In this document: piece by piece, positions 1 through 64,000 of the stretch
Layout of the letters: every line of letters starts with the position of its first letter
How positions within the stretch are numbered: position 1 is the stretch's first letter
Virus record (IMG/VR): IMGVR_UViG_3300037808_000992
Span: 36,985-100,984 of that record
Direction: 5' to 3' (one strand)
DNA: 64,000 nt
From: a virus
Program-made: the position numbers and the translations under genes
Notes under the pieces: generated by a model
Databases searched by the model: none
What the model saw: the letters and a program-made list of their open reading frames with translations, nothing else
Told to the model about the DNA's origin: nothing

Positions 1-1
1 T

Positions 2-286
2 ATGCCCCCTGACGAAGCCTATACCGAGATCCAATCAGGGGTTTTGGGCATGTTTTCTCGAACATCAGCTAATACAACAATGCGACCTAAGAATGTAGAT
101 AAGGTTTATTACAAAGGGACTGGGGCTTCAGCAGCCACCCTTACCCCCGCATCTACCTGGAGACATCCTGGTATTCGAGCCCGCTTATTGGGTAACGCTG
201 TAACTGAGTTTATTAAACTGAATAGAGATTCATTTATTGAGGATTTATTCAGTGATAACGGACAAACCCAGGTGGATTTAAAATGA
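2..286 (+). CDS. Virion-region protein, possibly 5'-truncated by the window edge
   Basis: The reading frame is open from the first complete codon, so the ATG at position 2 may be internal and the gene may begin outside the window. About 94 residues are visible. I do not recognise the family. The visible part has a Ser/Thr/Ala-rich stretch followed by an arginine-containing helix and an acidic C-terminal tail. Its stop overlaps the next start (ATGA at 283-286), so the two are translationally coupled. It lies four genes upstream of the tail sheath, which suggests a head-completion, neck or tail-completion role. That role rests on position only. Confidence 0.6.
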   Translation: MPPDEAYTEIQSGVLGMFSRTSANTTMRPKNVDKVYYKGTGASAATLTPASTWRHPGIRARLLGNAVTEFIKLNRDSFIEDLFSDNGQTQVDLK

Positions 287-1098
287 GCTTGATTCCTGAA
301 ATACTTATTCAGCAAGCTCTTGTACAAGGGATCCGTGATTTACGTCAGAATCCTTGGAAAGCAGATCAGTTATTTAAGAGTGTTCCGCAATCATATGCGC
401 AGCAGTTTAGTGAGTTACTTGCCGACACTCCCGTGGATATCACCTTAAACTATCCCCGAGAAGATAGTCAGTTCCCTTGTGTTGCTATTTTACTTCGGGC
501 AGAGGATGAGTCCCTTACAGTGCTGGGAGATCTCTTAGGAGCAGGCACAGATTACGACAACGGTTTAGTGGGCTCCCGTGAATTCTTTTATGAGCCAGGG
601 GTGGAGGCTACAGACGTAGATTACACTGGTAATTTATCAGGGGAACCTCGACGGCTGTTTGATAAATCTAAACCGGTTTACAAAGAACATAAAGGATCGG
701 GGTTTTCTTGCAGTTACATGCTGCAGATAATGACAGATAATCAGGACTTCACTATTCTGCTCTACCACGCCATCCGATTTATCATTTTACGGAATATTGC
801 TAAGTTCGATATGAATGGCATGTTCCAAATGAAATTAAGTGGGACGGACTTTTTGCCCCAACCAGGACAACAACCTACGTTTATCTTTATGCGAGGGTTG
901 TCTTTAAGCTTTATGTACTTTGCTGACTATTTCTTGGTTTACGACGGAAAAGAGCCTGATTTAGAGGCTTTAGCAACGTCGTTTGTACTTGATATTGAAC
1001 GAGCAGATAAAAAAGAGGTGGGGATTCTGGCTTTAGGGCAAAAGCCTCACATTGAGAGTATAGAAGAGCTTCCTGCTGGGTTCGGGGGAGGTCCTTGA
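283..1098 (+). CDS. Putative neck / tail-terminator-region virion protein
   Basis: This is a 271-residue soluble protein with no signal peptide or membrane segment. The N-terminus is helical. A beta-rich core follows (residues ~50-230) with alternating hydrophobic strands around FPCVAILLRAEDES and a segment near residue 150-215 that includes MLQIMTDNQDFTILL. The C-terminus is glycine-rich. In contractile-tailed phages the genes just before the sheath usually encode neck and tail-terminator proteins that cap the tail and join it to the head; this size and fold would fit, but no diagnostic motif is present. It is coupled to its neighbours by overlaps at both ends (ATGA upstream, TGATG downstream). 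Confidence 0.6.
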   Translation: MSLIPEILIQQALVQGIRDLRQNPWKADQLFKSVPQSYAQQFSELLADTPVDITLNYPREDSQFPCVAILLRAEDESLTVLGDLLGAGTDYDNGLVGSREFFYEPGVEATDVDYTGNLSGEPRRLFDKSKPVYKEHKGSGFSCSYMLQIMTDNQDFTILLYHAIRFIILRNIAKFDMNGMFQMKLSGTDFLPQPGQQPTFIFMRGLSLSFMYFADYFLVYDGKEPDLEALATSFVLDIERADKKEVGILALGQKPHIESIEELPAGFGGGP

Positions 1099-1637
1099 TG
1101 TCACTTACTGATGTAATAGGGACCTTGAAGATTAGTAAGTTTTTAATTAAGGGCTTTAATTTCCAGTACGGTTTGTCTGTGTCGGTTTATGATCCCGATC
1201 TTCCAGGATCTTCGGACAACTACGACGTTTCTGATATTCAATTTTTAGACGAGAGCGTAGATACCGTTTTTACCTCAACTTTCCTTGGACAAGCGGACTC
1301 TACCTCTTTAAAATATCATGCGGATAGCCCTCAGGTGGTACCCACAAATTTGTCCGAGGGTATGTTTATGCAAGTCGCAGGTCCCAAAACTCATGATTCT
1401 TATGCAGAACGACGAAGAATAATTAGTTCCACACCGGGTAATGCGGGTACAATAACCGTGGCAAACCCGTTTTCGTCATCTTTGAGTGGGGCATCAGTAT
1501 CTGTGTTTAAAAGATCGAGCCAAGTCCAGTTTACTTTACGCGTAGATAGTGACGCTACTGCAGGCTTAAAAAGCGTAAAAATAACAAACCCAGACTCTCA
1601 AATAACTGTTTTAGATAACGCAATTTTGATTTCATAG
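1098..1637 (+). CDS. Small beta-rich virion protein with Ig/TIG-like C-terminus
   Basis: The start is the ATG at 1098, which overlaps the preceding stop as TGATG and has a GGGGAGGT ribosome-binding site at about 1085-1092. A TTG three bases earlier is in frame but less likely. The ~179-residue protein is predicted beta-rich. Its last ~35 residues (TLRVDSDATAGLKSVKITNP, then a short strand) have the spacing of the final strands of IPT/TIG immunoglobulin-like domains. A central segment (~90-140) has the pattern of a small beta module that recurs in the sheath and in the large virion protein at 23.5-27.9 kb. A decoration, neck or tail accessory protein is likely. The exact role is unknown. Confidence 0.6.
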   Translation: MSLTDVIGTLKISKFLIKGFNFQYGLSVSVYDPDLPGSSDNYDVSDIQFLDESVDTVFTSTFLGQADSTSLKYHADSPQVVPTNLSEGMFMQVAGPKTHDSYAERRRIISSTPGNAGTITVANPFSSSLSGASVSVFKRSSQVQFTLRVDSDATAGLKSVKITNPDSQITVLDNAILIS

Positions 1638-1653
1638 TATAAGGATGGCTGTG

Positions 1654-1932
1654 ATGGTTAAGAAAACTAAAAAAACGACTAAAAAGAAATCTTTCAGCGA
1701 GAAAAAACCTGAGGTTTCTAAAAAGGTCGAAAAAGTAGAAAAAGTTGAAAAGGTTGAATCACCTAAGCCTGCTGTAGTATTCAAGTCTAAGCCAGTTATT
1801 GGAGTGGAAAAATATTTGAAAAGTGTGGGTACGAAACCAAGGCACTTAAAGCCTTTAGTAGTTTTGGCTACTAGTCAGGGCTACACACAAGAAACAGCAG
1901 ATCGGTGGAAAGAAATTTTTGCTAATCTCTAG
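1654..1932 (+). CDS. Small lysine-rich protein with K-V-E repeats
   Basis: I prefer the ATG at 1654 because the AAGGA ribosome-binding site (1641-1645) sits at a good distance from it; the in-frame ATG at 1645 overlaps that site. The product is ~92 residues. The first ~30 residues are almost all Lys, Thr and Ser. Then comes a fourfold Lys-Val-Glu tract encoded by near-perfect 9-bp repeats (about 1723-1758), and a compact helical C-terminus (~50-92). The basic tail followed by a small helical domain is compatible with nucleic-acid binding or a head-to-tail accessory role. It sits directly before the sheath gene. I do not recognise the family. Confidence 0.6.
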   Translation: MVKKTKKTTKKKSFSEKKPEVSKKVEKVEKVEKVESPKPAVVFKSKPVIGVEKYLKSVGTKPRHLKPLVVLATSQGYTQETADRWKEIFANL

Positions 1933-1942
1933 GAGATGACTC

Positions 1943-4756
1943 GTGGCACGGTTTATTACATTTAACGGCGTAACCATTTTCCACCCCGGTGGTTTAACAA
2001 AAATTGACGCAAGTGATCTTGCCCAAGTCTCTGGCGGTACCAGTGGTATTGTGGGGCTGATTGGCGAAGCTGATTCAGGAGAACCAAATTCTGCTCTGAG
2101 CCCTAAAGTGCATGAGTTCATTAATCCGAACTCTGCAGTTCAGATGTTTAAGAGCGGTCCTTTGGCGGATGCAATCGACTTTGTATTCCGACCATCTACT
2201 GATCCACGGATCCCTGGCGGCGCACAGAAAATACTGGCTGTAAAAACAAATCAAAGTACTGCTTCGTCTGTTACTTTATCTGATCAGCCCACTGCTAATG
2301 ATGCAATGACCGTCACGTCGCGCACCTTCGGTAAAGCGGCTGAGCAGTTAAGTATTGAAGTGAATCAAACGGCTGCAGCAGCCGACCCATTTCAGAATAA
2401 AATGGATGTAACGCTTATAGACGCAGGGAGCGGCACTACAGAGACGTTTACGAGTATTGGTGGCACTCCCCTGATGAATGTCCAATACCGTGGTCCTAGC
2501 GCCCCTACAGTGCGTGAGACGGATGCTGGCGCAAGTGTACACACCGTGGTGTCCTCTGCAGCCCCTGATGAACTTGTTATAACAGGAAATATTACGACCG
2601 GTGCTGCGGTCGGTAACTTTGTTCGTATGAAGGCGGGTGGAACTGCTACCGCTGAGTTTGTTACCGGTCAGATGTCTCGAATTAGAACGATTGCGTTTGG
2701 TGGCGTAAATACAGTAATTGAGCTTGATGCGGACTTCAGCGAGAATGACGGCTCTCAAATTACTGCTGCAAACTTAGCCACAGCTACATTTGAGGTTGTT
2801 CGTGAAGTTGTAGGCCCTTTCCGAGCAGTTTCAGGCACTGCTAACACGGTAGTGATGAATGGTGCCCGAGATACCAGTGGTTCAGTTGCGGGTGATCCTT
2901 TATTAAATTTAGCTGCTGGTAATTGGGCTGCTAACTACGCTTTGGTTACTGAAGGCTGGTGCTATTTAAAGATTGTAGCAGGTACCGGAGCGGGTCAAAT
3001 TCGTCGTATTAACAACGCCGGGTCATCAGGCGCAGTCGCTCCAGGTGTTGGGGCCGATAACTTAGAAATTGAGTTAGAAGTACATGATGATTGGGACACG
3101 CAGCCCGATGGTACGTCTCAAATCATGCTTATTAACGCTGCTGCGCAAGCAGCGCACAGCGCGACAGACAGCGATAATGATTGTGGTGCTCAAGCGCGTA
3201 TTCAAGGTGGTGCAACTACAGCTACTCGCGGCGCTGCTGATAAACTCTTTTTAGAGGTTATGCCCGGTACTGGTGAGGATGATGGCGGTGGTACGGTAAT
3301 TGTTCCTGGAGGTGGCGCAGGCGGTGCTGGAATTGCCGGTGTAGGTTATGTTGAGTATTATGAGTTTCCTTTAGGCGGGAGCATTTCAGTCTCTACCTTA
3401 GTAAACCGAATCAAACTTGGTATTAATGCTTCTTCCACCAATACTGAGGTTGCCTCAGGTAATATTGATCCTACAAAAACTGCATGGAACGCTAGAGTTG
3501 GATTAGGTCGTAGTGGTGATCTTACTACTGACCGATTCGATTTTATGTTGGCGACAGGTACTCGATTAACGACGGATGTTACTAACGGCACTAATACTGT
3601 TGCGGCTCCTACAGCAACTTCTCCTTCTGTAGACGCTCTTGTTGACTTTAACCAAGTGTTTAATAACACCTGGGATTCAGCAGGCAACAGTCTTAAACGG
3701 CATCGTTTACTAGATAATTTAGCAATTTTAATCGACACGATTAATGCTCAAAGTTTGTTGATGAGTGCTGAGCGAGACGCAAGTGGTGTAGCGCCAGTGT
3801 CCAACGGAGATGGTGTTCCCGTATTTGGTGTCATAAACAATTTAGCTGGTGCGACCGTAGGCGCTTCCACCTTCCAAACTATTTCTAATGCCTTTGATCA
3901 GCTAATTAAGCATCGTCACGATACTGCTGTGGCGTTGTTTAGTACAGGCGTTGGTGGCGTTACTATTGATAGTATCCACGCTCTATTAGAGCAACACACT
4001 ATTAATGGTGCTGGAGCGTTTAAAAACGAAGTTGATGGAATTGCAGCGTTTGACCCACCTGTTGCAGCGACGGCATTAGCTGATGTAGTCACGCAAGCCA
4101 ACGCTATCGCTAACCGAAATATGGCTTTGGTGTACCAAAAGCCCACTCGTATTAATGCTCAGGGTGTAAGAACAGAATTTGGTTCTCACATGCTGGCAGC
4201 GGCTATTGCAGGTATGCAGGCTGGATCTCCGGTAGGTACTCCACTGACGTTTAAGTTTGTACGGGCTATAGATATTACGAGTCCTGCAAGTGCCGATCCC
4301 CTCGACGTAGATGACGCTACGATGATGTTGAAGAATGGAGTGTTGTTCTCTGAGAAGGTAAGCAACGGATTCCGTATTGTTCGGAACCTGAGCACCTTTA
4401 TCCAGAATGACAATCTTGCATTCACAGATCGAAATGTTAACTATGAGTTGAATTACATTGCTTATGACCTTCGTACTTTTATTGAAAATACGTTTGTTGG
4501 TACAAAAGCAATTCCCGCAACAGCCGTTAATATGAAAGACGCTGTAATTTCGAAATTAACAATTTACCGTGATGATTTAGAGATTATCACTAAAAGTAAT
4601 GATCCGGTTACCGGGCAAGAAATCGATGCTTTCAGAGATTTAAAAGTTACAATCTCTGGTGATATTGCAACAATTCGTTTTGAGATTTTCCCAACTATGG
4701 GTATAAACTTTATGACGTTCGAGATCTTTGCGCAACTACCGGTTATCAGTGCATAG
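1943..4756 (+). CDS. Contractile tail sheath protein
   Basis: This 937-residue protein forms the contractile outer layer of the tail. The start is GTG at 1943, with AGGAG at 1931-1935. The N-terminus is sheath-like (a short strand, then a Gly-rich segment with GIVGLIGEADSG). The last ~170 residues match the conserved sheath C-terminal domain in pattern: a run beginning near VSNGFRIVRNLSTF, an ELNYIAYDLRTFIEN helix, and a final RFEIFPTMGINFMTFEI strand pair. It is much longer than T4 gp18 (659 residues). The extra length is in the middle (~150-470) and contains beta-rich insertions and a Gly-rich linker around residue 450-465. Gene order (sheath, unknown, tube, chaperones, tape measure) supports the call. 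Confidence 0.88.
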   Translation: MARFITFNGVTIFHPGGLTKIDASDLAQVSGGTSGIVGLIGEADSGEPNSALSPKVHEFINPNSAVQMFKSGPLADAIDFVFRPSTDPRIPGGAQKILAVKTNQSTASSVTLSDQPTANDAMTVTSRTFGKAAEQLSIEVNQTAAAADPFQNKMDVTLIDAGSGTTETFTSIGGTPLMNVQYRGPSAPTVRETDAGASVHTVVSSAAPDELVITGNITTGAAVGNFVRMKAGGTATAEFVTGQMSRIRTIAFGGVNTVIELDADFSENDGSQITAANLATATFEVVREVVGPFRAVSGTANTVVMNGARDTSGSVAGDPLLNLAAGNWAANYALVTEGWCYLKIVAGTGAGQIRRINNAGSSGAVAPGVGADNLEIELEVHDDWDTQPDGTSQIMLINAAAQAAHSATDSDNDCGAQARIQGGATTATRGAADKLFLEVMPGTGEDDGGGTVIVPGGGAGGAGIAGVGYVEYYEFPLGGSISVSTLVNRIKLGINASSTNTEVASGNIDPTKTAWNARVGLGRSGDLTTDRFDFMLATGTRLTTDVTNGTNTVAAPTATSPSVDALVDFNQVFNNTWDSAGNSLKRHRLLDNLAILIDTINAQSLLMSAERDASGVAPVSNGDGVPVFGVINNLAGATVGASTFQTISNAFDQLIKHRHDTAVALFSTGVGGVTIDSIHALLEQHTINGAGAFKNEVDGIAAFDPPVAATALADVVTQANAIANRNMALVYQKPTRINAQGVRTEFGSHMLAAAIAGMQAGSPVGTPLTFKFVRAIDITSPASADPLDVDDATMMLKNGVLFSEKVSNGFRIVRNLSTFIQNDNLAFTDRNVNYELNYIAYDLRTFIENTFVGTKAIPATAVNMKDAVISKLTIYRDDLEIITKSNDPVTGQEIDAFRDLKVTISGDIATIRFEIFPTMGINFMTFEIFAQLPVISA

Positions 4757-4768
4757 GAGAGATTAGAC

Positions 4769-6190
4769 ATGCCAGCAATTAACGGTGCGAATAGAGAATT
4801 TTTCCTGACCATGCGTCAGAAGTACATGAATGGTAGCGGCCATACGCTACAGGGTGAGAGTGGTCTTTTGACTACTGGAGGAGCATGGCCCCTCATGACT
4901 AACTCCCCTGGGTGGTCCGTTACAGGTAATTTGGGGGCTTCGGCTCTAGCAGGCGAACAAGAGATTACGCTAGGAAGTGCTTCTGAAGCAGCGCCATTTC
5001 GCCCAGGTACTACGATTACTTTGTTTGACGCTACTGACAATACGGTAACTGAGTCAATTGTCGTTCTGTCGTCTAAAAACCAAAAGTTAATACTTGCTGC
5101 GGGTCTCGCTAACGCTTATGACCAAGGCTCTATCGTGGCTGTTCCGTTTGGCGTAGGTCCCGATGGTATTTCCACGAGTATGGACGTTACTGCAGGCGGT
5201 TGGACTCCTACTGGCGCAGGTGATGTAGCTACGTTAGTAGATCTCTACCAACGTGTTTGTACCAACCCGGCTGCGTTTGCAATTACAACTGCTGCTGCTC
5301 CACTTTTTACATTGGATATTGGGTCAACTGCTAATGTAAATACTTTGGTTGGCGACACGGTTACTTTTGTAGGCGATGTCACAGCAGGTCTTGCTGGAGT
5401 TACTGCACGTATTAGTTCAAACACAGCGGGCGCTAATGTAGTGATCGGTTTAGAGCAGATTATCGCAGTTAATGCTGCTGGCGAGACAGTGACTAGTCCA
5501 CTGTTTCCTATTGTTGTTGATGGAGTTTCTTTAACGCCGTCAGCCGCTGGTGCTGGTGACACTCTAAATATCGCTTGCACCTTCGTCCAAGAGAAGATTA
5601 ATGCTGTAGCGGTACCTAACAACGTAGATGCTGCAGGTAATTCTACCTCTAATCCTCTAACAGGTGCGTCTCAGGAAGGTTTGGGTGACCAAGGTCCTGT
5701 TATGGTTGCTGCTTGTCTCGGGGTTATTGACCAGTTGGGCGGAACCGCTCGCTTATCTTTAACCCAAGAAGAGAAGTTAATGGGTAGCTTTGGCTCTATC
5801 GGTAAACGACTTCTTTTAGCTCAGGATGAAGCAATTGCTGCTACTACAATCACCTTAGAGTGGGATGAGGCTGCTGGAGACGTTCCGTTTCCTTTAGCAG
5901 GCATAATTGAAATTCTAGATGCCGAGACAGGTGTTGACAGTACTGCCTTTGCCCAACCGTTACTGGTCCACACGAGTACTTTCACTCGGGCACGTGGTAG
6001 CCGTACTTTAACCTTAGCGGTTGCTCTTCCGGCTGGTGGTGCAACCACTGGTATGATTGTACAGCTTTCCCCAGGGCAAAGTGGTCCAATCTTCTTACCG
6101 TATGCCTCTGCCATTGATTCTAAAGATATGGCTCAGTTGCTTACATTGACTGAGATTGCAGTGACCGCACACACTAATCCTGCTCCGTAG
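4769..6190 (+). CDS. Virion structural protein between sheath and tube genes
   Basis: This is a 473-residue Ala/Thr/Val-rich protein that looks beta-rich throughout. There is no signal peptide. Two segments (~55-125 and ~345-440) follow a pattern shared with other tail proteins here: a strand, a Pro/Phe turn, a strand with an acidic pair, a strand rich in Leu/Thr, then a glycine turn. The N-terminus begins with a short helix containing NREFFLTMRQKYM. The ribosome-binding site is AGGAGA before the ATG at 4769. The family is not recognised. Position between sheath and tube suggests a tail-shaft accessory protein or a second tube or decoration component. Confidence 0.55.
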   Translation: MPAINGANREFFLTMRQKYMNGSGHTLQGESGLLTTGGAWPLMTNSPGWSVTGNLGASALAGEQEITLGSASEAAPFRPGTTITLFDATDNTVTESIVVLSSKNQKLILAAGLANAYDQGSIVAVPFGVGPDGISTSMDVTAGGWTPTGAGDVATLVDLYQRVCTNPAAFAITTAAAPLFTLDIGSTANVNTLVGDTVTFVGDVTAGLAGVTARISSNTAGANVVIGLEQIIAVNAAGETVTSPLFPIVVDGVSLTPSAAGAGDTLNIACTFVQEKINAVAVPNNVDAAGNSTSNPLTGASQEGLGDQGPVMVAACLGVIDQLGGTARLSLTQEEKLMGSFGSIGKRLLLAQDEAIAATTITLEWDEAAGDVPFPLAGIIEILDAETGVDSTAFAQPLLVHTSTFTRARGSRTLTLAVALPAGGATTGMIVQLSPGQSGPIFLPYASAIDSKDMAQLLTLTEIAVTAHTNPAP

Positions 6191-6234
6191 AGCAGGAAGA
6201 ACTAGGGTCGGGGGTTATCCTCCTCCTATCGTGT

Positions 6235-6270
6235 CAGGGAATAGCTCAGTTCCTACGAGTCTATTCCCTG
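6235..6270 (+). other. Perfect 10-bp hairpin between virion genes
   Basis: CAGGGAATAG at 6235-6244 is perfectly complementary to CTATTCCCTG at 6261-6270, with a 16-nt loop. It lies in the 147-bp gap before the tube gene. No U-run follows on either strand, so it is not a standard intrinsic terminator. It may be an mRNA processing or stability element separating sheath and tube messages. Confidence 0.5.
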
Positions 6271-6337
6271 GTATGTAACCTTGACCTTATCTAAAATTAA
6301 CACGAAACTATTCTTAACCTTGTCGTAGGAGTCTGTT

Positions 6338-6811
6338 ATGGCTATCGAAATTTTTAGTGGTGCAAGAGCCAAATTTTTTCTCAACAACCGAGCAATTGGT
6401 TTTTGTGCTGGTGTCAGCGGTGAAGAGGCAGTTGATTACTCACCTGTAGACACCTTGGACTTTCTTGAAGTTCGAGAGCATGTGCCTGTTGCCTATCGTA
6501 CTTCCTTAAGTGCGGCATTCTTCCGTTTAATTGGGTCTCCCCTTAAAGATTATACGGGTAAGGGTGATACGGACGCAGAGAGCATCTCCATCTTTCCTAA
6601 GTTTGAAAATATTCTTACGGATGGGTCGATGTCAGCATCTATTCAGTTAGCCCCCGGCAAAGGTGTAGATCAGTTCCCACAAGGGACGATCATGGCTAAG
6701 TTTTACAAGGTACGCGCCGCAAGTAAGACGTTTGATGTTTCTGCGCGTGGTGTAGTGACGGAGAACTGTTCGTTTGTTGCGATACGGCAAGCTGACGAAT
6801 CTACGTTGTAG
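6338..6811 (+). CDS. Putative tail tube protein
   Basis: This 157-residue protein would form the inner tube through which DNA passes. The start is supported by GTAGGAG upstream. The size and beta-rich layout fit tube proteins of contractile tails: an N-terminal strand pair, a loop with GVSGEEAVDYSPVDTLDFLE, a strand with HVPVAYRTSLSAAFFRL, and a C-terminal half of strands ending near ENCSFVAIRQADE. No unique motif is available, so the call rests on size, fold and its place directly before the chaperone pair and tape measure. The hairpin upstream may give it separate mRNA stability, which would suit a high-copy protein. Confidence 0.7.
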   Translation: MAIEIFSGARAKFFLNNRAIGFCAGVSGEEAVDYSPVDTLDFLEVREHVPVAYRTSLSAAFFRLIGSPLKDYTGKGDTDAESISIFPKFENILTDGSMSASIQLAPGKGVDQFPQGTIMAKFYKVRAASKTFDVSARGVVTENCSFVAIRQADESTL

Positions 6812-6854
6812 ATAGTTATTTTTAAATAAAACGTATTAAATTAAGAGGTTTATA

Positions 6855-7328
6855 ATGCAGCTAACTAAAAGTTTTAGTATCAACTTTTATTCTAAAATTC
6901 TTAAAGAGACCTTTGCAGGGACTTTTACTACTAAGAAATTAACGGTGGGAGATCTCTCTAAGATTGGACTTGTTAAAGCTCAATTGTCAGGGGGATACGT
7001 CTATGATGAGGTTCAAGGTCGTGGGGTAGATGCCACCACCAACCTACTCAATGAGATGGTAGCCCATTGTCAAGTATCCCTTATTCAATCTCCTGACTGG
7101 TTTAACCCAAGCGACGTTTCAGATTTAGAACTGTTGCGAGTGGTTTATGAGGAGGTGGCTTCTTTTGAGGCCGACTTTCACCTCCCACAGCAAGCATCTC
7201 AAGAAGAAGGACCTGCTGGAAGCAGCAAAGATTCAAGCAGCGATGAATCTACAGGGGGAGGGAGATCCGTTAGCACTCTTGAGGATCTGGTGGACAAAAA
7301 AGTACCAAAGATCGAGAAATTCGGATGA
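6855..7328 (+). CDS. Tail assembly chaperone, short form (gpG-like)
   Basis: This 157-residue protein lies between tube and tape measure, the invariant position of tail assembly chaperones. Residues 1-115 form a compact domain. The last ~40 residues are low-complexity (Glu, Ser, Gly) and then Lys-rich, which is typical of the unshifted product. The gene overlaps by ~180 nt an open frame displaced by +1 (equivalently -2) that runs up to the tape-measure start. The ribosome-binding site is AAGAGG before the ATG at 6855. The protein presumably binds the tape measure during tail assembly and is not part of the virion. That role is inferred from position and frameshift geometry. Confidence 0.75.
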   Translation: MQLTKSFSINFYSKILKETFAGTFTTKKLTVGDLSKIGLVKAQLSGGYVYDEVQGRGVDATTNLLNEMVAHCQVSLIQSPDWFNPSDVSDLELLRVVYEEVASFEADFHLPQQASQEEGPAGSSKDSSSDESTGGGRSVSTLEDLVDKKVPKIEKFG

Positions 7329-7650
7329 GTTTAAAGCGTATACGCTCTTTGACTTGCTGACTGAGTTTTTTGAGGACTTTTATAGCGACAATAAAAGTGC
7401 TCTACGTGATTTAGATCTGCCGTTTAGTGCAGGAACTGGTGATCCGATGGTCGATAAGTGGGAGCGTGAAATCTCTCAAGGGCTTATGCCGAACTTGTTA
7501 GAGGACTTATCGGAAGATGCCGCGAAGGAGATTTTAGAGTGGAGTCAGCGAGTCTATAAACAGAAAGTTGAACGCGGAGAGATTATGAGCCCTGAAGAAC
7601 TGGAATTGGCAAAGAACGTAGACATAGAAACGTTTTCGGATAACTACTAA
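7147..7650 (+). CDS. Tail assembly chaperone, frameshift extension (gpT-like)
   Basis: The frame is open from 7147 and ends at the tape-measure start (TAATG overlap). No good ribosome-binding site precedes the possible ATGs at 7147 or 7243, so it is most likely translated by frameshifting from the gene at 6855. Convincing coding character begins around LALLRIWWTKKYQRSRN, a Trp-Trp / Lys-Lys-Tyr pattern seen in C-terminal extensions of phage tail chaperones, and continues through an acidic helix pair (FDLLTEFFEDFY). The best slip site is the G5 run at 7254-7258. It would give a fusion of ~135 residues from the first frame plus ~130 from this one. Confidence 0.72.
   Translation: MRRWLLLRPTFTSHSKHLKKKDLLEAAKIQAAMNLQGEGDPLALLRIWWTKKYQRSRNSDEFKAYTLFDLLTEFFEDFYSDNKSALRDLDLPFSAGTGDPMVDKWEREISQGLMPNLLEDLSEDAAKEILEWSQRVYKQKVERGEIMSPEELELAKNVDIETFSDNY
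7254..7260 (+). promoter_or_regulatory. Likely programmed frameshift site (G-run)
   Basis: In the upstream frame the codons are ACA GGG GGA GGG. A glycine tRNA on GGG (7254-7256) can re-pair with GGG at 7255-7257 after a +1 slip, or a tRNA on GGA can re-pair with GGG after a -2 slip; both enter the downstream frame at GAG 7258. The frame relation excludes the common lambda-type -1 slip. A second slippery run, GACAAAAAAG at 7293-7302, is less suitable because the conserved-looking W-W-T-K-K-Y segment already lies upstream of or across it. Confidence 0.55.
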
Positions 7651-9491
7651 TGGCTAGTGGAAAACCGACCGTCGTAGCGGAACTTAGCCGTACCATTGAA
7701 GGGGTTAAGAGTGGTTTAGAAGAGTTACAGCAATCTTTAAACAATCTACAGAAATCCTCCACGGGTTGGGCTACAAGCTTCACCGGAAATTTACGCACTG
7801 CGCTTACCCAGATAAACGAGACTAAAAGAGGCTTCGACAAGCTTTCAAGTACTATCCAACGCGCAAGCTCTGTCCCAGGGGTAGTTAGCGGCGCTCGCAT
7901 TAGTCAAGCGTTAGGAGCATCAACAGGACAAGCTGGCGGTGGTGGCGGAGGTGGTGGTGCTCAACCCTTTGGCTCCCAGTTTGCTCGAACTGCAATGTCC
8001 CCTCTACGTTATGGTCTTCCTATGTTGGCAGGCTCTCTCGCCCAACTTCCTTTTTCCGCAGCAGGCGGTTTAACCGGGGGCGCGGGTTCCGTACTTAAGA
8101 AGCTACCCATTGCTTCACGACTTATGAAAGGATTGGGTGGTGCGGTAAGCGGTCTTGGTTCTAATGTTGTTCGTCCTATGGTTGAGGGCGCGGTGCATAT
8201 GGGGTTGGGCTTCGGTACCCAGTACATCCAACAATCCATGGCCATGCAAGAGCAGTTAGAACGAGGGGGTCGTTTTATAGGGCGCAACAGGGGTCAAGTC
8301 AGGGGAATGGCTAACACTGGTTTAAAGCACGGCTACGACGTGATGCAAACCATGTCCCACAGAGAATCTGTAGCGCGAGCTATCGGGGGTGGTGGTCCAC
8401 AAGAGGGCATGATTCAAGCGATGAGTAACCGCTTACGTCAGCCGATGGGAAATGTCATAGGCGCTGCAGGAGCTTTGCGAAGCGGCGGCATGGGTGCCGA
8501 TGCAATCGCTGGGGTGCTCCAACGTATCGAAAGTGGTGTAGGAAATGCAGGTTTTGGGAGAGAAACGCCAGCATTCATACATAGGATAGAATCTCTACTC
8601 CAAGCTATCTCTGGGTTTACGCAGCAGCAGGTAGCCATTACTGGTAGTGCCAATACGGGTCAGACAACTTCCTTTCAAAATTTAGTTCAAACCCTTTCAA
8701 ATAAAGCTTTTTCTCCCACAGCAGCAGCGCAAACAGCACAGCAACTTGTTGGTATAGCTGCGAATCCGGGGGGAGGAGAGTCAGGGGAAATCTTTGTACA
8801 AAGGGCGTTGGGTTTAGGAAATCCAAATTTAGCAGCTACTAGAGCGATGGCGGAGAAGATGGGCGTTAATCCTAATCTTGTACGTCGTCGTAGTTATGCA
8901 GATTATTTGAAGTTTAAAGAGAATAACCGCACGGAGGCTGCACAATTACTGGGTGTCCAAACAGCCGTTGAGTTCCCAGGCAGCGACATGCAGTCCATAA
9001 TACTAGGAAAAGCTTTAAGTAATATGGGAATAACGAAGGCTGGCACCGTTATGCAATCTTTATTCAGCGGAGGCAGTATAGCTCAGCCGGGAGGTACTCA
9101 ACAAACTGCTGCTCAGGTAGGGGCTGCGAGCACTAAAGCAATGATGGGTATCGACCCTAAGATGATTACCGTCCTCAACGAGTACCACAGAAGTTTAGCT
9201 ACCTTGGCTAACATCCCTGGCGGAACGGAAGGTATTAAAAATCTTGCTGAGCTTATCAGGACTTTCCAAGTGTTAGGAGGTACTGCGGTTGCGACTGGTT
9301 TTAAAGAACTCTTCGGTGATCTAATGAAGGAGTTAAAGAAGGCGATGGATGGGGTTCCTCTGGAAACTATTATACAAAGAGAGATACAGGGCGTTTCTGG
9401 AATTGTGAAAGAACTTATTAGAAAGTTATTAGGTAAGCCGCAGGCTTCTTTGGGAGACCACCAACGGCCTCCTCGAAGAATGATAAGCTAG
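7650..9491 (+). CDS. Tail tape measure protein
   Basis: This 613-residue protein fixes tail length and is injected or threaded inside the tube. The N-terminal ~75 residues form an amphipathic coiled-coil (GVKSGLEELQQSLNNLQKSS). A poly-glycine linker (~95-105) and a hydrophobic Gly/Ala-rich segment (~125-190, including FSAAGGLTGGAGSVL) follow, as in many tape measures. Long helical stretches then run to the C-terminus with Lys-rich helices near 560-600. Its start overlaps the chaperone stop, the canonical arrangement. At roughly 1.5 angstrom per residue, 613 residues would suggest a tail of about 90 nm if the whole protein spans it. No lysozyme or peptidase domain was seen. Confidence 0.78.
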   Translation: MASGKPTVVAELSRTIEGVKSGLEELQQSLNNLQKSSTGWATSFTGNLRTALTQINETKRGFDKLSSTIQRASSVPGVVSGARISQALGASTGQAGGGGGGGGAQPFGSQFARTAMSPLRYGLPMLAGSLAQLPFSAAGGLTGGAGSVLKKLPIASRLMKGLGGAVSGLGSNVVRPMVEGAVHMGLGFGTQYIQQSMAMQEQLERGGRFIGRNRGQVRGMANTGLKHGYDVMQTMSHRESVARAIGGGGPQEGMIQAMSNRLRQPMGNVIGAAGALRSGGMGADAIAGVLQRIESGVGNAGFGRETPAFIHRIESLLQAISGFTQQQVAITGSANTGQTTSFQNLVQTLSNKAFSPTAAAQTAQQLVGIAANPGGGESGEIFVQRALGLGNPNLAATRAMAEKMGVNPNLVRRRSYADYLKFKENNRTEAAQLLGVQTAVEFPGSDMQSIILGKALSNMGITKAGTVMQSLFSGGSIAQPGGTQQTAAQVGAASTKAMMGIDPKMITVLNEYHRSLATLANIPGGTEGIKNLAELIRTFQVLGGTAVATGFKELFGDLMKELKKAMDGVPLETIIQREIQGVSGIVKELIRKLLGKPQASLGDHQRPPRRMIS

Positions 9492-9510
9492 ATGACGGTG
9501 AGAAGTATAA

Positions 9511-12500
9511 ATGACTGCTAACGGTCCAGACGTAAACACCAAAGGGTCAAGCAGGACCACCTGCATGGTTATCGTTGATACCCATGATCGAGGGCAGCGA
9601 TTGAAGGGTCAGCGTATTGATCTTTCCCCTTATATTACACAGGTCAGCGTAGACACCCATCTAACCGGAGGGGGTCAAGCGAGTATCAGCCTTCCGGCTG
9701 TACAGCACATTGAAGATATTGTTGCTGCTGGGGACTTGGTAAACGTATATTTCAATCTTCATCGAAACGATGTCGATAGATATAACAAGGGGAATGTTCG
9801 TGTTTTCTTCGGTTATATCGACACAGTTAATAAATCGGTAACTGTAGACGGATCAGGCGGTAAATTAACGTCTTACACGCTTACTTGTTCAGCCTTTGAT
9901 AAGGCGATTAAGCAGACTCAGATTTATAACAATCCGCACCTCGTAGCTACCCAAGCGGGAACCAAAAAAGATGTTGTTAGGAAAGATTTTCAAAATAATC
10001 TCGGGGGGATGTCTTTATTCTCAAAAGGTATTGCCACACGAGGGACACCGCGAGATCTGGTTCTAAGGAATTTAATGCGCTTATTGGGCTTTGGGGGACA
10101 ATTTATCCTACCGGCCCATTACCAGGAGGTCTTACCCGACGCAACTCACTCTGTAACACTGGAAAAAAATACTACAGATTTAGACAGTAAGCTTATTTTT
10201 AGTGCGAGTGCTATGTCCGCGATCACAATAGGTGAGCAGGCGACAATCCTCGCAGCCGTAAAAGGTTTTAAAGGTAAAATAAAGCCTACGGGTCTCGAAT
10301 TAGACACTACACAACTTTTTCTGGAGGGGAACATCAGTCGAGACTCTTGGATTGCCGCAATTAACCAGACAAAATTTCAAGAATTTCAGACGGCATTCCT
10401 AGCCGCCATTAGTACAGTGTCTCCGAAAGCCAAGGCGCGTATGTCAATATCCCTCCCAAAATTTAAAAGTGGGGACGTAAAGTGGGCTGAGACGTTTGTT
10501 TCTAATACTTATTTTAAAATAAGTACTGGGCTCAAAGGACTATCCTACATGGGAGTTTCTTCAAGTCTTCCGGTTGAGACGGGTGTTAAAGGCGTTTTAA
10601 TGACTCAGTTACAAGAGTCCATAGCTGAAATACGGGGGGTGAAGGATGATTTCAACGATCCAGATCTCTTCCCGTCTGTAAATATGTGGGCGGATGCGGG
10701 TGGCGAGGTGGCTCCTGCGAAGACTATCTTTAATATTTTAAGTTTAGATTATTTAGAAGACGTAGACGGGTATTACGGAAACTTTAATTACATCTACTTT
10801 AGTGGCTCTTTGTGGGGAGCCTGCTATCAGAATGCAAACACAGACATTAACGAGTTGTTTTTTGATCTACGACCCGCTGCTAATTTTGAAGATACTTCCG
10901 CGAGTGGGACGGATGGACTGGGTATTCCGCTCGATGGAGCCATACCGATGGTCCCGGCAGTCGTGCTGAGAGAGAAACCGTTTACTAATTACCGACAACC
11001 TAAGAACTTAATTTCGTCACCAGATAACATATCCACTATAAAAATAGGCGCTCTTGCAAAGGAATTTGTGTCGAGCAAGTTACCTTTTAATTCACAGGGT
11101 GCGAAGATCCCTGCAGGCGACCAACTTTATATGGCCATACTCTCCCCTACAGGCGCAACTCAAGGGTTTAGAGGATTAAGAGCAACAGCAGAAAATTTAA
11201 ATAAAGTTAAGGGCGCGTTAAGCAAGGTAGGTAGTGGATCTTTTCAACCCTTAAAACAATCAACGACTCTTTCGGAGCTAAATCTAATAACAGGTGGGTT
11301 TTTTGATATTGCTGTAGAAGGCTACACCCTTGTGGGTGCGCCTATACAAGGTTTACTATCTGGTCTTCCAGGAGTCGCGCCTGCTCTGGTAGGACCACTT
11401 CTTAATATAAAAACGACGCCCAGTACTAAGTCGAAGGTTGAAACGGTTAAGAAACAAGCCGCTGATCAGGCTGTATTTATTGAAAAACTTGAGAATTCTC
11501 CAGGTTTAAACCTGGATAAGTCGCAAGTTGTAATGAGCGGCGGAAGTGAGAAACAGATAAACATTTTGGGATTATCACCTACCAAAGATAAAACTGGCAA
11601 GGAGGTACCTTTAGAGATTGGGGAACGTGCTTTTTCAACCATATTTGCGTTACCAAAACCTGTTTTTAGATCACCGGACGGGGGACGTGTCACGGTGGAG
11701 AATAAACAGGGCGGAGTGCAGCGAATATTAGGCGTAATACAACCCACCAACAATCCTAAAGCCGGAGAACCGTATAAAGCATCGTTCAAGGCATTTTCTA
11801 CAGACGACGCGAGTGCCAGTGGAGTGAGGAACGTAGCAGGGGAATCGATATATGAAAGTACGGGCAGCGGCACGAATATGAGTACGGCTGCTCATTTAGT
11901 TTTAGGCGCTGATTCAAATTTAACGTCGATGAGTAACAATATACTGGGCGGTAAAAAAACAAGGGCGCATATTCTAGACTTCGTAAAAGTTAAATCTCAG
12001 GATGTGATGAACGAGTCATTTTCACGAGGTGACCACGGGCTCGTTAATATAGCAGAACTTTTTCCTAAATTAGCGGGTTCAGACGCCCAAAAACTTTACT
12101 TTGTTGATCAGCTACCCATCGTAACTCCTATTAGTATTCATCGTTTTGGGGTTAGAGCATCTAAGATAACTACTGATTTTGTTAACCCTGCTTTTCTAGG
12201 CATTTCAAATGATTTTTGGAATCAAAAATCCATGATTATGAAATGGAACGTTATGTTAGATATGTGGAACCAGCATAACCATGAGTATTTGACAGGATCT
12301 ATAAGCGTGCGAGGTTTGCCGGGGATACGTCCAGGGTATCGTTTGGACAGGCCGGAATTAAATCTATCGTTTTACGTGGAACAAGTAGGACACACGTGGA
12401 CTTATCCAGGTCACTTGGCAACACAGGTTAGTGTAAGTCGTGGACAGCCTATGTCTGCGGAGACCGCTTTAGATTATATCCCGCCCACCCCTAATGTGAA

Positions 12501-12672
12501 GGCTAATGATTCTCCGCGCCAACATTTAGGGCAAGTATTTGAGACAGGAAAGGATGAGGACGGTAAGGCTTACCCTTACGCAGGAACATTTACAGGTGAA
12601 GTGATAAAACCTAAATCTAGAAGTAAATCAGTAAGAGTTCTTATGAACGATTTTCTAAAGAAGGTTTTTTAA
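9511..12672 (+). CDS. Baseplate hub protein (gp27 / late-control-D type), enlarged
   Basis: This is a 1053-residue protein. The N-terminus has the hub pattern: strands around IDLSPYITQVSVDTHLTGGG, a 'G D L V N V Y F N L' strand where the ligand surface sits, then FFGYIDTVNKS. The last ~150 residues also match hub C-termini, with a GSISVRGLPGIRPGYRLDRP segment, then FYVEQVGHTWTYPG and a closing TQVSVSRGQP strand. The hub forms the trimer that connects tube to spike. The middle (~250-850) is an unusually long region without recognised domains. The gene is immediately followed (2 bp) by a spike-like gene, as expected for hub/spike pairs. Confidence 0.75.
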   Translation: MTANGPDVNTKGSSRTTCMVIVDTHDRGQRLKGQRIDLSPYITQVSVDTHLTGGGQASISLPAVQHIEDIVAAGDLVNVYFNLHRNDVDRYNKGNVRVFFGYIDTVNKSVTVDGSGGKLTSYTLTCSAFDKAIKQTQIYNNPHLVATQAGTKKDVVRKDFQNNLGGMSLFSKGIATRGTPRDLVLRNLMRLLGFGGQFILPAHYQEVLPDATHSVTLEKNTTDLDSKLIFSASAMSAITIGEQATILAAVKGFKGKIKPTGLELDTTQLFLEGNISRDSWIAAINQTKFQEFQTAFLAAISTVSPKAKARMSISLPKFKSGDVKWAETFVSNTYFKISTGLKGLSYMGVSSSLPVETGVKGVLMTQLQESIAEIRGVKDDFNDPDLFPSVNMWADAGGEVAPAKTIFNILSLDYLEDVDGYYGNFNYIYFSGSLWGACYQNANTDINELFFDLRPAANFEDTSASGTDGLGIPLDGAIPMVPAVVLREKPFTNYRQPKNLISSPDNISTIKIGALAKEFVSSKLPFNSQGAKIPAGDQLYMAILSPTGATQGFRGLRATAENLNKVKGALSKVGSGSFQPLKQSTTLSELNLITGGFFDIAVEGYTLVGAPIQGLLSGLPGVAPALVGPLLNIKTTPSTKSKVETVKKQAADQAVFIEKLENSPGLNLDKSQVVMSGGSEKQINILGLSPTKDKTGKEVPLEIGERAFSTIFALPKPVFRSPDGGRVTVENKQGGVQRILGVIQPTNNPKAGEPYKASFKAFSTDDASASGVRNVAGESIYESTGSGTNMSTAAHLVLGADSNLTSMSNNILGGKKTRAHILDFVKVKSQDVMNESFSRGDHGLVNIAELFPKLAGSDAQKLYFVDQLPIVTPISIHRFGVRASKITTDFVNPAFLGISNDFWNQKSMIMKWNVMLDMWNQHNHEYLTGSISVRGLPGIRPGYRLDRPELNLSFYVEQVGHTWTYPGHLATQVSVSRGQPMSAETALDYIPPTPNVKANDSPRQHLGQVFETGKDEDGKAYPYAGTFTGEVIKPKSRSKSVRVLMNDFLKKVF

Positions 12673-12674
12673 AA

Positions 12675-14693
12675 ATGCCTACTCGTATACGTAGGGGGCA
12701 AGATTCTGCGCCAGGAGGCTTTGTAGACTCAGCGGGGCTAATTATTCCTTCAGATCAGGTAGGGTCTGAAGTGGATGCAGAAGATTATATGCCCTATGCC
12801 ATATTGGGCATAGTTCAGCGCGTTTATTATGCAGATGACGAAGATAATATATCTCGTCTAAACAAGACTAGTGCGGATTCAGGTTTAAGCACTGACAAAG
12901 AGCCAGCAGCTGGCGGTCCTGCGTTAACGGATCTTTGGAGAGCTACTCTAAAAGCTTTTAAAGAGAAAGGTGACCATTTATATTGTGACGTTCGCTCTAT
13001 AACTGTCCCTAGAGGCAATAAATCTGCTCAGGCTATTTATAGAAATTGTTTAATCCTCCCATCAATAAGTGGTCCTTTGGATTATGGGATCACCGTCCCA
13101 ACTCCTGAGAATAATTCTTCGACCGACAGCCAAACAAGTGACGGAAGTTGGTGTCTTATTAGTTTTATTAATGGAGATCCTACTGCTCCTTACGTTGTGA
13201 AATTCTTTAATAGTCCGATAGGTGGAAAAACCCCGACCCGACGAGAGGGGAAGGTTACGAAACATCATTACAACGGCTGCCATGTAGACATACACGACAA
13301 TGGGGACTTAGTTGTTGATTGCAAATCAGCAGGTGCGACCCCTGTAGTTAATAGTCATACGGGTCATGTGGGACAAATTCGGGGTAGTTCTTTAGCCGGT
13401 AAAATTACTGTAAGTACTAAGTCTGATATTCAGTTGGTTGCTGGAGATGGGGGTCGTGGGCCGAATACCTTTAACCAAGATGAGTTGGCGGGGGGAAGTC
13501 TTACTCTGGCAGCGCATAAACAAGTTGTACTAACCTCTAAATCGGAGACGGTAGAGATATTCACTGATCGGGATCCGATTACGTGTGATGTGGTACACCC
13601 TGTTAATATTCAAGCGGCACATGGCGGCAAAATGCGAGCCGCTAGAGAGGGGGACTCGGTAAAGATATACCCGTCCAATACCGGCGGGGATATTTTTGAG
13701 TACTTAAGCACGATAAAAATGTATTTGGGAACCGCTGCAAGTGTAATGGCTGGTCAGGCCCCTGAGGGGGCAGTCCAAACCGCTGCGCTTGCATTTAGTT
13801 TAGTAGACGCTTTGCCTCTCCCTACTTTTGCTAAGGGGGTTATTACAAGCGGGACAGATTATGTGTATTTGGGTGGCCCAACCACTGCCGATAGTGTCTT
13901 ATCGCCTGACGCAGATACGTTTTTATTAGATGAGCTAGGGGTGTTTCCTGGACCTATTGAAGTTGCACTTTGTATTGCGGAAGCTGTAGGGACTTACATG
14001 GGGCTGTTGTCTGCAGATATGCTAAAAAGTGCTCTTGCCACCCCAATTATAGGAGCGTTAAAAGAGTCAGAAGGTTATATTGCGGCTAATGAGGCTCCCA
14101 GAGGGACGGCGTTGTTCCCGCCCGGTACTACTAAAGCGTTAAGTAAAGTGAACAACGCAGTGATCCATTTACTTCTCACGGGAGATATTGAAAAAATTAT
14201 TAATAGCGACGAGTGGTCAGAGGCAGGGGTTAAAGCCGCCATAGAAGACCTAGAGGCTGTTAATGAGCAATTAGACGGTGTGGAGGGGGACGAGGAGTCT
14301 CCCGGATATTATAAGCTATATGAAGAGGCTTTAGCTGAGTATGCTGCGGATCCGACTGCAGATAATTTGGTTAAAGTTGCTCTTGCAGAAGGGAAAATAG
14401 ATAAAGCGGAAGCTAAGAAGAAAACCTTAATGGAGAAGGTGGGGGACAGTGTAAAAGAGTACGGCGATAAAGTAGGAGCTATTTTAGAAGACCCCAACGT
14501 GAAGATTTTGGCTAAGATTTTACCTGATATTTTAAACAAAGAGCCTAAAGAGGCTCTCGAAACACTGCGCGAAGAAACGGGTTTGTCTGGTGAGTATGTG
14601 ATTAGCCTTATACGAGAGTGTTTAGAGCCAAAGATTTATGCGTCTATCAATGATGCGTTAAATAAATTTTGTGGAGGCACGGATTACGAATGA
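12675..14693 (+). CDS. Baseplate central spike protein (gpV/gp5-like)
   Basis: The protein has 672 residues. Residues ~35-200 contain an OB-fold-like region (strands around DGSWCLISFINGDPTAPYVV) as in gpV and gp5 spikes. Residues ~200-330 carry repeated short beta segments with Gly and Asn turns, such as GCHVDIHDNGDLVVDCKSAG and KITVSTKSDIQLVAGDGG, consistent with a spike beta-helix or stalk. The remaining half is helical, with an acidic coiled-coil-like part (~500-620). No lysozyme domain is visible. It follows the hub gene directly and overlaps the next gene (ATGA), supporting a baseplate operon. The C-terminal helical domain is unusual for a spike and may be an added effector or docking domain. 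Confidence 0.68.
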   Translation: MPTRIRRGQDSAPGGFVDSAGLIIPSDQVGSEVDAEDYMPYAILGIVQRVYYADDEDNISRLNKTSADSGLSTDKEPAAGGPALTDLWRATLKAFKEKGDHLYCDVRSITVPRGNKSAQAIYRNCLILPSISGPLDYGITVPTPENNSSTDSQTSDGSWCLISFINGDPTAPYVVKFFNSPIGGKTPTRREGKVTKHHYNGCHVDIHDNGDLVVDCKSAGATPVVNSHTGHVGQIRGSSLAGKITVSTKSDIQLVAGDGGRGPNTFNQDELAGGSLTLAAHKQVVLTSKSETVEIFTDRDPITCDVVHPVNIQAAHGGKMRAAREGDSVKIYPSNTGGDIFEYLSTIKMYLGTAASVMAGQAPEGAVQTAALAFSLVDALPLPTFAKGVITSGTDYVYLGGPTTADSVLSPDADTFLLDELGVFPGPIEVALCIAEAVGTYMGLLSADMLKSALATPIIGALKESEGYIAANEAPRGTALFPPGTTKALSKVNNAVIHLLLTGDIEKIINSDEWSEAGVKAAIEDLEAVNEQLDGVEGDEESPGYYKLYEEALAEYAADPTADNLVKVALAEGKIDKAEAKKKTLMEKVGDSVKEYGDKVGAILEDPNVKILAKILPDILNKEPKEALETLREETGLSGEYVISLIRECLEPKIYASINDALNKFCGGTDYE

Positions 14694-16705
14694 TACCTAC
14701 AAAAGACGGTATTCTTACTAGTATTTCTTCTGTTGTGGAGAAGGGGTTAGCAGGGTCAGCTTTTGGTGGGTTTTTAGAGTTTTTTAAACCTAAAGCCATT
14801 GATATTTTTGACACTCGAACCGCTACGCGCATCTCTAGAGATCATCAATCTATTGCTGTTACTAATATTGGCGGCGGCAACACTACTAATTTTGGAGAGA
14901 ACGAAAACCTGTACGGGTTTTCACTTTTGAAGTTTAGAAACAGTTTGTTATTTGGCGGTTGGGTGGATGTAAACATAGGAAGTTTACTCGGTTTTGATTT
15001 AACTAATTCTTTAACCGGGGGTGACGAGATCGCTAACGTCTCTAGTTACTTCTTCAATATAAACCCACGATCTATTTCTCTGTCAGAGCCTTTTGCTACG
15101 CATATTGTCCCCACTCAAGCTTCAGGAATTTATGCTGAATCTCAAGGTGTTGTGCTCCGCACCCTTTCAATATCAGGAACAACAGGGTATCGACCCGGAC
15201 TCCCTTCATCAACCAGCGGAGGGGACCATACGATCCCTCATGAAATTGGAGAGCCCACTGGATTTCTAAATTTCATTAAATTACGTAATTTATTTAGGAA
15301 TTATAGTGATCTAAAGAAAGACGCGGGACAGGCGTATAATACTTATTTGGTTTGGTATAACGGCAAAGAGCAGGAGACATGGTTTTGTGAACCTACTGAT
15401 TTTTCCTTGTCTCGGGATGCGGGTTCTCCGTTTACTTTTAATTACAGTATTAGCCTCACCCTTACTCAGAAGGTTCACTTCTCCTCTATTACCAATACGA
15501 TTAATCCTCGCTTTGACAGCCCAAACTTCTTCATTTCCGCACTGCGCACAGCCCAAATTCTTTTTGAAAGACTCCCTTTTATCAAAACGATTAGTACGAA
15601 TTTAGGTCTTAAAAATGGCGTACTCAATGCTTATACAAAAAACGTGGCTGAGCTAAGTGAGTTTATGACAGACACGACGCAGGGCTTTATGAAGATGTCT
15701 TCAGCCGCTACGGGTGCTGCGGGTATGCTCTTTCTTCCCTTGGTGGGGGTGATTACAACAGCACAAAAATTAATACGTGCTGGAAAACAAGTTGAAGACG
15801 AGTTTCCAGCAATGTTTGGTGAGGATGCGAATTCTGACCTTACCAAATTCTTCTCAGATAATTTGTTTAGTGCAGAAAGCATTCTTAGAAATGCCATTAG
15901 AGATAGCCAGGAGGCGCTGAGGGTAATCTCAGAGAAGATGGCAGCGCCCACCACAAATAAACTTGCATCCAATAAAACGTACTACTCTTCGTCTAGTGAT
16001 TTTAACGCTGGGGGGACTTACGGGGATGCGCCTGCAGCCACTCAAAATGCTATCATCCCTGGAAATAAGACAACAAATGTTCCTACTCTAGAGGATGTTC
16101 TAACCTTGAATGGGGTTCCTTTGGCGTGGAAGGATTGGGTTATTGCTTATAACAACTTAAAGCCGCCCTATATAACCGCTGTTCCCTCAAAGAAGTCCAA
16201 ATTTATCAAAGGTCCTGGTGATTCTCTTATTTTACCGATGGATCCTAAGCCAATCCCAAAAGATATTTATACAAAGCTTCCTTACAAGCCTAATTTAAAT
16301 GTCTACGAAGAGCTTTTAGGGAGAGATCTTAAATTAAATAATAAGGGAGGATTCAACGGAACTCCTAAATTCAATTTTTCAATTTCTCCTACGGGTGATT
16401 TAGAGGTTGTAGACGGAAAAGACAATATGCTCCAGGCGTTAGATATTAAACTTAACGTACCTCGGGGATCGTTGTTCCTACATCCTAATTTTGGGATCGT
16501 TTCAGTAGTAGGGGAAAAAGCTACACGCTCACTAAAATATAATCTATACCTATCCATTAACGATACGATGTTGAGTGATGGTCGGGTAGAGGATTTGAGC
16601 GATTTAACTATAACTTTAGACGGTGATCGAGCTAATATCGCTTGCCACGTAAATATCATTGGGTCGCTGCCTAACGTGCCTGTTGAATTTAATATGAGGG
16701 TGTAA
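14690..16705 (+). CDS. Baseplate protein with C-terminal gp25-like wedge domain
   Basis: The start is ATG 14690, overlapping the upstream stop. The product is ~671 residues. The N-terminal half is beta-rich with a pattern resembling LysM-type or gp53-type baseplate proteins (FNYSISLTLTQKVHF near residue 260). A hydrophobic helical stretch lies near 340-370 (AGMLFLPLVGVITTAQKL). The last ~110 residues have the layout of the gp25/gpW wedge family: ALDIKLNVPRGSLFLHPNFG, then a strand region and a final beta pair ending VPVEFNMRV. gp25-like proteins clamp sheath to wedge. The next gene is a J-type wedge protein, the usual neighbour. Fusion of gp25-like to a larger baseplate protein is my inference. 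Confidence 0.62.
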   Translation: MIPTKDGILTSISSVVEKGLAGSAFGGFLEFFKPKAIDIFDTRTATRISRDHQSIAVTNIGGGNTTNFGENENLYGFSLLKFRNSLLFGGWVDVNIGSLLGFDLTNSLTGGDEIANVSSYFFNINPRSISLSEPFATHIVPTQASGIYAESQGVVLRTLSISGTTGYRPGLPSSTSGGDHTIPHEIGEPTGFLNFIKLRNLFRNYSDLKKDAGQAYNTYLVWYNGKEQETWFCEPTDFSLSRDAGSPFTFNYSISLTLTQKVHFSSITNTINPRFDSPNFFISALRTAQILFERLPFIKTISTNLGLKNGVLNAYTKNVAELSEFMTDTTQGFMKMSSAATGAAGMLFLPLVGVITTAQKLIRAGKQVEDEFPAMFGEDANSDLTKFFSDNLFSAESILRNAIRDSQEALRVISEKMAAPTTNKLASNKTYYSSSSDFNAGGTYGDAPAATQNAIIPGNKTTNVPTLEDVLTLNGVPLAWKDWVIAYNNLKPPYITAVPSKKSKFIKGPGDSLILPMDPKPIPKDIYTKLPYKPNLNVYEELLGRDLKLNNKGGFNGTPKFNFSISPTGDLEVVDGKDNMLQALDIKLNVPRGSLFLHPNFGIVSVVGEKATRSLKYNLYLSINDTMLSDGRVEDLSDLTITLDGDRANIACHVNIIGSLPNVPVEFNMRV

Positions 16706-16709
16706 GTAG

Positions 16710-18605
16710 ATGCCGTTATTTAAGCCGAGAACAACAGAAGAGATTCTAAATGACGCAGTTAACTACGTACATTTCAATACGAATCTAACTGATTTTAATG
16801 TGGGTAGTGTTATTCGCACTATTCTTGAGGCATTGGCTTATGAGGATGCTGAGCAGTATTCTCAAATGCTTGCCGTATTAAACTCGTTTTTTATAAAAAA
16901 CGCTTCCGGTGGAGATCTCGATGAGCGAGCGGCTGCTTATAATTTAGTACGCCTGCCTCCTTTTGCGTCAGCGGGTGACGTGGTATTTTTAGACACAGAA
17001 CTCCCCAGATCGTTTATTGTTTCTTATGTACAGGCGGGAGACACCTCCATCCCTATTAATGATGCGGGTGCCATGGATTTTGCAACTCCGTTTGTTGTTC
17101 GTTTGGGGGAAGGTTCTAGTTCTCAAGAAGATGTGTCTATCGATTTGGTGGATTTAACTAATAACACGCTTAGGGTGAACGCTGCCGCAGTCCCTCCATT
17201 TAACACTTTAGACTTTGATCATGTAGCAGCGGCTGCTGAGGTAGAAGAAGTAGATAATCGAACTAATTTGGTGTGTCTTGTAACAGGAGATCCAGATCGT
17301 ATTATTCCTGCCGGTGTTACACTTCGTTCTAAACCCACCAATACCATTCTTCCCGTTAACGCTATCACCACAGAACCTATGACTCAGGTAAATGGTAACT
17401 TTCTCAGTAATCCTGTCTCTGTGATTACTACAGATTTAGGTGCGGCAACGGTTATCGGGGATCGTCGTTTAAATCAAGTGGTTGGTTCGGCTGTTTACAA
17501 TGGCGCTCTTCCTATAAACCTAGAAGCTATTTCCGGTGGTCAAGATGCTGAGGGCGATGCTTCTTTTAGAGATAGGATAGGACTTCATATCGGGGGCTTA
17601 TCAGCGGGTACGGTATCCGCTATCGTCTCTAAGTTATTACAACTCTCCGATCCAGTTACGTTTCAAAAAGTTCAACGGGTGTCTGTTCGAGAGTCGTTTG
17701 GGGAAAAGACTGTCTATGTTTACGTCGATGACGGGACAGTGGATTTTGTAGGTGATGTAGAGAATTTCCCAACGGATACTTTATCCCACGCGGCTGCGTT
17801 GGGTGATAATTCAATTCAAGTAATTGCAAGTACTGATTTTCCAGAAGCTACCTATGCTTCTCGTCAGTATATTATTGTGGATCCCTCTGGGTTAGACGGA
17901 GACCCTATCGCTCTCCAGTATTTTGAAAACGTGAGCAATAGTTTAAAAATATCGCCGTCCGTACCCCATAACGTATCAGCGGGGCGCGCACTCGCCGTGG
18001 CTGAGGCAGTTGCTGAAAGTACTGAGCTTGATAAGAAGTATTATTTTTTGCAGAAGTATCCGCTCACTGAGGATAATCTTTTGTTATATCTAGCATCTCC
18101 CACTTTAGGAGACGCCGTGCGGTTAACTGAAAACGTAGATTTTGTTTTAAATAAGTCCAATGGGCAGATTGAGTTTTTGTTCGGTTTTATTCCTGCCCCT
18201 GGGATGATTTTGCTGGCTGTGTATGAAGTCTTTGTCAATTTAATAAAGACTGTTCAGGATGCTATCGACGGAGACCTTAATAACACCTTGGCGTTCCCAG
18301 GTATCCGGTCAGCAGGTGTTAAAGTTTTAGCCCGTCCTGCTCATAAGACACCTATCGATATTGTGCTTGAGATTAGTATTAATTCTGATCTTACAGATCA
18401 GGCAAGTGCTTCCTTCTTGGTGAAGCAATTGATTATTGCTTATATAAACGGGTTAGATATCGGTGAATCAGTAATTTTAGCTGAGATCATAGACCGCGCT
18501 ATGAGTGTTTCAGGTGTTATAAACGCCAATGTAGCGTCCCCTGCTGGGGACATAGTAATCTTAGACGATCATGCTCCGTTCGCGGATGACATCATAATTA
18601 CGTAG
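16710..18605 (+). CDS. Baseplate wedge protein (J-like / gp6-type)
   Basis: This 631-residue protein is clearly a baseplate J family member. The N-terminus has the family pattern: a helix with LTDFNVGSVIRTILEALAYE, then GDLDERAAAYNLVRLPPFAS and AGDVVFLD. The middle carries GGQDAEGDASFRDRI, matching the conserved Gly-Asp/Glu-Asp-Arg loop of J proteins. Two beta-rich insertions (~105-175 and ~350-430) resemble modules in neighbouring tail proteins. J-like proteins form the wedge ring that triggers sheath contraction. The C-terminus (~520-600) returns to the family fold around VLARPAHKTPIDIVLEISIN. It starts 4 bp after the gp25-like gene. Confidence 0.87.
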   Translation: MPLFKPRTTEEILNDAVNYVHFNTNLTDFNVGSVIRTILEALAYEDAEQYSQMLAVLNSFFIKNASGGDLDERAAAYNLVRLPPFASAGDVVFLDTELPRSFIVSYVQAGDTSIPINDAGAMDFATPFVVRLGEGSSSQEDVSIDLVDLTNNTLRVNAAAVPPFNTLDFDHVAAAAEVEEVDNRTNLVCLVTGDPDRIIPAGVTLRSKPTNTILPVNAITTEPMTQVNGNFLSNPVSVITTDLGAATVIGDRRLNQVVGSAVYNGALPINLEAISGGQDAEGDASFRDRIGLHIGGLSAGTVSAIVSKLLQLSDPVTFQKVQRVSVRESFGEKTVYVYVDDGTVDFVGDVENFPTDTLSHAAALGDNSIQVIASTDFPEATYASRQYIIVDPSGLDGDPIALQYFENVSNSLKISPSVPHNVSAGRALAVAEAVAESTELDKKYYFLQKYPLTEDNLLLYLASPTLGDAVRLTENVDFVLNKSNGQIEFLFGFIPAPGMILLAVYEVFVNLIKTVQDAIDGDLNNTLAFPGIRSAGVKVLARPAHKTPIDIVLEISINSDLTDQASASFLVKQLIIAYINGLDIGESVILAEIIDRAMSVSGVINANVASPAGDIVILDDHAPFADDIIIT

Positions 18606-18614
18606 AGGTATTCG

Positions 18615-21600
18615 ATGGCCACTTTTATTGCCATAAATGGAGTTGACGGTAGTAACGTCACGTTTGATTTTGACGGAAGTACTACAATCACGCTTACAGC
18701 CCATTCCGCTGCTGGTCCTGGACCTCTTATTGCAGCGGCAGATTGTACTTGGAGTCTTTTAGATGCACCCGCAGGGAGTGGTTTTGATTCAGCTTGGTGG
18801 GGTCCTGCTAACATACCAGGATGGCCCAACGTTAATACTATTCCGGCTGCTGTTCCTTCTTTTATCCCTGATAAAGAAGGTACTTGGTTATTTCGATGCG
18901 CCAATGCAGACGGAACCGCTGATCAAGTCGTCGTAGGTGTTCGTAGTAATCGCTCAGATATTCGTATTCCTGCTGCTGGAGAGACCAACGAAGCAGATGC
19001 TAATAGAGGTTGGGCTGTAGATCGAGATGAGGGACTCTATACTTTCGATGAATTGATTACAGCAGGTGGTATTCAGGTTTGTAAGTTAGCACCAGCCATG
19101 GCTGCAGTAGATGCCGGTGCGCTTCTTTCGTATACCGGTATTGATGACGTTAATCCTATTACGGGCGAATCAATACCTCGGGTAGATTTAGCCAGCACTA
19201 ATACGAATCCCAATTATGCCGGTGTTCTTAAAGGCGATATTGATGGCTCAACCGCAGGAATTGCTGCCGAGAGTTATGTTTGGGTATCTCGTTCAGGCAT
19301 TGTAACCGGTGGGGCTGTCGGAACCTTAGACCTGAGTACATTTACCGTAGGTGACATTGTTTACTTAGATACGGCAGCTAATGCAGGTGATCCCTTCCGA
19401 GACACTGATTCCTTTGCTTCTGCAGTTGCTGCCTTCCCGGATGTAATGATTCCCGCAGGTATTGTCGTAGACAACGCTAATCCCGGTAAGATCCTTGTTG
19501 CTCCAGGTTTAAAATACACAGGTGCAGCCGCTGTAAACGCTACCTTTAGATACAAAGGTATCGGTGACTTCTCCTCTTTGCGTGTAGGACGATCTGACGG
19601 ACTCACTATTGCGGGTGAAGAAGACGGTACAATTGAAACTATTGCTACAGCGCAAGAGAATATCGCACAAGGTAATGTTGTTTGTATCAGTTCACTGGGC
19701 GCTTATATAGCTGACTCTAGTCGTAGTATGCGAACCGCACCTTTTCAACTTTACAGGCAGGATGGTATTTTTGGTATTGCTGTCGAAGCGGTATTAAGTG
19801 GGCAACTGGGCCATTTTACAATCTTTGGTCCGGTACCGAACGCGCTTATAACAGGCACCTTAGTTCAAGGGGATGTTTATTATGTAGGTAGCAGCACGGC
19901 CAGTAGTGCATCCGCTGGAACTTTAGTTAAAAAGGGGATTTTAGAAGATCCTACTAACTCACTAAACGCACAATATCCTATCTCCGTGCATTCCGCGCCG
20001 AACACAATGGTTCCTGTGGGGGTCTATGAAAATGGGGACATCCAAATGGGTACCATTAAAGACGACGGGCTCATTAACAAAGTTCAATCTACACAATATT
20101 ATCAAGATGGGGAAAATGTAACTTGGAACGCGAATATCTTATCTGTAGACAATGCCAATGTTTACCACCCCGCAGATGTTACTGTAAGTAACGGGTTAGC
20201 CAATGTAAATCTTCCCGATACCATTACTGATGTTTCTGCTGATCCAAGCTCATTATACGAAGCGCCTATAATGGCGGACTCTTTGTATGACATCGCTAAC
20301 GATCAACTCGGCGGTAACTCTTTTCCAGGCGGCATGGACACACCCGGCGCTCCCTTAGAGAAAGCTGTAGGTACGGGTTGGGATCCCAGTGCGTTAGCTA
20401 ATACTGTTGAGTTGTTTGGATCTTTTGCCGTAGATAATAGATATAGAAACGGTACTAACCCTGTAAAAATAGTAGTTTACGGATACACAAATAATTCTGC
20501 CGTGGGTAACATTGAAGTAGATTTAATGGTTCGATTTAATGCTTGCGGACAAGCAATAGACGCCGCAACTACCACCTTATACGCACCAACGCACTTCTCC
20601 ACAGCCGCCGGAACACAAACTGCTGTCTGTTTAGAATACCCTCTCTATGAGGAGAGCGGTGGTAATCCGGCTAATTTTATAGGGGTTTTAAATCAAATAT
20701 CTGGCGCGGATATTTCTTCTGTTGATTTTAGTATGGAGCGACAGGACGTAATAGACACCGGGTTTATTGTTACAAAAGTTGTTCTTGTCTCTACCTACTC
20801 CAGTATTAGTCGGTTTGAGAGTGAGCCGTATGGAGAATACGAGCATCAGGTTCCTGGTCCCGCTCTATACGACAGTTTTACAAATGCCCCTCGGGTCTCT
20901 AATCAAGCTATAGGTACCGACAACGCTGTTGGTTTTTCCATGAGCGATGCCGTTGCTTCTGGTACGGGATTCGCGACAGGCTTTGTGCCTCTAGATGATC
21001 GGGCTTCCGTTTTTGATATGAATGTTCGTGTAACTGGGCAATACAAAGGTAATATCCCCGCAGCCACCATCGATCTTGAATTATCCGTGCGGTTGGAATA
21101 CTGCGGCAACAATTATCCGGTATTGTTGGGCGCAGGTGATTTCCAAAGCTCAGTTAGTCTTACCCCGGCACATAATACATTATTCCCTGCAACAACGTAT
21201 GATGAGCTATGTTTTGACTTTACTATTCCGCAGGCGGTTTTTGCATTCTCTGGGATTTATGGCCCTGCTGGGATGCCCGTTTTACACTACACGCTGATTC
21301 GTCGCGGTGTTAACCCAGATCCCGTAGAGTTATTTTTTCACATTACCAATATTCAGTTTACGCAGAGCAATTCTGGTGAGGATAACGATGAAACTTATGA
21401 AAATCACTTACCCTCTGTTTTTTCAATAAACGGGGTATCTGGCAATTATAATTACACAACTGCTGGGGATGCATTAGATGATTATGGCGGCTTTAGAATG
21501 CCTTCTGGAGGTACTGAAACTCTTCTTGCGGCTGTAAATTTTGATGCTCGTTATAATGAACGCGATTCTATAGAAGTAACAGTTATCGGCGGTATCTCTA

Positions 21601-22568
21601 GCGCAGGCGCTGATGTAACTCTCGATTTTTCGTGGGAAAGTCTTTATTGCTCCGGTAGCGTTCCGGCTTTAGCTAGTTATCAGCCTCGCAAAAGAGGGGA
21701 AGTCGATACAGCAGCGTATGCCGCTGATGTACATATAACGTGCCATACCTTTTATTTAAGTGCGCATGAGGTTTGGGGGGACAACGGGATCCCTTCAGGG
21801 GCTCCTATAGACCACAACACTTTAATGTTAAAGGTTAGCCGCGCTGATGCTTCCGGTAACCTGTACACAGTTTTAGCTATCTCCGCCCGATCTGATTCGT
21901 CAAAACGGTTTAAACCGTTTGATGGGTTTATTAATATTTCGGAAGATCGAACTACTCCCGACCGCAGTCGTTTATTAATACCTGGAGGATCGCGTCACGA
22001 TCTTACAAAAGATATTCTTCTTTCGACACAACGGTATACATGGACTTATGGATTAGATGGTTCCGTGGAAGTACTTCCTGCCGCGAGTACCGCACTACAA
22101 CCTGCCGGGATACCCAGTGGTTCTGCCACCACTTCAAATGACAAACCGGGGTACTTAATACCTTATAATGTGGCTATTGTGGGTGTTTTTGGGTGGCTAG
22201 AAAACGAGATTGCGGCGGGGGACGCGCTTACTGACGCTACTATTAAACTAAGTCTTTATGATGTTCCCAATAAAAATGCCGGTGTGGTTTCTAGAGACAA
22301 TGAGGAAGGGGTCTACCACTTCCCGCTTACTGTTACTATCGATGATTCGGATAATTCTTTTAGATGGACCGGTAACGAATTAAACCTTGAGGCTACAGAT
22401 ACCCATAATTTACCTTTGGTTTACCTACCTTCTGACTACAGTGGAGGGGTTGGTGCTTTTGTGCGTTGGTTATTGACGGTTGAATTTCATAATGACCACG
22501 CCGGAAATACTTATTGGCCACTAGGCAACGTGATGGTGGAGGTAGCCCTCCTCCCAACGGCTGAGTAA
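18615..22568 (+). CDS. Large fibre/adhesin-like virion protein with triplicated domain
   Basis: This is a 1317-residue beta-rich protein. Residues 1-110 look Ig-like, with Trp-containing strands such as WSLLDAPAGSGFDSAWWG. Residues ~110-480 form a second beta region. From ~600 a related domain appears three times (starting about 600, 790 and 975), each beginning with an Asp/Asn-Arg turn, a strand with VVYGYTNN-, VTGQYKGN- or VIGGISSAG-like sequence, a strand of alternating hydrophobics and a Cys soon after. A different C-terminal beta domain (~1135-1317) ends it. Triplicated Ig-like or carbohydrate-binding domains at this genome position suggest a fibre or baseplate-attached adhesin. The target is unknown. 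Confidence 0.62.
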   Translation: MATFIAINGVDGSNVTFDFDGSTTITLTAHSAAGPGPLIAAADCTWSLLDAPAGSGFDSAWWGPANIPGWPNVNTIPAAVPSFIPDKEGTWLFRCANADGTADQVVVGVRSNRSDIRIPAAGETNEADANRGWAVDRDEGLYTFDELITAGGIQVCKLAPAMAAVDAGALLSYTGIDDVNPITGESIPRVDLASTNTNPNYAGVLKGDIDGSTAGIAAESYVWVSRSGIVTGGAVGTLDLSTFTVGDIVYLDTAANAGDPFRDTDSFASAVAAFPDVMIPAGIVVDNANPGKILVAPGLKYTGAAAVNATFRYKGIGDFSSLRVGRSDGLTIAGEEDGTIETIATAQENIAQGNVVCISSLGAYIADSSRSMRTAPFQLYRQDGIFGIAVEAVLSGQLGHFTIFGPVPNALITGTLVQGDVYYVGSSTASSASAGTLVKKGILEDPTNSLNAQYPISVHSAPNTMVPVGVYENGDIQMGTIKDDGLINKVQSTQYYQDGENVTWNANILSVDNANVYHPADVTVSNGLANVNLPDTITDVSADPSSLYEAPIMADSLYDIANDQLGGNSFPGGMDTPGAPLEKAVGTGWDPSALANTVELFGSFAVDNRYRNGTNPVKIVVYGYTNNSAVGNIEVDLMVRFNACGQAIDAATTTLYAPTHFSTAAGTQTAVCLEYPLYEESGGNPANFIGVLNQISGADISSVDFSMERQDVIDTGFIVTKVVLVSTYSSISRFESEPYGEYEHQVPGPALYDSFTNAPRVSNQAIGTDNAVGFSMSDAVASGTGFATGFVPLDDRASVFDMNVRVTGQYKGNIPAATIDLELSVRLEYCGNNYPVLLGAGDFQSSVSLTPAHNTLFPATTYDELCFDFTIPQAVFAFSGIYGPAGMPVLHYTLIRRGVNPDPVELFFHITNIQFTQSNSGEDNDETYENHLPSVFSINGVSGNYNYTTAGDALDDYGGFRMPSGGTETLLAAVNFDARYNERDSIEVTVIGGISSAGADVTLDFSWESLYCSGSVPALASYQPRKRGEVDTAAYAADVHITCHTFYLSAHEVWGDNGIPSGAPIDHNTLMLKVSRADASGNLYTVLAISARSDSSKRFKPFDGFINISEDRTTPDRSRLLIPGGSRHDLTKDILLSTQRYTWTYGLDGSVEVLPAASTALQPAGIPSGSATTSNDKPGYLIPYNVAIVGVFGWLENEIAAGDALTDATIKLSLYDVPNKNAGVVSRDNEEGVYHFPLTVTIDDSDNSFRWTGNELNLEATDTHNLPLVYLPSDYSGGVGAFVRWLLTVEFHNDHAGNTYWPLGNVMVEVALLPTAE

Positions 22569-22571
22569 CAG

Positions 22572-23519
22572 ATGCCATCTAATTGCGCCGGTTGGGGGTT
22601 AGAGTTTTGGGGAGGGGGACCGTGGGGTTCCGCTGACTTAACTGCACCACAGATTATTAGTATAAATCCTTCTTGCGGATCTATAAATGTCGATCCTTGC
22701 CGGGTGTTTACAATTAAAGTGGCTGATATTGGGTGTGCAGGATTAGATATAAGCTGCGCGACCATTAGCATCAGCGGGCTTTTAATATTTGACGGTTCCT
22801 TAGTCCCTCCCGGCACACCTCCTGGCGCAGGGTTTGATGTAGGGTTTCGAGCGCCATGCGCTGGAACCAGTGCGTTTACAACAGAACTAGATCCTGTTTA
22901 CGGAACGGTGTGGGTGTTTACTTTTAGCTGCGGGTGTTTTGAGTGCGGCAGTGCGCTTTTACTAGAAGCATCTTTTTGCGACCTCAACGGACATGTCACT
23001 GAACTTAAAAACTGCGGGTGGCGAACTGTAGACTGTTTCTTTATTGAAAACGTTGAAATCTTAGACAACAAGCACTTTCAATTAAATTTCTCGAACCCTG
23101 TTACAGTGGGAGAGAGATTAAATCCGGCACTCTATGACATCAATAGCTATCGAATCACTGCTGCGGATGGCGGTTTGGTAGCCGGAACGGATGTTATTGT
23201 TAATAGTATTTTCGTAGGAAAGTCTATTACAGCTAATTACGTTATTTTAGAATTGAAGAATGCAGTTACTCCAGGAGCCATGTATGAGTTTACAGCGGCT
23301 TCCACAATTATAGATATGCACAAACAAAATTTACGGAATATCGGTAATAATGTAGGTTTGGTGCGTCGTACTAAAGTGGATAAAGTGATTTCAAATTTAC
23401 CGGAAATGTATAGTAATTCATTTACGTCTGTGTTTGACGAGAGCTTACACTTTGTATCGCCGTACCACATTATTGCAGCCACTGCGGTTGAAGACGAAAA
23501 GATTGGGGGAGACTTCTAA
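22572..23519 (+). CDS. Cysteine-rich virion-region protein
   Basis: This 315-residue protein has 12 cysteines in its first ~155 residues, an unusual density for a phage tail protein made in the cytoplasm. The N-terminus is Trp/Gly-rich (WGLEFWGGGPWGSADL), and Cys pairs follow, including FSCGCFEC. The pattern could bind metal or form disulphides after release. Residues ~160-270 resemble a bacterial Ig-like or adhesin strand pattern (LDNKHFQLNFSNPVTVGERL). There is no signal peptide. It is coupled to the next gene (TAATG). The role is unknown; a fibre-connector or adhesin subunit fits the context. Confidence 0.55.
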   Translation: MPSNCAGWGLEFWGGGPWGSADLTAPQIISINPSCGSINVDPCRVFTIKVADIGCAGLDISCATISISGLLIFDGSLVPPGTPPGAGFDVGFRAPCAGTSAFTTELDPVYGTVWVFTFSCGCFECGSALLLEASFCDLNGHVTELKNCGWRTVDCFFIENVEILDNKHFQLNFSNPVTVGERLNPALYDINSYRITAADGGLVAGTDVIVNSIFVGKSITANYVILELKNAVTPGAMYEFTAASTIIDMHKQNLRNIGNNVGLVRRTKVDKVISNLPEMYSNSFTSVFDESLHFVSPYHIIAATAVEDEKIGGDF

Positions 23520-26500
23520 TGGTAGACATATACCCCCCAGGAATCTCCCCTCTTCACTTGAGTTCTTTGACGCAAGATGAAGAGAGTTCGTTACGCTTTA
23601 TTTATGAAAACACTCTTGTAAATTACGCACAGGATTTATACCTCGGTTTCATTAGTGCTGACGAGGGGTTAGATCGCCCTCCTGTATTCTTCGGTAACGA
23701 TGACCAGTGGAGAGCTATTCTTAGGGCCTTAGGATTTAACACGCGCCATACCCGATTGGCGCTCAAAGAAGCTTTTGAGCCCATCTTAGGCCCGATGAAA
23801 ACTCAGGTGGCGGTGTTAGATAGAACAACTTACGCCGATATTAATCCGGGTGATCAATTAGTTATAACTTCTGGTGTGAATGCGGGTAGTTATGCAAGTT
23901 TTAGCATGGAGGTTCTCACCAACCAATTGCTTTTCCCCGCTGGTACTTTTGGTACAGCACCTGATCCTACTCCGTTTTCTTATAATATTGCCGGTACCCA
24001 GGGTGTTCTGTCAGCAACGATCATTATTGATGAATTTGGTCGAGAAGTATTAATTGATGGCAGTGTAATGTTTATTAATACCCACGATAGAGATTACCTA
24101 ACAAAGGTTAATGAGCGATTCGTTCAATTTGGGAAAATCCAAATTGACAAAGCTTCACCTAATACATTTCAAATGTTGGACCCTCAGCTTATCGGGGTGC
24201 TCAATACATTTCCTATTGAAAAGTCCTTTGATATGAATTTTTATGATCGCCTAGACACCGGCATCATGAAGCTTTCTAAGCGCCCTACGGCAACTAGGCA
24301 TAAATACATGCCTGTGAGCAGTACAAATTTGTCAGAGACTAGTCTTAGCGGAGCACTGACACTGACTGTAAAGGATGGGAGTGTGTTTCCGGCAGCGGCT
24401 GTTCCGGCTCCTGTGATTAATGCCGGTGTTACTAATTTAATTATTACAACGGGTGCTGCTGCAGGCACCTATTTAATAAATGCAACATCCTCCAACACGC
24501 TAACTATTGACCCCGGTACGCCTCTTCCGCTTGGTGGTCCTTTAGATGGACTCCATTACTTTATCAATACAGGTGCCTCAGGCTCATTCGTAAGTTTTTC
24601 AGGGCGCATTACGAACACGACTACTTTCTTTGATCCGGCTCAGAATTTTGATGCAGTGTCGGACGCACAAAGGTTCAGTGTTTTAATTAATCGTGGTGAG
24701 CTTAATGAAGAGGTGTTGGAGGTGGAGTCTAGAGCCGCCAACGTACTCACTCTAGTAACAGATCCTAATTCCGATCCTTCTAATTTAAGATCCCTGCTTC
24801 AATTTGATCACCTAAGGCATGAAAGTATCGAACTGGCGAATTTAAACTATTCGTCTACAGGCTCTTACTTCATTTTAGATGCAGGTGGAAATACGGTTGG
24901 GACTGCAGATGTTGGGTCAACTACAACTGTTTTAGACGATGTGGGTGCAACGTTTTTAAACACCCTCACTCCTGTGTTAGACGGTCTTAACCCTGCCGAT
25001 GGTTTGGCTGATGATGTAGAAATTGTTACAGATCCCTTAGGATTAAATACAGGACTTAAACGCTCTATTGTAGCTTTTGGTGGTGCAACTCAAATTACAG
25101 TAGATCCTCCGTTTCCATCTCCTATGGCAGGTTGTACCTATCGAATAATTAAACGGTATCGAGCCACTGCTACTCCCGACAACATTCTTTATCTTGAAGA
25201 CACGTCAGGATTTCCGTTGGCTAACTTCCCGGTTATCTTAGACAGGGGTGAAGAGAGCGAAGAAGTAGTCTATATCAGTGCTAACAATGTAAACCTGAAT
25301 ACGCTTACTATTTCAAATAATGAGACTGGCACCGTCCTGGTCCCAGTCCCACAGGTTGCAACCACCCATGATTTTGGCATGACTGTAGAGGCTGCTCAAG
25401 TTCTATTGCCTGGTTGTGAGTGGCACATTATTGAAACTCAAGCGACGGGCGAGTTTACGATAGCCAGCAAAGAAGAGTGCGTACCTCCTGTAAACACTGC
25501 GTGGAAACTCCACCAAGACTTTCCTATTGAAAAGTCTCAATACGCTGCTGCGAGCGTAGCCGTAAACATATTGACGGGTAACGACACTATTACGCTAAGT
25601 AATATATTAACCGATTTCCATAACCCACTTGGAAACCCCTCGTACCCAGGGACAGTATTCAGCCCTATCACTATTACGGACAGTGCGGTTGGTGGAAACA
25701 CGGAAACAGTATTTGCCACAGAGTTGTTTGGGTACACAACCTTAGCAGAGCAAGTTCAGGTCGATCCCCTGGTCCCTCCCACCCAAGATATAATAGTTTA
25801 CGACGCCTCTGAGTTTTCTCCGGGTGATGTACTTTCTATAGAGCATTTAACGGGCGCAGCAGAAACAAGAACAATAGCAGTGGGGGGTATTGTTCAAAAC
25901 GCGAATAGGACCTACACAGTTACCTTAGCTTTGGCGCTGTTGAACGAGCATAATGTCGGGGCGACGGTTCAGTTAGGAACTCCTATTTTAAAACTCGCGC
26001 ACCCTATTTTATCGACAGGCACTCCTGCGTTTGCCGCAGCCACCACAACCGTTTTATTAACCTATCTAGATTCTGATTACAGGCACTCAAGTGCAATGCT
26101 TCCTGAGACTGCTTACTCAGCTACAGTAGGTACAACTGTAGATACAGTGTTTCAAGACGGACATAACCTCTACCCTTCTCTTGTAGGTCAGGAAATTGAA
26201 GACACTAACGTTGGCGTCGTTCACCCCAATAAACAACGACCAATCATTAATATTAAAGGACTTACCTCAGGACTCACCGCAGGTCACCACAAAGCAGATG
26301 TAACGCCTGCATTTGCTAATCCAATCACCGGTTATAAAGTAAATTCAAGATTACAAATTGGTGATCCTTCTGAGGTAATAGGCAATCCTAAAGCAACCAT
26401 CCCTGGACCCGCTATTCCGGCTAAAGACTTATTTACTGGTTCTTATATTTATCAAAAAGTAGATGACTTTCTCACTTCAGTGGATCAACCAAAAACTACC

Positions 26501-27865
26501 AAAACTACTTTAGCCTCTAGTATCGACCCTGCGTATCCCACAGCGGTGTATCGGATTCCAGCACCACAAAAGATGATTAAGTTTCCGCTTATCCCTTACT
26601 CGCCTGTCTCAGGTGGTACGACAAGCATGTTAGTAGACTTAGCGATACCTGACTTTACAAATATTTTTAATAGCCCCATACCTGCTGATGCAGTTTCAGC
26701 GGTGGGACAGACTTTAGAGATAATGGGACCTTCCAGTAGTTTAAATTATAAAAAGAAGGTTACTGTTACTTTTGCGGCAGGAAACGTTGTGTTGCTTTCC
26801 CCTCCTTTACCGGTGTCAGTAGACGCAACCCAAACCTACCGTTTGCATAGTAATTCTAATCCAGCCCTCGCGTTTGGGGCTACGGAATTTTATATTGATG
26901 ATGCAAGCTTGTTCCCTATTTCTGCGCAGAATCCTTTCTCGATTGTCATTGATGATCCGAACAAACCCACCATTAAGGATGTTGTTGAGGTTGTCGGCAT
27001 AGATAACATCACAGGAAAAATCACCCTCGCGCCGGTAGAAAATATATTACATAACTACAGCGAAGGGACTGTGGTGTCCTTGTTAGTCACCGCTATTGCA
27101 GTCAACAGCGTATTTGATTTCCCTACATCAGGCGGTGGTTTCTATTTGGATTACGGATTTAGAGGCAACACTGTAACAAGGTTTCCTCTTGAAGTAGATG
27201 GGGTTGTTTCGGGGGTTGTAGATTTAGGAGCAGGCGATGTCGCTCTTACGGACGACAATGCTTTGTTTACTCAATACGGGCACCCTCAGTCTCTTGTGGG
27301 TTATACGATTCGCGTAACGACGTTTGCCCCTGCGGGAATTGAAACCGGAGTTATTTTTAATGTCGCTAACAACGGCACTCTTCGCATATCCGGTCTTACG
27401 TTTGCTAATTTAAGTATTAACGACACCTATCACATCTATAACTCCAGCACGGACGTAGATGATATTGAGCCGGGAACTTTTACGGTAGACGGCACAGGAC
27501 ACGCTGTAGAACCTTTTAACCGTGTAGGCGGTATCTTTACCAATATCGTCTCAAAAACCCCAGGAACCACCCACGACGCCCGCTCATCAAGTGTTGTTGA
27601 AGAGTACGTAGATTATAAAGAAGTAGATGGTAATGTTCTTGTGCTGTCGTCCCCTACAGTATTTAATTACGCCCACCCAACGGGTAGTGAAGTTAGGGTG
27701 GGGAGTGGTGAATTTGACACAGTAGGAGATGGTTCGGATTTCAGACCCTATCTTGCGCAGAACTTTTTAGAAGTGTTGTTTAATCCCTATATTTCTAGTT
27801 TCTATAGATTATTTAAAGCAGCCGGTATTGAAGCAAAGACTGATACCAAATCATTAGGAAGTTAA
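23519..27865 (+). CDS. Giant beta-rich virion protein, multi-modular
   Basis: This is a 1448-residue protein. The N-terminus (~1-110) is helical, with EESSLRFIYENTLVNYAQDL, and may be the attachment domain. The rest is a chain of beta modules. At least four segments share a pattern: a strand with an 'asp-x-ser-x-phe-pro' turn, a strand ending in acidic residues (EEV), a strand with LTL or ITL, a His near the end and a Gly-x-x-Val turn. Other segments carry a 'G-(x)-N-A-G-x-Y' loop. Such repeats suit a long fibre or a baseplate-to-fibre connector. The protein immediately precedes the beta-helical tailspike, so it may anchor that spike. No enzymatic motif was identified. Confidence 0.58.
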   Translation: MVDIYPPGISPLHLSSLTQDEESSLRFIYENTLVNYAQDLYLGFISADEGLDRPPVFFGNDDQWRAILRALGFNTRHTRLALKEAFEPILGPMKTQVAVLDRTTYADINPGDQLVITSGVNAGSYASFSMEVLTNQLLFPAGTFGTAPDPTPFSYNIAGTQGVLSATIIIDEFGREVLIDGSVMFINTHDRDYLTKVNERFVQFGKIQIDKASPNTFQMLDPQLIGVLNTFPIEKSFDMNFYDRLDTGIMKLSKRPTATRHKYMPVSSTNLSETSLSGALTLTVKDGSVFPAAAVPAPVINAGVTNLIITTGAAAGTYLINATSSNTLTIDPGTPLPLGGPLDGLHYFINTGASGSFVSFSGRITNTTTFFDPAQNFDAVSDAQRFSVLINRGELNEEVLEVESRAANVLTLVTDPNSDPSNLRSLLQFDHLRHESIELANLNYSSTGSYFILDAGGNTVGTADVGSTTTVLDDVGATFLNTLTPVLDGLNPADGLADDVEIVTDPLGLNTGLKRSIVAFGGATQITVDPPFPSPMAGCTYRIIKRYRATATPDNILYLEDTSGFPLANFPVILDRGEESEEVVYISANNVNLNTLTISNNETGTVLVPVPQVATTHDFGMTVEAAQVLLPGCEWHIIETQATGEFTIASKEECVPPVNTAWKLHQDFPIEKSQYAAASVAVNILTGNDTITLSNILTDFHNPLGNPSYPGTVFSPITITDSAVGGNTETVFATELFGYTTLAEQVQVDPLVPPTQDIIVYDASEFSPGDVLSIEHLTGAAETRTIAVGGIVQNANRTYTVTLALALLNEHNVGATVQLGTPILKLAHPILSTGTPAFAAATTTVLLTYLDSDYRHSSAMLPETAYSATVGTTVDTVFQDGHNLYPSLVGQEIEDTNVGVVHPNKQRPIINIKGLTSGLTAGHHKADVTPAFANPITGYKVNSRLQIGDPSEVIGNPKATIPGPAIPAKDLFTGSYIYQKVDDFLTSVDQPKTTKTTLASSIDPAYPTAVYRIPAPQKMIKFPLIPYSPVSGGTTSMLVDLAIPDFTNIFNSPIPADAVSAVGQTLEIMGPSSSLNYKKKVTVTFAAGNVVLLSPPLPVSVDATQTYRLHSNSNPALAFGATEFYIDDASLFPISAQNPFSIVIDDPNKPTIKDVVEVVGIDNITGKITLAPVENILHNYSEGTVVSLLVTAIAVNSVFDFPTSGGGFYLDYGFRGNTVTRFPLEVDGVVSGVVDLGAGDVALTDDNALFTQYGHPQSLVGYTIRVTTFAPAGIETGVIFNVANNGTLRISGLTFANLSINDTYHIYNSSTDVDDIEPGTFTVDGTGHAVEPFNRVGGIFTNIVSKTPGTTHDARSSSVVEEYVDYKEVDGNVLVLSSPTVFNYAHPTGSEVRVGSGEFDTVGDGSDFRPYLAQNFLEVLFNPYISSFYRLFKAAGIEAKTDTKSLGS

Positions 27866-27866
27866 G

Positions 27867-30800
27867 ATGCCCAAAGAATTAAATATTGTCCCTAACGAAC
27901 GTATTGACCTTGATGATTTTAAATATGGAACATCAACGTTTACCGTAGATTCTTTACGAGACCATGTTAACCGACTGATGAGTGGCGACTATCGGGGTGG
28001 TTTTGTTCTTGAGGGGTTTCGAATTGAGACAACCAATACTCTTCGTGAAATTGTAGTCCACAATGGTGTTGCTATAGATCGGTTTGGTCGTTTAGTGACG
28101 GCTGAGGATGATCCTTTTACTAAAAATACCGATCTTCAACAGGCGTATACCTTTTCTGAGACAGTAGGCGCTCCCGTTAACCACTTTGTAATGATCGAGT
28201 TTGAGTTTGCGGACTCTGATTTAAAGCAACGCGTTGTTTGGGATCCTACTTTCCCAAATCCTGATATTGTGGATAGTGACAATGACTTTGTGCCTGCCCC
28301 TAAAGGCAAAGAGTTCTCCATTGATATTCCTGTAAGACGCGCAAAGCTTTGGAAGATCGTAACTACTTCTGGGGCTGGTACTGGATTTACAGACTCCACT
28401 GATCCTAATACGCTGCGCATTCCAATTGCAATTATCCCAGTGACAACAGATGCGCTTGGAGGCATTGATATTCCCGTAGCTGATACGGAAAAACCTCGAA
28501 CTACGGTAATGGAGAAGCCGGGGACTGACAACCAAAGCGACTTAGTAGTGGCTAATAGTCGGGTCATTCAAGATAACGACTCAATTAAAATTTTAAATTA
28601 TAGAACTGGAACCCCACGCACTTTTACAGTGGGGGGAGTTCCAGGTATAGAAGACATCCCCTATGCATTTAATGATCGAGACAATAATGAACTTAGCGCA
28701 CTAAGTGTTGGCGGCGGTATGCTTGATGTTGAAATTGGCGATATCATTGTTAACGCAAGTGACCCGACATTAAACTTCTTAAAAGAAGGTTGCCGATATG
28801 ACTGTCGGCCTATGTTCTTCTCATTTACTGATCCAACTTCAGCTACAGCAGAGCCTTTAAGTGATCCCGAACAAGAAACACGTAATATGCGTTTTTTATC
28901 TGGTGAGTCTTTGCTTCGGCACACCAATATTGGAACTGCTCCCTGGAATACGGAAACCGGCTACCCATCCTCAACAGCAACTTACCAACGTGTGGTGGAA
29001 GAGTTTCCTGAACGTGCAGAAGATAGATTAAAACAAAAACAAGATTTCTTCCGTGCGCTCGCTGCCATTGTTCGAGAGATGAAATACGGCGAAGAAACTG
29101 ATATTGCTAACAACCACGCCGTTAGCGCAGGGATAGCTTACGGCACTACAACCGAAACCAACACAGAGAGTAAGTTCGGGTTACTCATTGCCAACGGATC
29201 GATTCCCGAAGGGGAGATCACCACCTCCCTCATTGGATCTATAATAGTATGTACTGCTGGAGCCGCAGTTGGTGAGCGCAAAGAAATAAAAAGTGTAAGC
29301 GCCCCAACCAACGCAACCGCCACCCATCAGCAATATATTGTGGAGACTACACCGTTTAGTGTGCCGATTACTCCAGGAGCGTTTGAATTCTCTATAGAAA
29401 AGAGAATCGATAAAACCACTAAATACGTAGATAACTACAGAACAGGCACGCTAAATGAAGTTTATCGAGCCCGTATTGATCGGATCTCTAATACCTGGAG
29501 TAACGATCTCCAAGAACGATTGCGAATTAACAAAATTCCGATTGTTACAGTGGGTGACGGCTACAAAAGCTTTGGTGACTACAACGGTAACCAGGGGCTG
29601 GAGCAGGCGTTTAGCGATGTAGCGGTCTTAGGTGACGGCGGTATTATTTATGTTAAGCGGGGTAATTATTCATTAGCTGCCGCAGGTCCTGTCGTAATCA
29701 AATCAAATACCGTGGTGATGGGGGAGGGTCCAGGCATAACGAATATTGTATTTGGGGATGAATCCACTTATTTTAGTTTTGATCCAGAATTGGGATTACT
29801 TAGTACAAAAATTGAAAACATAATTTTTAAAGATATCTCAATTACAGCGGCTGATGTGGCTGACGTTACTATTGCCGGTAAAGGAAAGATATTTCAGCAT
29901 GTTGGTTGGGCGATTCCGCTTGAAAATTTCCAATTAGACAACGTTCACTTTAAGGGTGGATCCGTATATTTAGCTACAGGAGCTTCTCCAGGGTTAACTT
30001 ATAGGTATATAGGGGACATCCTATCCAACGGTAATTTCAAAGCTAATAAAAATATAGTTTTTAAAGATTCCATATTTAGTGTTGAAGGGGGAGGTTTTAA
30101 TTTAGTTAGTTGTAGAAATGTAAAAATACAGAATTGCACCTTCCAATCGGAAAATGATGATTTTGCGTTTGTAGGAATGTCAGAAGGTATCGTTTTAGAT
30201 GGAAATGATCCTTGGGGTCCAGGCGGGGCTTTTTACGGCTCTACCACTACTGCTTTAGCTTTGGGCGAAGTATCGATCTCTGATTGTAAATTTCTCGGTA
30301 CACAGACGGCTATGGCCCCCTTTTCTGTGCCGACGAGAGGGTGGATATTTGCTACTCCTGAATACGAGGGAAGTCCTGTATCCGTTAATAATTGTCAATT
30401 TATTGGGGATAGGGTTGGTTTAAATAATCCGGGGGTTGTGGGAGAAAGACCCATAACCCACGCGGATAGTCGTGCTGGGGCCGCTATCCACTTTGCCTCT
30501 ATATCGGAATTATTAGTAAAGGGTTGCTTAATACATACCCACCTATACGGTGTCGTTGCCCCTGCAACGGTTGCCACTATTGAATCTACAGATTTCTTTG
30601 AAAATACTTGGGGAGTAGTTTTAGGCAACGATTCAACTTCAAGTTTATGGAATTATAGTGGGTTAGGCGCTGCTTGGACGCTATCGGATATAGCGGATGT
30701 CTCTGTTCTTGGGTGTAATTTTTTTGGAAGTGGGACCCTTCTTAGCCCAACGCCCTCGTCAACCGGTTTTCAAGTGTGGAAGTTTGACTCTACCTCTGAT

Positions 30801-32963
30801 GAGAAAAATCTTAGGGTAGTCGGGTGTACCTTTAAACGTATTCGACAAGCATTTGCTTTTACCGGTATAAGTGTTTACACACAAAGTCTTGCAGCCCCAC
30901 TCGTTCAATACGACAACATAGAAATTAAAAATAATACGTTTAATTTAATTTTTAATGAGATTATCTATTCGGGGGATGCACTGACTAACCCCGCTACTGA
31001 ATTAAGTCGGCGTTATGGAATTGCTAACTTTCAATACAGTAACAATAGCCACACAGATTGTGGGAGTGATCTTAATGCAGCCGGGGAAGGATTAATTAAT
31101 GTAACAGCTAAAACTGTGACCATAGATTCTAACACCTTCCACACTTCCTCCCCCAGCAATGGGCTTTCAGGAGGTACTGCTGCGAACCCCAATCGCATTA
31201 TTTATATGGAGGGGGGCGTGGGCGCACTTACCCTTACCAATAATAAATTTGTAGATTCTTATAACGTTAATGGAACCCTTAATACGATTGAGATTAGTGT
31301 AGGCGCAGACTACCAAAAGATGATCATCAGTAATAATGTTATCTCCACTGATAATGCAGCACTCTTTGGAGGCACTACTGCTGTCCAAAACGGTATTTTG
31401 TTTAACACTTACGTCGATTTGGACAACACTAGTTACAACACCACAACTCTTGTATTAACAGATAATAAATTTGTGCCTCGGAATCCTAATTTTGTAGTGT
31501 TAGCGTCACAGGATTCTGGCGCTCCAATTATTGGAGATCCGAACAAGTTAGATGAGCAGTGGGAGTGGTCGAGCATAGACGCCCAGAATAATTACTTCCG
31601 CGCCAGAGTAACTGACAATACTAACTTTGATGATTATTCAAACAATGCACAGTACCCTGTAGAACTTCAGGGGGCTCCTGTTGTAGGCACCATAAATGTT
31701 GTTCAAAACTTCTTAGGTGCTTCGGCCAATAGTATGGCTTTTACAAATTCGTTTGTGGCCCTGTTAGATCTTAGGCGGTGCAGTTCCCACTCCGATTATC
31801 CACACACAGTAAACATTTCAAATAATCTATTTCATATAGATGAACCAAGCTGGGGTCATGTACCTACTGATTTTGACATGCAATCAATTATTGGTTGTCG
31901 CATTAGCAAGTGGCCATCTACTATCTTAGTGAGTAATAACACGTTTGTAGGAGCCCCCCTCATTCTCCGGTACGTGTACAAAAGCCCAAGAGATGGAGTA
32001 CAGTACATCAACGGAAGTTGTAAACGTGTGATCGACATCACCGGTAATACTTTTGAATCCTTGTCTCAGTACAATTTAAAAACGCTCGTTGATGTAGTGC
32101 CTGCATCAGGATTTGAGGGGAAAGCTTCTAGGGCCGGTACATCACCTGAGCTTATTAGTGCCTACGCCAAACTTACGTTTAACGATAATCAGATCCTTGG
32201 TGATATAGCTAGTTTAGACGGGGCTACTCTAAGTGAGCAATCTAGTGTTGTTAGGTTCTGGCATCTAAACAGCGAGACAATAGTAGACGCTGCAACCCTT
32301 GCTAACCCCGCTTTGCCTACAGAAGAATACTATGATGAGTATGTTCCAGCCGTAGTTACGGGCGATAACAGGGGAGTGGCATCGGCTGGTTTAATGTACG
32401 ATTGGCAGATCCAAAATAATAAACTACTTAACAGTTTCTTCTACCTTGATGAGCAAATTGGTGGTTTTTGTTTAAACCTAATGGTTCGGTTTTCTGCTTA
32501 TATCTTGACTACTGTCCCTCCTGCGGCCCCCGCTTACCTTCTAGTTTGGAGAGATTTTAATAACAACAGCAGCACTAGCACACACCCCAATTACGGAGTT
32601 ATTGTTGTAGAGAACAACAATAAAACAAACAAATCGACCGTTCTTAACGCCCTAAATATATTCGGACTTACCAACAGGCAGGGGATGGCTAGACTATTTT
32701 TAGGGAGTTTACGGGGAGGCGGCACCTTACAAGGTCTTAATCAGATGACGGCTGCGGAGACACCTCTCGGGGGAGGTCCTTATACTAATGAGTCTTATAA
32801 TTATTACCCGTACACTTCTGGTGTAGTTGTGTTTAATAACGCGGCGCTCACCATCAAAGAGCCGCACATGGCCGAAGCGTCTCTCATTGTACAAAACAAC
32901 TCAGGCTCTTTTGGCGCACTTGGAGCCAAGAGCGCATTCTGGGGTTCATCTATCAATCTATAG
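27867..32963 (+). CDS. Tailspike with right-handed beta-helix, possible depolymerase
   Basis: This 1698-residue protein is the largest in the window. Residues 1-110 form an attachment-type head (DDFKYGTSTFTVDSLRDHVN, then IVVHNGVAIDRFGRLV). A region to ~530 is likely a stalk. From ~565 to ~1430 the sequence becomes a pectate-lyase-like right-handed beta-helix: a start motif with GGIIYVKRGNYSL and VVIKSNTVVMGEG, followed by dozens of short rungs with Asn and Cys turns (VKIQNCTF, VSISDCKF, VSVNNCQF, IKNNTF, LTNNKF). Many phage tailspikes with this fold cut or bind surface polysaccharides. Catalytic residues cannot be assigned from sequence alone. The C-terminus may aid trimerisation. Confidence 0.75.
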   Translation: MPKELNIVPNERIDLDDFKYGTSTFTVDSLRDHVNRLMSGDYRGGFVLEGFRIETTNTLREIVVHNGVAIDRFGRLVTAEDDPFTKNTDLQQAYTFSETVGAPVNHFVMIEFEFADSDLKQRVVWDPTFPNPDIVDSDNDFVPAPKGKEFSIDIPVRRAKLWKIVTTSGAGTGFTDSTDPNTLRIPIAIIPVTTDALGGIDIPVADTEKPRTTVMEKPGTDNQSDLVVANSRVIQDNDSIKILNYRTGTPRTFTVGGVPGIEDIPYAFNDRDNNELSALSVGGGMLDVEIGDIIVNASDPTLNFLKEGCRYDCRPMFFSFTDPTSATAEPLSDPEQETRNMRFLSGESLLRHTNIGTAPWNTETGYPSSTATYQRVVEEFPERAEDRLKQKQDFFRALAAIVREMKYGEETDIANNHAVSAGIAYGTTTETNTESKFGLLIANGSIPEGEITTSLIGSIIVCTAGAAVGERKEIKSVSAPTNATATHQQYIVETTPFSVPITPGAFEFSIEKRIDKTTKYVDNYRTGTLNEVYRARIDRISNTWSNDLQERLRINKIPIVTVGDGYKSFGDYNGNQGLEQAFSDVAVLGDGGIIYVKRGNYSLAAAGPVVIKSNTVVMGEGPGITNIVFGDESTYFSFDPELGLLSTKIENIIFKDISITAADVADVTIAGKGKIFQHVGWAIPLENFQLDNVHFKGGSVYLATGASPGLTYRYIGDILSNGNFKANKNIVFKDSIFSVEGGGFNLVSCRNVKIQNCTFQSENDDFAFVGMSEGIVLDGNDPWGPGGAFYGSTTTALALGEVSISDCKFLGTQTAMAPFSVPTRGWIFATPEYEGSPVSVNNCQFIGDRVGLNNPGVVGERPITHADSRAGAAIHFASISELLVKGCLIHTHLYGVVAPATVATIESTDFFENTWGVVLGNDSTSSLWNYSGLGAAWTLSDIADVSVLGCNFFGSGTLLSPTPSSTGFQVWKFDSTSDEKNLRVVGCTFKRIRQAFAFTGISVYTQSLAAPLVQYDNIEIKNNTFNLIFNEIIYSGDALTNPATELSRRYGIANFQYSNNSHTDCGSDLNAAGEGLINVTAKTVTIDSNTFHTSSPSNGLSGGTAANPNRIIYMEGGVGALTLTNNKFVDSYNVNGTLNTIEISVGADYQKMIISNNVISTDNAALFGGTTAVQNGILFNTYVDLDNTSYNTTTLVLTDNKFVPRNPNFVVLASQDSGAPIIGDPNKLDEQWEWSSIDAQNNYFRARVTDNTNFDDYSNNAQYPVELQGAPVVGTINVVQNFLGASANSMAFTNSFVALLDLRRCSSHSDYPHTVNISNNLFHIDEPSWGHVPTDFDMQSIIGCRISKWPSTILVSNNTFVGAPLILRYVYKSPRDGVQYINGSCKRVIDITGNTFESLSQYNLKTLVDVVPASGFEGKASRAGTSPELISAYAKLTFNDNQILGDIASLDGATLSEQSSVVRFWHLNSETIVDAATLANPALPTEEYYDEYVPAVVTGDNRGVASAGLMYDWQIQNNKLLNSFFYLDEQIGGFCLNLMVRFSAYILTTVPPAAPAYLLVWRDFNNNSSTSTHPNYGVIVVENNNKTNKSTVLNALNIFGLTNRQGMARLFLGSLRGGGTLQGLNQMTAAETPLGGGPYTNESYNYYPYTSGVVVFNNAALTIKEPHMAEASLIVQNNSGSFGALGAKSAFWGSSINL

Positions 32964-32987
32964 TTTTTAACAAAAAAGGAGATTTCA

Positions 32988-33332
32988 ATGTCTGAGGTAC
33001 TTTTCTCATTATCGCTATCTTTAGCTATTTTAGGTTGTGTTATTTACGGCGTTACCGCTGTACTTAAATCATTACTTCCCACCGAGTGGAGAACTAAAAC
33101 ACGTCTAGGGAAGTCATCTACTCTAGCTATCCCAATCGTTTTGGGTGGCGTCTTAGGTATGCTTGCTATGCCTGGGTTAGTCCACGCTGTTAATGGGCTT
33201 ACAGGAAGCTCTGCAGAGATGATGGCGGACGTATCTATGCAAGCATCTTTTGTTATGGGTTTGTTTGCAGGCACCTTTGCAACCCAATTGCATAACACGA
33301 TTCGTATGAAAATCTCTAAGGAAGGAGAATGA
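32988..33332 (+). CDS. Small multi-spanning membrane protein, possible holin
   Basis: This is a 114-residue protein with three hydrophobic segments (about 5-27, 46-66 and 84-104), a basic loop (EWRTKTRLGK) between the first two, and a charged C-terminal tail (RMKISKEGE). Size and topology fit a class I-like holin that makes membrane lesions at the end of infection, but holins have no diagnostic motif. The gene has a good AAAGGAG site before the ATG. It overlaps the next gene by ATGA, and that gene encodes a membrane-anchored coiled-coil protein. The lysis assignment rests on this context. Confidence 0.5.
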   Translation: MSEVLFSLSLSLAILGCVIYGVTAVLKSLLPTEWRTKTRLGKSSTLAIPIVLGGVLGMLAMPGLVHAVNGLTGSSAEMMADVSMQASFVMGLFAGTFATQLHNTIRMKISKEGE

Positions 33333-33721
33333 TCTCCGTCATTGGCACAATCAGCGAGTGGGCTAAACATACAGTTTTTTCCACTCGCTGGTGGAAAGAG
33401 CATTGGTGGGTACCGTTTGTATTTCTTTTTGGTGTTGTAGTGTGGTTACTCACTAAAGGTAGAAATAGCCCGGTTAGGAAAGTATCTGAGCGGATTAATA
33501 AGATTCGTAAAAAGGAACGCGAAGAGATTGATCGGGTTAAAATAGAGACGGCTCAACTAAATGCCAAAATCGATGATGAAGCTCGTGAAAAGATTAAGAA
33601 TGCCGTCGCAGAAACTAAAAAGATGATGGACGATTCTGAAGATCAAAATGAAAAGTTTAAAGACATCGTAAAAGATAACAGTGAAGCCATTAACAAAGCA
33701 CTTAACGACGTAATTAAATAG
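33329..33721 (+). CDS. Membrane-anchored coiled-coil protein, possible inner spanin
   Basis: The protein has 130 residues. Residues ~26-42 are a single hydrophobic segment (WVPFVFLFGVVVWLL) preceded by a Trp-rich amphipathic stretch. The remainder is a long charged helix with heptad character (KVSERINKIRKKEREEIDRV onward). This is the plan of an inner-membrane spanin: one N-terminal membrane segment and a periplasmic coiled coil. The next gene encodes a lipoprotein, matching an i-spanin/o-spanin order. The absence of a clear periplasmic-facing charge rule and the acidic, low-complexity partner keep this tentative. Confidence 0.48.
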   Translation: MISVIGTISEWAKHTVFSTRWWKEHWWVPFVFLFGVVVWLLTKGRNSPVRKVSERINKIRKKEREEIDRVKIETAQLNAKIDDEAREKIKNAVAETKKMMDDSEDQNEKFKDIVKDNSEAINKALNDVIK

Positions 33722-33794
33722 TTATAGTTGGACAATTTTCTTATTTTTAAGTAATCACAATATCTGATTTTTTAAAATTTTGGAGGAACTAAAC

Positions 33795-34124
33795 ATGAGT
33801 TTAGTAAAAATCATTAACGTCCTAGTTCTCATCATCGGTCTGTGCGTCTGCGGATGCAAAACAGACGACGACGCTAAGAGTGAGAATAAGGACGACGTAG
33901 TTGAAGAAGGAACTACTGACGGCGACGATGTAGTTGAAGAAGAGGCCACTGAGGCTCCCAAAGAAGACGAGGACGCCACGGCAACAGAAGAAGATGCCGG
34001 GGAAGAAAAGGTCGAAGAGGATACTGGGGAAGAAAAGACCGAAGAAGACGATGCTAAATCTGAAGAAGATGAGGTAGACTCGGGAGAAGCCCCTAAAGAA
34101 GAGGCTACAGACGGTTCTGAATAA
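33795..34124 (+). CDS. Highly acidic lipoprotein, possible outer spanin
   Basis: The start is ATG 33795 with GGAGG at 33782-33786. The product is ~109 residues. It has a short lipoprotein signal peptide ending at a lipobox VCGC, so the mature N-terminus would be a lipid-modified cysteine. The mature part is almost entirely Asp, Glu, Thr, Ala and Lys, with an internal near-repeat (GEEKVEED / GEEKTEED). Phage lipoproteins downstream of a coiled-coil membrane protein are often outer-membrane spanins, but those are usually proline-rich or helical, not polyacidic. It could alternatively alter the cell surface or bind cations. The sequence supports export and lipidation only. Confidence 0.55.
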   Translation: MSLVKIINVLVLIIGLCVCGCKTDDDAKSENKDDVVEEGTTDGDDVVEEEATEAPKEDEDATATEEDAGEEKVEEDTGEEKTEEDDAKSEEDEVDSGEAPKEEATDGSE

Positions 34125-34140
34125 CATATAGAGAGATATT

Positions 34141-34572
34141 ATGCAGAAAGTAATTTCTGTTATCTTGGTGCTCATGTTCTCAAATGCTGTTTATGCGGAT
34201 GAGATCAAGCTTTATAAAAAGGGCACCCGTATAACATTTAAAGAAGATACCCATTGTATGGACAACGATACCGCTTTAAGTATCGTCGGGAAGCTAAAGC
34301 TGTGCCCAGAGCAGTGTGAGATTAAGCTCAAAGGGCTAAGTGCTGTTCATAAAATAGAATTAGAGGCGCTGTCTAAGAAGTTGGGTCTTCAAAAAGAATC
34401 CTTCCTCAAGATAGTGGCGGCTAAGGACATCACTATAGACAAGCTTAATACGGAAGCGTTAGTAGCGGCTTCAGAGAAAAGCTCTCAGTGGTGGAAGACG
34501 ACCCTTTATATTACTACAGGCTTGGTTCTTGGTGCAGGGATTGCGATTGGCACCTCTTACCTAACTGAATGA
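34141..34572 (+). CDS. Exported protein with C-terminal membrane anchor
   Basis: This 143-residue protein has a clear signal peptide (MQKVISVILVLMFSNAVYA) with cleavage after the Ala-Tyr-Ala. The mature part has three Cys (one near residue 38 and two in LCPEQC) and a helical segment with coiled-coil character (~60-115). A C-terminal hydrophobic helix (~120-138, TLYITTGLVLGAGIAIG) would anchor it in the inner membrane. The topology resembles periplasmic lysis-accessory proteins or a spanin variant. Coupling to the next gene is by ATGA. The function is not recognised. Confidence 0.55.
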   Translation: MQKVISVILVLMFSNAVYADEIKLYKKGTRITFKEDTHCMDNDTALSIVGKLKLCPEQCEIKLKGLSAVHKIELEALSKKLGLQKESFLKIVAAKDITIDKLNTEALVAASEKSSQWWKTTLYITTGLVLGAGIAIGTSYLTE

Positions 34573-34967
34573 TTACCGCTTACCTTTTGTCGGGTAAAGA
34601 CGGGGAACAGAGTATGCTTATCGCTTTAGATGAGTTGTTTCCTGAGTGTAAGACTTTAACCAAAGACACAGAACTCTCTAGATTAAGTTGCTGGACTCTT
34701 CCAGGCAGTTGTCACCGAGGGTCTTTCACAACTTGTATGACCTCTGTGGTAGATCGGGCTTATAAGATTTTTGCGGGGATGCCTGAACTCCACCTTATTA
34801 TACTCCACTGGGAAGGTTCGCATAAGAAGGCACCCGACAAGTTGAGACGGTGGGGTCTTATAATAGAGCGTGATGAGAATAAAGAGATGAAGATCTCAAC
34901 CCTTAACAAGTGGGCTGTAAGCTCTATAGAAGCCCGACTGGGTGAAAAGTACCGTATCAGTTTTTAA
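34569..34967 (+). CDS. Unknown protein, faint DNA polymerase III delta-like pattern
   Basis: This 132-residue soluble protein starts with a strand and glycine loop (YLLSGKDGEQ). The middle contains a strand pair with LHLIILHWEG followed by KKAPDKLRRWG, and the C-terminus is a helix with TLNKWAVSSIEARLGEKY. The order resembles part of clamp-loader delta proteins (a strand, a Lys-rich 'skl..al...g' stretch, then a Trp-containing helix), but a Walker motif and most of that fold are missing. I would not name it. It is the last gene before a strong promoter and so ends the operon that begins with the membrane genes. Confidence 0.45.
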   Translation: MITAYLLSGKDGEQSMLIALDELFPECKTLTKDTELSRLSCWTLPGSCHRGSFTTCMTSVVDRAYKIFAGMPELHLIILHWEGSHKKAPDKLRRWGLIIERDENKEMKISTLNKWAVSSIEARLGEKYRISF

Positions 34968-34970
34968 TAC

Positions 34971-34998
34971 TTGACAAGTATTATTATAGTAGTATAGT
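34971..34998 (+). promoter_or_regulatory. Sigma-70-like promoter giving a leaderless message
   Basis: TTGACA (34971-34976), a 16-bp spacer and TATAGT (34993-34998). Expected initiation about 7 nt downstream coincides with the GTG start of the helicase gene at 35005, and no Shine-Dalgarno sequence precedes that codon. A second TATAGT lies at 34985-34990. Confidence 0.72.
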
Positions 34999-35004
34999 GG
35001 GGGT

Positions 35005-36465
35005 GTGAGTATCCAATTAAACATCTACCCGAATTACACCTTTATCTCAGGTACCTTTGATCCAGACGTTGTTGATCAAGCCACTCGTTTTAGAAAGAGT
35101 GGTTATCGGCATTCGACCGCTTTTAAAAATAGAGGTTGGGACGGTTATACTCGGTTGTTCAGTAAACCTAAGAGTGCGTTTCCCACGGGTCTTAAAGATC
35201 GGGTTATTCGAATTTATAAAAAGAAGTACCCTAAGGCAGTTTTCGATTTACAAGATCATAGAAATTTTAAGAAAACCAAAAAGATCACTACCAAGACACC
35301 TTCATTAGTTGGGATAACTCTAAGGCCCCATCAACTGCGTGCGTGTAATTCAATGCTTAAGAAGAAGCATGGGGTTTTGTGGGCGAGCACTAATTCAGGA
35401 AAAACTGAATGTGCCATTGCGGTCATTAAAACCTTAAACCTTCCTACCTTATTTTTGGTTAAAGGAAAGGATCTTGTTTTACAAACCTACGAACGTTTTA
35501 AAGCCCGTTTAGGGAGTGACGTAGACGTGGGTATCATCATGGCTGACAAATGGGATCTGCGTAAGTTTACGATAGCCTCAGCCGATACTTTAGCCCGTCG
35601 CTTTAGCCCCACACGAATCACATCTAAATCTGGTGAGAATCAGAGAAAGGTACGTGAGCTATTAGATGACACTCAGGTAATGATTATAGACGAGTGCCAT
35701 AACAGTGCGGCCACTGGGCTTTGGAATATTGGTAGGTACTGCAAAGCTTCCTACCGGTTTGGTCTCAGCGGTACCCCGTTTAAGCGTGGGGATAAACAAG
35801 ACTTAAAACTCATCGCCCTCACGGGAGAGGTGTGCTGCAAGGTGACTAATAAAGAAATGATTGAGCATGGGATCAGTGCTCCTACTGAGATTAAATTTGT
35901 AGAGATAGAACGCCCGAAGCTGGATGCTTACCTAGAGTATGCAGACGCTTACAATGCAGGAGTCTGTAATAACACTTACCGTAACCATGTGATTTGTAGA
36001 GCCACAGAACAATTTTATGATGTCGGTAAGAATGTATTGATCATCGTCAAAAATATCAGCCACGGTAACTTACTCGATAGAATGTTAGATGATTTCAAAC
36101 CTACAGCGTTCATGCCTCATAAGTTTATCCATGGGGACACACCTATTGAAGAGCGCACTGATGCTATTCAAGATTTTAAGAACGGAGTCTTCAAGGTACT
36201 CATCACCAGCAGCATCTTAGATCAGGGAGTAGACATTCCTAATATTGATGTCTTGGTTTTTGCAGCCGCTGGAAAAAGTTATATCCGCGCTATTCAGCGA
36301 GTAGGACGTGGTTTAAGAATAAACGAGGGTAAGGATAAACTTACGGTAATTGATTTTTGCGACAAAACTCACCGCTATTTAGCAAAGCATAGTATTGAGC
36401 GTATCTCTGCGTATAATAAAGAGGATTGTTTCACACTAAGTTTTGTAGATGAGATGGATATATGA
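35005..36465 (+). CDS. uvsW: UvsW-like SF2 DNA helicase
   Basis: This 486-residue helicase remodels branched DNA and recombination intermediates and can unwind R-loops. The N-terminal ~100 residues form a small DNA-binding domain. The helicase core follows: a Q-motif-like LRPHQLRACNSML (~107), Walker A ASTNSGKT (~127-134), the DECH box in IIDECHNS (~230), motif III SGTP (~255), and motif VI QRVGRGLR (~430). DECH and overall size match phage UvsW and related repair helicases. The GTG start lies at the expected transcription start of the promoter at 34971. It heads an operon that continues to 38.26 kb, with the next gene overlapping by ATGA. Confidence 0.88.
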   Translation: MSIQLNIYPNYTFISGTFDPDVVDQATRFRKSGYRHSTAFKNRGWDGYTRLFSKPKSAFPTGLKDRVIRIYKKKYPKAVFDLQDHRNFKKTKKITTKTPSLVGITLRPHQLRACNSMLKKKHGVLWASTNSGKTECAIAVIKTLNLPTLFLVKGKDLVLQTYERFKARLGSDVDVGIIMADKWDLRKFTIASADTLARRFSPTRITSKSGENQRKVRELLDDTQVMIIDECHNSAATGLWNIGRYCKASYRFGLSGTPFKRGDKQDLKLIALTGEVCCKVTNKEMIEHGISAPTEIKFVEIERPKLDAYLEYADAYNAGVCNNTYRNHVICRATEQFYDVGKNVLIIVKNISHGNLLDRMLDDFKPTAFMPHKFIHGDTPIEERTDAIQDFKNGVFKVLITSSILDQGVDIPNIDVLVFAAAGKSYIRAIQRVGRGLRINEGKDKLTVIDFCDKTHRYLAKHSIERISAYNKEDCFTLSFVDEMDI

Positions 36466-36836
36466 CCCTTTACGACCTAGCACAGGGCGACGAGATCCTT
36501 ATTGAACTCAGGCAAGATTCTCCTGCGGTACACGTTTACCAAAAATCACAAAAGAACCTATACAAGACAGATAAAAATTCAGTTAGGTATGAAAAGGGAT
36601 CTTTTGTGAGAGCAGAAGGAAGCGTAATTTCTAATTCTAACAAAGTAATAAAAATGAACTTTGTAGATACTGTAAATATGAACAAGTTCGGAACTGCAGA
36701 GATAGACTATATCTCTATTAAGTCAGTGTATCTTTTCGAGGGGGAGACTACACAGCCGTTTGCCGACACCCAAGATCCAGGCACCGGACGTGTCCCTTTG
36801 AAGGTCTATAGAACAAAGGTAAAAATAGTATGGTAG
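36462..36836 (+). CDS. Unknown beta-rich protein
   Basis: This is a 124-residue protein coupled to the helicase gene by an ATGA overlap. It is predicted mainly beta, with a mixed charged first half (DEILIELRQDSPAVHVYQK) and a C-terminal Lys-rich strand. There are no Cys, no signal peptide and no membrane segment. The family is not recognised. Its end overlaps the following start, so it is made together with the two unknown genes downstream. Virion or regulatory functions are both possible. Confidence 0.55.
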   Translation: MTLYDLAQGDEILIELRQDSPAVHVYQKSQKNLYKTDKNSVRYEKGSFVRAEGSVISNSNKVIKMNFVDTVNMNKFGTAEIDYISIKSVYLFEGETTQPFADTQDPGTGRVPLKVYRTKVKIVW

Positions 36837-37402
36837 CGAGTATCAAAGATCCGAAGTCCATAGATTTCATACATAAAATACACATGGCTGATTTGAAAAA
36901 AGGAGGGGGCAAAGGGACTGATAGTATGAGCTTAATCAACCCTTCCTACCTAACTGTTGTGGGTGGCGTAGCTCAGCATTCAAACAAAGAAATATCTCAG
37001 TATTTAGCGCGTAGGAACGCAGGGGTAGAGAAGCTCTACTACAACAGCGGAGCCGTACTAAACCCAAAAGCTAGTTTTGAACTGGTAGATTTAGAGAAGT
37101 TTAAGTTACTTTGCTCAGGTACCAGAGATACACATTTCGTAGGAGTGGCTCTTACATCCAACACCACCCCTATCTTTGGGGCGACTGCGGCAATTGTCTC
37201 AGAGCATCTCTGTGATTTTAAGTGGAGTTGCTCTGAAGGCTCTACTGAAGAAGCTTTATTAAGGCGTATAAAAAAAGAGATTTCTTTCACCTTCGATGCT
37301 TTAGGCAAAGGTCCGACTCCTGAAGTAATTCAGCAGTGTTTTTCAGTAGGTCACAAGCCTACTTTTTATTCTTCTATTATCGTGGGCGCACTAGCTTTTT
37401 AG
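36830..37402 (+). CDS. Unknown 190-residue protein
   Basis: The ATG at 36830 overlaps the previous gene by 7 bp. The protein begins with a helix (IDFIHKIHMADLKK), then a Gly/Lys loop. A mixed alpha/beta body follows, with hydrophobic strands around THFVGVALTSNTTPIFGATA and an EALLRRIKKEISFTFDALG helix. The C-terminus ends in a small beta hairpin. It has four Cys, but they are dispersed. No family is recognised. It sits in the UvsW operon, so expression in the first phase of infection is likely. Confidence 0.55.
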   Translation: MVASIKDPKSIDFIHKIHMADLKKGGGKGTDSMSLINPSYLTVVGGVAQHSNKEISQYLARRNAGVEKLYYNSGAVLNPKASFELVDLEKFKLLCSGTRDTHFVGVALTSNTTPIFGATAAIVSEHLCDFKWSCSEGSTEEALLRRIKKEISFTFDALGKGPTPEVIQQCFSVGHKPTFYSSIIVGALAF

Positions 37403-37414
37403 AGGAGTATTCAG

Positions 37415-37855
37415 ATGCCTTTACCCCCTACCTCAGACACCTACATCAATATTAAGGATGTAGGTGCTACAGATATTATCGAGATTACTCTCTACTCCTC
37501 ACATCCGTTGGAGTATGAGCAATATAAAAAGGGTCGCTTCCGTTGGGCTATCATGGACCAACCGCCCAATAGTGCCAAGGCGGGATACACCACAAAATTA
37601 ACGGGGTCGGTCTCCCAAAACGATCTTACAAATAAGGCCATCCACGTCGTTGGGTCCCCTATGTCAATATACGGCTGGTCAGGTACCCCATTGATGGATG
37701 GTCATTGGGGAGGTCCTCACCTTCCCGCTGTTCCGGCAGAGATCCCCTGGAACTACATCAAAGAGTCTTGGGTGCTTAAAGACTTTGTAGTCAGTATTGG
37801 ATCCCCTCCTACAGAGCGAGCCAGGACAAAGAAACTCAAAGTAATTTTTAGATGA
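37415..37855 (+). CDS. Unknown 146-residue protein
   Basis: It has a good ribosome-binding site (GAGGAG) and overlaps the next gene by ATGA. The protein is beta-rich with several Trp, Pro and Gly residues (YGWSGTPLMDGHWGGP). Its C-terminus is basic (ERARTKKLKVIF). The pattern is that of a compact beta domain, possibly sugar- or nucleic-acid-binding, but I recognise no family. No signal peptide or membrane segment is visible. Confidence 0.55.
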   Translation: MPLPPTSDTYINIKDVGATDIIEITLYSSHPLEYEQYKKGRFRWAIMDQPPNSAKAGYTTKLTGSVSQNDLTNKAIHVVGSPMSIYGWSGTPLMDGHWGGPHLPAVPAEIPWNYIKESWVLKDFVVSIGSPPTERARTKKLKVIFR

Positions 37856-38262
37856 TTAAACTTTTATACAATAAAGGAAACGATACCGTTGAGCTTCATT
37901 ACGCAGGGCACCCTGAATTCACGGCGTATCTACGAAACAACCTAAAGAACGATTTACGAGTTTGGGTGCCTCAATCAATGTGTTGGGTAGTTGTTTCAGA
38001 AGCTCTTAATGAGCTTCTGCCGATTATAGAACAAGAGTTTGATGATGTCGATATTAAAAATTTACCCAAGGATTTCGATAAGCCTAAGAAGTCTAGAAGT
38101 GTTTCTGACTTGGGGAGGTTGCACCTTACTGAAGATGCTCCTGAGTTTTTAATAGCGCCGACGTATAAGCGATTGGTAAAGCAGTATCACCCCGAAGGGG
38201 ATTTACCTGACGAAGATAAATTCCAAACGGTACGAGATGCTTACGAGAGATTGAAAAAATAG
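37852..38262 (+). CDS. Protein with degenerate J-domain-like C-terminus
   Basis: This 136-residue protein has an N-terminal alpha/beta domain (~1-60). Its C-terminal ~35 residues look like helices II and III of a DnaJ J-domain: YKRLVKQYHPEGDLPDEDKF, then a helix with VRDAYERLKK. Canonical J-domains need His-Pro-Asp between these helices to stimulate DnaK. Here the tripeptide is His-Pro-Glu, followed by a Gly-Asp. It could recruit host DnaK (as lambda P/DnaJ do at ori), act as a J-like decoy, or be a coincidental fold. It is the last gene before the replication module. Confidence 0.55.
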   Translation: MIKLLYNKGNDTVELHYAGHPEFTAYLRNNLKNDLRVWVPQSMCWVVVSEALNELLPIIEQEFDDVDIKNLPKDFDKPKKSRSVSDLGRLHLTEDAPEFLIAPTYKRLVKQYHPEGDLPDEDKFQTVRDAYERLKK

Positions 38263-38281
38263 CCCGTCTAGGGAGACGGGC
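38251..38281 (-). terminator. Leftward intrinsic terminator at end of J-domain-like gene
   Basis: GCCCGTCT (38262-38269) and AGACGGGC (38274-38281) form a perfect 8-bp stem with a 4-nt loop. On the minus strand the hairpin is followed by TATTTTTTC (38260-38252), a good U-run. On the plus strand no U-run follows. It should therefore stop leftward transcription. Confidence 0.68.
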
Positions 38282-38320
38282 CATAGTGGGGAAATGTTTT
38301 CAGGGGAGGAAAGTGAAGGG

Positions 38321-38380
38321 GGGGAGTCTCCCTAAAAACTCGCATGGCGACAGCCACCGTTTAACTAGGAGGTACTCCCC
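38321..38380. other. Structured intergenic element
   Basis: GGGGAGT (38321-38327) pairs with ACTCCCC (38374-38380). The stem can continue with CTCC (38328-38331) pairing to GGAG (38368-38371) after a 2-nt bulge. Inside is a TGGC-GACA-GCCA hairpin (about 38345-38356). It is part of a 312-bp gene-free gap and could be read from either strand. No known riboswitch class is recognised. Confidence 0.45.
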
Positions 38381-38461
38381 AATCAAAGTCAAGATAATTT
38401 TTTGGTAAACTTTACTAAGACCTTGAAATTATTAAGATAGTTTATAAATAGGAAGATCATC

Positions 38462-38490
38462 TTGACACGGGGATAACTCATCGTTACTTT
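38462..38490 (+). promoter_or_regulatory. Sigma-70-like promoter for the replication initiator gene
   Basis: TTGACA (38462-38467), a 17-bp spacer and TACTTT (38485-38490). Transcription would start near 38497, giving a ~77-nt leader before the ATG at 38574. That leader is fully complementary to the proposed leftward RNA. Two GATC sites (Dam targets) lie just after the -10 box. Confidence 0.68.
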
Positions 38491-38506
38491 GATCGAGAGC
38501 GATCAT

Positions 38507-38543
38507 AAAAAAAGGCCCGTGCAGCTACACACTACACGGACCC
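38507..38543 (-). terminator. Leftward intrinsic terminator
   Basis: On the minus strand, GGTCCGTG pairs with CACGGGCC through 8 bp including one U-G wobble, with a 13-nt loop, followed at once by seven T (complement of the A-run 38507-38513). On the plus strand the same position is an A-C mismatch and no U-run follows. The structure is therefore built for the leftward RNA. Confidence 0.75.
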
Positions 38544-38585
38544 AAAACAATTTATACCTAAAGGGAGGTACAAATGAATGTTCGT
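38507..38585 (-). ncRNA. Candidate antisense RNA (OOP-like) over the initiator start
   Basis: A leftward transcript of about 79 nt is predicted, starting near 38585 and ending in the U-run at 38507. Its 5' part is complementary to the start codon (38574) and Shine-Dalgarno GGGAGGT (38563-38569) of the initiator gene. Its 3' part is the terminator hairpin. It has its own -10/-35. The arrangement resembles lambda OOP RNA (77 nt, leftward, beside gene O) and plasmid copy-number antisense RNAs. It would be expected to lower initiator translation. No expression data are available. Confidence 0.6.
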
Positions 38586-40277
38586 AGGAACATTATAAAA
38601 AGCTTGTCAGAGATTGCAATAGGTTTTGACCTATCTCCACTCCAAGTACAGATAATTTTAGATAGTTGGGAAGGGATCCTGCCGAACGTTATTACGCTTC
38701 CGGTTGTTGAAACCACTTATAATCTGAAAAAATCACATGTTTGTAAGCTTCTTTCAAAGCTAGTGCAGTGCAGGATAATAAAAAAATATAGTCGTGGTAA
38801 GTACTTAGTGACGCTGCCTAAAAGAAGGTATAGCCAATTATTTACTCCTCAGGCTACTATACCCGAACCTGTAATAGAGAGTTTGGGGGTGAGGGTGGCA
38901 GAGATAGTTCCGGTTGAATCATTTTTTAAAGAGATTCAAACTAAACTAAACCAAGAAAAGTCACCTTTTTCAGATGGTAGACGAGAAGATCCCAAGGATC
39001 CCTGGGTAGTTTTTAACCCCCCTCAAAAAGAAGAAGTTTTAGCAGAATTGAATTGTGAAAAGTCTAACGAGGACGGGGACTTTCAGCATTTTATTTCCAA
39101 ACTGGAAATTTGGAATGAGCCTCATCCTGAGATTAGCCAGTTCATCAAAGAACACCGAGAAAGAGTACCAAAGACAATTCAACGATTTTCAGAATTGAAT
39201 TGTGAAAAGCCTAATAACAACGATGACTTACAAGAAAGTATTTCCACTCAGATCATTGAATCACACACTGATACACCAGCCGATGAGTCAAATCTAGAAT
39301 TGAATTGTGAAAAGTCTAGTGATAACGATAACTTACAAGAAAGTATTTCCAATGAAGACACTCCGAATGAGTCCTTCTTAAAATCCCATTATAATAATAC
39401 ATATAATAATAATACTCTTACTAGTAATCGATCTCAGAAAGAAGAATATAAGATTATTAAAGAGTATTACGAGGGTACTACCGAAGTGAAAAACTCTAAA
39501 TCTGACATTGAGATGTGTGAGTTAGAGATTCCAGATGCGGATTGGAAAGAGCCTCATTCTGATGAAGAGTTTGAAGTACCTAAGAGTGCTGTTCGTCCGA
39601 AAGAAGAATTCACTATTGAGCTTTATGGTTTTCAAGTGATGGTGACAGGGCAAGAGGCATTAGAGTTTGCTTTAGCTTACGAAGGAAAGCTCAAGGAGTA
39701 TCTGAATCAACCATTCCTGAAGATTATCTCTGGGGGCTATCTCTGTAAGTCAAAGCGTAGTTATAAGAATCATGTGAACGGCGCTGCTATCTGTAAATGG
39801 AACAAGTTTAACGTTCGTCGATTCATTGAGGCTCAGTTCTTTCTTCACAATGATTGGAAGGGGACTGCTCCCAGCATAAAGTACATTACTTCTGTCGGCG
39901 GTTCATGGGGTTCAGAATCCCGGTATAAGAATTACTGCACCCGCTTTAAAGATGATTTGGATTACTTTAGTGAGGGGGAGGATAACATTGAACGTACCGT
40001 GTTCATTGACCGCACTCCCGATCCCGAACAAGAGATGAGAGTTCGACATATCGCTGTGTCTCAGAATGAAGCTTGTCTAGAGCATTACGCCAATCAAGGT
40101 ATGAGCGAGTATGAGACTTTGAAGTTCCTTTGTGTACCGGGGGAGATGCACCTCCCTGGGTGGTTTGTAGAGGATAGACCCACATATCACCAGTTGTTGA
40201 AAGACCGGGCGTGGGGGGAGTTAGCTGACAGTAATGAGTTTTGTAAAAAGGTGATGGCGAAGATAGATCATGTTTAA
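38574..40277 (+). CDS. Putative replication initiator with internal iteron repeats
   Basis: This 567-residue protein has an N-terminal winged-helix domain (~10-85; KKSHVCKLLSKLVQCRIIKK then a basic wing SRGKYLVTLPKRR). A long flexible acidic middle (~100-350) contains three copies of E-L-N-C-E-K, each followed by an Asp/Asn-rich stretch and (copies 2 and 3) LQESIS. A folded C-terminal part (~355-560) includes an Arg/Lys-rich helix near RFIEAQFFLHNDWKG. The plan equals lambda O: N-terminal DNA-binding, repeats encoding the origin, C-terminal partner-binding domain. It immediately precedes and overlaps the replicative helicase gene. A helicase-loader role is the alternative. The ribosome-binding site GGGAGGT supports the ATG at 38574. 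Confidence 0.6.
   Translation: MNVRRNIIKSLSEIAIGFDLSPLQVQIILDSWEGILPNVITLPVVETTYNLKKSHVCKLLSKLVQCRIIKKYSRGKYLVTLPKRRYSQLFTPQATIPEPVIESLGVRVAEIVPVESFFKEIQTKLNQEKSPFSDGRREDPKDPWVVFNPPQKEEVLAELNCEKSNEDGDFQHFISKLEIWNEPHPEISQFIKEHRERVPKTIQRFSELNCEKPNNNDDLQESISTQIIESHTDTPADESNLELNCEKSSDNDNLQESISNEDTPNESFLKSHYNNTYNNNTLTSNRSQKEEYKIIKEYYEGTTEVKNSKSDIEMCELEIPDADWKEPHSDEEFEVPKSAVRPKEEFTIELYGFQVMVTGQEALEFALAYEGKLKEYLNQPFLKIISGGYLCKSKRSYKNHVNGAAICKWNKFNVRRFIEAQFFLHNDWKGTAPSIKYITSVGGSWGSESRYKNYCTRFKDDLDYFSEGEDNIERTVFIDRTPDPEQEMRVRHIAVSQNEACLEHYANQGMSEYETLKFLCVPGEMHLPGWFVEDRPTYHQLLKDRAWGELADSNEFCKKVMAKIDHV
38592..38619 (-). promoter_or_regulatory. Leftward promoter for antisense RNA
   Basis: On the minus strand TTGCAA (38619-38614), 16 bp, and a perfect TATAAT (38597-38592). 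Initiation about 7 nt further would be at A 38585. The promoter lies inside the first codons of the initiator gene. Confidence 0.62.
39044..39314 (+). repeat. Three identical 19-bp direct repeats (candidate iterons)
   Basis: AGAATTGAATTGTGAAAAG occurs exactly at 39044-39062, 39191-39209 and 39296-39314. Centre-to-centre spacings are 147 and 105 bp, both multiples of 10.5 bp, so all copies lie on one face of the helix. Codon choice (GAA TTG AAT TGT GAA AAG) is identical in all three. An AATTGAATT inverted element lies inside each copy. Confidence 0.7.
39376..39428. other. AT-rich tract after the iterons (candidate unwinding element)
   Basis: A ~53-bp stretch made almost only of A and T, with ATAATAATA-type runs, starts about 60 bp after the third repeat. 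In lambda ori an AT-rich unwinding region also follows the iterons inside gene O. The tract encodes a Ser/Asn/Tyr/Thr-rich linker, so there is little protein-level constraint. An origin role is an inference. Confidence 0.5.
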
Positions 40278-41580
40278 TAATACAGAATACAATTTAGATG
40301 ATGAGTTCGATGAGGGTTTTCAGGTAGGTATTTTATCCCTGATGTATAAAGATTCTCAGTTCCTGGGTTATGCCAGTGAAAATTTAAAACCTAACTTCTT
40401 TGCTAATAAAGACCTTGCTTGGTTCTTCAATGCCATGCGTTCGCATTATGCGAATTCCCGACAGGTTATCACGGAGCGTGCGTTACGAGACCGTCTTAAG
40501 GTTTCGGTAAAAGAGCATGAGGTAGATAGATCTCGGGTAAATATTTTTCAGCAATTGTTCAAATCTATTAACTCCGATGAGTTGTCCGATGCGGGGCATC
40601 TACAGGATCGGGTGGTGGAGTTTGTAAAGCGTAGCCTGATGAAGAAGGCGTTTTCAGAAGCGTATCTGGCGTATGAGAAGGGCGAGTACGAGGGCATCTC
40701 TTCGCTCTTTGACAAGGCGTACCAGAAGTCAGACCTCTTGGTAAACACAGGGCAGTCTTATCTGGACATGGAGTCTTTTGACGAACGGATGCACCGGAAA
40801 AGTTTAACCGTCAACACGATTCCTACGGGGGTTGGTGAGTTAGATAATTATCTGCGCGGCAGAGGTTTGGGTGAGAAAGAGCTTGGGGTGATTTTGGCCC
40901 CTACTAATCGTGGTAAATCCATGTTTCTTAAATCGATTGCTGAATACAACATGTTCAAGGGAAGGAAAGGACTCATTTTTACTTTGGAGATGAGCGAGGA
41001 TCGTTACTTTGATCGCTTTGATATGAGCGTTGCGAACATGACTTCTGATGGAGTTAATGAAAACAAGGATAAGGTTCGTAATACGATAGAATCATTGAAG
41101 AACGATCCTAAGATGGGACAGGTTCATATTAAAGAATACCCAACCAAAGGAGCGTCGGTAGATACTTTACGTGCTTACTGTGAACGCTTACGTCGTGGTG
41201 GATTCTTTCCCGATTTTATCGTGGTGGATTATGCAGACCTGTTGAATTCTAGTGTGAAGTACAGTGAGGAACGTCATGTCCAATCCCATATCTACAAACG
41301 ATTGAGAGGGTGGGCTGCTGAAGACAACCTCCCTATTTGGACAGCTACCCAGGCTAATAGAGGTTCTCTGAGTAAGAGCCAAGTAACCATTGCAGACATC
41401 TCTGAAGACTTTGGAAAGGCGATGATTGCTGATGTGATCGTTGCACTGTGCCAAACTAAACAGGAAAAGCAGAATGAGCAGATGCGCTTGTTGTTGACTA
41501 AAAACAGAGACAGTACGGCAGGCGTGGAAGCGTTGATAAATACCGACTTTGCCCATGGCAAATTTGTACTGGGGAGCTAA
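40270..41580 (+). CDS. dnaB: Replicative DNA helicase, DnaB/gp41-like
   Basis: This 436-residue RecA-fold helicase would encircle and unwind the lagging strand at the fork. The N-terminal domain (~1-150) is helical, as in DnaB. The ATPase domain carries Walker A APTNRGKS (~211-218), an acidic residue after TLEMSED, Walker B FIVVDYADLL (~318-327) and a motif with WTATQANRGS (~356). The length fits DnaB/gp41 enzymes. It overlaps the initiator gene by 8 bp, so stoichiometry may be coupled. No separate loader gene (lambda P, T4 gp59) is visible, and the upstream initiator-like protein may do that job. Confidence 0.88.
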   Translation: MFNNTEYNLDDEFDEGFQVGILSLMYKDSQFLGYASENLKPNFFANKDLAWFFNAMRSHYANSRQVITERALRDRLKVSVKEHEVDRSRVNIFQQLFKSINSDELSDAGHLQDRVVEFVKRSLMKKAFSEAYLAYEKGEYEGISSLFDKAYQKSDLLVNTGQSYLDMESFDERMHRKSLTVNTIPTGVGELDNYLRGRGLGEKELGVILAPTNRGKSMFLKSIAEYNMFKGRKGLIFTLEMSEDRYFDRFDMSVANMTSDGVNENKDKVRNTIESLKNDPKMGQVHIKEYPTKGASVDTLRAYCERLRRGGFFPDFIVVDYADLLNSSVKYSEERHVQSHIYKRLRGWAAEDNLPIWTATQANRGSLSKSQVTIADISEDFGKAMIADVIVALCQTKQEKQNEQMRLLLTKNRDSTAGVEALINTDFAHGKFVLGS

Positions 41581-41582
41581 AC

Positions 41583-42071
41583 ATGAAAATGATTTTTCCC
41601 TTTGAAGAAGATTGCTTACAAGAAGAGTTGTTACGCCTCTGTTCTATTTTTGTACCTGAGTGGGATGTAAGTCACATCGCTATTCGTCGTGGCAAGCATA
41701 AGTACTCCGTTGCAGCCCACGCCTATCTCGATAAAGACTTGATTGTGATGTACGACCCTTATCACCACAGGTACCCGGACGACTACAAAAGCACGATTTT
41801 GCATGAGGTTGGGCACATTATTTTAGGCCCTTCTCACGGAAAGATATTTTATGATTACTATTTATCTTTGCGGGCCAAACAAGAGGATGTTTTAGAAAAA
41901 GTAATCCCCTCTACTTTTGAGGAATTCTTATATTCAAAAGAAGTGAGGGAGTACAAATACAAATATGTTTGTAGTTCTTGCAGGTCTTTCTTTATGCGGA
42001 AGAACAATCTCCAGCATTACTACCCCACTTGTGATTCGTGTGACCAAAGCATGTTGTTGGTTAGTCTGTAA
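41583..42071 (+). CDS. SprT-like zinc metalloprotease
   Basis: This 162-residue protein has the SprT plan: an N-terminal fold, a helix with HEVGH (active-site His and Glu) in STILHEVGHIILGPSHG at ~75, and a C-terminal zinc ribbon with CSSC (~130) and CDSC (~149). SprT/Spartan-type proteases cleave proteins cross-linked to DNA, and some bacterial SprT proteins act in other stress processes. Its place between helicase and primase suggests a replication-linked role. The ribosome-binding site GGGGAGC precedes the ATG, and the stop overlaps the primase start. Confidence 0.75.
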   Translation: MKMIFPFEEDCLQEELLRLCSIFVPEWDVSHIAIRRGKHKYSVAAHAYLDKDLIVMYDPYHHRYPDDYKSTILHEVGHIILGPSHGKIFYDYYLSLRAKQEDVLEKVIPSTFEEFLYSKEVREYKYKYVCSSCRSFFMRKNNLQHYYPTCDSCDQSMLLVSL

Positions 42072-43069
42072 TGAGACGAGAGGAATTTTTAGACGGCTTT
42101 GATTTTAATGAGTACGTCCGTTCTCGCTTTGATACGGTATTAAATACTTCAGACGATGAACGGGTACGGGTTCAGTGCCCCTTTTGTAATGATCGAAGTT
42201 ACCACCTTTATATTTTAATTTCGGAGGGACTTCCCTACTGCCACAGGTGTAACTACAGTCCACGAAACCCCATTAAATTTATATCTGATTTAGAACGCAT
42301 CCCGGAGGGGGAGGTTGTTAAGTGGGCTGATGAGAATGCGACTCTTTTAGGAAACCCTGTTCAGGATATTTTAGAAGCGGTTCTTTCTGAGGAATCTTTT
42401 CCACAGGACCCGACCCCCTTTGAAGCTATGACACTGGGGATGGAGTTTGTTCCCGTGCTGGAATCCACAGGTATCTCTATCGTGGATAAGCAGCTTCACC
42501 AGGCTTACACCTACCTACAAGGTCGTTCTTTGAGTCGGGCACAGGTAGAGTCGTTTGATATACGTTACTGCTACGAGGGGTCCTTTTCTGGACGAATTGT
42601 AATTCCCTGTTATTTTAGAGGGGAGGTTGTGACTTTTGTAGCTCGGGATCTATCCGGGTTTGATAAACGAAAATACCTTAATCCAAAAGGGACTAAGCAG
42701 TCGGATTTCTTATTTAATTATGACAAAGTTGATTCAGATTGGGTGGTTGTAACGGAGGGAGTGTTTGATGCGATTAACGTCAGTTCCATTGCCCCTGTTG
42801 TTGCGTCGTTTGGAAAGAAATTATCCAAAACACAGATTTCCTTACTTAGTAAATTTAAGAAGGTTGTTTTTTATTGGGATAAAGACGCTTATCCAGCGGT
42901 TGATCAATACGCTAGAAAGGTAAGCGCTTCCTGTTATACGGTGTTGCATCCCGATAGTTGTGATGCAGGCGACCGGACCCCAGCGGATAATAGTTTATTG
43001 ATTAACCAAGCGGTCCCCACTAACAGTGTGAAGTACAGCTTATACAAAGTTGATCAACTCACTTGGTAA
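42071..43069 (+). CDS. dnaG: DNA primase, DnaG-type with zinc finger and Toprim
   Basis: This 332-residue protein makes RNA primers for lagging-strand synthesis. The N-terminus has a zinc-binding CPFC (~36) and CHRC (~56) set, as in bacterial and T7-type primases. A central catalytic part includes an SGRIVIPCYFRGEVVTFVAR segment (~175-195). The Toprim acidic motifs follow: VVVTEGVFDAI (Glu ~229) and FYWDKDAYPA (Asp-x-Asp ~271). It lacks a C-terminal helicase-binding domain as long as that of bacterial DnaG, so it is a compact phage form. It follows the SprT-like gene (TAATG coupling) and ends shortly before a regulatory region. Confidence 0.87.
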   Translation: MRREEFLDGFDFNEYVRSRFDTVLNTSDDERVRVQCPFCNDRSYHLYILISEGLPYCHRCNYSPRNPIKFISDLERIPEGEVVKWADENATLLGNPVQDILEAVLSEESFPQDPTPFEAMTLGMEFVPVLESTGISIVDKQLHQAYTYLQGRSLSRAQVESFDIRYCYEGSFSGRIVIPCYFRGEVVTFVARDLSGFDKRKYLNPKGTKQSDFLFNYDKVDSDWVVVTEGVFDAINVSSIAPVVASFGKKLSKTQISLLSKFKKVVFYWDKDAYPAVDQYARKVSASCYTVLHPDSCDAGDRTPADNSLLINQAVPTNSVKYSLYKVDQLTW

Positions 43070-43077
43070 TTTTTAGG

Positions 43078-43130
43078 TTGACAGTAGGTAGTCCTCTGTG
43101 ATTACATGAGTATAGTAATCGTACTATAAT
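43078..43130 (+). promoter_or_regulatory. Promoter region with palindrome upstream of RHH gene
   Basis: TTGACA (43078-43083) is followed by ATTACA at 17 bp, and a perfect TATAAT stands at 43125-43130. An inverted repeat TATAGTA (43111-43117) / TACTATA (43122-43128) with a 4-bp spacer overlaps the latter. This is a plausible operator for the ribbon-helix-helix protein encoded immediately downstream. Confidence 0.55.
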
Positions 43131-43135
43131 TATTC

Positions 43136-43327
43136 ATGGAGGATAGTATTTCAGTGATGGTTGAGAAAAATTATGCAGCAAGTAAAAAAGTGAAGTTGCA
43201 AGTGTATGTTTCGTCGGTAGACTTTAAACATTTAGAAGAGGATTGCGGCTCGTTGGGCATGAACCCTTCTGAGCTTATTAGAGATATCGTTCGCAAGTAC
43301 TACAATCAAAAACTTGGTCGGGGCTAA
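43136..43327 (+). CDS. Ribbon-helix-helix DNA-binding protein
   Basis: Up to 63 residues. The ATG at 43136 is only 5 bp after the -10 box. The GTG at 43154 or ATG at 43157, behind GGAGG at 43138-43142, may be the real start. The sequence matches the ribbon-helix-helix fold: a strand KLQVYVSS, then helix A VDFKHLEEDCGSLG and helix B PSELIRDIVRKYY. Such Arc/CopG-like dimers bind palindromes with the strand in the major groove. It probably represses its own promoter and perhaps others with similar sequence. The next gene follows immediately. Confidence 0.72.
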   Translation: MEDSISVMVEKNYAASKKVKLQVYVSSVDFKHLEEDCGSLGMNPSELIRDIVRKYYNQKLGRG

Positions 43328-43951
43328 ATGAATCCCGAGTGTTTTGGACTAGAGTTCTACGGCGACGACAAGACAGTCTGTCCACACATGGATTGCGTGT
43401 TGCGACACGACTGCAAAGATACTTACGAGGTAAGTAAGGGCTTGCGGACGCTAAAGAAACAACGTCAAAAAACTAAAAAACGAAACAAAGATAAATACTC
43501 CAGAGAAGTACTGAGCTTAAAAAAAGAATTTTTTGAAGAAGAGAAGAAAGAAAAAAAGGTACAGAAACGTGGTTATAGAAAACCGGCAAAGCTTGAATAT
43601 GTTGATAAAGGTTATCCCAGAGATCGTTTTGTTAGTGCTTTGCGAGAGGTTGCTTTGGAGTTAGGCTACTCGACTAAAGCAACTAAATGTCTCCACACCT
43701 TCTACAATGAAGATGGGCATTATCTAGCGAAGGTAAGCACTCGTCAGCAAAAGAGTGTGGTTGTTTATATTTCAGACGACCTTGCGACAGTGCTGAGCGA
43801 GAGTGATATGGTGTGCCGATATCTGTATGAGAATGAAAGACTGAGTATGCCTGAGTTTATTATGTGGGCCGTAAAGATAACTAACTTAACTGAATTAGAT
43901 AAATTGGTTCGCGCCTTTAAGAAGACAGAGGAGGTTGGCAATGATCTGTAA
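43328..43951 (+). CDS. Unknown protein with N-terminal Cys/His cluster and basic linker
   Basis: This 207-residue protein has a Cys/His-rich start (CPHMDCVLRHDC, ~17-29), consistent with a small metal site. Then comes a highly charged Lys/Glu coiled segment (~35-85). A folded C-terminal domain (~95-200) has strands around HYLAKVSTRQQKSVVVYI and a final helix. The domain order suggests nucleic-acid binding, but no family is recognised. It begins directly after the RHH gene and ends overlapping the next start. Confidence 0.52.
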   Translation: MNPECFGLEFYGDDKTVCPHMDCVLRHDCKDTYEVSKGLRTLKKQRQKTKKRNKDKYSREVLSLKKEFFEEEKKEKKVQKRGYRKPAKLEYVDKGYPRDRFVSALREVALELGYSTKATKCLHTFYNEDGHYLAKVSTRQQKSVVVYISDDLATVLSESDMVCRYLYENERLSMPEFIMWAVKITNLTELDKLVRAFKKTEEVGNDL

Positions 43952-44195
43952 TAACTTTTGGTGCCCCCACTGCGAGGCGGTTAAAGAGTATTGGTATCAG
44001 TACTCTGAACGCGATTCTCTCGTGTGTGACGGGTGTAGCAAAGGTGACCTCGAAGTTAGGCTATCAGCTACCTCGTTCGCTATGGCACAGAATTCAGCAG
44101 AACTTACACAAACACTTAGAAAAAGAGCATTAGACGATGATAAAAAGCACTTCAGAGAGCGCGAAAAAGCAGCCCTCGAAAAAGCAGGACTCTAA
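43941..44195 (+). CDS. Small zinc-ribbon protein
   Basis: The start is ATG 43941 with AGGAGG at 43929-43934. The product is 84 residues. The N-terminal half has CPHC (near residue 8) and CDGC (near 29), spaced as in a zinc ribbon. The C-terminal half is a charged helix (LRKRALDDDKKHFREREKAA). It overlaps the polymerase gene by 59 bp, which suggests tight translational coupling. It may be a polymerase-associated or regulatory protein. The family is unknown. Confidence 0.58.
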   Translation: MICNNFWCPHCEAVKEYWYQYSERDSLVCDGCSKGDLEVRLSATSFAMAQNSAELTQTLRKRALDDDKKHFREREKAALEKAGL

Positions 44196-46071
44196 AGAAG
44201 ACATCGTTCAGTCTGTCTTGGAGTCAATTGATTTTTCTGAGTTGTCAGATGAGTCCGGGTATGTCTTTACCAAGATAGACAACCTCGTTGATTTAGAGGC
44301 GGTGTACGATCAATTTTTGAAAGACGATCCTTCCATCCTTTCTGTCGATACCGAAACTACCGGACTGAGATGGCACCATCATATTATAGGGGTCTCCTTC
44401 TCTTGGTCCGACGAACATAATTATTACATTCCAATGCGCCACCTCAGCGAGGAGACCCAGTTGAGGGTGGTGGATTGCAGAGATATTTTAAATAAGATGT
44501 TTTCCTGTTCAGATAAAAAATACGTTTTTCACAATTATAAATTTGATTACCACAAGCTCTTTAAAGAAGGCATCGAAGTACTAGGAGAGGTCCATGACAC
44601 GATGCTCATGCATTACGTTTTGGATGAAAACGGAAGTCACAAACTAAAAGATTTGGCAGCGAAGTTTGTCGATGCAAATGCTCATCACTATGAAACTATG
44701 ATTAGTCAGATTCGTAAGAAGTTGGCTCGCAGTTTAAAGATCAAAATTAAAGAATTTGGGTTCGAGCATATACCTATTAATCTGATGGTTCAGTATGCCT
44801 GTCGAGACACCTTGTACACGTTGAAGTTGTATGCGTATTTCCAACCCCAGATTGATGAAGGGGTTGAGAAGGTCTACAAGCGTGAGCTAGAACTCCTTCC
44901 TGCCTTGTGTGCTATGGAGCAGTACGGCGCTCATGTTGATCAACCGTTGCTATTAGATAGATCAGCTAAGTTAGGCGAAGATATTAATGCACTTTTTAAT
45001 GAGGTTGTAGAGCTTGCCGGTCAAGAGTTTGATTTAAATAGTCCGTCTCAACTAGGGAAGGTTCTACAAAGTAAAGGGATTCATACGCGTCAATACACAC
45101 CTACGGGTCGCATGGCTACGAATGCTAAGGCTCTAAAGGGAGTCGCTGTACGCTACCCATTTGTTAAAAAGCTCTTGGCGTACCGAGAGCAGTACAAGCT
45201 CAAACATACGTATACAGATCCTCTCTGTGGTTTTTGTGACGAGAACAGCTTTATTCACTGCAGTTATATGCAAGCAGTTGCGGTAACAGGTCGGTTGACG
45301 TGTAAGTCTCCAAGTCTCCAAGTGATACCCCGCACTGCCGGTATCCGAGACGCGTTCACTCCTCCTAGTGATGAGTATTTGATTGTGCCCATCGACCTTT
45401 CTCAAATTGAGTTACGCGTTTTGGCTCACTACTCCAAGGATCCTATTCTGCTCCACGCCTACCAAACAGAGGAAGACATCCATAGCAGGACAGCGGCAGA
45501 GGTTTTTGATGTAGAGATTTCTGAGGTTACGAAGGAGCAACGTAACACAGCAAAGCCAATTAACTTCGGGATTGTGTATGGGATGGGACCATCAAAATTG
45601 GCTGAGACCTTAGAAATCCCTCAGAATACAGCCACTCAATATATTGAGGCGTACATGGAACGCTATGCAGGGGTGGCTAGGTTCATCACTAAGTATAAGC
45701 GGCTGGCGAAGAAGCATGGCTTTGTAAAGAATTACTTTGGAAGAACGAGACGATTGGATTCATTGAAGACGGCTGACCTAGAAGACTGGGCGAGAGAGCG
45801 TGGGTATAGGCAAGCTGTTAACTTTGTAATCCAGTCTACTGCTGCGGATATGTTCAAGATTATTCTGGTTCGCTGCCATGAAATTCTAAAAGAAAAGCGT
45901 ACCAAGATGGTCATGAATATCCATGATGAGATCGTGTTCTATTGGCACCTAGAGGAACTCGATTTGATGCCGGAAATTATTCAGGCGTTTGAAGATTGGA
46001 ATTTTCGAATTCCGATCATTGCGGAGGTGTCTTATAGCGAGGAATCTTGGGGAGCAAAACAGGAGTGGTAG
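44137..46071 (+). CDS. polA: DNA polymerase, family A with 3'-5' exonuclease
   Basis: This 644-residue replicative polymerase has a basic N-terminal tail, then a 3'-5' proofreading exonuclease: Exo I SVDTETTG (~69), Exo II FHNYKFDYHKL (~130) and Exo III YACRDTLYTL (~227). The polymerase domain follows: motif A DLSQIELR (~420), motif B RNTAKPINFGIVYG (~469) and motif C NIHDEIV (~595). All catalytic acidic residues are present. The O-helix residue equivalent to E. coli Phe762 is Phe. There is no 5'-3' exonuclease domain, as in T7-like phage enzymes. The start at 44137 gives ~65 residues before the exonuclease. Confidence 0.93.
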   Translation: MIKSTSESAKKQPSKKQDSKEDIVQSVLESIDFSELSDESGYVFTKIDNLVDLEAVYDQFLKDDPSILSVDTETTGLRWHHHIIGVSFSWSDEHNYYIPMRHLSEETQLRVVDCRDILNKMFSCSDKKYVFHNYKFDYHKLFKEGIEVLGEVHDTMLMHYVLDENGSHKLKDLAAKFVDANAHHYETMISQIRKKLARSLKIKIKEFGFEHIPINLMVQYACRDTLYTLKLYAYFQPQIDEGVEKVYKRELELLPALCAMEQYGAHVDQPLLLDRSAKLGEDINALFNEVVELAGQEFDLNSPSQLGKVLQSKGIHTRQYTPTGRMATNAKALKGVAVRYPFVKKLLAYREQYKLKHTYTDPLCGFCDENSFIHCSYMQAVAVTGRLTCKSPSLQVIPRTAGIRDAFTPPSDEYLIVPIDLSQIELRVLAHYSKDPILLHAYQTEEDIHSRTAAEVFDVEISEVTKEQRNTAKPINFGIVYGMGPSKLAETLEIPQNTATQYIEAYMERYAGVARFITKYKRLAKKHGFVKNYFGRTRRLDSLKTADLEDWARERGYRQAVNFVIQSTAADMFKIILVRCHEILKEKRTKMVMNIHDEIVFYWHLEELDLMPEIIQAFEDWNFRIPIIAEVSYSEESWGAKQEW

Positions 46072-46072
46072 A

Positions 46073-46537
46073 ATGGAAGAACGTACTTTAAAAATATTGG
46101 ATAAACCATTTGACTTAACCGATCTTTACGGGAACCTTAATCCCCTTGAAGATGTCAAAATTGATCATTCGGACCTGCAGGGTGAGTTTCTCAGACAGTC
46201 TGAGTTGGTTGCCTCTTATGGGTTTTTATCTGCTGATGCTGAATCTGAGGAACGCCTCATTGAGTACCAGTTAGATCGATTGTATGCCGTGTTGGATCAA
46301 CAAAGGAGGGGAGAATTTCAGGCTTCTGGTGAGCGTATTACAGAAAAGAAAATTGAGAACTCTGTAATCACTGACCCACAGTACCAAGAAATAAAACTAA
46401 ATTTAATTGAAGCGAAAAGAAATAAACAACTTTTTAAAGCAACGTGCCAAGCATTGAATCATAAGCTTCAGGCATTGATTAATGCTGGCGCAGATAACAG
46501 AAAAACTTTTAACGAAGTAAGGACTTTGGAATCTTAA
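46073..46537 (+). CDS. uvsY: UvsY-like recombination mediator
   Basis: The ATG at 46073 with AGGAGTGG upstream gives 154 residues. The second half has the pattern of T4-type UvsY: a charged helix, ITEKKIENSVITDPQYQEIK, then a long helix with heptads (KRNKQLFKATCQALNHKLQALI) and a short tail. UvsY loads the recombinase on SSB-covered DNA by displacing gp32. The immediate neighbours are DNA polymerase, a gp32-like SSB and RecA, exactly its functional partners. The similarity is by pattern, and the N-terminal third is not recognisable. Confidence 0.65.
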   Translation: MEERTLKILDKPFDLTDLYGNLNPLEDVKIDHSDLQGEFLRQSELVASYGFLSADAESEERLIEYQLDRLYAVLDQQRRGEFQASGERITEKKIENSVITDPQYQEIKLNLIEAKRNKQLFKATCQALNHKLQALINAGADNRKTFNEVRTLES

Positions 46538-46538
46538 A

Positions 46539-47492
46539 ATGAGTAACGACGAATTTGTAAAACTAGATCTTGATGGAATGTTTGATGATGAGCGCCGCTT
46601 TGGCCGGAAGAAGAAGGCTGACCGGATTAAAGTGCTCCCAGGAACATCTGTGGTGCTTCGCATTTTGCGTGGCAAGACCGACACTAAATTTTATTCTGTG
46701 CGCCGACAGCACTGGGGGATCCCTCAAGGTAGTTCGGGACCACCCCTTGCATGTGCGACTGCTCACGACGGGAGTGATTGTTACTTTTGTGACCTTGTGA
46801 GCGAGTATTACAACTCAGGAGACCCCCGAAAGAAAGCTCTGGCCAGTCGAATGAAGGCGTCTTCATCGGTCATGAGTAATGTTATTGATGTCCGTGATCC
46901 GGTGAATGACGACGGGAGTCCAAAGGTACAGCTTTGGCAGTACACCTGGGCCATTTTTCAAGACTTGATGCGCTACTTTAAAGACTCGGAGTATGGAGAT
47001 GTTACGAACCCATCGACAGGTCGTAATTTTAAGGTGTCTGCTGAAAAGGTTTCTGAGGGAACGAGTTCTTTCATCAAGTACAAGATAACCCCCGGAGCAA
47101 ACCCCAGTAAGTTAGAAAACATGGAAGCGTTGGATCATCTTATCGATCTAGAAGAGATATTCCCCCCTCGTTTTTTCACCTATGATGATCAGAAATCGAT
47201 TGCGGCGGGGGAGTTTGATCCCCGGAAAGGTAAGTTGCCTGCTCCTCCGAGTAAGCCTCAATTGACTGAAGGTTCTGATACTGCTGATGAATTCTTCCCG
47301 GAGGATGATTCTCCAAAACCCACAAAGAAAGTGGCCGAAGAAGAATTTGAAGAGACTTCCGGCGATGGCGATTGGGAAGATGAGTTTGAAGAAGGGGAGA
47401 CCGAGGAAACCTCTTCGGATGACCCTAAGCGCGATGACGTGAAGAAGAAGTTGGAAGACCTAAAGAAAGTTGTCGCGAACAATCGGCAATAA
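46539..47492 (+). CDS. Single-stranded DNA-binding protein, gp32-like
   Basis: This 317-residue protein has the gp32 plan: a short N-terminal cooperativity region with basic residues (RRFGRKKKADRIK), then an OB-fold core with a zinc-binding site (a Cys-x-x-x-His and CYFC, ~70-85), aromatic residues for ssDNA stacking (e.g. KFYSVRRQHWG, LWQYTWAIF), and an acidic C-terminal tail (from ~250, many Glu/Asp) for partner binding. It protects ssDNA and recruits polymerase, primase and mediator. It lies between the UvsY-like and RecA genes. Confidence 0.85.
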   Translation: MSNDEFVKLDLDGMFDDERRFGRKKKADRIKVLPGTSVVLRILRGKTDTKFYSVRRQHWGIPQGSSGPPLACATAHDGSDCYFCDLVSEYYNSGDPRKKALASRMKASSSVMSNVIDVRDPVNDDGSPKVQLWQYTWAIFQDLMRYFKDSEYGDVTNPSTGRNFKVSAEKVSEGTSSFIKYKITPGANPSKLENMEALDHLIDLEEIFPPRFFTYDDQKSIAAGEFDPRKGKLPAPPSKPQLTEGSDTADEFFPEDDSPKPTKKVAEEEFEETSGDGDWEDEFEEGETEETSSDDPKRDDVKKKLEDLKKVVANNRQ

Positions 47493-47507
47493 GGGGAGTG
47501 GTATAAA

Positions 47508-48524
47508 TTGGCTAAATCAAAAAAAGTAGACACTTCTGAAACGAAGGTGACTAGTTTGGCCTCGTTGATGGCTACCGTCTCTAAGAAACATGGGGACGGT
47601 AGCCTCATGATCATGGGAGAAGCACCCTCGTGTAAAAACGTGCCGGTTATTTCTTCAGGATCTCTGGCTATCGATCACATTCTGGGAGTAGGTGGTTACC
47701 CTCGCGGCAGAGTGATGGAAATATTTGGTCCAGAATCTGCGGGAAAAACGACTCTAACTCTTCATGCTATTGCGGAGTGCCAAAAAGCAGGAGGGACAGC
47801 CGCGTTTATTGATGCTGAGCACGCTTTAGATTTGAAGTACGCGAGTGCAGTAGGTATAGACACGGATAAGCTTTTGTTTTCACAACCTGATTATGGAGAG
47901 CAAGCGTTAGATATCATTGAGGATATTGTTCGTGCTAATCTTGTGGATTTGGTGGTCGTAGATTCTGTTGCGGCGTTGACTCCTAAGGCTGAGATTGATG
48001 GCAATATGGAGAAGAACCATATGGGTCTTCAGGCTCGGATGATGAGTCAGGCGTTGCGTAAGCTTACGGCTATTGTCCATAAGACTTCCACTTGCTTGAT
48101 GTTCTTGAATCAGACCCGTCAGAAAATAGGTGTGATGTATGGCAGTAATGAAACTACTCCCGGTGGGAACGCTTTAAAGTTTTATTGCTCTATTCGAGCG
48201 TCTATCCGTCGCGTGACCTCTATTAAGAGAGGGGAGGAAGTCATCGGCAACGTGGTTAAGATTAAGGTTGTGAAGAACAAGCTTGCTCCTCCCTTCAGAG
48301 AGTGTACGGCGTCTATCTTATTTGGGCAGGGACTTGATTCCGCAGGTGATTTATTTGATTTTGCAGTGGACTACGGACTCATTGATAAAGCAGGCGCGTG
48401 GTTTTCATACAACGGAACACAGATTGGTCACGGAAAAGTAAAAGCTGTTGAGTATCTTTTAGCAGAAGAAAACAAAGGTATCTTTGAGGAATTAGAAAAT
48501 AAAATTAGAGAAGGTTTAATGTAA
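47508..48524 (+). CDS. recA: RecA recombinase (bacterial type)
   Basis: This 338-residue strand-exchange protein starts with TTG 47508, behind GGGGAGTGG. It has the canonical bacterial RecA order: Walker A GPESAGKTT (~75), the catalytic Glu in DAEHALD, Walker B LVVVDSVAAL, loop L1 (GLQARMMSQAL), and the QTRQKIGVMYG region followed by the L2 TPGGNALKFY sequence. This is closer to bacterial RecA than to T4 UvsX, yet it lies beside T4-like mediator and SSB genes. The C-terminus is short. It supports recombination-dependent replication and repair. Confidence 0.95.
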   Translation: MAKSKKVDTSETKVTSLASLMATVSKKHGDGSLMIMGEAPSCKNVPVISSGSLAIDHILGVGGYPRGRVMEIFGPESAGKTTLTLHAIAECQKAGGTAAFIDAEHALDLKYASAVGIDTDKLLFSQPDYGEQALDIIEDIVRANLVDLVVVDSVAALTPKAEIDGNMEKNHMGLQARMMSQALRKLTAIVHKTSTCLMFLNQTRQKIGVMYGSNETTPGGNALKFYCSIRASIRRVTSIKRGEEVIGNVVKIKVVKNKLAPPFRECTASILFGQGLDSAGDLFDFAVDYGLIDKAGAWFSYNGTQIGHGKVKAVEYLLAEENKGIFEELENKIREGLM

Positions 48525-48526
48525 AA

Positions 48527-48739
48527 ATGAACATAAAGAATATTACTATATCGCTAGGAAGAACTATAAATCTTGGCAATTTTGAAAGCGTGAGAATGGA
48601 TGTTTCTATTGAATCAGAAGTTAATCACACTACGTATGACGCAGAGTTTGAAAGTTTAAAATTAATTGTTACCGAGAAACTGTATCAACTAATTGCTGAC
48701 CCTTCCATATCAGGGCACCTCCCTAAAGCGGGGACCTAA
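48527..48739 (+). CDS. Unknown small protein after recA
   Basis: This is a 70-residue protein starting 2 bp after recA and overlapping the next start (TAATG). It is predicted as beta strands (ITISLGRTINLGNFESVRMD) followed by a helix (ESLKLIVTEKLYQLIAD). The pattern resembles a small beta-sheet scaffold. There are no Cys and no signal peptide. The function is unknown; it may modulate RecA or the nearby nuclease. Confidence 0.5.
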   Translation: MNIKNITISLGRTINLGNFESVRMDVSIESEVNHTTYDAEFESLKLIVTEKLYQLIADPSISGHLPKAGT

Positions 48740-48909
48740 TGTGGTTATTAGCTGCTCTTGTTTTGTTTGCGTCTCCTTATGAGGCCGAGCCCGTGTCTTA
48801 CGATTACGAAACCACCCCGTGTTATGTAAATCGTGAGTGCGGTGTGGGGGAGTGTTGGGTTGGGATATGCGAGAAAGGTTTTTGCGTAGCCTACTTTAGT
48901 TGCGTATGA
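48739..48909 (+). CDS. Exported cysteine-rich micropeptide
   Basis: A 56-residue reading frame is coupled on both sides (TAATG upstream, ATGA downstream). It starts with a hydrophobic signal-like segment (MWLLAALVLFASPYEA) and then has six Cys in ~28 residues at roughly regular spacing (TPC, REC, GEC, GIC, GFC, FSC). The even Cys number and export signal suggest a disulphide-stabilised periplasmic or surface peptide. It could act on the host envelope or exclude other phages. The family is unknown. Tight coupling supports a real gene despite the small size. Confidence 0.6.
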   Translation: MWLLAALVLFASPYEAEPVSYDYETTPCYVNRECGVGECWVGICEKGFCVAYFSCV

Positions 48910-49988
48910 AGATTGCATTATTTTCTGATTTACATGCTCACCCTTTCAAAAATGGAACTGTCGATGAGCACGGTCGTAATAGTCGTGTAGAAGACGCTGT
49001 GGGTGTCATTCGGCAGGTGTATTCTGAAGGCGCTAAGCGTGGGGTTGATTATGTTTTGTTTGGAGGTGATCTATTTGATCGTCGTAAAAGCATTGATGTA
49101 GATACCTATAATCGTATTCACGAAGTGGTAACGACTCAATCGTTGAGTATTCCTACTTACATGATTCCTGGTAATCATGATCAGGCAAATAAATCCGGCA
49201 CCATTCACGCGCTTCAGAGATTCCACTCCGATTCCTGTTTTATTTTTCAGGAGCCTAAATGGGTAAAATTGAATTCTGATACGGCGTTGTTTGGAGTTCC
49301 CTATTACGATGATGGGGAACTGATTGCTGAGCATGTCGTGAAGGGGCTCAGGAAGAAACCTAAGGGTGTTTCTAAAACCATCTTACTGATGCACTACGGC
49401 GTAGCCGGTGCTAAGATTGGACCCTCGGACTACGTTCTCCCTTGTGAGCTTAGTGTGGACATGCTTAAGCCTGCTAAGTGGGACATTATCTTTGGAGGCC
49501 ACTACCATATTGGCCAACGGATAGGAGATAAGTTCAATTACATTGGATCGGCCTTGCAGCATCGTTGGGATGATGTAGGTTTCGAGAAGTCTTTTGTGGT
49601 TCTGGATACGGAAGATTGGTCTATTGAGCGTGTTCCTACTGTAGCTCCGAGTTTTGTAGTTGTAGAAGATTTAGAGAATTTCGATCTCTTGGATGTAGGT
49701 AATTCTTTTGTACGAGTTGTTTTACCGTCTTCCCCTTCTGATGACGTAAAAGATATGGTGTCTACTACGTTTGCCGAGGCTGGTGCGTTGTCTGTTGAGT
49801 TTAGAATTGTCCCTGCGGAAGTGGATGATATTCCTACTGATCGTATTGAGTTTAGTGAGGGTAGTGGAACGTCGGGCGTTTTAGAGGACTATATTAAATC
49901 AGATGTCGTAGATACTGCTGGGTTTGATATTAAGAAACTGCTTAAACTAGGGAAAGATTTAATCCAAGAGGCTACTTATGATCATTAA
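48906..49988 (+). CDS. sbcD: SbcD/Mre11/gp47-like nuclease subunit
   Basis: The start is ATG 48906 (ATGA with the previous stop). The 360-residue metallophosphoesterase has all signature motifs: FSDLHAH (I), FGGDLFD (II), PGNHD (III), LMHYG (IV) and GGHYHIG (V). With its SbcC partner it forms the recombination and end-processing nuclease (T4 gp46/47). The partner gene follows at 51.4 kb but two other genes intervene. The C-terminus is a capping domain. It overlaps the next gene by 11 bp. Confidence 0.92.
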   Translation: MKIALFSDLHAHPFKNGTVDEHGRNSRVEDAVGVIRQVYSEGAKRGVDYVLFGGDLFDRRKSIDVDTYNRIHEVVTTQSLSIPTYMIPGNHDQANKSGTIHALQRFHSDSCFIFQEPKWVKLNSDTALFGVPYYDDGELIAEHVVKGLRKKPKGVSKTILLMHYGVAGAKIGPSDYVLPCELSVDMLKPAKWDIIFGGHYHIGQRIGDKFNYIGSALQHRWDDVGFEKSFVVLDTEDWSIERVPTVAPSFVVVEDLENFDLLDVGNSFVRVVLPSSPSDDVKDMVSTTFAEAGALSVEFRIVPAEVDDIPTDRIEFSEGSGTSGVLEDYIKSDVVDTAGFDIKKLLKLGKDLIQEATYDH

Positions 49989-51129
49989 TTACCCTAAAGC
50001 CGCTAGTTACAGCGATAGTTTTTTAAAGAAGGTCGGGAGAGATCGAGAGTGGCTACTTTCTTGGGCCGTCGATCATGCTGTTGTCCAAGGGACGGTGTAC
50101 CCTGAGGACGATGGTGATTTTGTAAATGCCGTTGTATCTATCCAAATTGTCTTGTTCGATGCGGAAAGTGTGGCTGATATCGATGGCCGGTTAGGACCTG
50201 CTACCTATGGCAGAATGATGACCTACGAAGAGTCGCTGGTTGAAGAAGAGACGCAGCCGGAACCCATCCAGACGGGCGATTACATGATTTTTGCAGGGGA
50301 GAAAATTCAAGTCCCTGGGGTAGATATTGTAAGTTTCGATGAGGTAGGGAGTCTGTCTTTCGTAGACTCAACTCGGAAGGGTTATTACAAGTGGCCTAAG
50401 CCTATTGATGAAATGTTGGGAGGTACGTCGGACTACGCTTACCTTCTCAGCACGATTCATTGGGACGCTGCTTTGAGTGCTTCTTCAGCTTTTAACATTC
50501 TGAAGAAGCGAGGCTATTCCTCTTCTTTTGGAATTGATAATCCTGATAAAGAAACTGGAGTGGTAAAGGTGTTTGAGTGGTTGGATCCGGGTTTATATCG
50601 GGGAGCACACGGCGGAACTAAGGCTAACAGAGCTTCTGTGGCTAGTTTTGATTTGAGTAATGCTGTTTATACAAAATACGCGAATCGATATTTAAAAAAG
50701 ACGAACATTTTGCGTCCGGTTATCACTCCTAGATTTCACCACACTAAGAAAACGATGCTTGGGATGTACAAGGGTCAAGTGGTAGCCCTTCTACGCATAT
50801 TGAAAGCATTGGCTGAACGGACTGGATTGCCTTTGGTGTTTCCTGTAGACGAAACGGGTGAGCCTATTAGAAAGGTGTATGAGGATCTCTTCAGTAAAAA
50901 ATATCACGGAGCACATACGCACATGCACATCACTCGAAAGAAGTGGGATGTTGCTGGTTTGGAGGATCAGATTATTATCTTGTTACTTACTGATCCTGCT
51001 TTGTTTACAGAATTCCCGACGCTGGTGGAGTGCTTCAGACTCCAGGACAGTCGGTGGGCTAAATGGTTAGATGATAAGAAAAAAAGGTGGCAGTGGGATG
51101 AAATTGGTTGGGTTGCCAATGTCAGTTAA
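49978..51129 (+). CDS. Putative N-acetylmuramoyl-L-alanine amidase (endolysin)
   Basis: This 383-residue protein has a peptidoglycan-binding-like repeat at ~45-80 (IQIVLFDAESVADIDGRLGP, then ATYGRMM). The amidase_2-like domain starts around residue 155: STIHWDAALSASSAFNIL, GYSSSFGIDN, then GAHGGTKANRASVASFDL. The His in IHWD and AHGG and a THMHI (~316) would be zinc ligands. It has no signal peptide. Amidases cut the stem peptide from muramic acid and release progeny. A location between sbcD and sbcC instead of a lysis cassette is unusual. Confidence 0.72.
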   Translation: MIINYPKAASYSDSFLKKVGRDREWLLSWAVDHAVVQGTVYPEDDGDFVNAVVSIQIVLFDAESVADIDGRLGPATYGRMMTYEESLVEEETQPEPIQTGDYMIFAGEKIQVPGVDIVSFDEVGSLSFVDSTRKGYYKWPKPIDEMLGGTSDYAYLLSTIHWDAALSASSAFNILKKRGYSSSFGIDNPDKETGVVKVFEWLDPGLYRGAHGGTKANRASVASFDLSNAVYTKYANRYLKKTNILRPVITPRFHHTKKTMLGMYKGQVVALLRILKALAERTGLPLVFPVDETGEPIRKVYEDLFSKKYHGAHTHMHITRKKWDVAGLEDQIIILLLTDPALFTEFPTLVECFRLQDSRWAKWLDDKKKRWQWDEIGWVANVS

Positions 51130-51370
51130 GGAGCAACTAGGGGAAGTTAACCCAGATGCTTTATTAGCGGATGGCTTTGAAGATTGTTTTATAGGTATGA
51201 CCTGCGGGGCTACCTCGTTAGCTGTTTATGATTACGACGCTTGCGTGGAGCTACTTATGATCAGGGACACTATGACTTATGGCGATGCCATAGAGTTTAT
51301 GGAATTTAATGTGGTCGGTGCGTATATGGGGAAGGAGACACCGTTATTTGTTCTGTTAGATAAAGATTAA
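51098..51370 (+). CDS. Conserved phage protein of unknown function
   Basis: I prefer ATG 51098, behind AAGGTGG (51084-51090); ATG 51119 is an alternative. The product is ~90 residues. The segment FEDCFIGMTC, then VYDYDACVELLM and TYGDAIEFMEFNVVGAYMG, matches a small protein found in many tailed phages, annotated there only as hypothetical. It is compact alpha/beta with several aromatic residues. It overlaps the amidase gene. The function remains unknown, but its recurrence in phages indicates a useful role. Confidence 0.6.
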   Translation: MKLVGLPMSVKEQLGEVNPDALLADGFEDCFIGMTCGATSLAVYDYDACVELLMIRDTMTYGDAIEFMEFNVVGAYMGKETPLFVLLDKD

Positions 51371-51407
51371 TTATATTAGTTAGTTATAAATACAAAGGTA
51401 TAAATAT

Positions 51408-53339
51408 ATGAATCTGTTATCAGTTACTTTAGAGAACTTCTTAATAATATCTAAAGCCACTATAGCACTCCAAAATCGAGGTCTTGTTCGTATTGCAGGT
51501 GAAAATACTGACGACACGACTTCGATTAGTAATGGGTCTGGTAAATCTACATTGATTGAGGGGATTTACTGGGGGCTTTTTGGGGATAGCTTGAGAAATC
51601 TTAAATCTTCCGATGATGTGGTTAACCGCACTGTGGGGAAGAATTGTTCTGTGGTACTGGAGTTTGAAGAGGGCGAGACTTCTTACCGCGTTGAGCGATA
51701 TCGAAAACATTCCAAGAAGAAGAACAACTTATATCTGTATATTAATGATGTAGATTCTCGGGGAAAAGATAATCGTGAAACTCAAACGTATATTGAAGAC
51801 ATCGTGGGCATGGATAAAACTTCCTTTTCTAATTCCATTGTTTTTGGTCAAGGTCATTCGAAAAACCTCAAACGATTCTCGGAGATGACTGACTCTGAGA
51901 AGAAAGCCACTCTTGAAAAAGTGCTTTCTTTGGAAGTGTTCGGAAAAGCTTTTGATAAGACAAAAGAGAAGTTGTCTGAATTAGAGACGGGCATAGCCCT
52001 TAAAAGGCAAGCGTTAGAGTCTCTTGAGACTAAATTAGTAGAGATGGCACAGCAGACGAAAGACGCCTCTCAGGGTTTGGGGCAGTTTGAAGATCGTCGC
52101 AATAGCCGAATAGCTGATGTGTTGGGCGAGCGAGACGCGTTACTGAGGACCTTGGAAGACCTGGATCAAAATTTAGTAGCTATTAAAAGTAACCACACCT
52201 CTATAGAAGAATTAGATCAGACCATGGAGGCGTGTGAAGAGCTTCTTGCTGATCAGATGAAGGAAATAGATAGCCTGAAGGAAGGGATAGGGGAACGAAA
52301 AACAAAGATTCTATCTACCACCCAGTCTATCAACGCAGACATCCAACGACATAAGAAACAGTTGGACTCCCTTAGCGACGGATCGGACGCAGGGGGGAGG
52401 TGTGAGTATTGCGCCAGCGTGATTGTACAAACTAACCTTGATCATGAGAGGGACGGGTTGGAGTTTGAAATAGAAGATAGAGAGCGCAGTGTAAAATCGT
52501 TAAATACTGAACTTGAAACTTTAGTGAGCGAATACGAGAAGAAACGTGAGTCTGTCGATGCGATTATCGGAGACATTAATGACGTTATAAAAGCGTGTAA
52601 GTCTCAACAGGCGACCTTCCACACTACCCAACGTCATATCGATAGGATGGAGTTGGAGGTCAAGCACGCACAGACTACTGCTGACGATAAAGCTCAACAG
52701 GCTAAAGATATAGAAACAGAGGATAATCCGTGGAAGAGCATTGTTGCTAATTTAGAAACTGCGACGAAGGGACTGGAAGCGGAGAAAGAGGGATTTAAAG
52801 AAGCTTTTTCTGAGTATGAGGAGGAGCTTAAGATCTTATCTTTTTGGAGAACTGCGTTTTCCAGACAAGGCATACGATCCTTCTTACTCGATAAAATAGT
52901 TCCGTTCCTAAATGAGCGCGTGGCGCACTATCTTGCAATCCTCACGGACGGGGGCATCACCGCTAAATTCTCTACAGTAAAACGTTTGGCCTCAGGGGAA
53001 TACCGAGAGAACTTTAATCTTGAAGTAACCAATCGTCACGCGTCTGAGTCCTACGAAGGAAACAGTGGTGGGGAAAAGAGGCGGATTGATTTAGCAGTGG
53101 CTTTAGCGTTTAACGATTTTTTAGCTTCCCGAAGCGGTAAACGATTCAATATCTTATTATTGGATGAGGTTTTTGAAGGTGTTGACGCAGAAGGGTTGTA
53201 TTACGTTATTAAAGTTCTTGAAGATCTAGCCCGTCGTAAGTCGTCGGTGTTTGTTATTACTCACCGAGACGAATTAAAAAGCTATTTCTCTGATGAAATT
53301 TTAGTAAAGAGAGAGGCAGGACTAAGTTTAGTTGCCTAG
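51408..53339 (+). CDS. sbcC: SbcC/Rad50/gp46-like nuclease ATPase
   Basis: This 643-residue SMC-like ATPase has an N-terminal Walker A (SNGSGKST, ~45), long coiled coils flanking a zinc hook (CEYC, ~332) and a C-terminal ABC signature (NSGGEKRRIDLAVALAF, ~546) with Walker B (ILLLDEVFEG, ~582). It powers the SbcD nuclease for end resection and replication-fork processing. The coiled coils are shorter than bacterial SbcC, as in T4 gp46. The ribosome-binding site is AAAGGT. Confidence 0.92.
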   Translation: MNLLSVTLENFLIISKATIALQNRGLVRIAGENTDDTTSISNGSGKSTLIEGIYWGLFGDSLRNLKSSDDVVNRTVGKNCSVVLEFEEGETSYRVERYRKHSKKKNNLYLYINDVDSRGKDNRETQTYIEDIVGMDKTSFSNSIVFGQGHSKNLKRFSEMTDSEKKATLEKVLSLEVFGKAFDKTKEKLSELETGIALKRQALESLETKLVEMAQQTKDASQGLGQFEDRRNSRIADVLGERDALLRTLEDLDQNLVAIKSNHTSIEELDQTMEACEELLADQMKEIDSLKEGIGERKTKILSTTQSINADIQRHKKQLDSLSDGSDAGGRCEYCASVIVQTNLDHERDGLEFEIEDRERSVKSLNTELETLVSEYEKKRESVDAIIGDINDVIKACKSQQATFHTTQRHIDRMELEVKHAQTTADDKAQQAKDIETEDNPWKSIVANLETATKGLEAEKEGFKEAFSEYEEELKILSFWRTAFSRQGIRSFLLDKIVPFLNERVAHYLAILTDGGITAKFSTVKRLASGEYRENFNLEVTNRHASESYEGNSGGEKRRIDLAVALAFNDFLASRSGKRFNILLLDEVFEGVDAEGLYYVIKVLEDLARRKSSVFVITHRDELKSYFSDEILVKREAGLSLVA

Positions 53340-53347
53340 AGGTGGTT

Positions 53348-53587
53348 ATGGTTACTGGGGTTTATACCTTTATTTCGTTTGTGTGTATCTACTACTTACT
53401 CTTGTCGGTGGTAGATGCCGTAGGAAGTGTTAGAAAATATAAGGCAGAAATTAGAAAATATAAGGAAGAGGTTGGCGTTTCACAAAGCCCTTCTTCGATT
53501 CAAATTAAGTTTGACTCGAATTTAGACTTGGCTGTTGTTGCTGTGATTTATTTGGTTTCTTACTATTCAGGGCTGTTCCACGGGTAG
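53348..53587 (+). CDS. Small two-segment membrane protein
   Basis: ATG 53348 is preferred. The product is ~79 residues. There are hydrophobic segments near each end (TGVYTFISFVCIYYLLLSVV and LAVVAVIYLVSYYSG) with a charged middle (KYKAEIRKYKEEVG, an internal repeat of K-Y-K-x-E). It may be an inner-membrane protein with a cytoplasmic loop. The function is not recognised. It ends the operon before a promoter. Confidence 0.5.
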   Translation: MVTGVYTFISFVCIYYLLLSVVDAVGSVRKYKAEIRKYKEEVGVSQSPSSIQIKFDSNLDLAVVAVIYLVSYYSGLFHG

Positions 53588-53603
53588 TGGAATAAGCAAA
53601 ACC

Positions 53604-53634
53604 TTGACACAGAGAGGTGTTTTACCGTTATCCT
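53604..53634 (+). promoter_or_regulatory. Possible sigma-70-like promoter
   Basis: TTGACA (53604-53609) with TTATCC/TATCCT at 18-19 bp (53628-53634). The -10 is weaker than in the other promoters. It lies in the gap before the nuclease gene and after a membrane-protein gene. Confidence 0.48.
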
Positions 53635-53683
53635 GTAAGGTGAAGCTTGTGGAAATGAGCGTATAAATGAGTTTAGAAAAAGT

Positions 53684-54277
53684 GTGGTAAATAGAGTGGC
53701 TGATTTTATACCTAGTGTTCCTGATGATATTGGCGTGGTTAATTCCCGGTCTCGATCTGGCAGAAAGGCGAGAAACAAAGGCAGTTCCTTTGAGCGGAAG
53801 ATAGGCAAGTCCCTGGAAGAGTTTTGGGACGCACGATTTTTTAGAACTCCAATGTCTGGAGGGTCTGCGCTTAAGCACGATTATAATTTAGCGGGTGACC
53901 TAAGTACTCCCGATGAGACGTGGCCGTTTCACGTAGAGTGTAAAAACCAAGAAGCCTTGGGCAAGTTCTTCACAATCTTCACGTCAGAAAAGTGCCCTGT
54001 GTGGAAGTGGTGGGATCAAACGATGACCGAGTGTCCTGCGGATAAGCTTCCCCTTTTAATATTTACCAAGAATTATTTTCCAATTTTTTGCCTAATGAAG
54101 GCTTCCTTCTGGCTCTCCCTTAACCATTCGGAGGGTGCTCAGCCGGAAGGATTGGAGTACTCCGCTACTTTATTCGTAGGTGATGTAGTTGTGGTTACTT
54201 TGGATAGGTTTCTTAGTTTAGGAAAAGAAAAATGTTTAACAGCATCAAAAAGTTTTTTAGACGTAATGAATCAATAG
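53684..54277 (+). CDS. PD-(D/E)XK nuclease, Holliday-junction-resolvase-like
   Basis: This 197-residue protein is taken from GTG 53684; GTG 53696 is an alternative. The segment NKGSSFERKIGKSLEEF, then FRTPMSGGSALKHDYNL, GDL and HVECKN, has the order of archaeal Hjc and restriction-like nucleases: a Glu in helix 1, a Gly-Asp, and a Glu-Cys-Lys catalytic pair. It may resolve recombination junctions before packaging, since the terminase gene follows shortly. The C-terminal ~90 residues are not recognised. Two tiny upstream frames (ATG 53655, ATG 53667) overlap its start. Confidence 0.62.
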   Translation: MVNRVADFIPSVPDDIGVVNSRSRSGRKARNKGSSFERKIGKSLEEFWDARFFRTPMSGGSALKHDYNLAGDLSTPDETWPFHVECKNQEALGKFFTIFTSEKCPVWKWWDQTMTECPADKLPLLIFTKNYFPIFCLMKASFWLSLNHSEGAQPEGLEYSATLFVGDVVVVTLDRFLSLGKEKCLTASKSFLDVMNQ

Positions 54278-54351
54278 AAGTAGAGCGGTGTTCGGGGTGT
54301 GGTAAAATACTCCTCCGATGCACTTGTGACGATAACGGTTTAGATAAGTAG
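54232..54351 (+). CDS. Small zinc-ribbon peptide
   Basis: A 39-residue frame starts inside the 3' end of the nuclease gene (AGGA upstream). It has a basic N-terminus (SIKKFFRRNE) and a four-Cys ribbon, CSGC and CTC, with 6 residues between. Four Cys in such a short peptide are unlikely by chance. It may be a small DNA/RNA-binding or adaptor protein. Coding status is probable, not certain. Confidence 0.48.
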   Translation: MFNSIKKFFRRNESIEVERCSGCGKILLRCTCDDNGLDK

Positions 54352-54359
54352 GCGTTTTT

Positions 54360-54935
54360 ATGCAGAATCGACAGAATCGATATTATGTAGCAGTAGATAT
54401 TCAAAACCTTTGGTACTCGTGCCGTAATTCATTTGGGTCTGGTTACCGGGTAGATTATAGGCAGCTTCAGGAGTACATCTACGACATTACGGACGGCGTA
54501 GATCCTGTGATTACATGCGTGGCTTATTTAATTGCTTCGCCTAATCACGATCAAACTAACTTCCTTAATACACTGAGAAATCTTGGGTTTAGAGTAAAGA
54601 AGCGAAATCTTTATTACGATCCAGAAAAGAAAAGTGCCACTAACACCAATTGGGATGTAGGGATTACTGCCGATGCTTTTTTGAATCTAGATCAGTACGA
54701 CACACTTATTCTTATTAGTGGAGATGGGGATTTTGTGTACATGGCTGACCCTATTATAGATCAAGGCAAAGAGGTCATAGTGGCTTCTTTTGAGAAATCA
54801 CTGAACAAGGGCTTAGCCAATGCCGCCAGCAAAGTTTACTACTTAGAGGATGACGTTGTTTATTCTCCGCGAGGAAGCAACCGCCCTAAGCATCCTTCGC
54901 ATGTAGACCTTGATGATGATTTTGCTGGTGCGTAG
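54360..54935 (+). CDS. NYN-domain protein (LabA/DUF88-like), possible RNase
   Basis: This 191-residue protein has the NYN/PIN-like pattern: an initial strand with VAVDIQNLWY (first Asp), a central TNWDVGITADAF helix (second Asp) and LILISGDGDFVYMADPI (third Asp pair). NYN proteins are predicted metal-dependent ribonucleases. Phage copies are seen occasionally and could process RNA or interfere with host RNA. The C-terminus is acidic. It overlaps the terminase start. Confidence 0.75.
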   Translation: MQNRQNRYYVAVDIQNLWYSCRNSFGSGYRVDYRQLQEYIYDITDGVDPVITCVAYLIASPNHDQTNFLNTLRNLGFRVKKRNLYYDPEKKSATNTNWDVGITADAFLNLDQYDTLILISGDGDFVYMADPIIDQGKEVIVASFEKSLNKGLANAASKVYYLEDDVVYSPRGSNRPKHPSHVDLDDDFAGA

Positions 54936-56668
54936 TGAGTACAGGCTCGCTAGGCAGTTCGGGGCTAACACAACCCCAAATAGACGCACTCCGTATGGAG
55001 AACTTAGGGGCGTGGTGTGCGATAAATAAGTTTAAAGTCGATCACCGCCCGTTCACTTTCCATAACCGAGCTTTTCTTAAAAGTATTTATCTTTGCAATA
55101 ACCCACGTATTTCGGTGAGGAAGTGTACTCAGGTGGGGCTTACCATCTGGATGATTTTAAAAGTACTTCACCGCTTGCGCTACGCTGAACACGTTAGATC
55201 TAAACTTCCTATGAAGGGAGGGTTTTATTTTCCCGTTTTTGATTCAGTGGCTAAGTTTTCAAAAGATAGACTTCGACCTTTGATTTATGAAATTCCTGAG
55301 TTTAAGGAAAATATCTCCAGTACCCCTAGCATTGATCTGGTGCAGTTTGGCAGTAGTTCTCTTTACTTATCTTACACGGGTGGTGTAGCCACGATGGATT
55401 CTACGCCGATGGATATCTTGTGTATGGATGAGGTTCGACTCATGGCCCCTCCCACTATTAACCAGCTAGAAGAGCGGTTAAGTGGTTCTCCGCACCCGGA
55501 GCTTTATAAGATAAGTACTGCAGGTTACCCCAATGACGCTATCGATAAGGCGTTTATGTTTGGTACGCAGAACACGTGGCACACGACATGTAATTGCAGT
55601 GATGGGGTTATTCTCTCAGACATTTTCCCCGAGTGCGTTGGTCAACGGACTAATTTAAAGTCTGGTAAACCGGAGTATTTCTATCTGTGTCCGACGTGTA
55701 AGAAAGAAGATCTTGTTGCTCAAGAGGGTCGTTATATAGAACATAACCCTACTTCTGATCATGCCAGTTTTCATATTCACCAGATGTTGTCTGCTACTCG
55801 AAATGCTAAGCAGATCTGGGAGCGTTATATAACTACGGATAACCCTAAAGAGTTTTATAACGCTACGCTGGGCAGACCTTATGTGGATGAGTCTAATATT
55901 GGAGCCACTGAGAGTGAGTTAGAGGCGTGTGTAAATACGGATATTAGTTGGGGTTCCGATATGACTAATACCTGTATGGGGGTGGACCAGAGATCAGGAG
56001 ACCTACATGTTGTTATCGCTAAGAACATTAACAATAAGAAGCGCCTCATTCATGTAGAGGTGGTAGATAATAAGAGTTCAAAATATAAAGTTGAGGGGGA
56101 AATTGTCACTCCGTTTAAGCGTTTATACGCTTTAATGACGGAGTATGATGTAGATCTGTGCGTGTTGGATGCTTTACCCAACGCGAATGAAGCTAAGGAC
56201 TTCGCCAGAGCGTTCCCAGGGCGAGTTTTCCTCGCTTACTACCGTTCGAGTCAGGATATGGTTAAGTGGTCCGATATGAACACCAGAGCGGCTGCTAGTG
56301 CGGGCAGGAAGAACAGTGAAGACTTGAAGTTTAAGTGGGTGGTGTTTTTAGACCGTTACAAGAGTATAGATTACGCACTGCGTCAGTGGGTTAACCGTCG
56401 CGTGGAGTGCCCCAATCCAAAAGGGTTAATGCAGGAGATTAGAAATCCTAAAACGGGTGCTTACGATCCAGAGTTTGTGTGCCGAGACCAATTATTCCTA
56501 CACCTGCGGTCCATTTGTAGGGAGTTGGTGCAGAACAAGAATGATCCTACTAACTATCGTTATAGGTGGACCTATTTAGGATTAGACCCTCACCTACTTC
56601 ACTCGTGGAATTACCTATGCGTGGCTTTAGAACGTCGTAAGCGTGCGTTTAACTTTGAGTTTATCTAG
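54935..56668 (+). CDS. terL: Terminase large subunit, GpA-type
   Basis: This 577-residue packaging motor and nuclease has a GTG start overlapping the NYN gene's stop. The ATPase has a deviant Walker A, KCTQVGLT (~69), like lambda gpA's KSARVGYSK with the Lys at the start of the motif, and Walker B DILCMDE (~158). A Cys pair (CNC and CPTC, ~215-250) makes a zinc-ribbon insertion. The nuclease domain starts around MGVDQRSGDL (~349) with a later acidic LCVLDALPN. The length fits GpA-like TerL. Confidence 0.87.
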   Translation: MSTGSLGSSGLTQPQIDALRMENLGAWCAINKFKVDHRPFTFHNRAFLKSIYLCNNPRISVRKCTQVGLTIWMILKVLHRLRYAEHVRSKLPMKGGFYFPVFDSVAKFSKDRLRPLIYEIPEFKENISSTPSIDLVQFGSSSLYLSYTGGVATMDSTPMDILCMDEVRLMAPPTINQLEERLSGSPHPELYKISTAGYPNDAIDKAFMFGTQNTWHTTCNCSDGVILSDIFPECVGQRTNLKSGKPEYFYLCPTCKKEDLVAQEGRYIEHNPTSDHASFHIHQMLSATRNAKQIWERYITTDNPKEFYNATLGRPYVDESNIGATESELEACVNTDISWGSDMTNTCMGVDQRSGDLHVVIAKNINNKKRLIHVEVVDNKSSKYKVEGEIVTPFKRLYALMTEYDVDLCVLDALPNANEAKDFARAFPGRVFLAYYRSSQDMVKWSDMNTRAAASAGRKNSEDLKFKWVVFLDRYKSIDYALRQWVNRRVECPNPKGLMQEIRNPKTGAYDPEFVCRDQLFLHLRSICRELVQNKNDPTNYRYRWTYLGLDPHLLHSWNYLCVALERRKRAFNFEFI

Positions 56669-56676
56669 GAGGCAGT

Positions 56677-57318
56677 ATGGCTAGGACACCCGTTACATCC
56701 AAAGACGATGATAGAGTGAAGCAAAAAGAAGCTTTAATGCTTCGTAGCGAAGATTTGATTGAACGCAGGCGTCTTAATGTGATCCAGTTGCGTCTCCAAG
56801 GCATGACGGTGAGTGAGGTAGCCGAGCGATTAAAGGTATCTACAGATACTATTGCTAAAGACATCGATGCGGTTAGAAACTCTAACGCTAAACATGTAGA
56901 GAGATTTAACCAGAAAGATTTTGTAGGTGACACTCTTAGCGTATATGACGCGATTGAAAGAGATGCGTGGTCTCAGGTAGCCATCCTTCCCGAAGGGGAC
57001 TCCCGTCGTGTGAAGTTTCTTGATGCGGTAAGAAATACTCGTAAAGAGCAAATTAAACTATTGCAGAACAGTGGCCTTTTACATAAAGAAGCAGAGAAGG
57101 TTGAAGTCCAAGTTACGACTCAAGTTATTGAAAATTGGACAGACGAGCAGAAGTTACGGATTTCGGAAGCAGTGGTGGAAGCCTCACTAGAGGACTTCAT
57201 CGCGTTACCGGAAGTTAAAGAAGTAAAAATTCCAAGTATAAAAGATATAGATTTAGAGGACTTTGCTGAGTTTTCTACCTCAGTAGATATAGATCATGAA
57301 AAAGAAGAGTCTGAGTAA
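56677..57318 (+). CDS. terS: Putative terminase small subunit with HTH
   Basis: This 213-residue protein has an N-terminal helix-turn-helix (~33-60: NVIQLRLQGMTVSEVAERL then KVSTDTIAKDIDAV), as in TerS DNA-binding domains. The middle is a helical oligomerisation region, and the C-terminus is acidic (EEFAEF/DHEKEESE). It begins 8 bp after the large subunit. TerS usually precedes TerL, so the order is reversed. An HTH regulator unrelated to packaging is the alternative. Confidence 0.62.
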   Translation: MARTPVTSKDDDRVKQKEALMLRSEDLIERRRLNVIQLRLQGMTVSEVAERLKVSTDTIAKDIDAVRNSNAKHVERFNQKDFVGDTLSVYDAIERDAWSQVAILPEGDSRRVKFLDAVRNTRKEQIKLLQNSGLLHKEAEKVEVQVTTQVIENWTDEQKLRISEAVVEASLEDFIALPEVKEVKIPSIKDIDLEDFAEFSTSVDIDHEKEESE

Positions 57319-58117
57319 AAGCGTACAGAGATCATTTTTGAAGTGGGTTGGTGGGAAAAATAAAAGTATCCAAAAGATACTTCCTCTTTTTCCTGATTCC
57401 TATGCTAACTACTATGAGCCTTTCATAGGAAGTTGCGTTGTTCATCTAAACGAGCAGCACTCTCCTGCATTTTTGTCCGATCTAGAAAAACCTTTAGTTG
57501 ATACAATTCTGTCTGTTCAACAATCTTGCGATGATGTTTGTGAGGAGTTGCAGAAGTTAAATAATTCAGAGACTGATTATTATATAGTTCGAGATGTTTT
57601 TAATAATCGGGAAAGTTTTACTCCCGCAGAGGCTGCTAAATTTATTTACTTAAATAAGTGTGGCTTTAACGGGTTGTACAGAGTGAATAGTCAGGGTCGT
57701 TTTAACGGCCCTTTTGGTAAGCGGAATGGACAACCGCACCAGGATTACGATATACTACGAACATGCAGCGAGCTATTAAGTACAGCCGTAGTAAGCCATT
57801 CAGATTATTCGACTGCGATTTCGCAGTGCTCTAAAGGGGATTTTGTTTATTTTGATCCTCCCTATTACAAAATCGATGGCGCGTCCTACGTAGGATACAA
57901 CAAGAGTCAATTTTCATATCAGGATCACGAGCGTTTGAGAGACATATGTACCAGTTTAGATTCCAAAGGGGTTTTGTTTGTTGTGAGTAATTCAGACTGC
58001 GCCCCGATACGCACCCTTTTTAAAGACTTCAAGGTGCAAAAGATTTCCACAATAACATCCGTGTCTGCCGGGGCGAAACGAGGGGCACACGATGAGTTAT
58101 TTATAAGTAATTATTGA
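57296..58117 (+). CDS. dam: DNA adenine methyltransferase (Dam-type)
   Basis: This 273-residue N6-adenine methylase has the Dam order: a Lys-Trp-x-Gly-Gly-Lys near the N-terminus (FLKWVGGKNKSI), motif I EPFIGSCVV (~41), GLYRVNSQGRFN, motif IV DPPY (~191), and a C-terminal VSNSD. It probably methylates GATC or a related site, protecting phage DNA from restriction. The start overlaps the previous gene by 23 bp. GATC sites are present at the origin-like region (38491-38504). Confidence 0.9.
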   Translation: MKKKSLSKSVQRSFLKWVGGKNKSIQKILPLFPDSYANYYEPFIGSCVVHLNEQHSPAFLSDLEKPLVDTILSVQQSCDDVCEELQKLNNSETDYYIVRDVFNNRESFTPAEAAKFIYLNKCGFNGLYRVNSQGRFNGPFGKRNGQPHQDYDILRTCSELLSTAVVSHSDYSTAISQCSKGDFVYFDPPYYKIDGASYVGYNKSQFSYQDHERLRDICTSLDSKGVLFVVSNSDCAPIRTLFKDFKVQKISTITSVSAGAKRGAHDELFISNY

Positions 58118-58130
58118 GGATTTAAAAAAA

Positions 58131-58544
58131 ATGAGATTAGCTAAAAATTATGGTGCTCGGTACAAGAAAGACGAGCCTCTGAAGAAAGAAAAATCAACGG
58201 TACGGTTACGCAGAAAAAAGGAAAAAGTTGTGGTGGCTCCTTTGTTCGATGCTCCTGAGCCAGTGTATGTAAATGGGACGGTACACACCCTTACCCATAC
58301 CATTTATAAGAATCACAAGATTAAATTAGAACCCAATCAATCTATTGATAACGCTTTAAAATTTATTAATTCCTTTGGTTGGACAATGCTTGTTAATCAG
58401 TTCAAGAATAACGAGGTTCAGGTGTTGTTGAGCCGTCTTAAACCTGACGGAAGTGTAGATACAGTGGAAAAGATTTCAAACTCATTAGTGCTTGCGGTAT
58501 TCTCAGCCCTGGACGCTGTAATGGACCGGAGCTTTAAAGTTTGA
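58131..58544 (+). CDS. Unknown basic protein
   Basis: This is a 137-residue protein with a strongly basic N-terminus (GARYKKDEPLKKEKSTVRLR) and a C-terminal alpha/beta domain (~60-135; helix ALKFINSFGWTMLVNQFK, strands VQVLLSRLKPDG). The basic arm suggests nucleic-acid contact. No family is recognised. It overlaps the next gene's start (TTGA). Confidence 0.5.
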   Translation: MRLAKNYGARYKKDEPLKKEKSTVRLRRKKEKVVVAPLFDAPEPVYVNGTVHTLTHTIYKNHKIKLEPNQSIDNALKFINSFGWTMLVNQFKNNEVQVLLSRLKPDGSVDTVEKISNSLVLAVFSALDAVMDRSFKV

Positions 58545-58777
58545 TTTTCTTCTGGATATCTTATCGACACTACCCTGGCTTACCGGACGTTAGCGCCTTA
58601 CGGCTCGTCAATGGCACAAAGGAAATCTTTGATTACTATAAAAAACAAGGTTTCCCCGGCTGGGTTGTGATCAGTGAGTTTTTCGACGAAGAAGATAAAG
58701 CTGTTGCCTACGCTGAAGCCCAACACTGGGATTTAATCCAAATGACCCCCTTCTTTGACGCCTACATCAACGCTTAA
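58541..58777 (+). CDS. Unknown small protein
   Basis: The 78-residue product starts with TTG 58541 overlapping the previous stop, with GGAG at 58528-58531. It has a tryptophan-rich start (IFFWISYRHYPG) and an acidic helix near FFDEEDKAVAYAEAQ. It may be a small alpha/beta fold. The function is unknown. Confidence 0.45.
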   Translation: MIFFWISYRHYPGLPDVSALRLVNGTKEIFDYYKKQGFPGWVVISEFFDEEDKAVAYAEAQHWDLIQMTPFFDAYINA

Positions 58778-58788
58778 TAATTACTTCC

Positions 58789-58817
58789 TTGACTCAGTAT
58801 TCCTTTAGTGCTACTGT
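58789..58817 (+). promoter_or_regulatory. Sigma-70-like promoter giving a leaderless message
   Basis: TTGACT (58789-58794), 17 bp, TACTGT (58812-58817). Expected initiation is at the ATG 58824 of the next gene, with no Shine-Dalgarno sequence in between. The GTGGGGGTATG context equals the helicase promoter's GTGGGGGTGTG. Confidence 0.75.
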
Positions 58818-58823
58818 GGGGGT

Positions 58824-59198
58824 ATGAATAATGAAGAAAAGGTCGTCGTGGCCAAATGCACACCTAACTGTAAGCACGATTGGGAGACGCTAACATATAG
58901 CGAACACATGGCATCGGTTAAGTCTGCTATCAAAAAAGTTTCAAAAGGCGAGTTTAGGAGGGCACCTTCTAAAAAGTGGAAGCTTGGTCGTATGGTCTCA
59001 AACAGGCACAGCCAACCAGCGATTGCCTATAAGACGATGCTTAAGGTTTTGAAAACACTTGAGCACAACTACGGACCATTTGAGCCGGAGAGGTGCTCAG
59101 GCATGCCGCGTGACTACTGGCACGATGCACACACTCCACGCGATTGCTGCCACTGCCATGAATGTGCTGTCGCTAAAAAGTTAGTTCAGCATGGGTGA
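58824..59198 (+). CDS. Cys/His-rich small protein
   Basis: This 124-residue protein has an N-terminal CTPNCKHDW and a C-terminal cluster CCHCHEC, giving several metal ligands. The middle is helical and basic (SKGEFRRAPSKKWKLGRM). It is read from a leaderless-type start. It may be a zinc-dependent nucleic-acid-binding protein. The family is unknown. Confidence 0.6.
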   Translation: MNNEEKVVVAKCTPNCKHDWETLTYSEHMASVKSAIKKVSKGEFRRAPSKKWKLGRMVSNRHSQPAIAYKTMLKVLKTLEHNYGPFEPERCSGMPRDYWHDAHTPRDCCHCHECAVAKKLVQHG

Positions 59199-59216
59199 TT
59201 ATGTTAGATCGGGGGG

Positions 59217-59525
59217 GTGGCACGGTGTGGCCGATGTGGGCTCTGGAACCAGTACCCTTCCGACTTTAGAGAGAAAAAATATGCGGGCGTGTGCGTGTGG
59301 TATCAATTACGTCTACCAGAGCATGAGGTGTATGAGTTGAGGGAGTGCCCTGACTTTTTTGAAAAGATTCCTGAAGTTTCACCCTTAGAACATTTTGAGT
59401 ATAAAGTGCAAAGAGATCAGCTAAGAGAAGCGTATGTAGTAGCGAAACGAAGTAAGGTAATTTCGTATATAGCCATTGTTATTTCAGTGGCTTCATTTTT
59501 ATTTAGTTTAGTTAAATTATTTTGA
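59217..59525 (+). CDS. Zinc-binding, tail-anchored small protein
   Basis: The product is 102 residues from GTG 59217 (a strong G-run precedes). The N-terminus has CGRC and a second Cys group (CVWYQ, ECPDF), and the C-terminal ~20 residues are hydrophobic (ISYIAIVISVASFLFSLVKL), suggesting a tail anchor in the inner membrane. A soluble metal-binding part would face the cytoplasm. The function is unknown. Confidence 0.52.
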   Translation: MARCGRCGLWNQYPSDFREKKYAGVCVWYQLRLPEHEVYELRECPDFFEKIPEVSPLEHFEYKVQRDQLREAYVVAKRSKVISYIAIVISVASFLFSLVKLF

Positions 59526-59537
59526 GAGAGGTGTAAT

Positions 59538-59783
59538 TTGAAAGCCGGGAGACCGTATTTAAACTGTGACAGTTTTAGTGAAGTTTTGGAACTGCATGAG
59601 AATGTAGATACCTACACTAAAGATGCCATAATCCAAGTCCATGACAGGTTGGCGACAGCCCATTTCATTGTGCGCTCAGCCTTTGGCCAACAAGATCCTG
59701 ATGATGGAGTCGTGTTGGCAGTTTGCGGGGAACTACTTAATACTGAGGTGCGTTTACGCGAGTTAGCGTTGAGTCGTCTGTAA
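59538..59783 (+). CDS. Unknown small helical protein
   Basis: The product is 81 residues from TTG 59538, with GAGAGGTG upstream. It is mostly helical (FSEVLELHENVDTYTKDAII and VLAVCGELLNTEVRLREL). The gene stops immediately before the next GTG, so the two are probably co-translated. The role is unknown; it might act with the alpha-CTD-like protein. Confidence 0.5.
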   Translation: MKAGRPYLNCDSFSEVLELHENVDTYTKDAIIQVHDRLATAHFIVRSAFGQQDPDDGVVLAVCGELLNTEVRLRELALSRL

Positions 59784-60023
59784 GTGGTTACTTTAAGACG
59801 CCATCTAAAGAATAAGGGTGTTGATTATCTAGAGTTCAGCATGAGGGCGTCCTGCGCTTTGGCGAACAGCGGAATCAGCACCATAGGACAGCTTTTAGAT
59901 CATTCTCGATCTGAGCTTAGTACATTGGGAATTTCCAATGTACTGTTGGACTCTATTGAAGAGGAGTTAGCTCTTTTTAATTTATTGTTAAACAAAAATT
60001 ATGAAAAATATAAAAATACATGA
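59784..60023 (+). CDS. RNA polymerase alpha-CTD-like protein
   Basis: The product is 79 residues from GTG 59784, directly adjoining the previous stop. Residues ~15-68 follow the alpha C-terminal domain: EFSMRASCALANSGISTIGQ aligns with the 'ELTVRSANCL...AIHYIGDL' block of E. coli alpha, and LSTLGISNVLLDSIEEELAL aligns with the later helix. The Arg equivalent to R265 is kept, Asn268 is Cys, and Lys297/298 are lost. The domain could replace or block host alpha-CTD at promoters, act as a small DNA-binding regulator, or be a related helix-hairpin-helix protein. Confidence 0.7.
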   Translation: MVTLRRHLKNKGVDYLEFSMRASCALANSGISTIGQLLDHSRSELSTLGISNVLLDSIEEELALFNLLLNKNYEKYKNT

Positions 60024-60354
60024 AACGTTTATTGATGTAACTAAAGATATAGGTGTTGGAGAGACGGGCATCTATGAGACAAAGTTTAAAAGTAAAGAGG
60101 CGTTGTTAAAGTCCTTTTTAAAAACTCACGGTAAATTAGTCCATACGCTTGATTTAGGGTGTTCTCAGTGTTTGCAGAACGGTTCTGTTGGTGTAAAGTC
60201 CGATTCTTGTGGTTGGGTTTTTCAACGAGAGACAACTTATGAAGATTGCTCCGAGATTTATTTACAAGAGATCTGGGTAGTGATGAATAAACAATGTGAG
60301 ATATGTGGGGATAACCTTGTTACAAGGAGATTGCAAAGTGGTAAGAATAAATAG
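60001..60354 (+). CDS. Unknown Cys-containing protein
   Basis: This 117-residue protein overlaps the previous gene by 23 bp. It has a CSQC motif (~54) in the middle and CEICGDN near the C-terminus, plus further Cys. The rest is alpha/beta with a Lys-rich helix (KSKEALLKSFLKTHGK). It may bind zinc. The function is not recognised. Confidence 0.52.
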   Translation: MKNIKIHETFIDVTKDIGVGETGIYETKFKSKEALLKSFLKTHGKLVHTLDLGCSQCLQNGSVGVKSDSCGWVFQRETTYEDCSEIYLQEIWVVMNKQCEICGDNLVTRRLQSGKNK

Positions 60355-60592
60355 CTTTAAATGGCGTACTGGTCAGTGGGAAGTCGTCCTGGATATGGTA
60401 ACAGCGGAGAAATTTGAGGGTTATGTCTATGACAAGAACTCCACCACCACTCAACGTTGGTGGTTTCCTAGAAATACGAATTCCATCGCCTTCACCGACC
60501 CTTACTCTTTACCTATTTCGGTAAAACGATTAGTTCGTCAAATGTTAAAACAGCCCTTATTAAGCATAGAGGGCTACATTGGGATGCAGTAA
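60338..60592 (+). CDS. Unknown small beta-rich protein
   Basis: The best start is GTG 60338 (AAGGAGA at 60324-60330), giving 84 residues. The sequence has Trp/Arg-rich strands (FKWRTGQWEVVLDM, TQRWWFPRNTNS) and a C-terminal basic helix (VKRLVRQMLKQPL). It overlaps the previous gene by 17 bp. It could be a nucleic-acid- or protein-binding SH3-like barrel. It is not identified. Confidence 0.5.
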   Translation: MVRINSFKWRTGQWEVVLDMVTAEKFEGYVYDKNSTTTQRWWFPRNTNSIAFTDPYSLPISVKRLVRQMLKQPLLSIEGYIGMQ

Positions 60593-60759
60593 TGACTAGA
60601 GTAGCGAAGTTATTAGCTGTTAAAGAGTTAGAGCTTGAAGAAACCTCCTTACAGGATCGAAAAGAATACCTCCAGAAAGAGTTAGTTAATCTTGATCAAC
60701 AGTTGACTTTGTTAAACACGAAAATATTGAGCTTAAAGGTGTTTATCCCTAATGAGTGA
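60592..60759 (+). CDS. Small coiled-coil protein
   Basis: This 55-residue frame starts on the preceding stop (TAATG). It is almost entirely one charged helix with heptad Leu spacing (KLLAVKELELEETSLQDRKE then LQKELVNLDQQLTLL), so it is a coiled coil, probably a dimer. It overlaps the next gene by 8 bp. An adaptor or antirepressor-like role is possible but unsupported. Confidence 0.5.
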   Translation: MTRVAKLLAVKELELEETSLQDRKEYLQKELVNLDQQLTLLNTKILSLKVFIPNE

Positions 60760-60946
60760 GGAATTGACCACCTATATTATTGACCAGCGTGGTTTTGATG
60801 AACTAAAGTACATATCTGATTTTTTAAGTACTAGAAAGACTGTCAAAATGAAGGAAGTCAAAAAATTATCTTCTGCGCTTAACTCTGTGCTTGAGCGTGT
60901 GATTTATATGAAAGTTGGAATAATAGATGAGACCTTTGTTAAATAA
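60752..60946 (+). CDS. Unknown small protein
   Basis: This is a 64-residue protein overlapping the coiled-coil gene by 8 bp. It has a strand (TYIIDQRGFDELKYI) then a basic helix (RKTVKMKEVKKLSSALNSVL) and a short C-terminal strand. It may be a small DNA-binding fold. No family is recognised. Confidence 0.48.
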   Translation: MSEELTTYIIDQRGFDELKYISDFLSTRKTVKMKEVKKLSSALNSVLERVIYMKVGIIDETFVK

Positions 60947-60998
60947 TCCGTGCCCACTTCCACCAGAGTGGCCCGCACCACCACCTACAGAATTTTAA
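60927..60998 (+). CDS. Possible 23-residue proline-rich peptide
   Basis: A short frame from ATG 60927 overlaps the previous gene's 3' end and stops two bases before the next ATG. The peptide is Pro-rich (CPLPPEWPAPPP). Proline-rich peptides can bind SH3-like or ribosomal targets. No ribosome-binding site is strong and the length is short, so coding status is doubtful. Confidence 0.22.
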   Translation: MRPLLNNPCPLPPEWPAPPPTEF

Positions 60999-60999
60999 G

Positions 61000-61128
61000 A
61001 TGCCTAAGCTTATTATTGAGATCACTTGCCCTGAATGCCGTACAAAATTTAGAACTAAACTTAGAAGAGGAATCCCGTTAAAGGGGTGTCCCTCTTGTGA
61101 GTGGGTGCCTGTTAAAAAAGCACCTTGA
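61000..61128 (+). CDS. Small zinc-ribbon peptide
   Basis: This 42-residue frame has CPEC and CPSC separated by 16 residues with many Lys/Arg between (TKFRTKLRRG), the plan of a zinc ribbon that can contact nucleic acid. Its stop codon lies within the -35 box of the next promoter. It is likely a small regulator. Confidence 0.52.
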   Translation: MPKLIIEITCPECRTKFRTKLRRGIPLKGCPSCEWVPVKKAP

Positions 61129-61153
61129 CGCAGTATTCCTTTGGTGGTACCGT
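61125..61153 (+). promoter_or_regulatory. Sigma-70-like promoter
   Basis: TTGACG (61125-61130), 17 bp, TACCGT (61148-61153). The -35 contains the preceding gene's TGA stop. The sequence CAGTATTCCTTT after the -35 is identical to that of the promoter at 58789. Confidence 0.7.
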
Positions 61154-61182
61154 GGTGATAGTTATAGCAAGGTAGGTGTTTA

Positions 61183-61692
61183 GTGGGTACTTTATTATTT
61201 CTGTTTGCGTCTATGTTTTTTGTCCCTTGTGAGCCAGCGGAAAATATTCCTCGCGGCAATCCTACAGGGTGCTCTATGTCTGTTGAAGGGGCGTGTTGCA
61301 CGTGGCACTTCGCAGAAGACAGGTTTTGTGTTCCAGGGGACGACTGCGCTTTGTCGGGTAGGGCTATAGATTCTTTTGATACGCTTCGCAGTGCTAATCG
61401 CTGGTGTTATCGTTTCTGGTGCGGTTGGTTATTGGAGAAGGAAGTTTATTACTCTTACCGGGAAGGGCTTGATAAGCGTTCTCAGGCTTTGCAGCAGATA
61501 CATAAAGTAATTAAAAAGTATAAGTTTAAAGCGGCTAAACGATTAGCGCGAAAAGAACTGCAGCGTCTGCTTAAAACTGAGCACTGTGAGAAGGGTACCC
61601 TTTGTGATGATTACTTAGAATTTGTAATCCACGCCACTATCCCAGAACTAAAACGTGTTGCGCGTGAGTGGAGGGAGAGAATGATCTATTGA
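61183..61692 (+). CDS. Exported cysteine-rich protein
   Basis: The product is 169 residues from GTG 61183 (GCAAGGTAGG upstream). The N-terminal signal peptide is GTLLFLFASMFFVPCEPA. The mature part has ~11 Cys and several Trp (ACCTWHF, RWCYRFWCGWLL), then a charged coiled-coil-like section (KVIKKYKFKAAKRLARKELQ) and a last Cys pair. Disulphide-stabilised periplasmic function is likely. The family is unknown. Confidence 0.55.
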   Translation: MGTLLFLFASMFFVPCEPAENIPRGNPTGCSMSVEGACCTWHFAEDRFCVPGDDCALSGRAIDSFDTLRSANRWCYRFWCGWLLEKEVYYSYREGLDKRSQALQQIHKVIKKYKFKAAKRLARKELQRLLKTEHCEKGTLCDDYLEFVIHATIPELKRVAREWRERMIY

Positions 61693-61717
61693 CTCTCTTG
61701 TAATACTGTGGTAGTAT
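61689..61717 (+). promoter_or_regulatory. Sigma-70-like promoter
   Basis: TTGACT (61689-61694), 17 bp, TAGTAT (61712-61717). The -35 overlaps the TGA stop of the upstream gene. The next gene has a normal ribosome-binding site (TAGGAG). Confidence 0.7.
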
Positions 61718-61752
61718 CCCTAAGTATAGAATATTCGGTATAGGAGTAGAGA

Positions 61753-62064
61753 ATGCCTAAAATTTATCAGGCTCGTTATAAAAACAACGAGAAGACTTCC
61801 AGACACAGTGGTGCTTCTCAAACTAAAGTTGAGAAAGAAGCAAAACTAATTGCCCAAGAAACTGGCAAGAGCGTTTTTGTTGAAGTGCTAGAGATTGAGA
61901 AACCCTCGTTGAAACTCATTATTGGAATGCTTAATGGAGAGGGTCCGTTATCTCGCACTAAGGTCTGTGTGTTCCAACCCAGAGAAGAAGTCGTTGAGAT
62001 GGGTGAGTCCGGTGAAACTACGAAACGTTGGAAAGTCAAGAGAGTGATGGAGGGAAACAAGTGA
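61753..62064 (+). CDS. Unknown small protein
   Basis: This 103-residue protein has a basic N-terminus (KIYQARYKNNEKTSRHSGAS) and an alpha/beta body with strands KVCVFQPREEVVEM and KRWKVKRVMEG. It overlaps the next gene by GTGA. Single-domain, soluble; possibly nucleic-acid-binding. The family is not recognised. Confidence 0.5.
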   Translation: MPKIYQARYKNNEKTSRHSGASQTKVEKEAKLIAQETGKSVFVEVLEIEKPSLKLIIGMLNGEGPLSRTKVCVFQPREEVVEMGESGETTKRWKVKRVMEGNK

Positions 62065-62567
62065 ACATTATAGATCAAGAGTTTGATGGGTATGTTGGTT
62101 ACCAACTAAAAGAAGAATTGATTAAATCCTTGGATGCTTACGGAAAGCTTATATTCATGGTGGGCTTTAACGACGAGTGGACTGAAGACCCACGGTGTGA
62201 GTGTGCGAAGCCTGATGTTTGTGAGGGAGTGACTCCTATTTGCAAGGTGTGCTTCCACCCACCTCACCGAGGGGATTGGATGGCTTGCTTTGATTACAAG
62301 TGCTACACCGATCCACAGGGAGTGACTCACGTCGCTTATCACGCTGTAGTAAGCAGTGATTCTGGCGGATTTATAGATACCTTAGATCAAGGCGTTGTTA
62401 GCGAAGATAAAGCTCCCTTTGATTTACCAAATTACTGGTCTGTCATGGGGATGGAAAACGTACCGTGGACCGTAGATGAGATTGAGGCAATCTTCGTATG
62501 CCAACAAGATTGGGAGCGCGGGCTAAGGGCAGCCATTCTAGAATCTAAAATGGAGGCTAGAAGTTGA
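62061..62567 (+). CDS. Unknown protein with Cys clusters
   Basis: The start is GTG 62061 with GGAGGGA upstream. The 168-residue product has Cys-containing segments CECAKPDVC, CKVCFHPPH and later DYKCYTD, consistent with one or two metal sites. The C-terminal half is acidic and helical (WTVDEIEAIFVCQQDWERGL). The function is unknown. Confidence 0.52.
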   Translation: MNIIDQEFDGYVGYQLKEELIKSLDAYGKLIFMVGFNDEWTEDPRCECAKPDVCEGVTPICKVCFHPPHRGDWMACFDYKCYTDPQGVTHVAYHAVVSSDSGGFIDTLDQGVVSEDKAPFDLPNYWSVMGMENVPWTVDEIEAIFVCQQDWERGLRAAILESKMEARS

Positions 62568-62576
62568 GGAGCGGCG

Positions 62577-62786
62577 ATGAAAACTTATAAATATCTGGCT
62601 TTTGATCGAGTGCGTGTTCAGCAGTATTTTGACGCTGAGACGCCTCCCGATAGTTATGTGTCCAGTGATTCGTTTAGTAAAGCGTTGGAGAGTGCCCTCA
62701 ACGAAGGGTATCGGTGGGTGCGGAGTGAAGGAAACGAGGCCATCTTTGAATTGGTCCTGGATAACGTCTACGAAGTCCTCTCTTGA
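62577..62786 (+). CDS. Unknown small protein
   Basis: This 69-residue protein is made from ATG 62577 (GAGGAG upstream). It has an N-terminal strand (YKYLAFDRVRVQQYF), a helix (SFSKALESALNEGYRW) and a closing strand pair (AIFELVLDNVYEVL). The stop is inside the next -35 box. The layout is a small alpha/beta fold of unknown role. Confidence 0.48.
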   Translation: MKTYKYLAFDRVRVQQYFDAETPPDSYVSSDSFSKALESALNEGYRWVRSEGNEAIFELVLDNVYEVLS

Positions 62787-62811
62787 CAGGTACTATTTAT
62801 CGTGTTAGTAA
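62783..62811 (+). promoter_or_regulatory. Sigma-70-like promoter
   Basis: TTGACA (62783-62788), 17 bp, TAGTAA (62806-62811). The -35 overlaps the TGA of the previous gene. Initiation falls in a perfect palindrome at 62810-62827. Confidence 0.68.
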
Positions 62812-62827
62812 AATTACTAGTAATTTT
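62810..62827. promoter_or_regulatory. Perfect 18-bp palindrome at a promoter start (candidate operator)
   Basis: AAAATTACTAGTAATTTT is its own reverse complement and covers the predicted start of the promoter at 62783, overlapping its -10. It is followed by T residues. A dimeric repressor could bind here. Alternatively it is part of an AT-rich terminator for the upstream gene. Confidence 0.55.
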
Positions 62828-62918
62828 TTACTATTGTTCTTTGGGGTCGCTGCGGGCGGGGGTCGTGCTCTACCTTCAGCGGTCTCGTTAAAAAACGACA
62901 TGCGGTGAAAAACAACCC

Positions 62919-62948
62919 TTGACTTTAGTATTACCTGCGTGGTACAAC
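62919..62948 (+). promoter_or_regulatory. Sigma-70-like promoter
   Basis: TTGACT (62919-62924) with TACAAC at 18 bp (62943-62948). It is related to the other promoters here (TTAGTATTACCT after the -35). Transcription would start near 62955 and enter the structured non-coding region and the transglycosylase gene. Confidence 0.6.
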
Positions 62949-62954
62949 AGTATT

Positions 62955-63150
62955 GCAAAACTTACCAAGGGGTAAGGGCGCAAACGTCTTTTTGTGGGGC
63001 TACGCCACATTGATCAAAGACTAGCAGAGCGGTAGCGAAGTCAGTGGAAGCTAGGTACAGGCGGAGTAAGTATGTCAGTGATGTGAGTCATTGATTGCTG
63101 CCCCCTGTTTGTATTGAACGATGGATGCGTCGAGTGACCCTCACTGATCC
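62955..63150 (+). ncRNA. Candidate structured non-coding RNA or long 5' leader
   Basis: Downstream of the 62919 promoter, complementary segments occur in order: CTTACC/GGTAAG (62961-62976), TGTGG/CCACA, CTAGC (63021-63025)/GCTAG (63050-63054), ACAGG (63057-63061)/CCTGT (63104-63108), a TCAGTGA/TCATTGA hairpin near 63075-63094 with one G-U pair, and AGTGA/TCACT near 63133-63145. The density in a gene-free span suggests a folded RNA. No known class is recognised, and it may act as a leader for the transglycosylase gene. Confidence 0.45.
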
Positions 63151-63174
63151 CCTTTAATTGGAGGTGCGTAGAGC

Positions 63175-63597
63175 ATGATTGGGTTAATGATTGCGATGAC
63201 GATGTTTAGCGGTGGCGAGAGACTATCTCGGGTATTAGATGCCGCTCCTATTATTTGGTCTGAGGCCGAGGCGGCTGGGGTAGATCCTTATCTAGTCGCG
63301 GCCATTGGTTGGGTTGAAACTAGGTGGAATCCTAACATTAAAAGCAGAACGAATGATTATGGGATTATGCAGATTAACCTGAAGTTCTCTAAAATTGGCA
63401 AGAAGCAGTTACGCCTTCTTCGTCCCAACATTAGATACTCTATTAAAATTATGAAGTACTGGGAGAAGCGATTTGGGAAGGATTGGATCTGTCACTATAA
63501 TTCAGGGAATCGCTGTTACGAAAAAAGTCGTCGTTACGCTAAAAAAGTATTGCGTGTAATGAGAGCACTAAAGAAGTTGGGTATTGGGTCTGTTTAG
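63175..63597 (+). CDS. Lytic transglycosylase (SLT-like)
   Basis: This 140-residue protein has GGAGGT (63160-63165) before the ATG at 63175. It has a short hydrophobic start (MIGLMIAMTMFSGG) that may be a signal or anchor. The SLT core follows: IGWVETRWNP with the catalytic Glu (~48), a DYGIMQINL motif (~62) and CHYNSGN (~103). It cleaves glycan strands non-hydrolytically. It may aid lysis or local cell-wall opening. It is far from the amidase gene, suggesting two separate murein-active functions. Confidence 0.82.
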   Translation: MIGLMIAMTMFSGGERLSRVLDAAPIIWSEAEAAGVDPYLVAAIGWVETRWNPNIKSRTNDYGIMQINLKFSKIGKKQLRLLRPNIRYSIKIMKYWEKRFGKDWICHYNSGNRCYEKSRRYAKKVLRVMRALKKLGIGSV

Positions 63598-63605
63598 ACC
63601 TATTG

Positions 63606-63689
63606 GCCGGGATGGTGGAATTGGTAGACACAAGGGACTTAAAATCCCTTGTCCATACGGACGTGCGGGTTCAAGTCCCGCTCCCGGTA
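63606..63689 (+). tRNA. trnL: tRNA-Leu (anticodon UAA)
   Basis: A complete cloverleaf: acceptor GCCGGGA (63606-63612) with TCCCGGT (63682-63688), anticodon stem AGGGA/TCCCT with anticodon TAA at 63640-63642, a long variable arm typical of Leu, and a GCGGG-TTCAAGT-CCCGC T arm. The discriminator is A at 63689 and CCA is not encoded. The sequence is close to bacterial tRNA-Leu(UAA). It would help decode TTA, which is common in this phage. Confidence 0.95.
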
Positions 63690-63778
63690 CTTCGTTACCC
63701 AACCTATCATGACGATCCGAACTAAACTCAGCCCCGCAACAAACCTGATATTTTGCCAACCAACGGGTCAGTGTAGTC

Positions 63779-64000
63779 ATGGAAATTAAACGAATGGAAA
63801 AAGAACAACTCAAAGAGTTTGTTCAAGACTTTGTAAACGGTCAGATATTTACATCACTTCACATAGACGGTGTTGGGAGCAGTGAATGGGCAGATACGGT
63901 GTCTAAGGTCTTTCTTCCTGTGCTTCTAGGGTGTCTAGACGAAGCTACACCATTAGAAATGGAGGATCTAGGTGCGGTGTGGGCTTATGAAAGTGAGGCA
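63779..64000 (+). CDS. Unknown protein, cut by the window end
   Basis: A frame runs from ATG 63779 to the end of the window without a stop (74 codons visible). The N-terminus is a charged helix (IKRMEKEQLKEFVQDFVNGQ), then a mixed segment with GCLDEATPLEMEDLG. It follows the tRNA by ~90 bp. The family cannot be judged from the visible part. Confidence 0.5.
   Translation, partial: MEIKRMEKEQLKEFVQDFVNGQIFTSLHIDGVGSSEWADTVSKVFLPVLLGCLDEATPLEMEDLGAVWAYESEA

Follow-up and report, generated by a model that had tools for sequence, protein, structure and literature searches.

A leftward promoter-terminator unit over the start of a candidate replication initiator gene is conserved in a group of large phages and predicts a cis-antisense RNA

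The replication region of a large phage raised the question of whether a short leftward RNA limits the translation of the protein encoded directly 5' of the DnaB-like helicase. The stretch of DNA analyzed (the window) comprises 64,000 nucleotides and corresponds to positions 36985 to 100984 of the 100,984-bp IMG/VR virus record IMGVR_UViG_3300037808_000992. The long open reading frames (ORFs) of the window are rightward, essentially without exception, in agreement with the initial annotation, which had described all other convincing genes as rightward. Analysis of the gene order revealed a UvsW-like helicase gene, three small genes, a J-domain-like gene, a gap of 311 nt, a 567-aa ORF, and genes for a DnaB-like helicase, a primase, and DNA polymerase A. 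The following features of this region were identified:

35005 to 36465: UvsW-like helicase gene
37852 to 38262, plus strand: upstream gene whose product has a J-domain-like C-terminal segment (DnaJ, 26.0 bits, just below the Pfam cutoff)
38462 to 38490, plus strand: rightward promoter-like site TTGACA-17-TACTTT (rank 9 on the plus strand)
38562 to 38569, plus strand: Shine-Dalgarno sequence AGGGAGGT of the target gene
38574 to 40277, plus strand: target gene (567 aa), candidate replication initiator or organizer
40270 to 41580, plus strand: DnaB-like replicative helicase gene, directly 3' of the target gene

The J-domain-like gene forms the left edge of the 311-nt control region, and a like-placed counterpart was observed in three relatives described below (L094, L099, and L100). 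Because DnaJ of the host acts on the helicase complex in lambda, the J-domain-like protein encoded beside the DnaB loader region is possibly a phage-borne co-chaperone. Directly past the stop codon of this gene lies another terminator-like hairpin, also leftward and followed by a T-run (38259 to 38284, minus strand; -17 kcal/mol). It is preceded only by a weak leftward promoter-like site (38468 to 38439), its T-run overlaps lysine codons, and no counterpart was seen in the relatives.

The initial annotation had proposed that the minus-strand motif TTGCAA-N16-TATAAT, together with a hairpin and seven T ending at 38507, gives rise to a leftward RNA of about 79 nt complementary to the Shine-Dalgarno sequence and ATG of the target gene. 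The positions of both elements and the predicted coverage were confirmed. The unit consists of the following features:

38592 to 38619, minus strand: leftward promoter-like site (-35 box TTGCAA at 38619 to 38614, 16-nt spacer, -10 box TATAAT at 38597 to 38592)
38545 to 38583, minus strand: 5' hairpin of the antisense RNA, with the Shine-Dalgarno complement in the loop CCCUUU and the adjoining stem
38513 to 38543, minus strand: intrinsic-terminator hairpin (13 predicted pairs, three of them G-U), followed by seven U (38513 to 38507)
38507 to 38585, minus strand: predicted antisense RNA of about 79 nt over the Shine-Dalgarno sequence, the ATG, and the first codons of the ORF starting at 38574

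The leftward promoter-like site lies within codons 7 to 16 of the target ORF and matches the consensus at 10 of 12 positions. It was the second-ranked minus-strand site of the 64 kb in a position-weighted scan with an approximate E. coli sigma-70 matrix, which may differ from that of the host. The terminator, at -22.2 kcal/mol, has the lowest energy among the hairpin and T-run sites on both strands of the window, and its hairpin (38543) is spaced 48 nt from the promoter (38592). The 5' end of the RNA was estimated to lie about 7 nt downstream of the -10 box, and the 3' end was taken from the terminator. No ORF is visible on the leftward RNA. An Rfam search with its sequence returned nothing at the gathering score and, below threshold, matches to terminator-bearing small RNA families only.

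The predicted 79-nt RNA forms two hairpins on the minus strand, the 5' hairpin and the terminator. Folding of the unit yielded -33.9 kcal/mol (z score, -6.2) for the minus strand versus -16.0 kcal/mol (z score, -1.8) for the plus strand; for the terminator stem alone, the values were -22.7 and -9.8 kcal/mol, respectively. This asymmetry arises because G-U pairs of the minus strand are A-C mismatches on the plus strand. The initial annotation had recognized the asymmetry but understated it, reporting one such pair; the terminator hairpin has three G-U pairs, and the 5' hairpin has a further one. The position of the rightward promoter-like site implies that the expected mRNA leader (start at about 38497) includes the entire complement of the antisense RNA.

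The target protein of 567 aa had no match in Pfam or PHROGs. The family phrog_14232, to which SPO1 gp20.1 belongs, was matched by 4 of 12 members of the target family (best E value, 3e-4), and gp20.1 occupies the equivalent place between UvsW and DnaB. At the sequence level, homology between the target and SPO1 gp20.1 is weak. Its C-terminal domain is conserved, being common to the relatives and shared weakly with gp20.1. The AlphaFold model of the target is confident in the C-terminal domain only and contains a long low-confidence middle part, and the modeled N-terminus looks, at low confidence, like a winged helix. A fold search with this model returned weak winged-helix matches only, N-terminal as judged by their length, and nothing convincing for the C-terminal domain. 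Given the match to the gp20.1 family, the place between UvsW and DnaB, and the low-confidence winged helix, the name replication initiator, used in the initial annotation, is reasonable but unproven. The target ORF also contains three direct repeats, each beginning with AGAATTGAATTGTGAAAAG[TC]CTA, at 39044 to 39371, spaced 147 and 105 nt apart. The lambda O gene contains iterons, of which these repeats are reminiscent; the array has no counterpart in the relatives examined.

Relatives of the locus were recovered with DnaB and initiator alignments of two to five sequences. Searches by DNA or by initiator protein in the phages collection found none, single-protein scans gave no useful relatives, a scan with the UvsW helicase returned distant loci only, and no relative was found in a prophage and host scan of genomes. 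One further locus, L008, was rejected for comparison because its contig ends inside the gene start; a search of the rest of that record for a relative of the upstream J-domain gene was negative. The orthologous start was readable in eleven contigs, window included, and six of these (the window, L099, L112, L116, L094, and L100) carry the unit. In each of the five relatives, the orthologous gene contains a leftward promoter, and just 5' of its start lies a terminator that is strictly leftward. The promoters are TTGACA-18-GATAAT in L099, L112, and L116, TTGACT-17-TAGCAT in L094, and TTGACA-17-TAGATT in L100. Terminator energies are about -22 kcal/mol in the window, -19 in L099, -21 in both L112 and L116, -27 in L094, and -16 in L100, and in all lineages a U-run flanks the hairpin on the leftward side only. 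The length of the predicted RNA varies by lineage between about 60 and 125 nt. A facing rightward promoter-like site is present in every lineage (TTGACG-17/18-TA..T in L099, L094, and L100 and, by eye, also in L112 and L116), with the convergent start sites about 85 to 155 nt apart.

The sequence of the unit is largely unconserved between lineages; these are too diverged to align, so that what is conserved is architecture and not letters. Judged from the sequences, the promoter of L099, L112, and L116 is common by descent, and the codons under the -35 box of L100 may be common to L100 and these three. This kinship puts the number of independent lineages between three and four. The initial annotation had suggested a search of related phages for covariation that keeps the minus-strand hairpin, and such changes were found: the terminator stem of L099 differs from that of L112 and L116 by three double compensatory changes (G-C to A-U, U-A to C-G, and A-U to G-C). 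The 5' hairpin of this group also retains minus-strand G-U pairs. In five of the six unit-bearing loci, the minus strand has the stabler fold and more G-U pairs; the exception is L100, in which the plus strand folds slightly better. The antisense RNA covers the full Shine-Dalgarno sequence in all six loci and usually the start codon as well. The Shine-Dalgarno complement is mostly unpaired within the RNA in five of the six (0.83 to 0.99), whereas in the window its openness (0.35) does not exceed the average. For L094 and L100, the prediction is simply an unpaired 5' tail followed by the terminator hairpin.

The leftward unit is absent from the five remaining relatives (L114, L117, L119, L122, and L123), whose DnaB proteins are 58 to 60% identical. 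The target protein of these phages is shorter (258 to 272 aa), its N-terminal part is missing, and a rightward terminator is located past the upstream J-domain gene. Folding of their gaps revealed a few conserved hairpins and no promoter-terminator unit. The gap before the initiator gene holds a conserved T-rich tract, GGTACTTTTTT, and the hairpins CAGTCGCT..CGCTCCTG and GTGGC..GGTCGCCAC, which perhaps represent a different control region or an origin. In the DnaB tree, which was rooted by distant outgroups and has some moderate supports (83 to 94, ultrafast bootstrap), the five form one group inside the clade, and both branches of its deepest split include unit-bearing members. The simplest reading of this placement is that the unit was present in the ancestor and was lost once, and the unit therefore looks ancestral in the clade. 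The initial annotation had counted loss of the unit in close relatives against its proposal; such loss was observed in part, in one derived group that also lacks the N-terminal part of the protein.

The frequency of comparable arrangements was determined in shuffled and natural DNA. When the whole window was subjected to 200 dinucleotide shuffles, 3 of the resulting sequences contained one comparable promoter-terminator pair, anywhere and on either strand. Among 1,832 gene starts in 1.75 Mb of other phage loci, two had a unit over the start. When looser thresholds were applied to gapped starts (gene starts with an upstream gap of at least 120 nt) in 188 other phage loci, the count was 1 in 372. 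Within the loci that carry the unit, it was found at six of six target starts versus none of 18 other gapped starts. The score thresholds behind this contrast were chosen once the first four loci were known; L112 and L116 were added later, and looser thresholds gave the same contrast. In the window, L099, L094, and L100, the unit is the sole minus-strand promoter-terminator pair.

We consider it probable, though well short of certain, that a cis-antisense RNA from the leftward unit represses translation of the replication protein; the conserved unit, its orientation, and its coverage of the Shine-Dalgarno sequence are evident from the sequences, and transcription of the RNA, the repression, and the initiator role are inferred. 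A promoter in the first codons of the gene and a terminator just 5' of its start would produce a short untranslated RNA from each genome. The rightward mRNA would begin at the promoter just beyond the leftward terminator, and the antisense RNA would pair with its 5' leader, its Shine-Dalgarno sequence, and usually its start codon. Pairing would block ribosome binding at the target start, the duplex would probably be exposed to RNase III, and head-on RNA polymerases might add to the repression. Because every genome copy would make the RNA, repression would grow with copy number, and initiation would be under dosage-dependent negative control, provided that the RNA is made constitutively. A real switch limiting the replication protein is probable because other lineages have a promoter-plus-terminator unit at the same place; the limitation would resemble the control of copy number in some plasmids. 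The initial proposal that an antisense RNA tunes initiator translation is strongly supported by conservation of the unit at the orthologous start across four lineages, with the identity of the initiator as its conjectural part.

The main competing explanation is that leftward transcription itself matters, through polymerase collision and/or topology at a nearby origin, and that the RNA is a by-product. Lambda provides a precedent in pO, which is located at the O gene, reduces pR transcription, and affects origin activity (PMC3985674). The convergent promoters of every lineage and the iteron-like repeats of the window would fit such an arrangement, but the repeats were not found in the relatives, and the model requires neither a structured, strand-biased RNA, nor coverage of the Shine-Dalgarno sequence, nor compensatory changes in the stem. 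We regard it as unlikely. It is also conceivable that the hairpin serves the rightward mRNA as a 5' leader element (for stability, translation control, or protein binding) and that the leftward promoter is fortuitous. The hairpin arms do pair on both strands in L094, L099, L100, and L112; in all lineages, however, the U-run follows the hairpin on the minus strand only and a promoter lies at the right distance upstream, and in the window, as in most relatives, G-U pairs favor the minus strand, which makes a leader element improbable.

Transcripts serve some phage origins, and the leftward transcript could prime leading-strand synthesis, or form an R-loop for it, at an origin in the control gap. 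The gap is AT-rich, the GC minimum of the window falls at 38 to 40 kb, and the site adjoins the gene for the candidate helicase organizer. We give this explanation very little credence: in every lineage, strong intrinsic terminators would stop the RNA within about 60 to 125 nt, the phage has a primase gene of its own, no GC-skew switch was found at the site, and the idea that lambda OOP acts as a primer was abandoned (PMC3985674). Coincidence of promoter-like and terminator-like sequences is the least probable account. Single elements of this quality do arise by chance (each shuffled window had about 29 promoters and 14 terminators), but the pair recurs at orthologous starts in three further lineages, against the background per gapped start given above.

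Comparison of the antisense unit with known systems showed that it is most likely closest in design to RNAII of plasmid pMV158 and in position to lambda pO/OOP. RNAII is a short cis-encoded antisense RNA with a 5' part, an intrinsic-terminator hairpin, and a U-tail, which inhibits translation of the replication initiator gene repB (PMC4485353). The unpaired 5' tail and terminator of the L094 and L100 RNAs resemble this layout, and the RNAs of the window and all five relatives are likewise antisense to the region in which translation of the target begins. The likeness is one of design: RNAII has 48 nt, belongs to a rolling-circle plasmid, and acts with the co-repressor CopG, whereas the RNA of the window has an extra 5' hairpin and is encoded by a large phage. 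Lambda OOP is a 77-nt leftward RNA that is made from a promoter at the start of the replication initiator gene O and is ended a short distance upstream by an intrinsic terminator; it is antisense to cII and not to the O ribosome-binding site (PMC3985674, PMC12197685). The term OOP-like, used in the initial annotation, therefore holds for the leftward promoter at the start of the candidate initiator gene and the short, intrinsically terminated RNA, both also predicted in relatives, but not for the target. Unlike in lambda, the promoter of the window lies within the ORF, and the Shine-Dalgarno sequence of the target itself is covered by the RNA, which stops at 38507 and leaves about 245 nt to the upstream J-domain-like gene (end at 38262). 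As the defining cII target is absent, the unit was not classed as a member of OOP.

P22 sar, a cis-antisense RNA of 68/69 nt, blocks the ribosome-binding site of ant (PMC7968456, PMC12197685). It is similarly short, phage encoded, and located over a ribosome-binding site, but its target is the antirepressor of a temperate phage and not a replication gene. From these analogies, pMV158 RNAII or P22 sar is a better mechanistic match than OOP. The antisense RNA ArrA of Bacillus subtilis overlaps the 5' leader of dnaA and lowers the dnaA level (PMC12112137), as the RNA of the window overlaps the leader of a candidate initiator gene. ArrA differs in that it has 267 nt, is chromosomal, overlaps upstream of the dnaA ORF, is repressed by DnaA, and is thought to affect mRNA stability (PMC12112137). 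Among the published small RNAs of phage K, snc005 is the one antisense to a gene 5' end; it was rejected as a parallel because it is listed against gp186, which is annotated as a membrane protein encoded upstream of the terminase genes and is not a replication protein. The available portion of the account of the Listeria P100-like phage CKA15 describes no antisense RNA over a replication gene, and our literature search, which had incomplete coverage, found no conserved antisense unit directed against a replication gene in large phages. Antisense RNAs that block initiator translation in plasmids, cover a ribosome-binding site in P22, and overlap dnaA in B. subtilis are known.

In most Okuboviruses examined, a leftward terminator-like hairpin with a T-run was found upstream of gp20.1. 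In SPO1 (L005, 2064 to 2092) and the SPO1-like phages L006, L106, L107, L110, and L111, this hairpin is near-invariant, TTTTTGTCCTAC-NNNN-GTAGGACAAAAA, with the T-run on the minus strand and a loop that is inverted between phages (GAAG/TTCG). In the three phages that were scanned and have a settled start, the hairpin is 48 to 77 nt upstream of gp20.1; in phiBsKO1 the distance, measured from the match start, is 104 to 140 nt. No good leftward promoter was found near the hairpin in the SPO1-like phages examined.

Plasmids offer textbook examples of antisense control over initiator translation. That plasmid-style antisense copy control is ancestral in an entire group of large, myophage-like viruses and may extend to the SPO1-like Herelleviridae is a speculative idea that we consider doubtful. 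If it were true, the onset of replication in virulent phages would be timed by an RNA that senses gene dosage and not by transcription classes alone. If the antisense RNA of the window does repress its target, it would offer a large phage a simple way to set the level and timing of its replication, with gene dosage as the sensor, and the unstudied protein family encoded 5' of phage DnaB, including SPO1 gp20.1, would gain a testable regulatory role.
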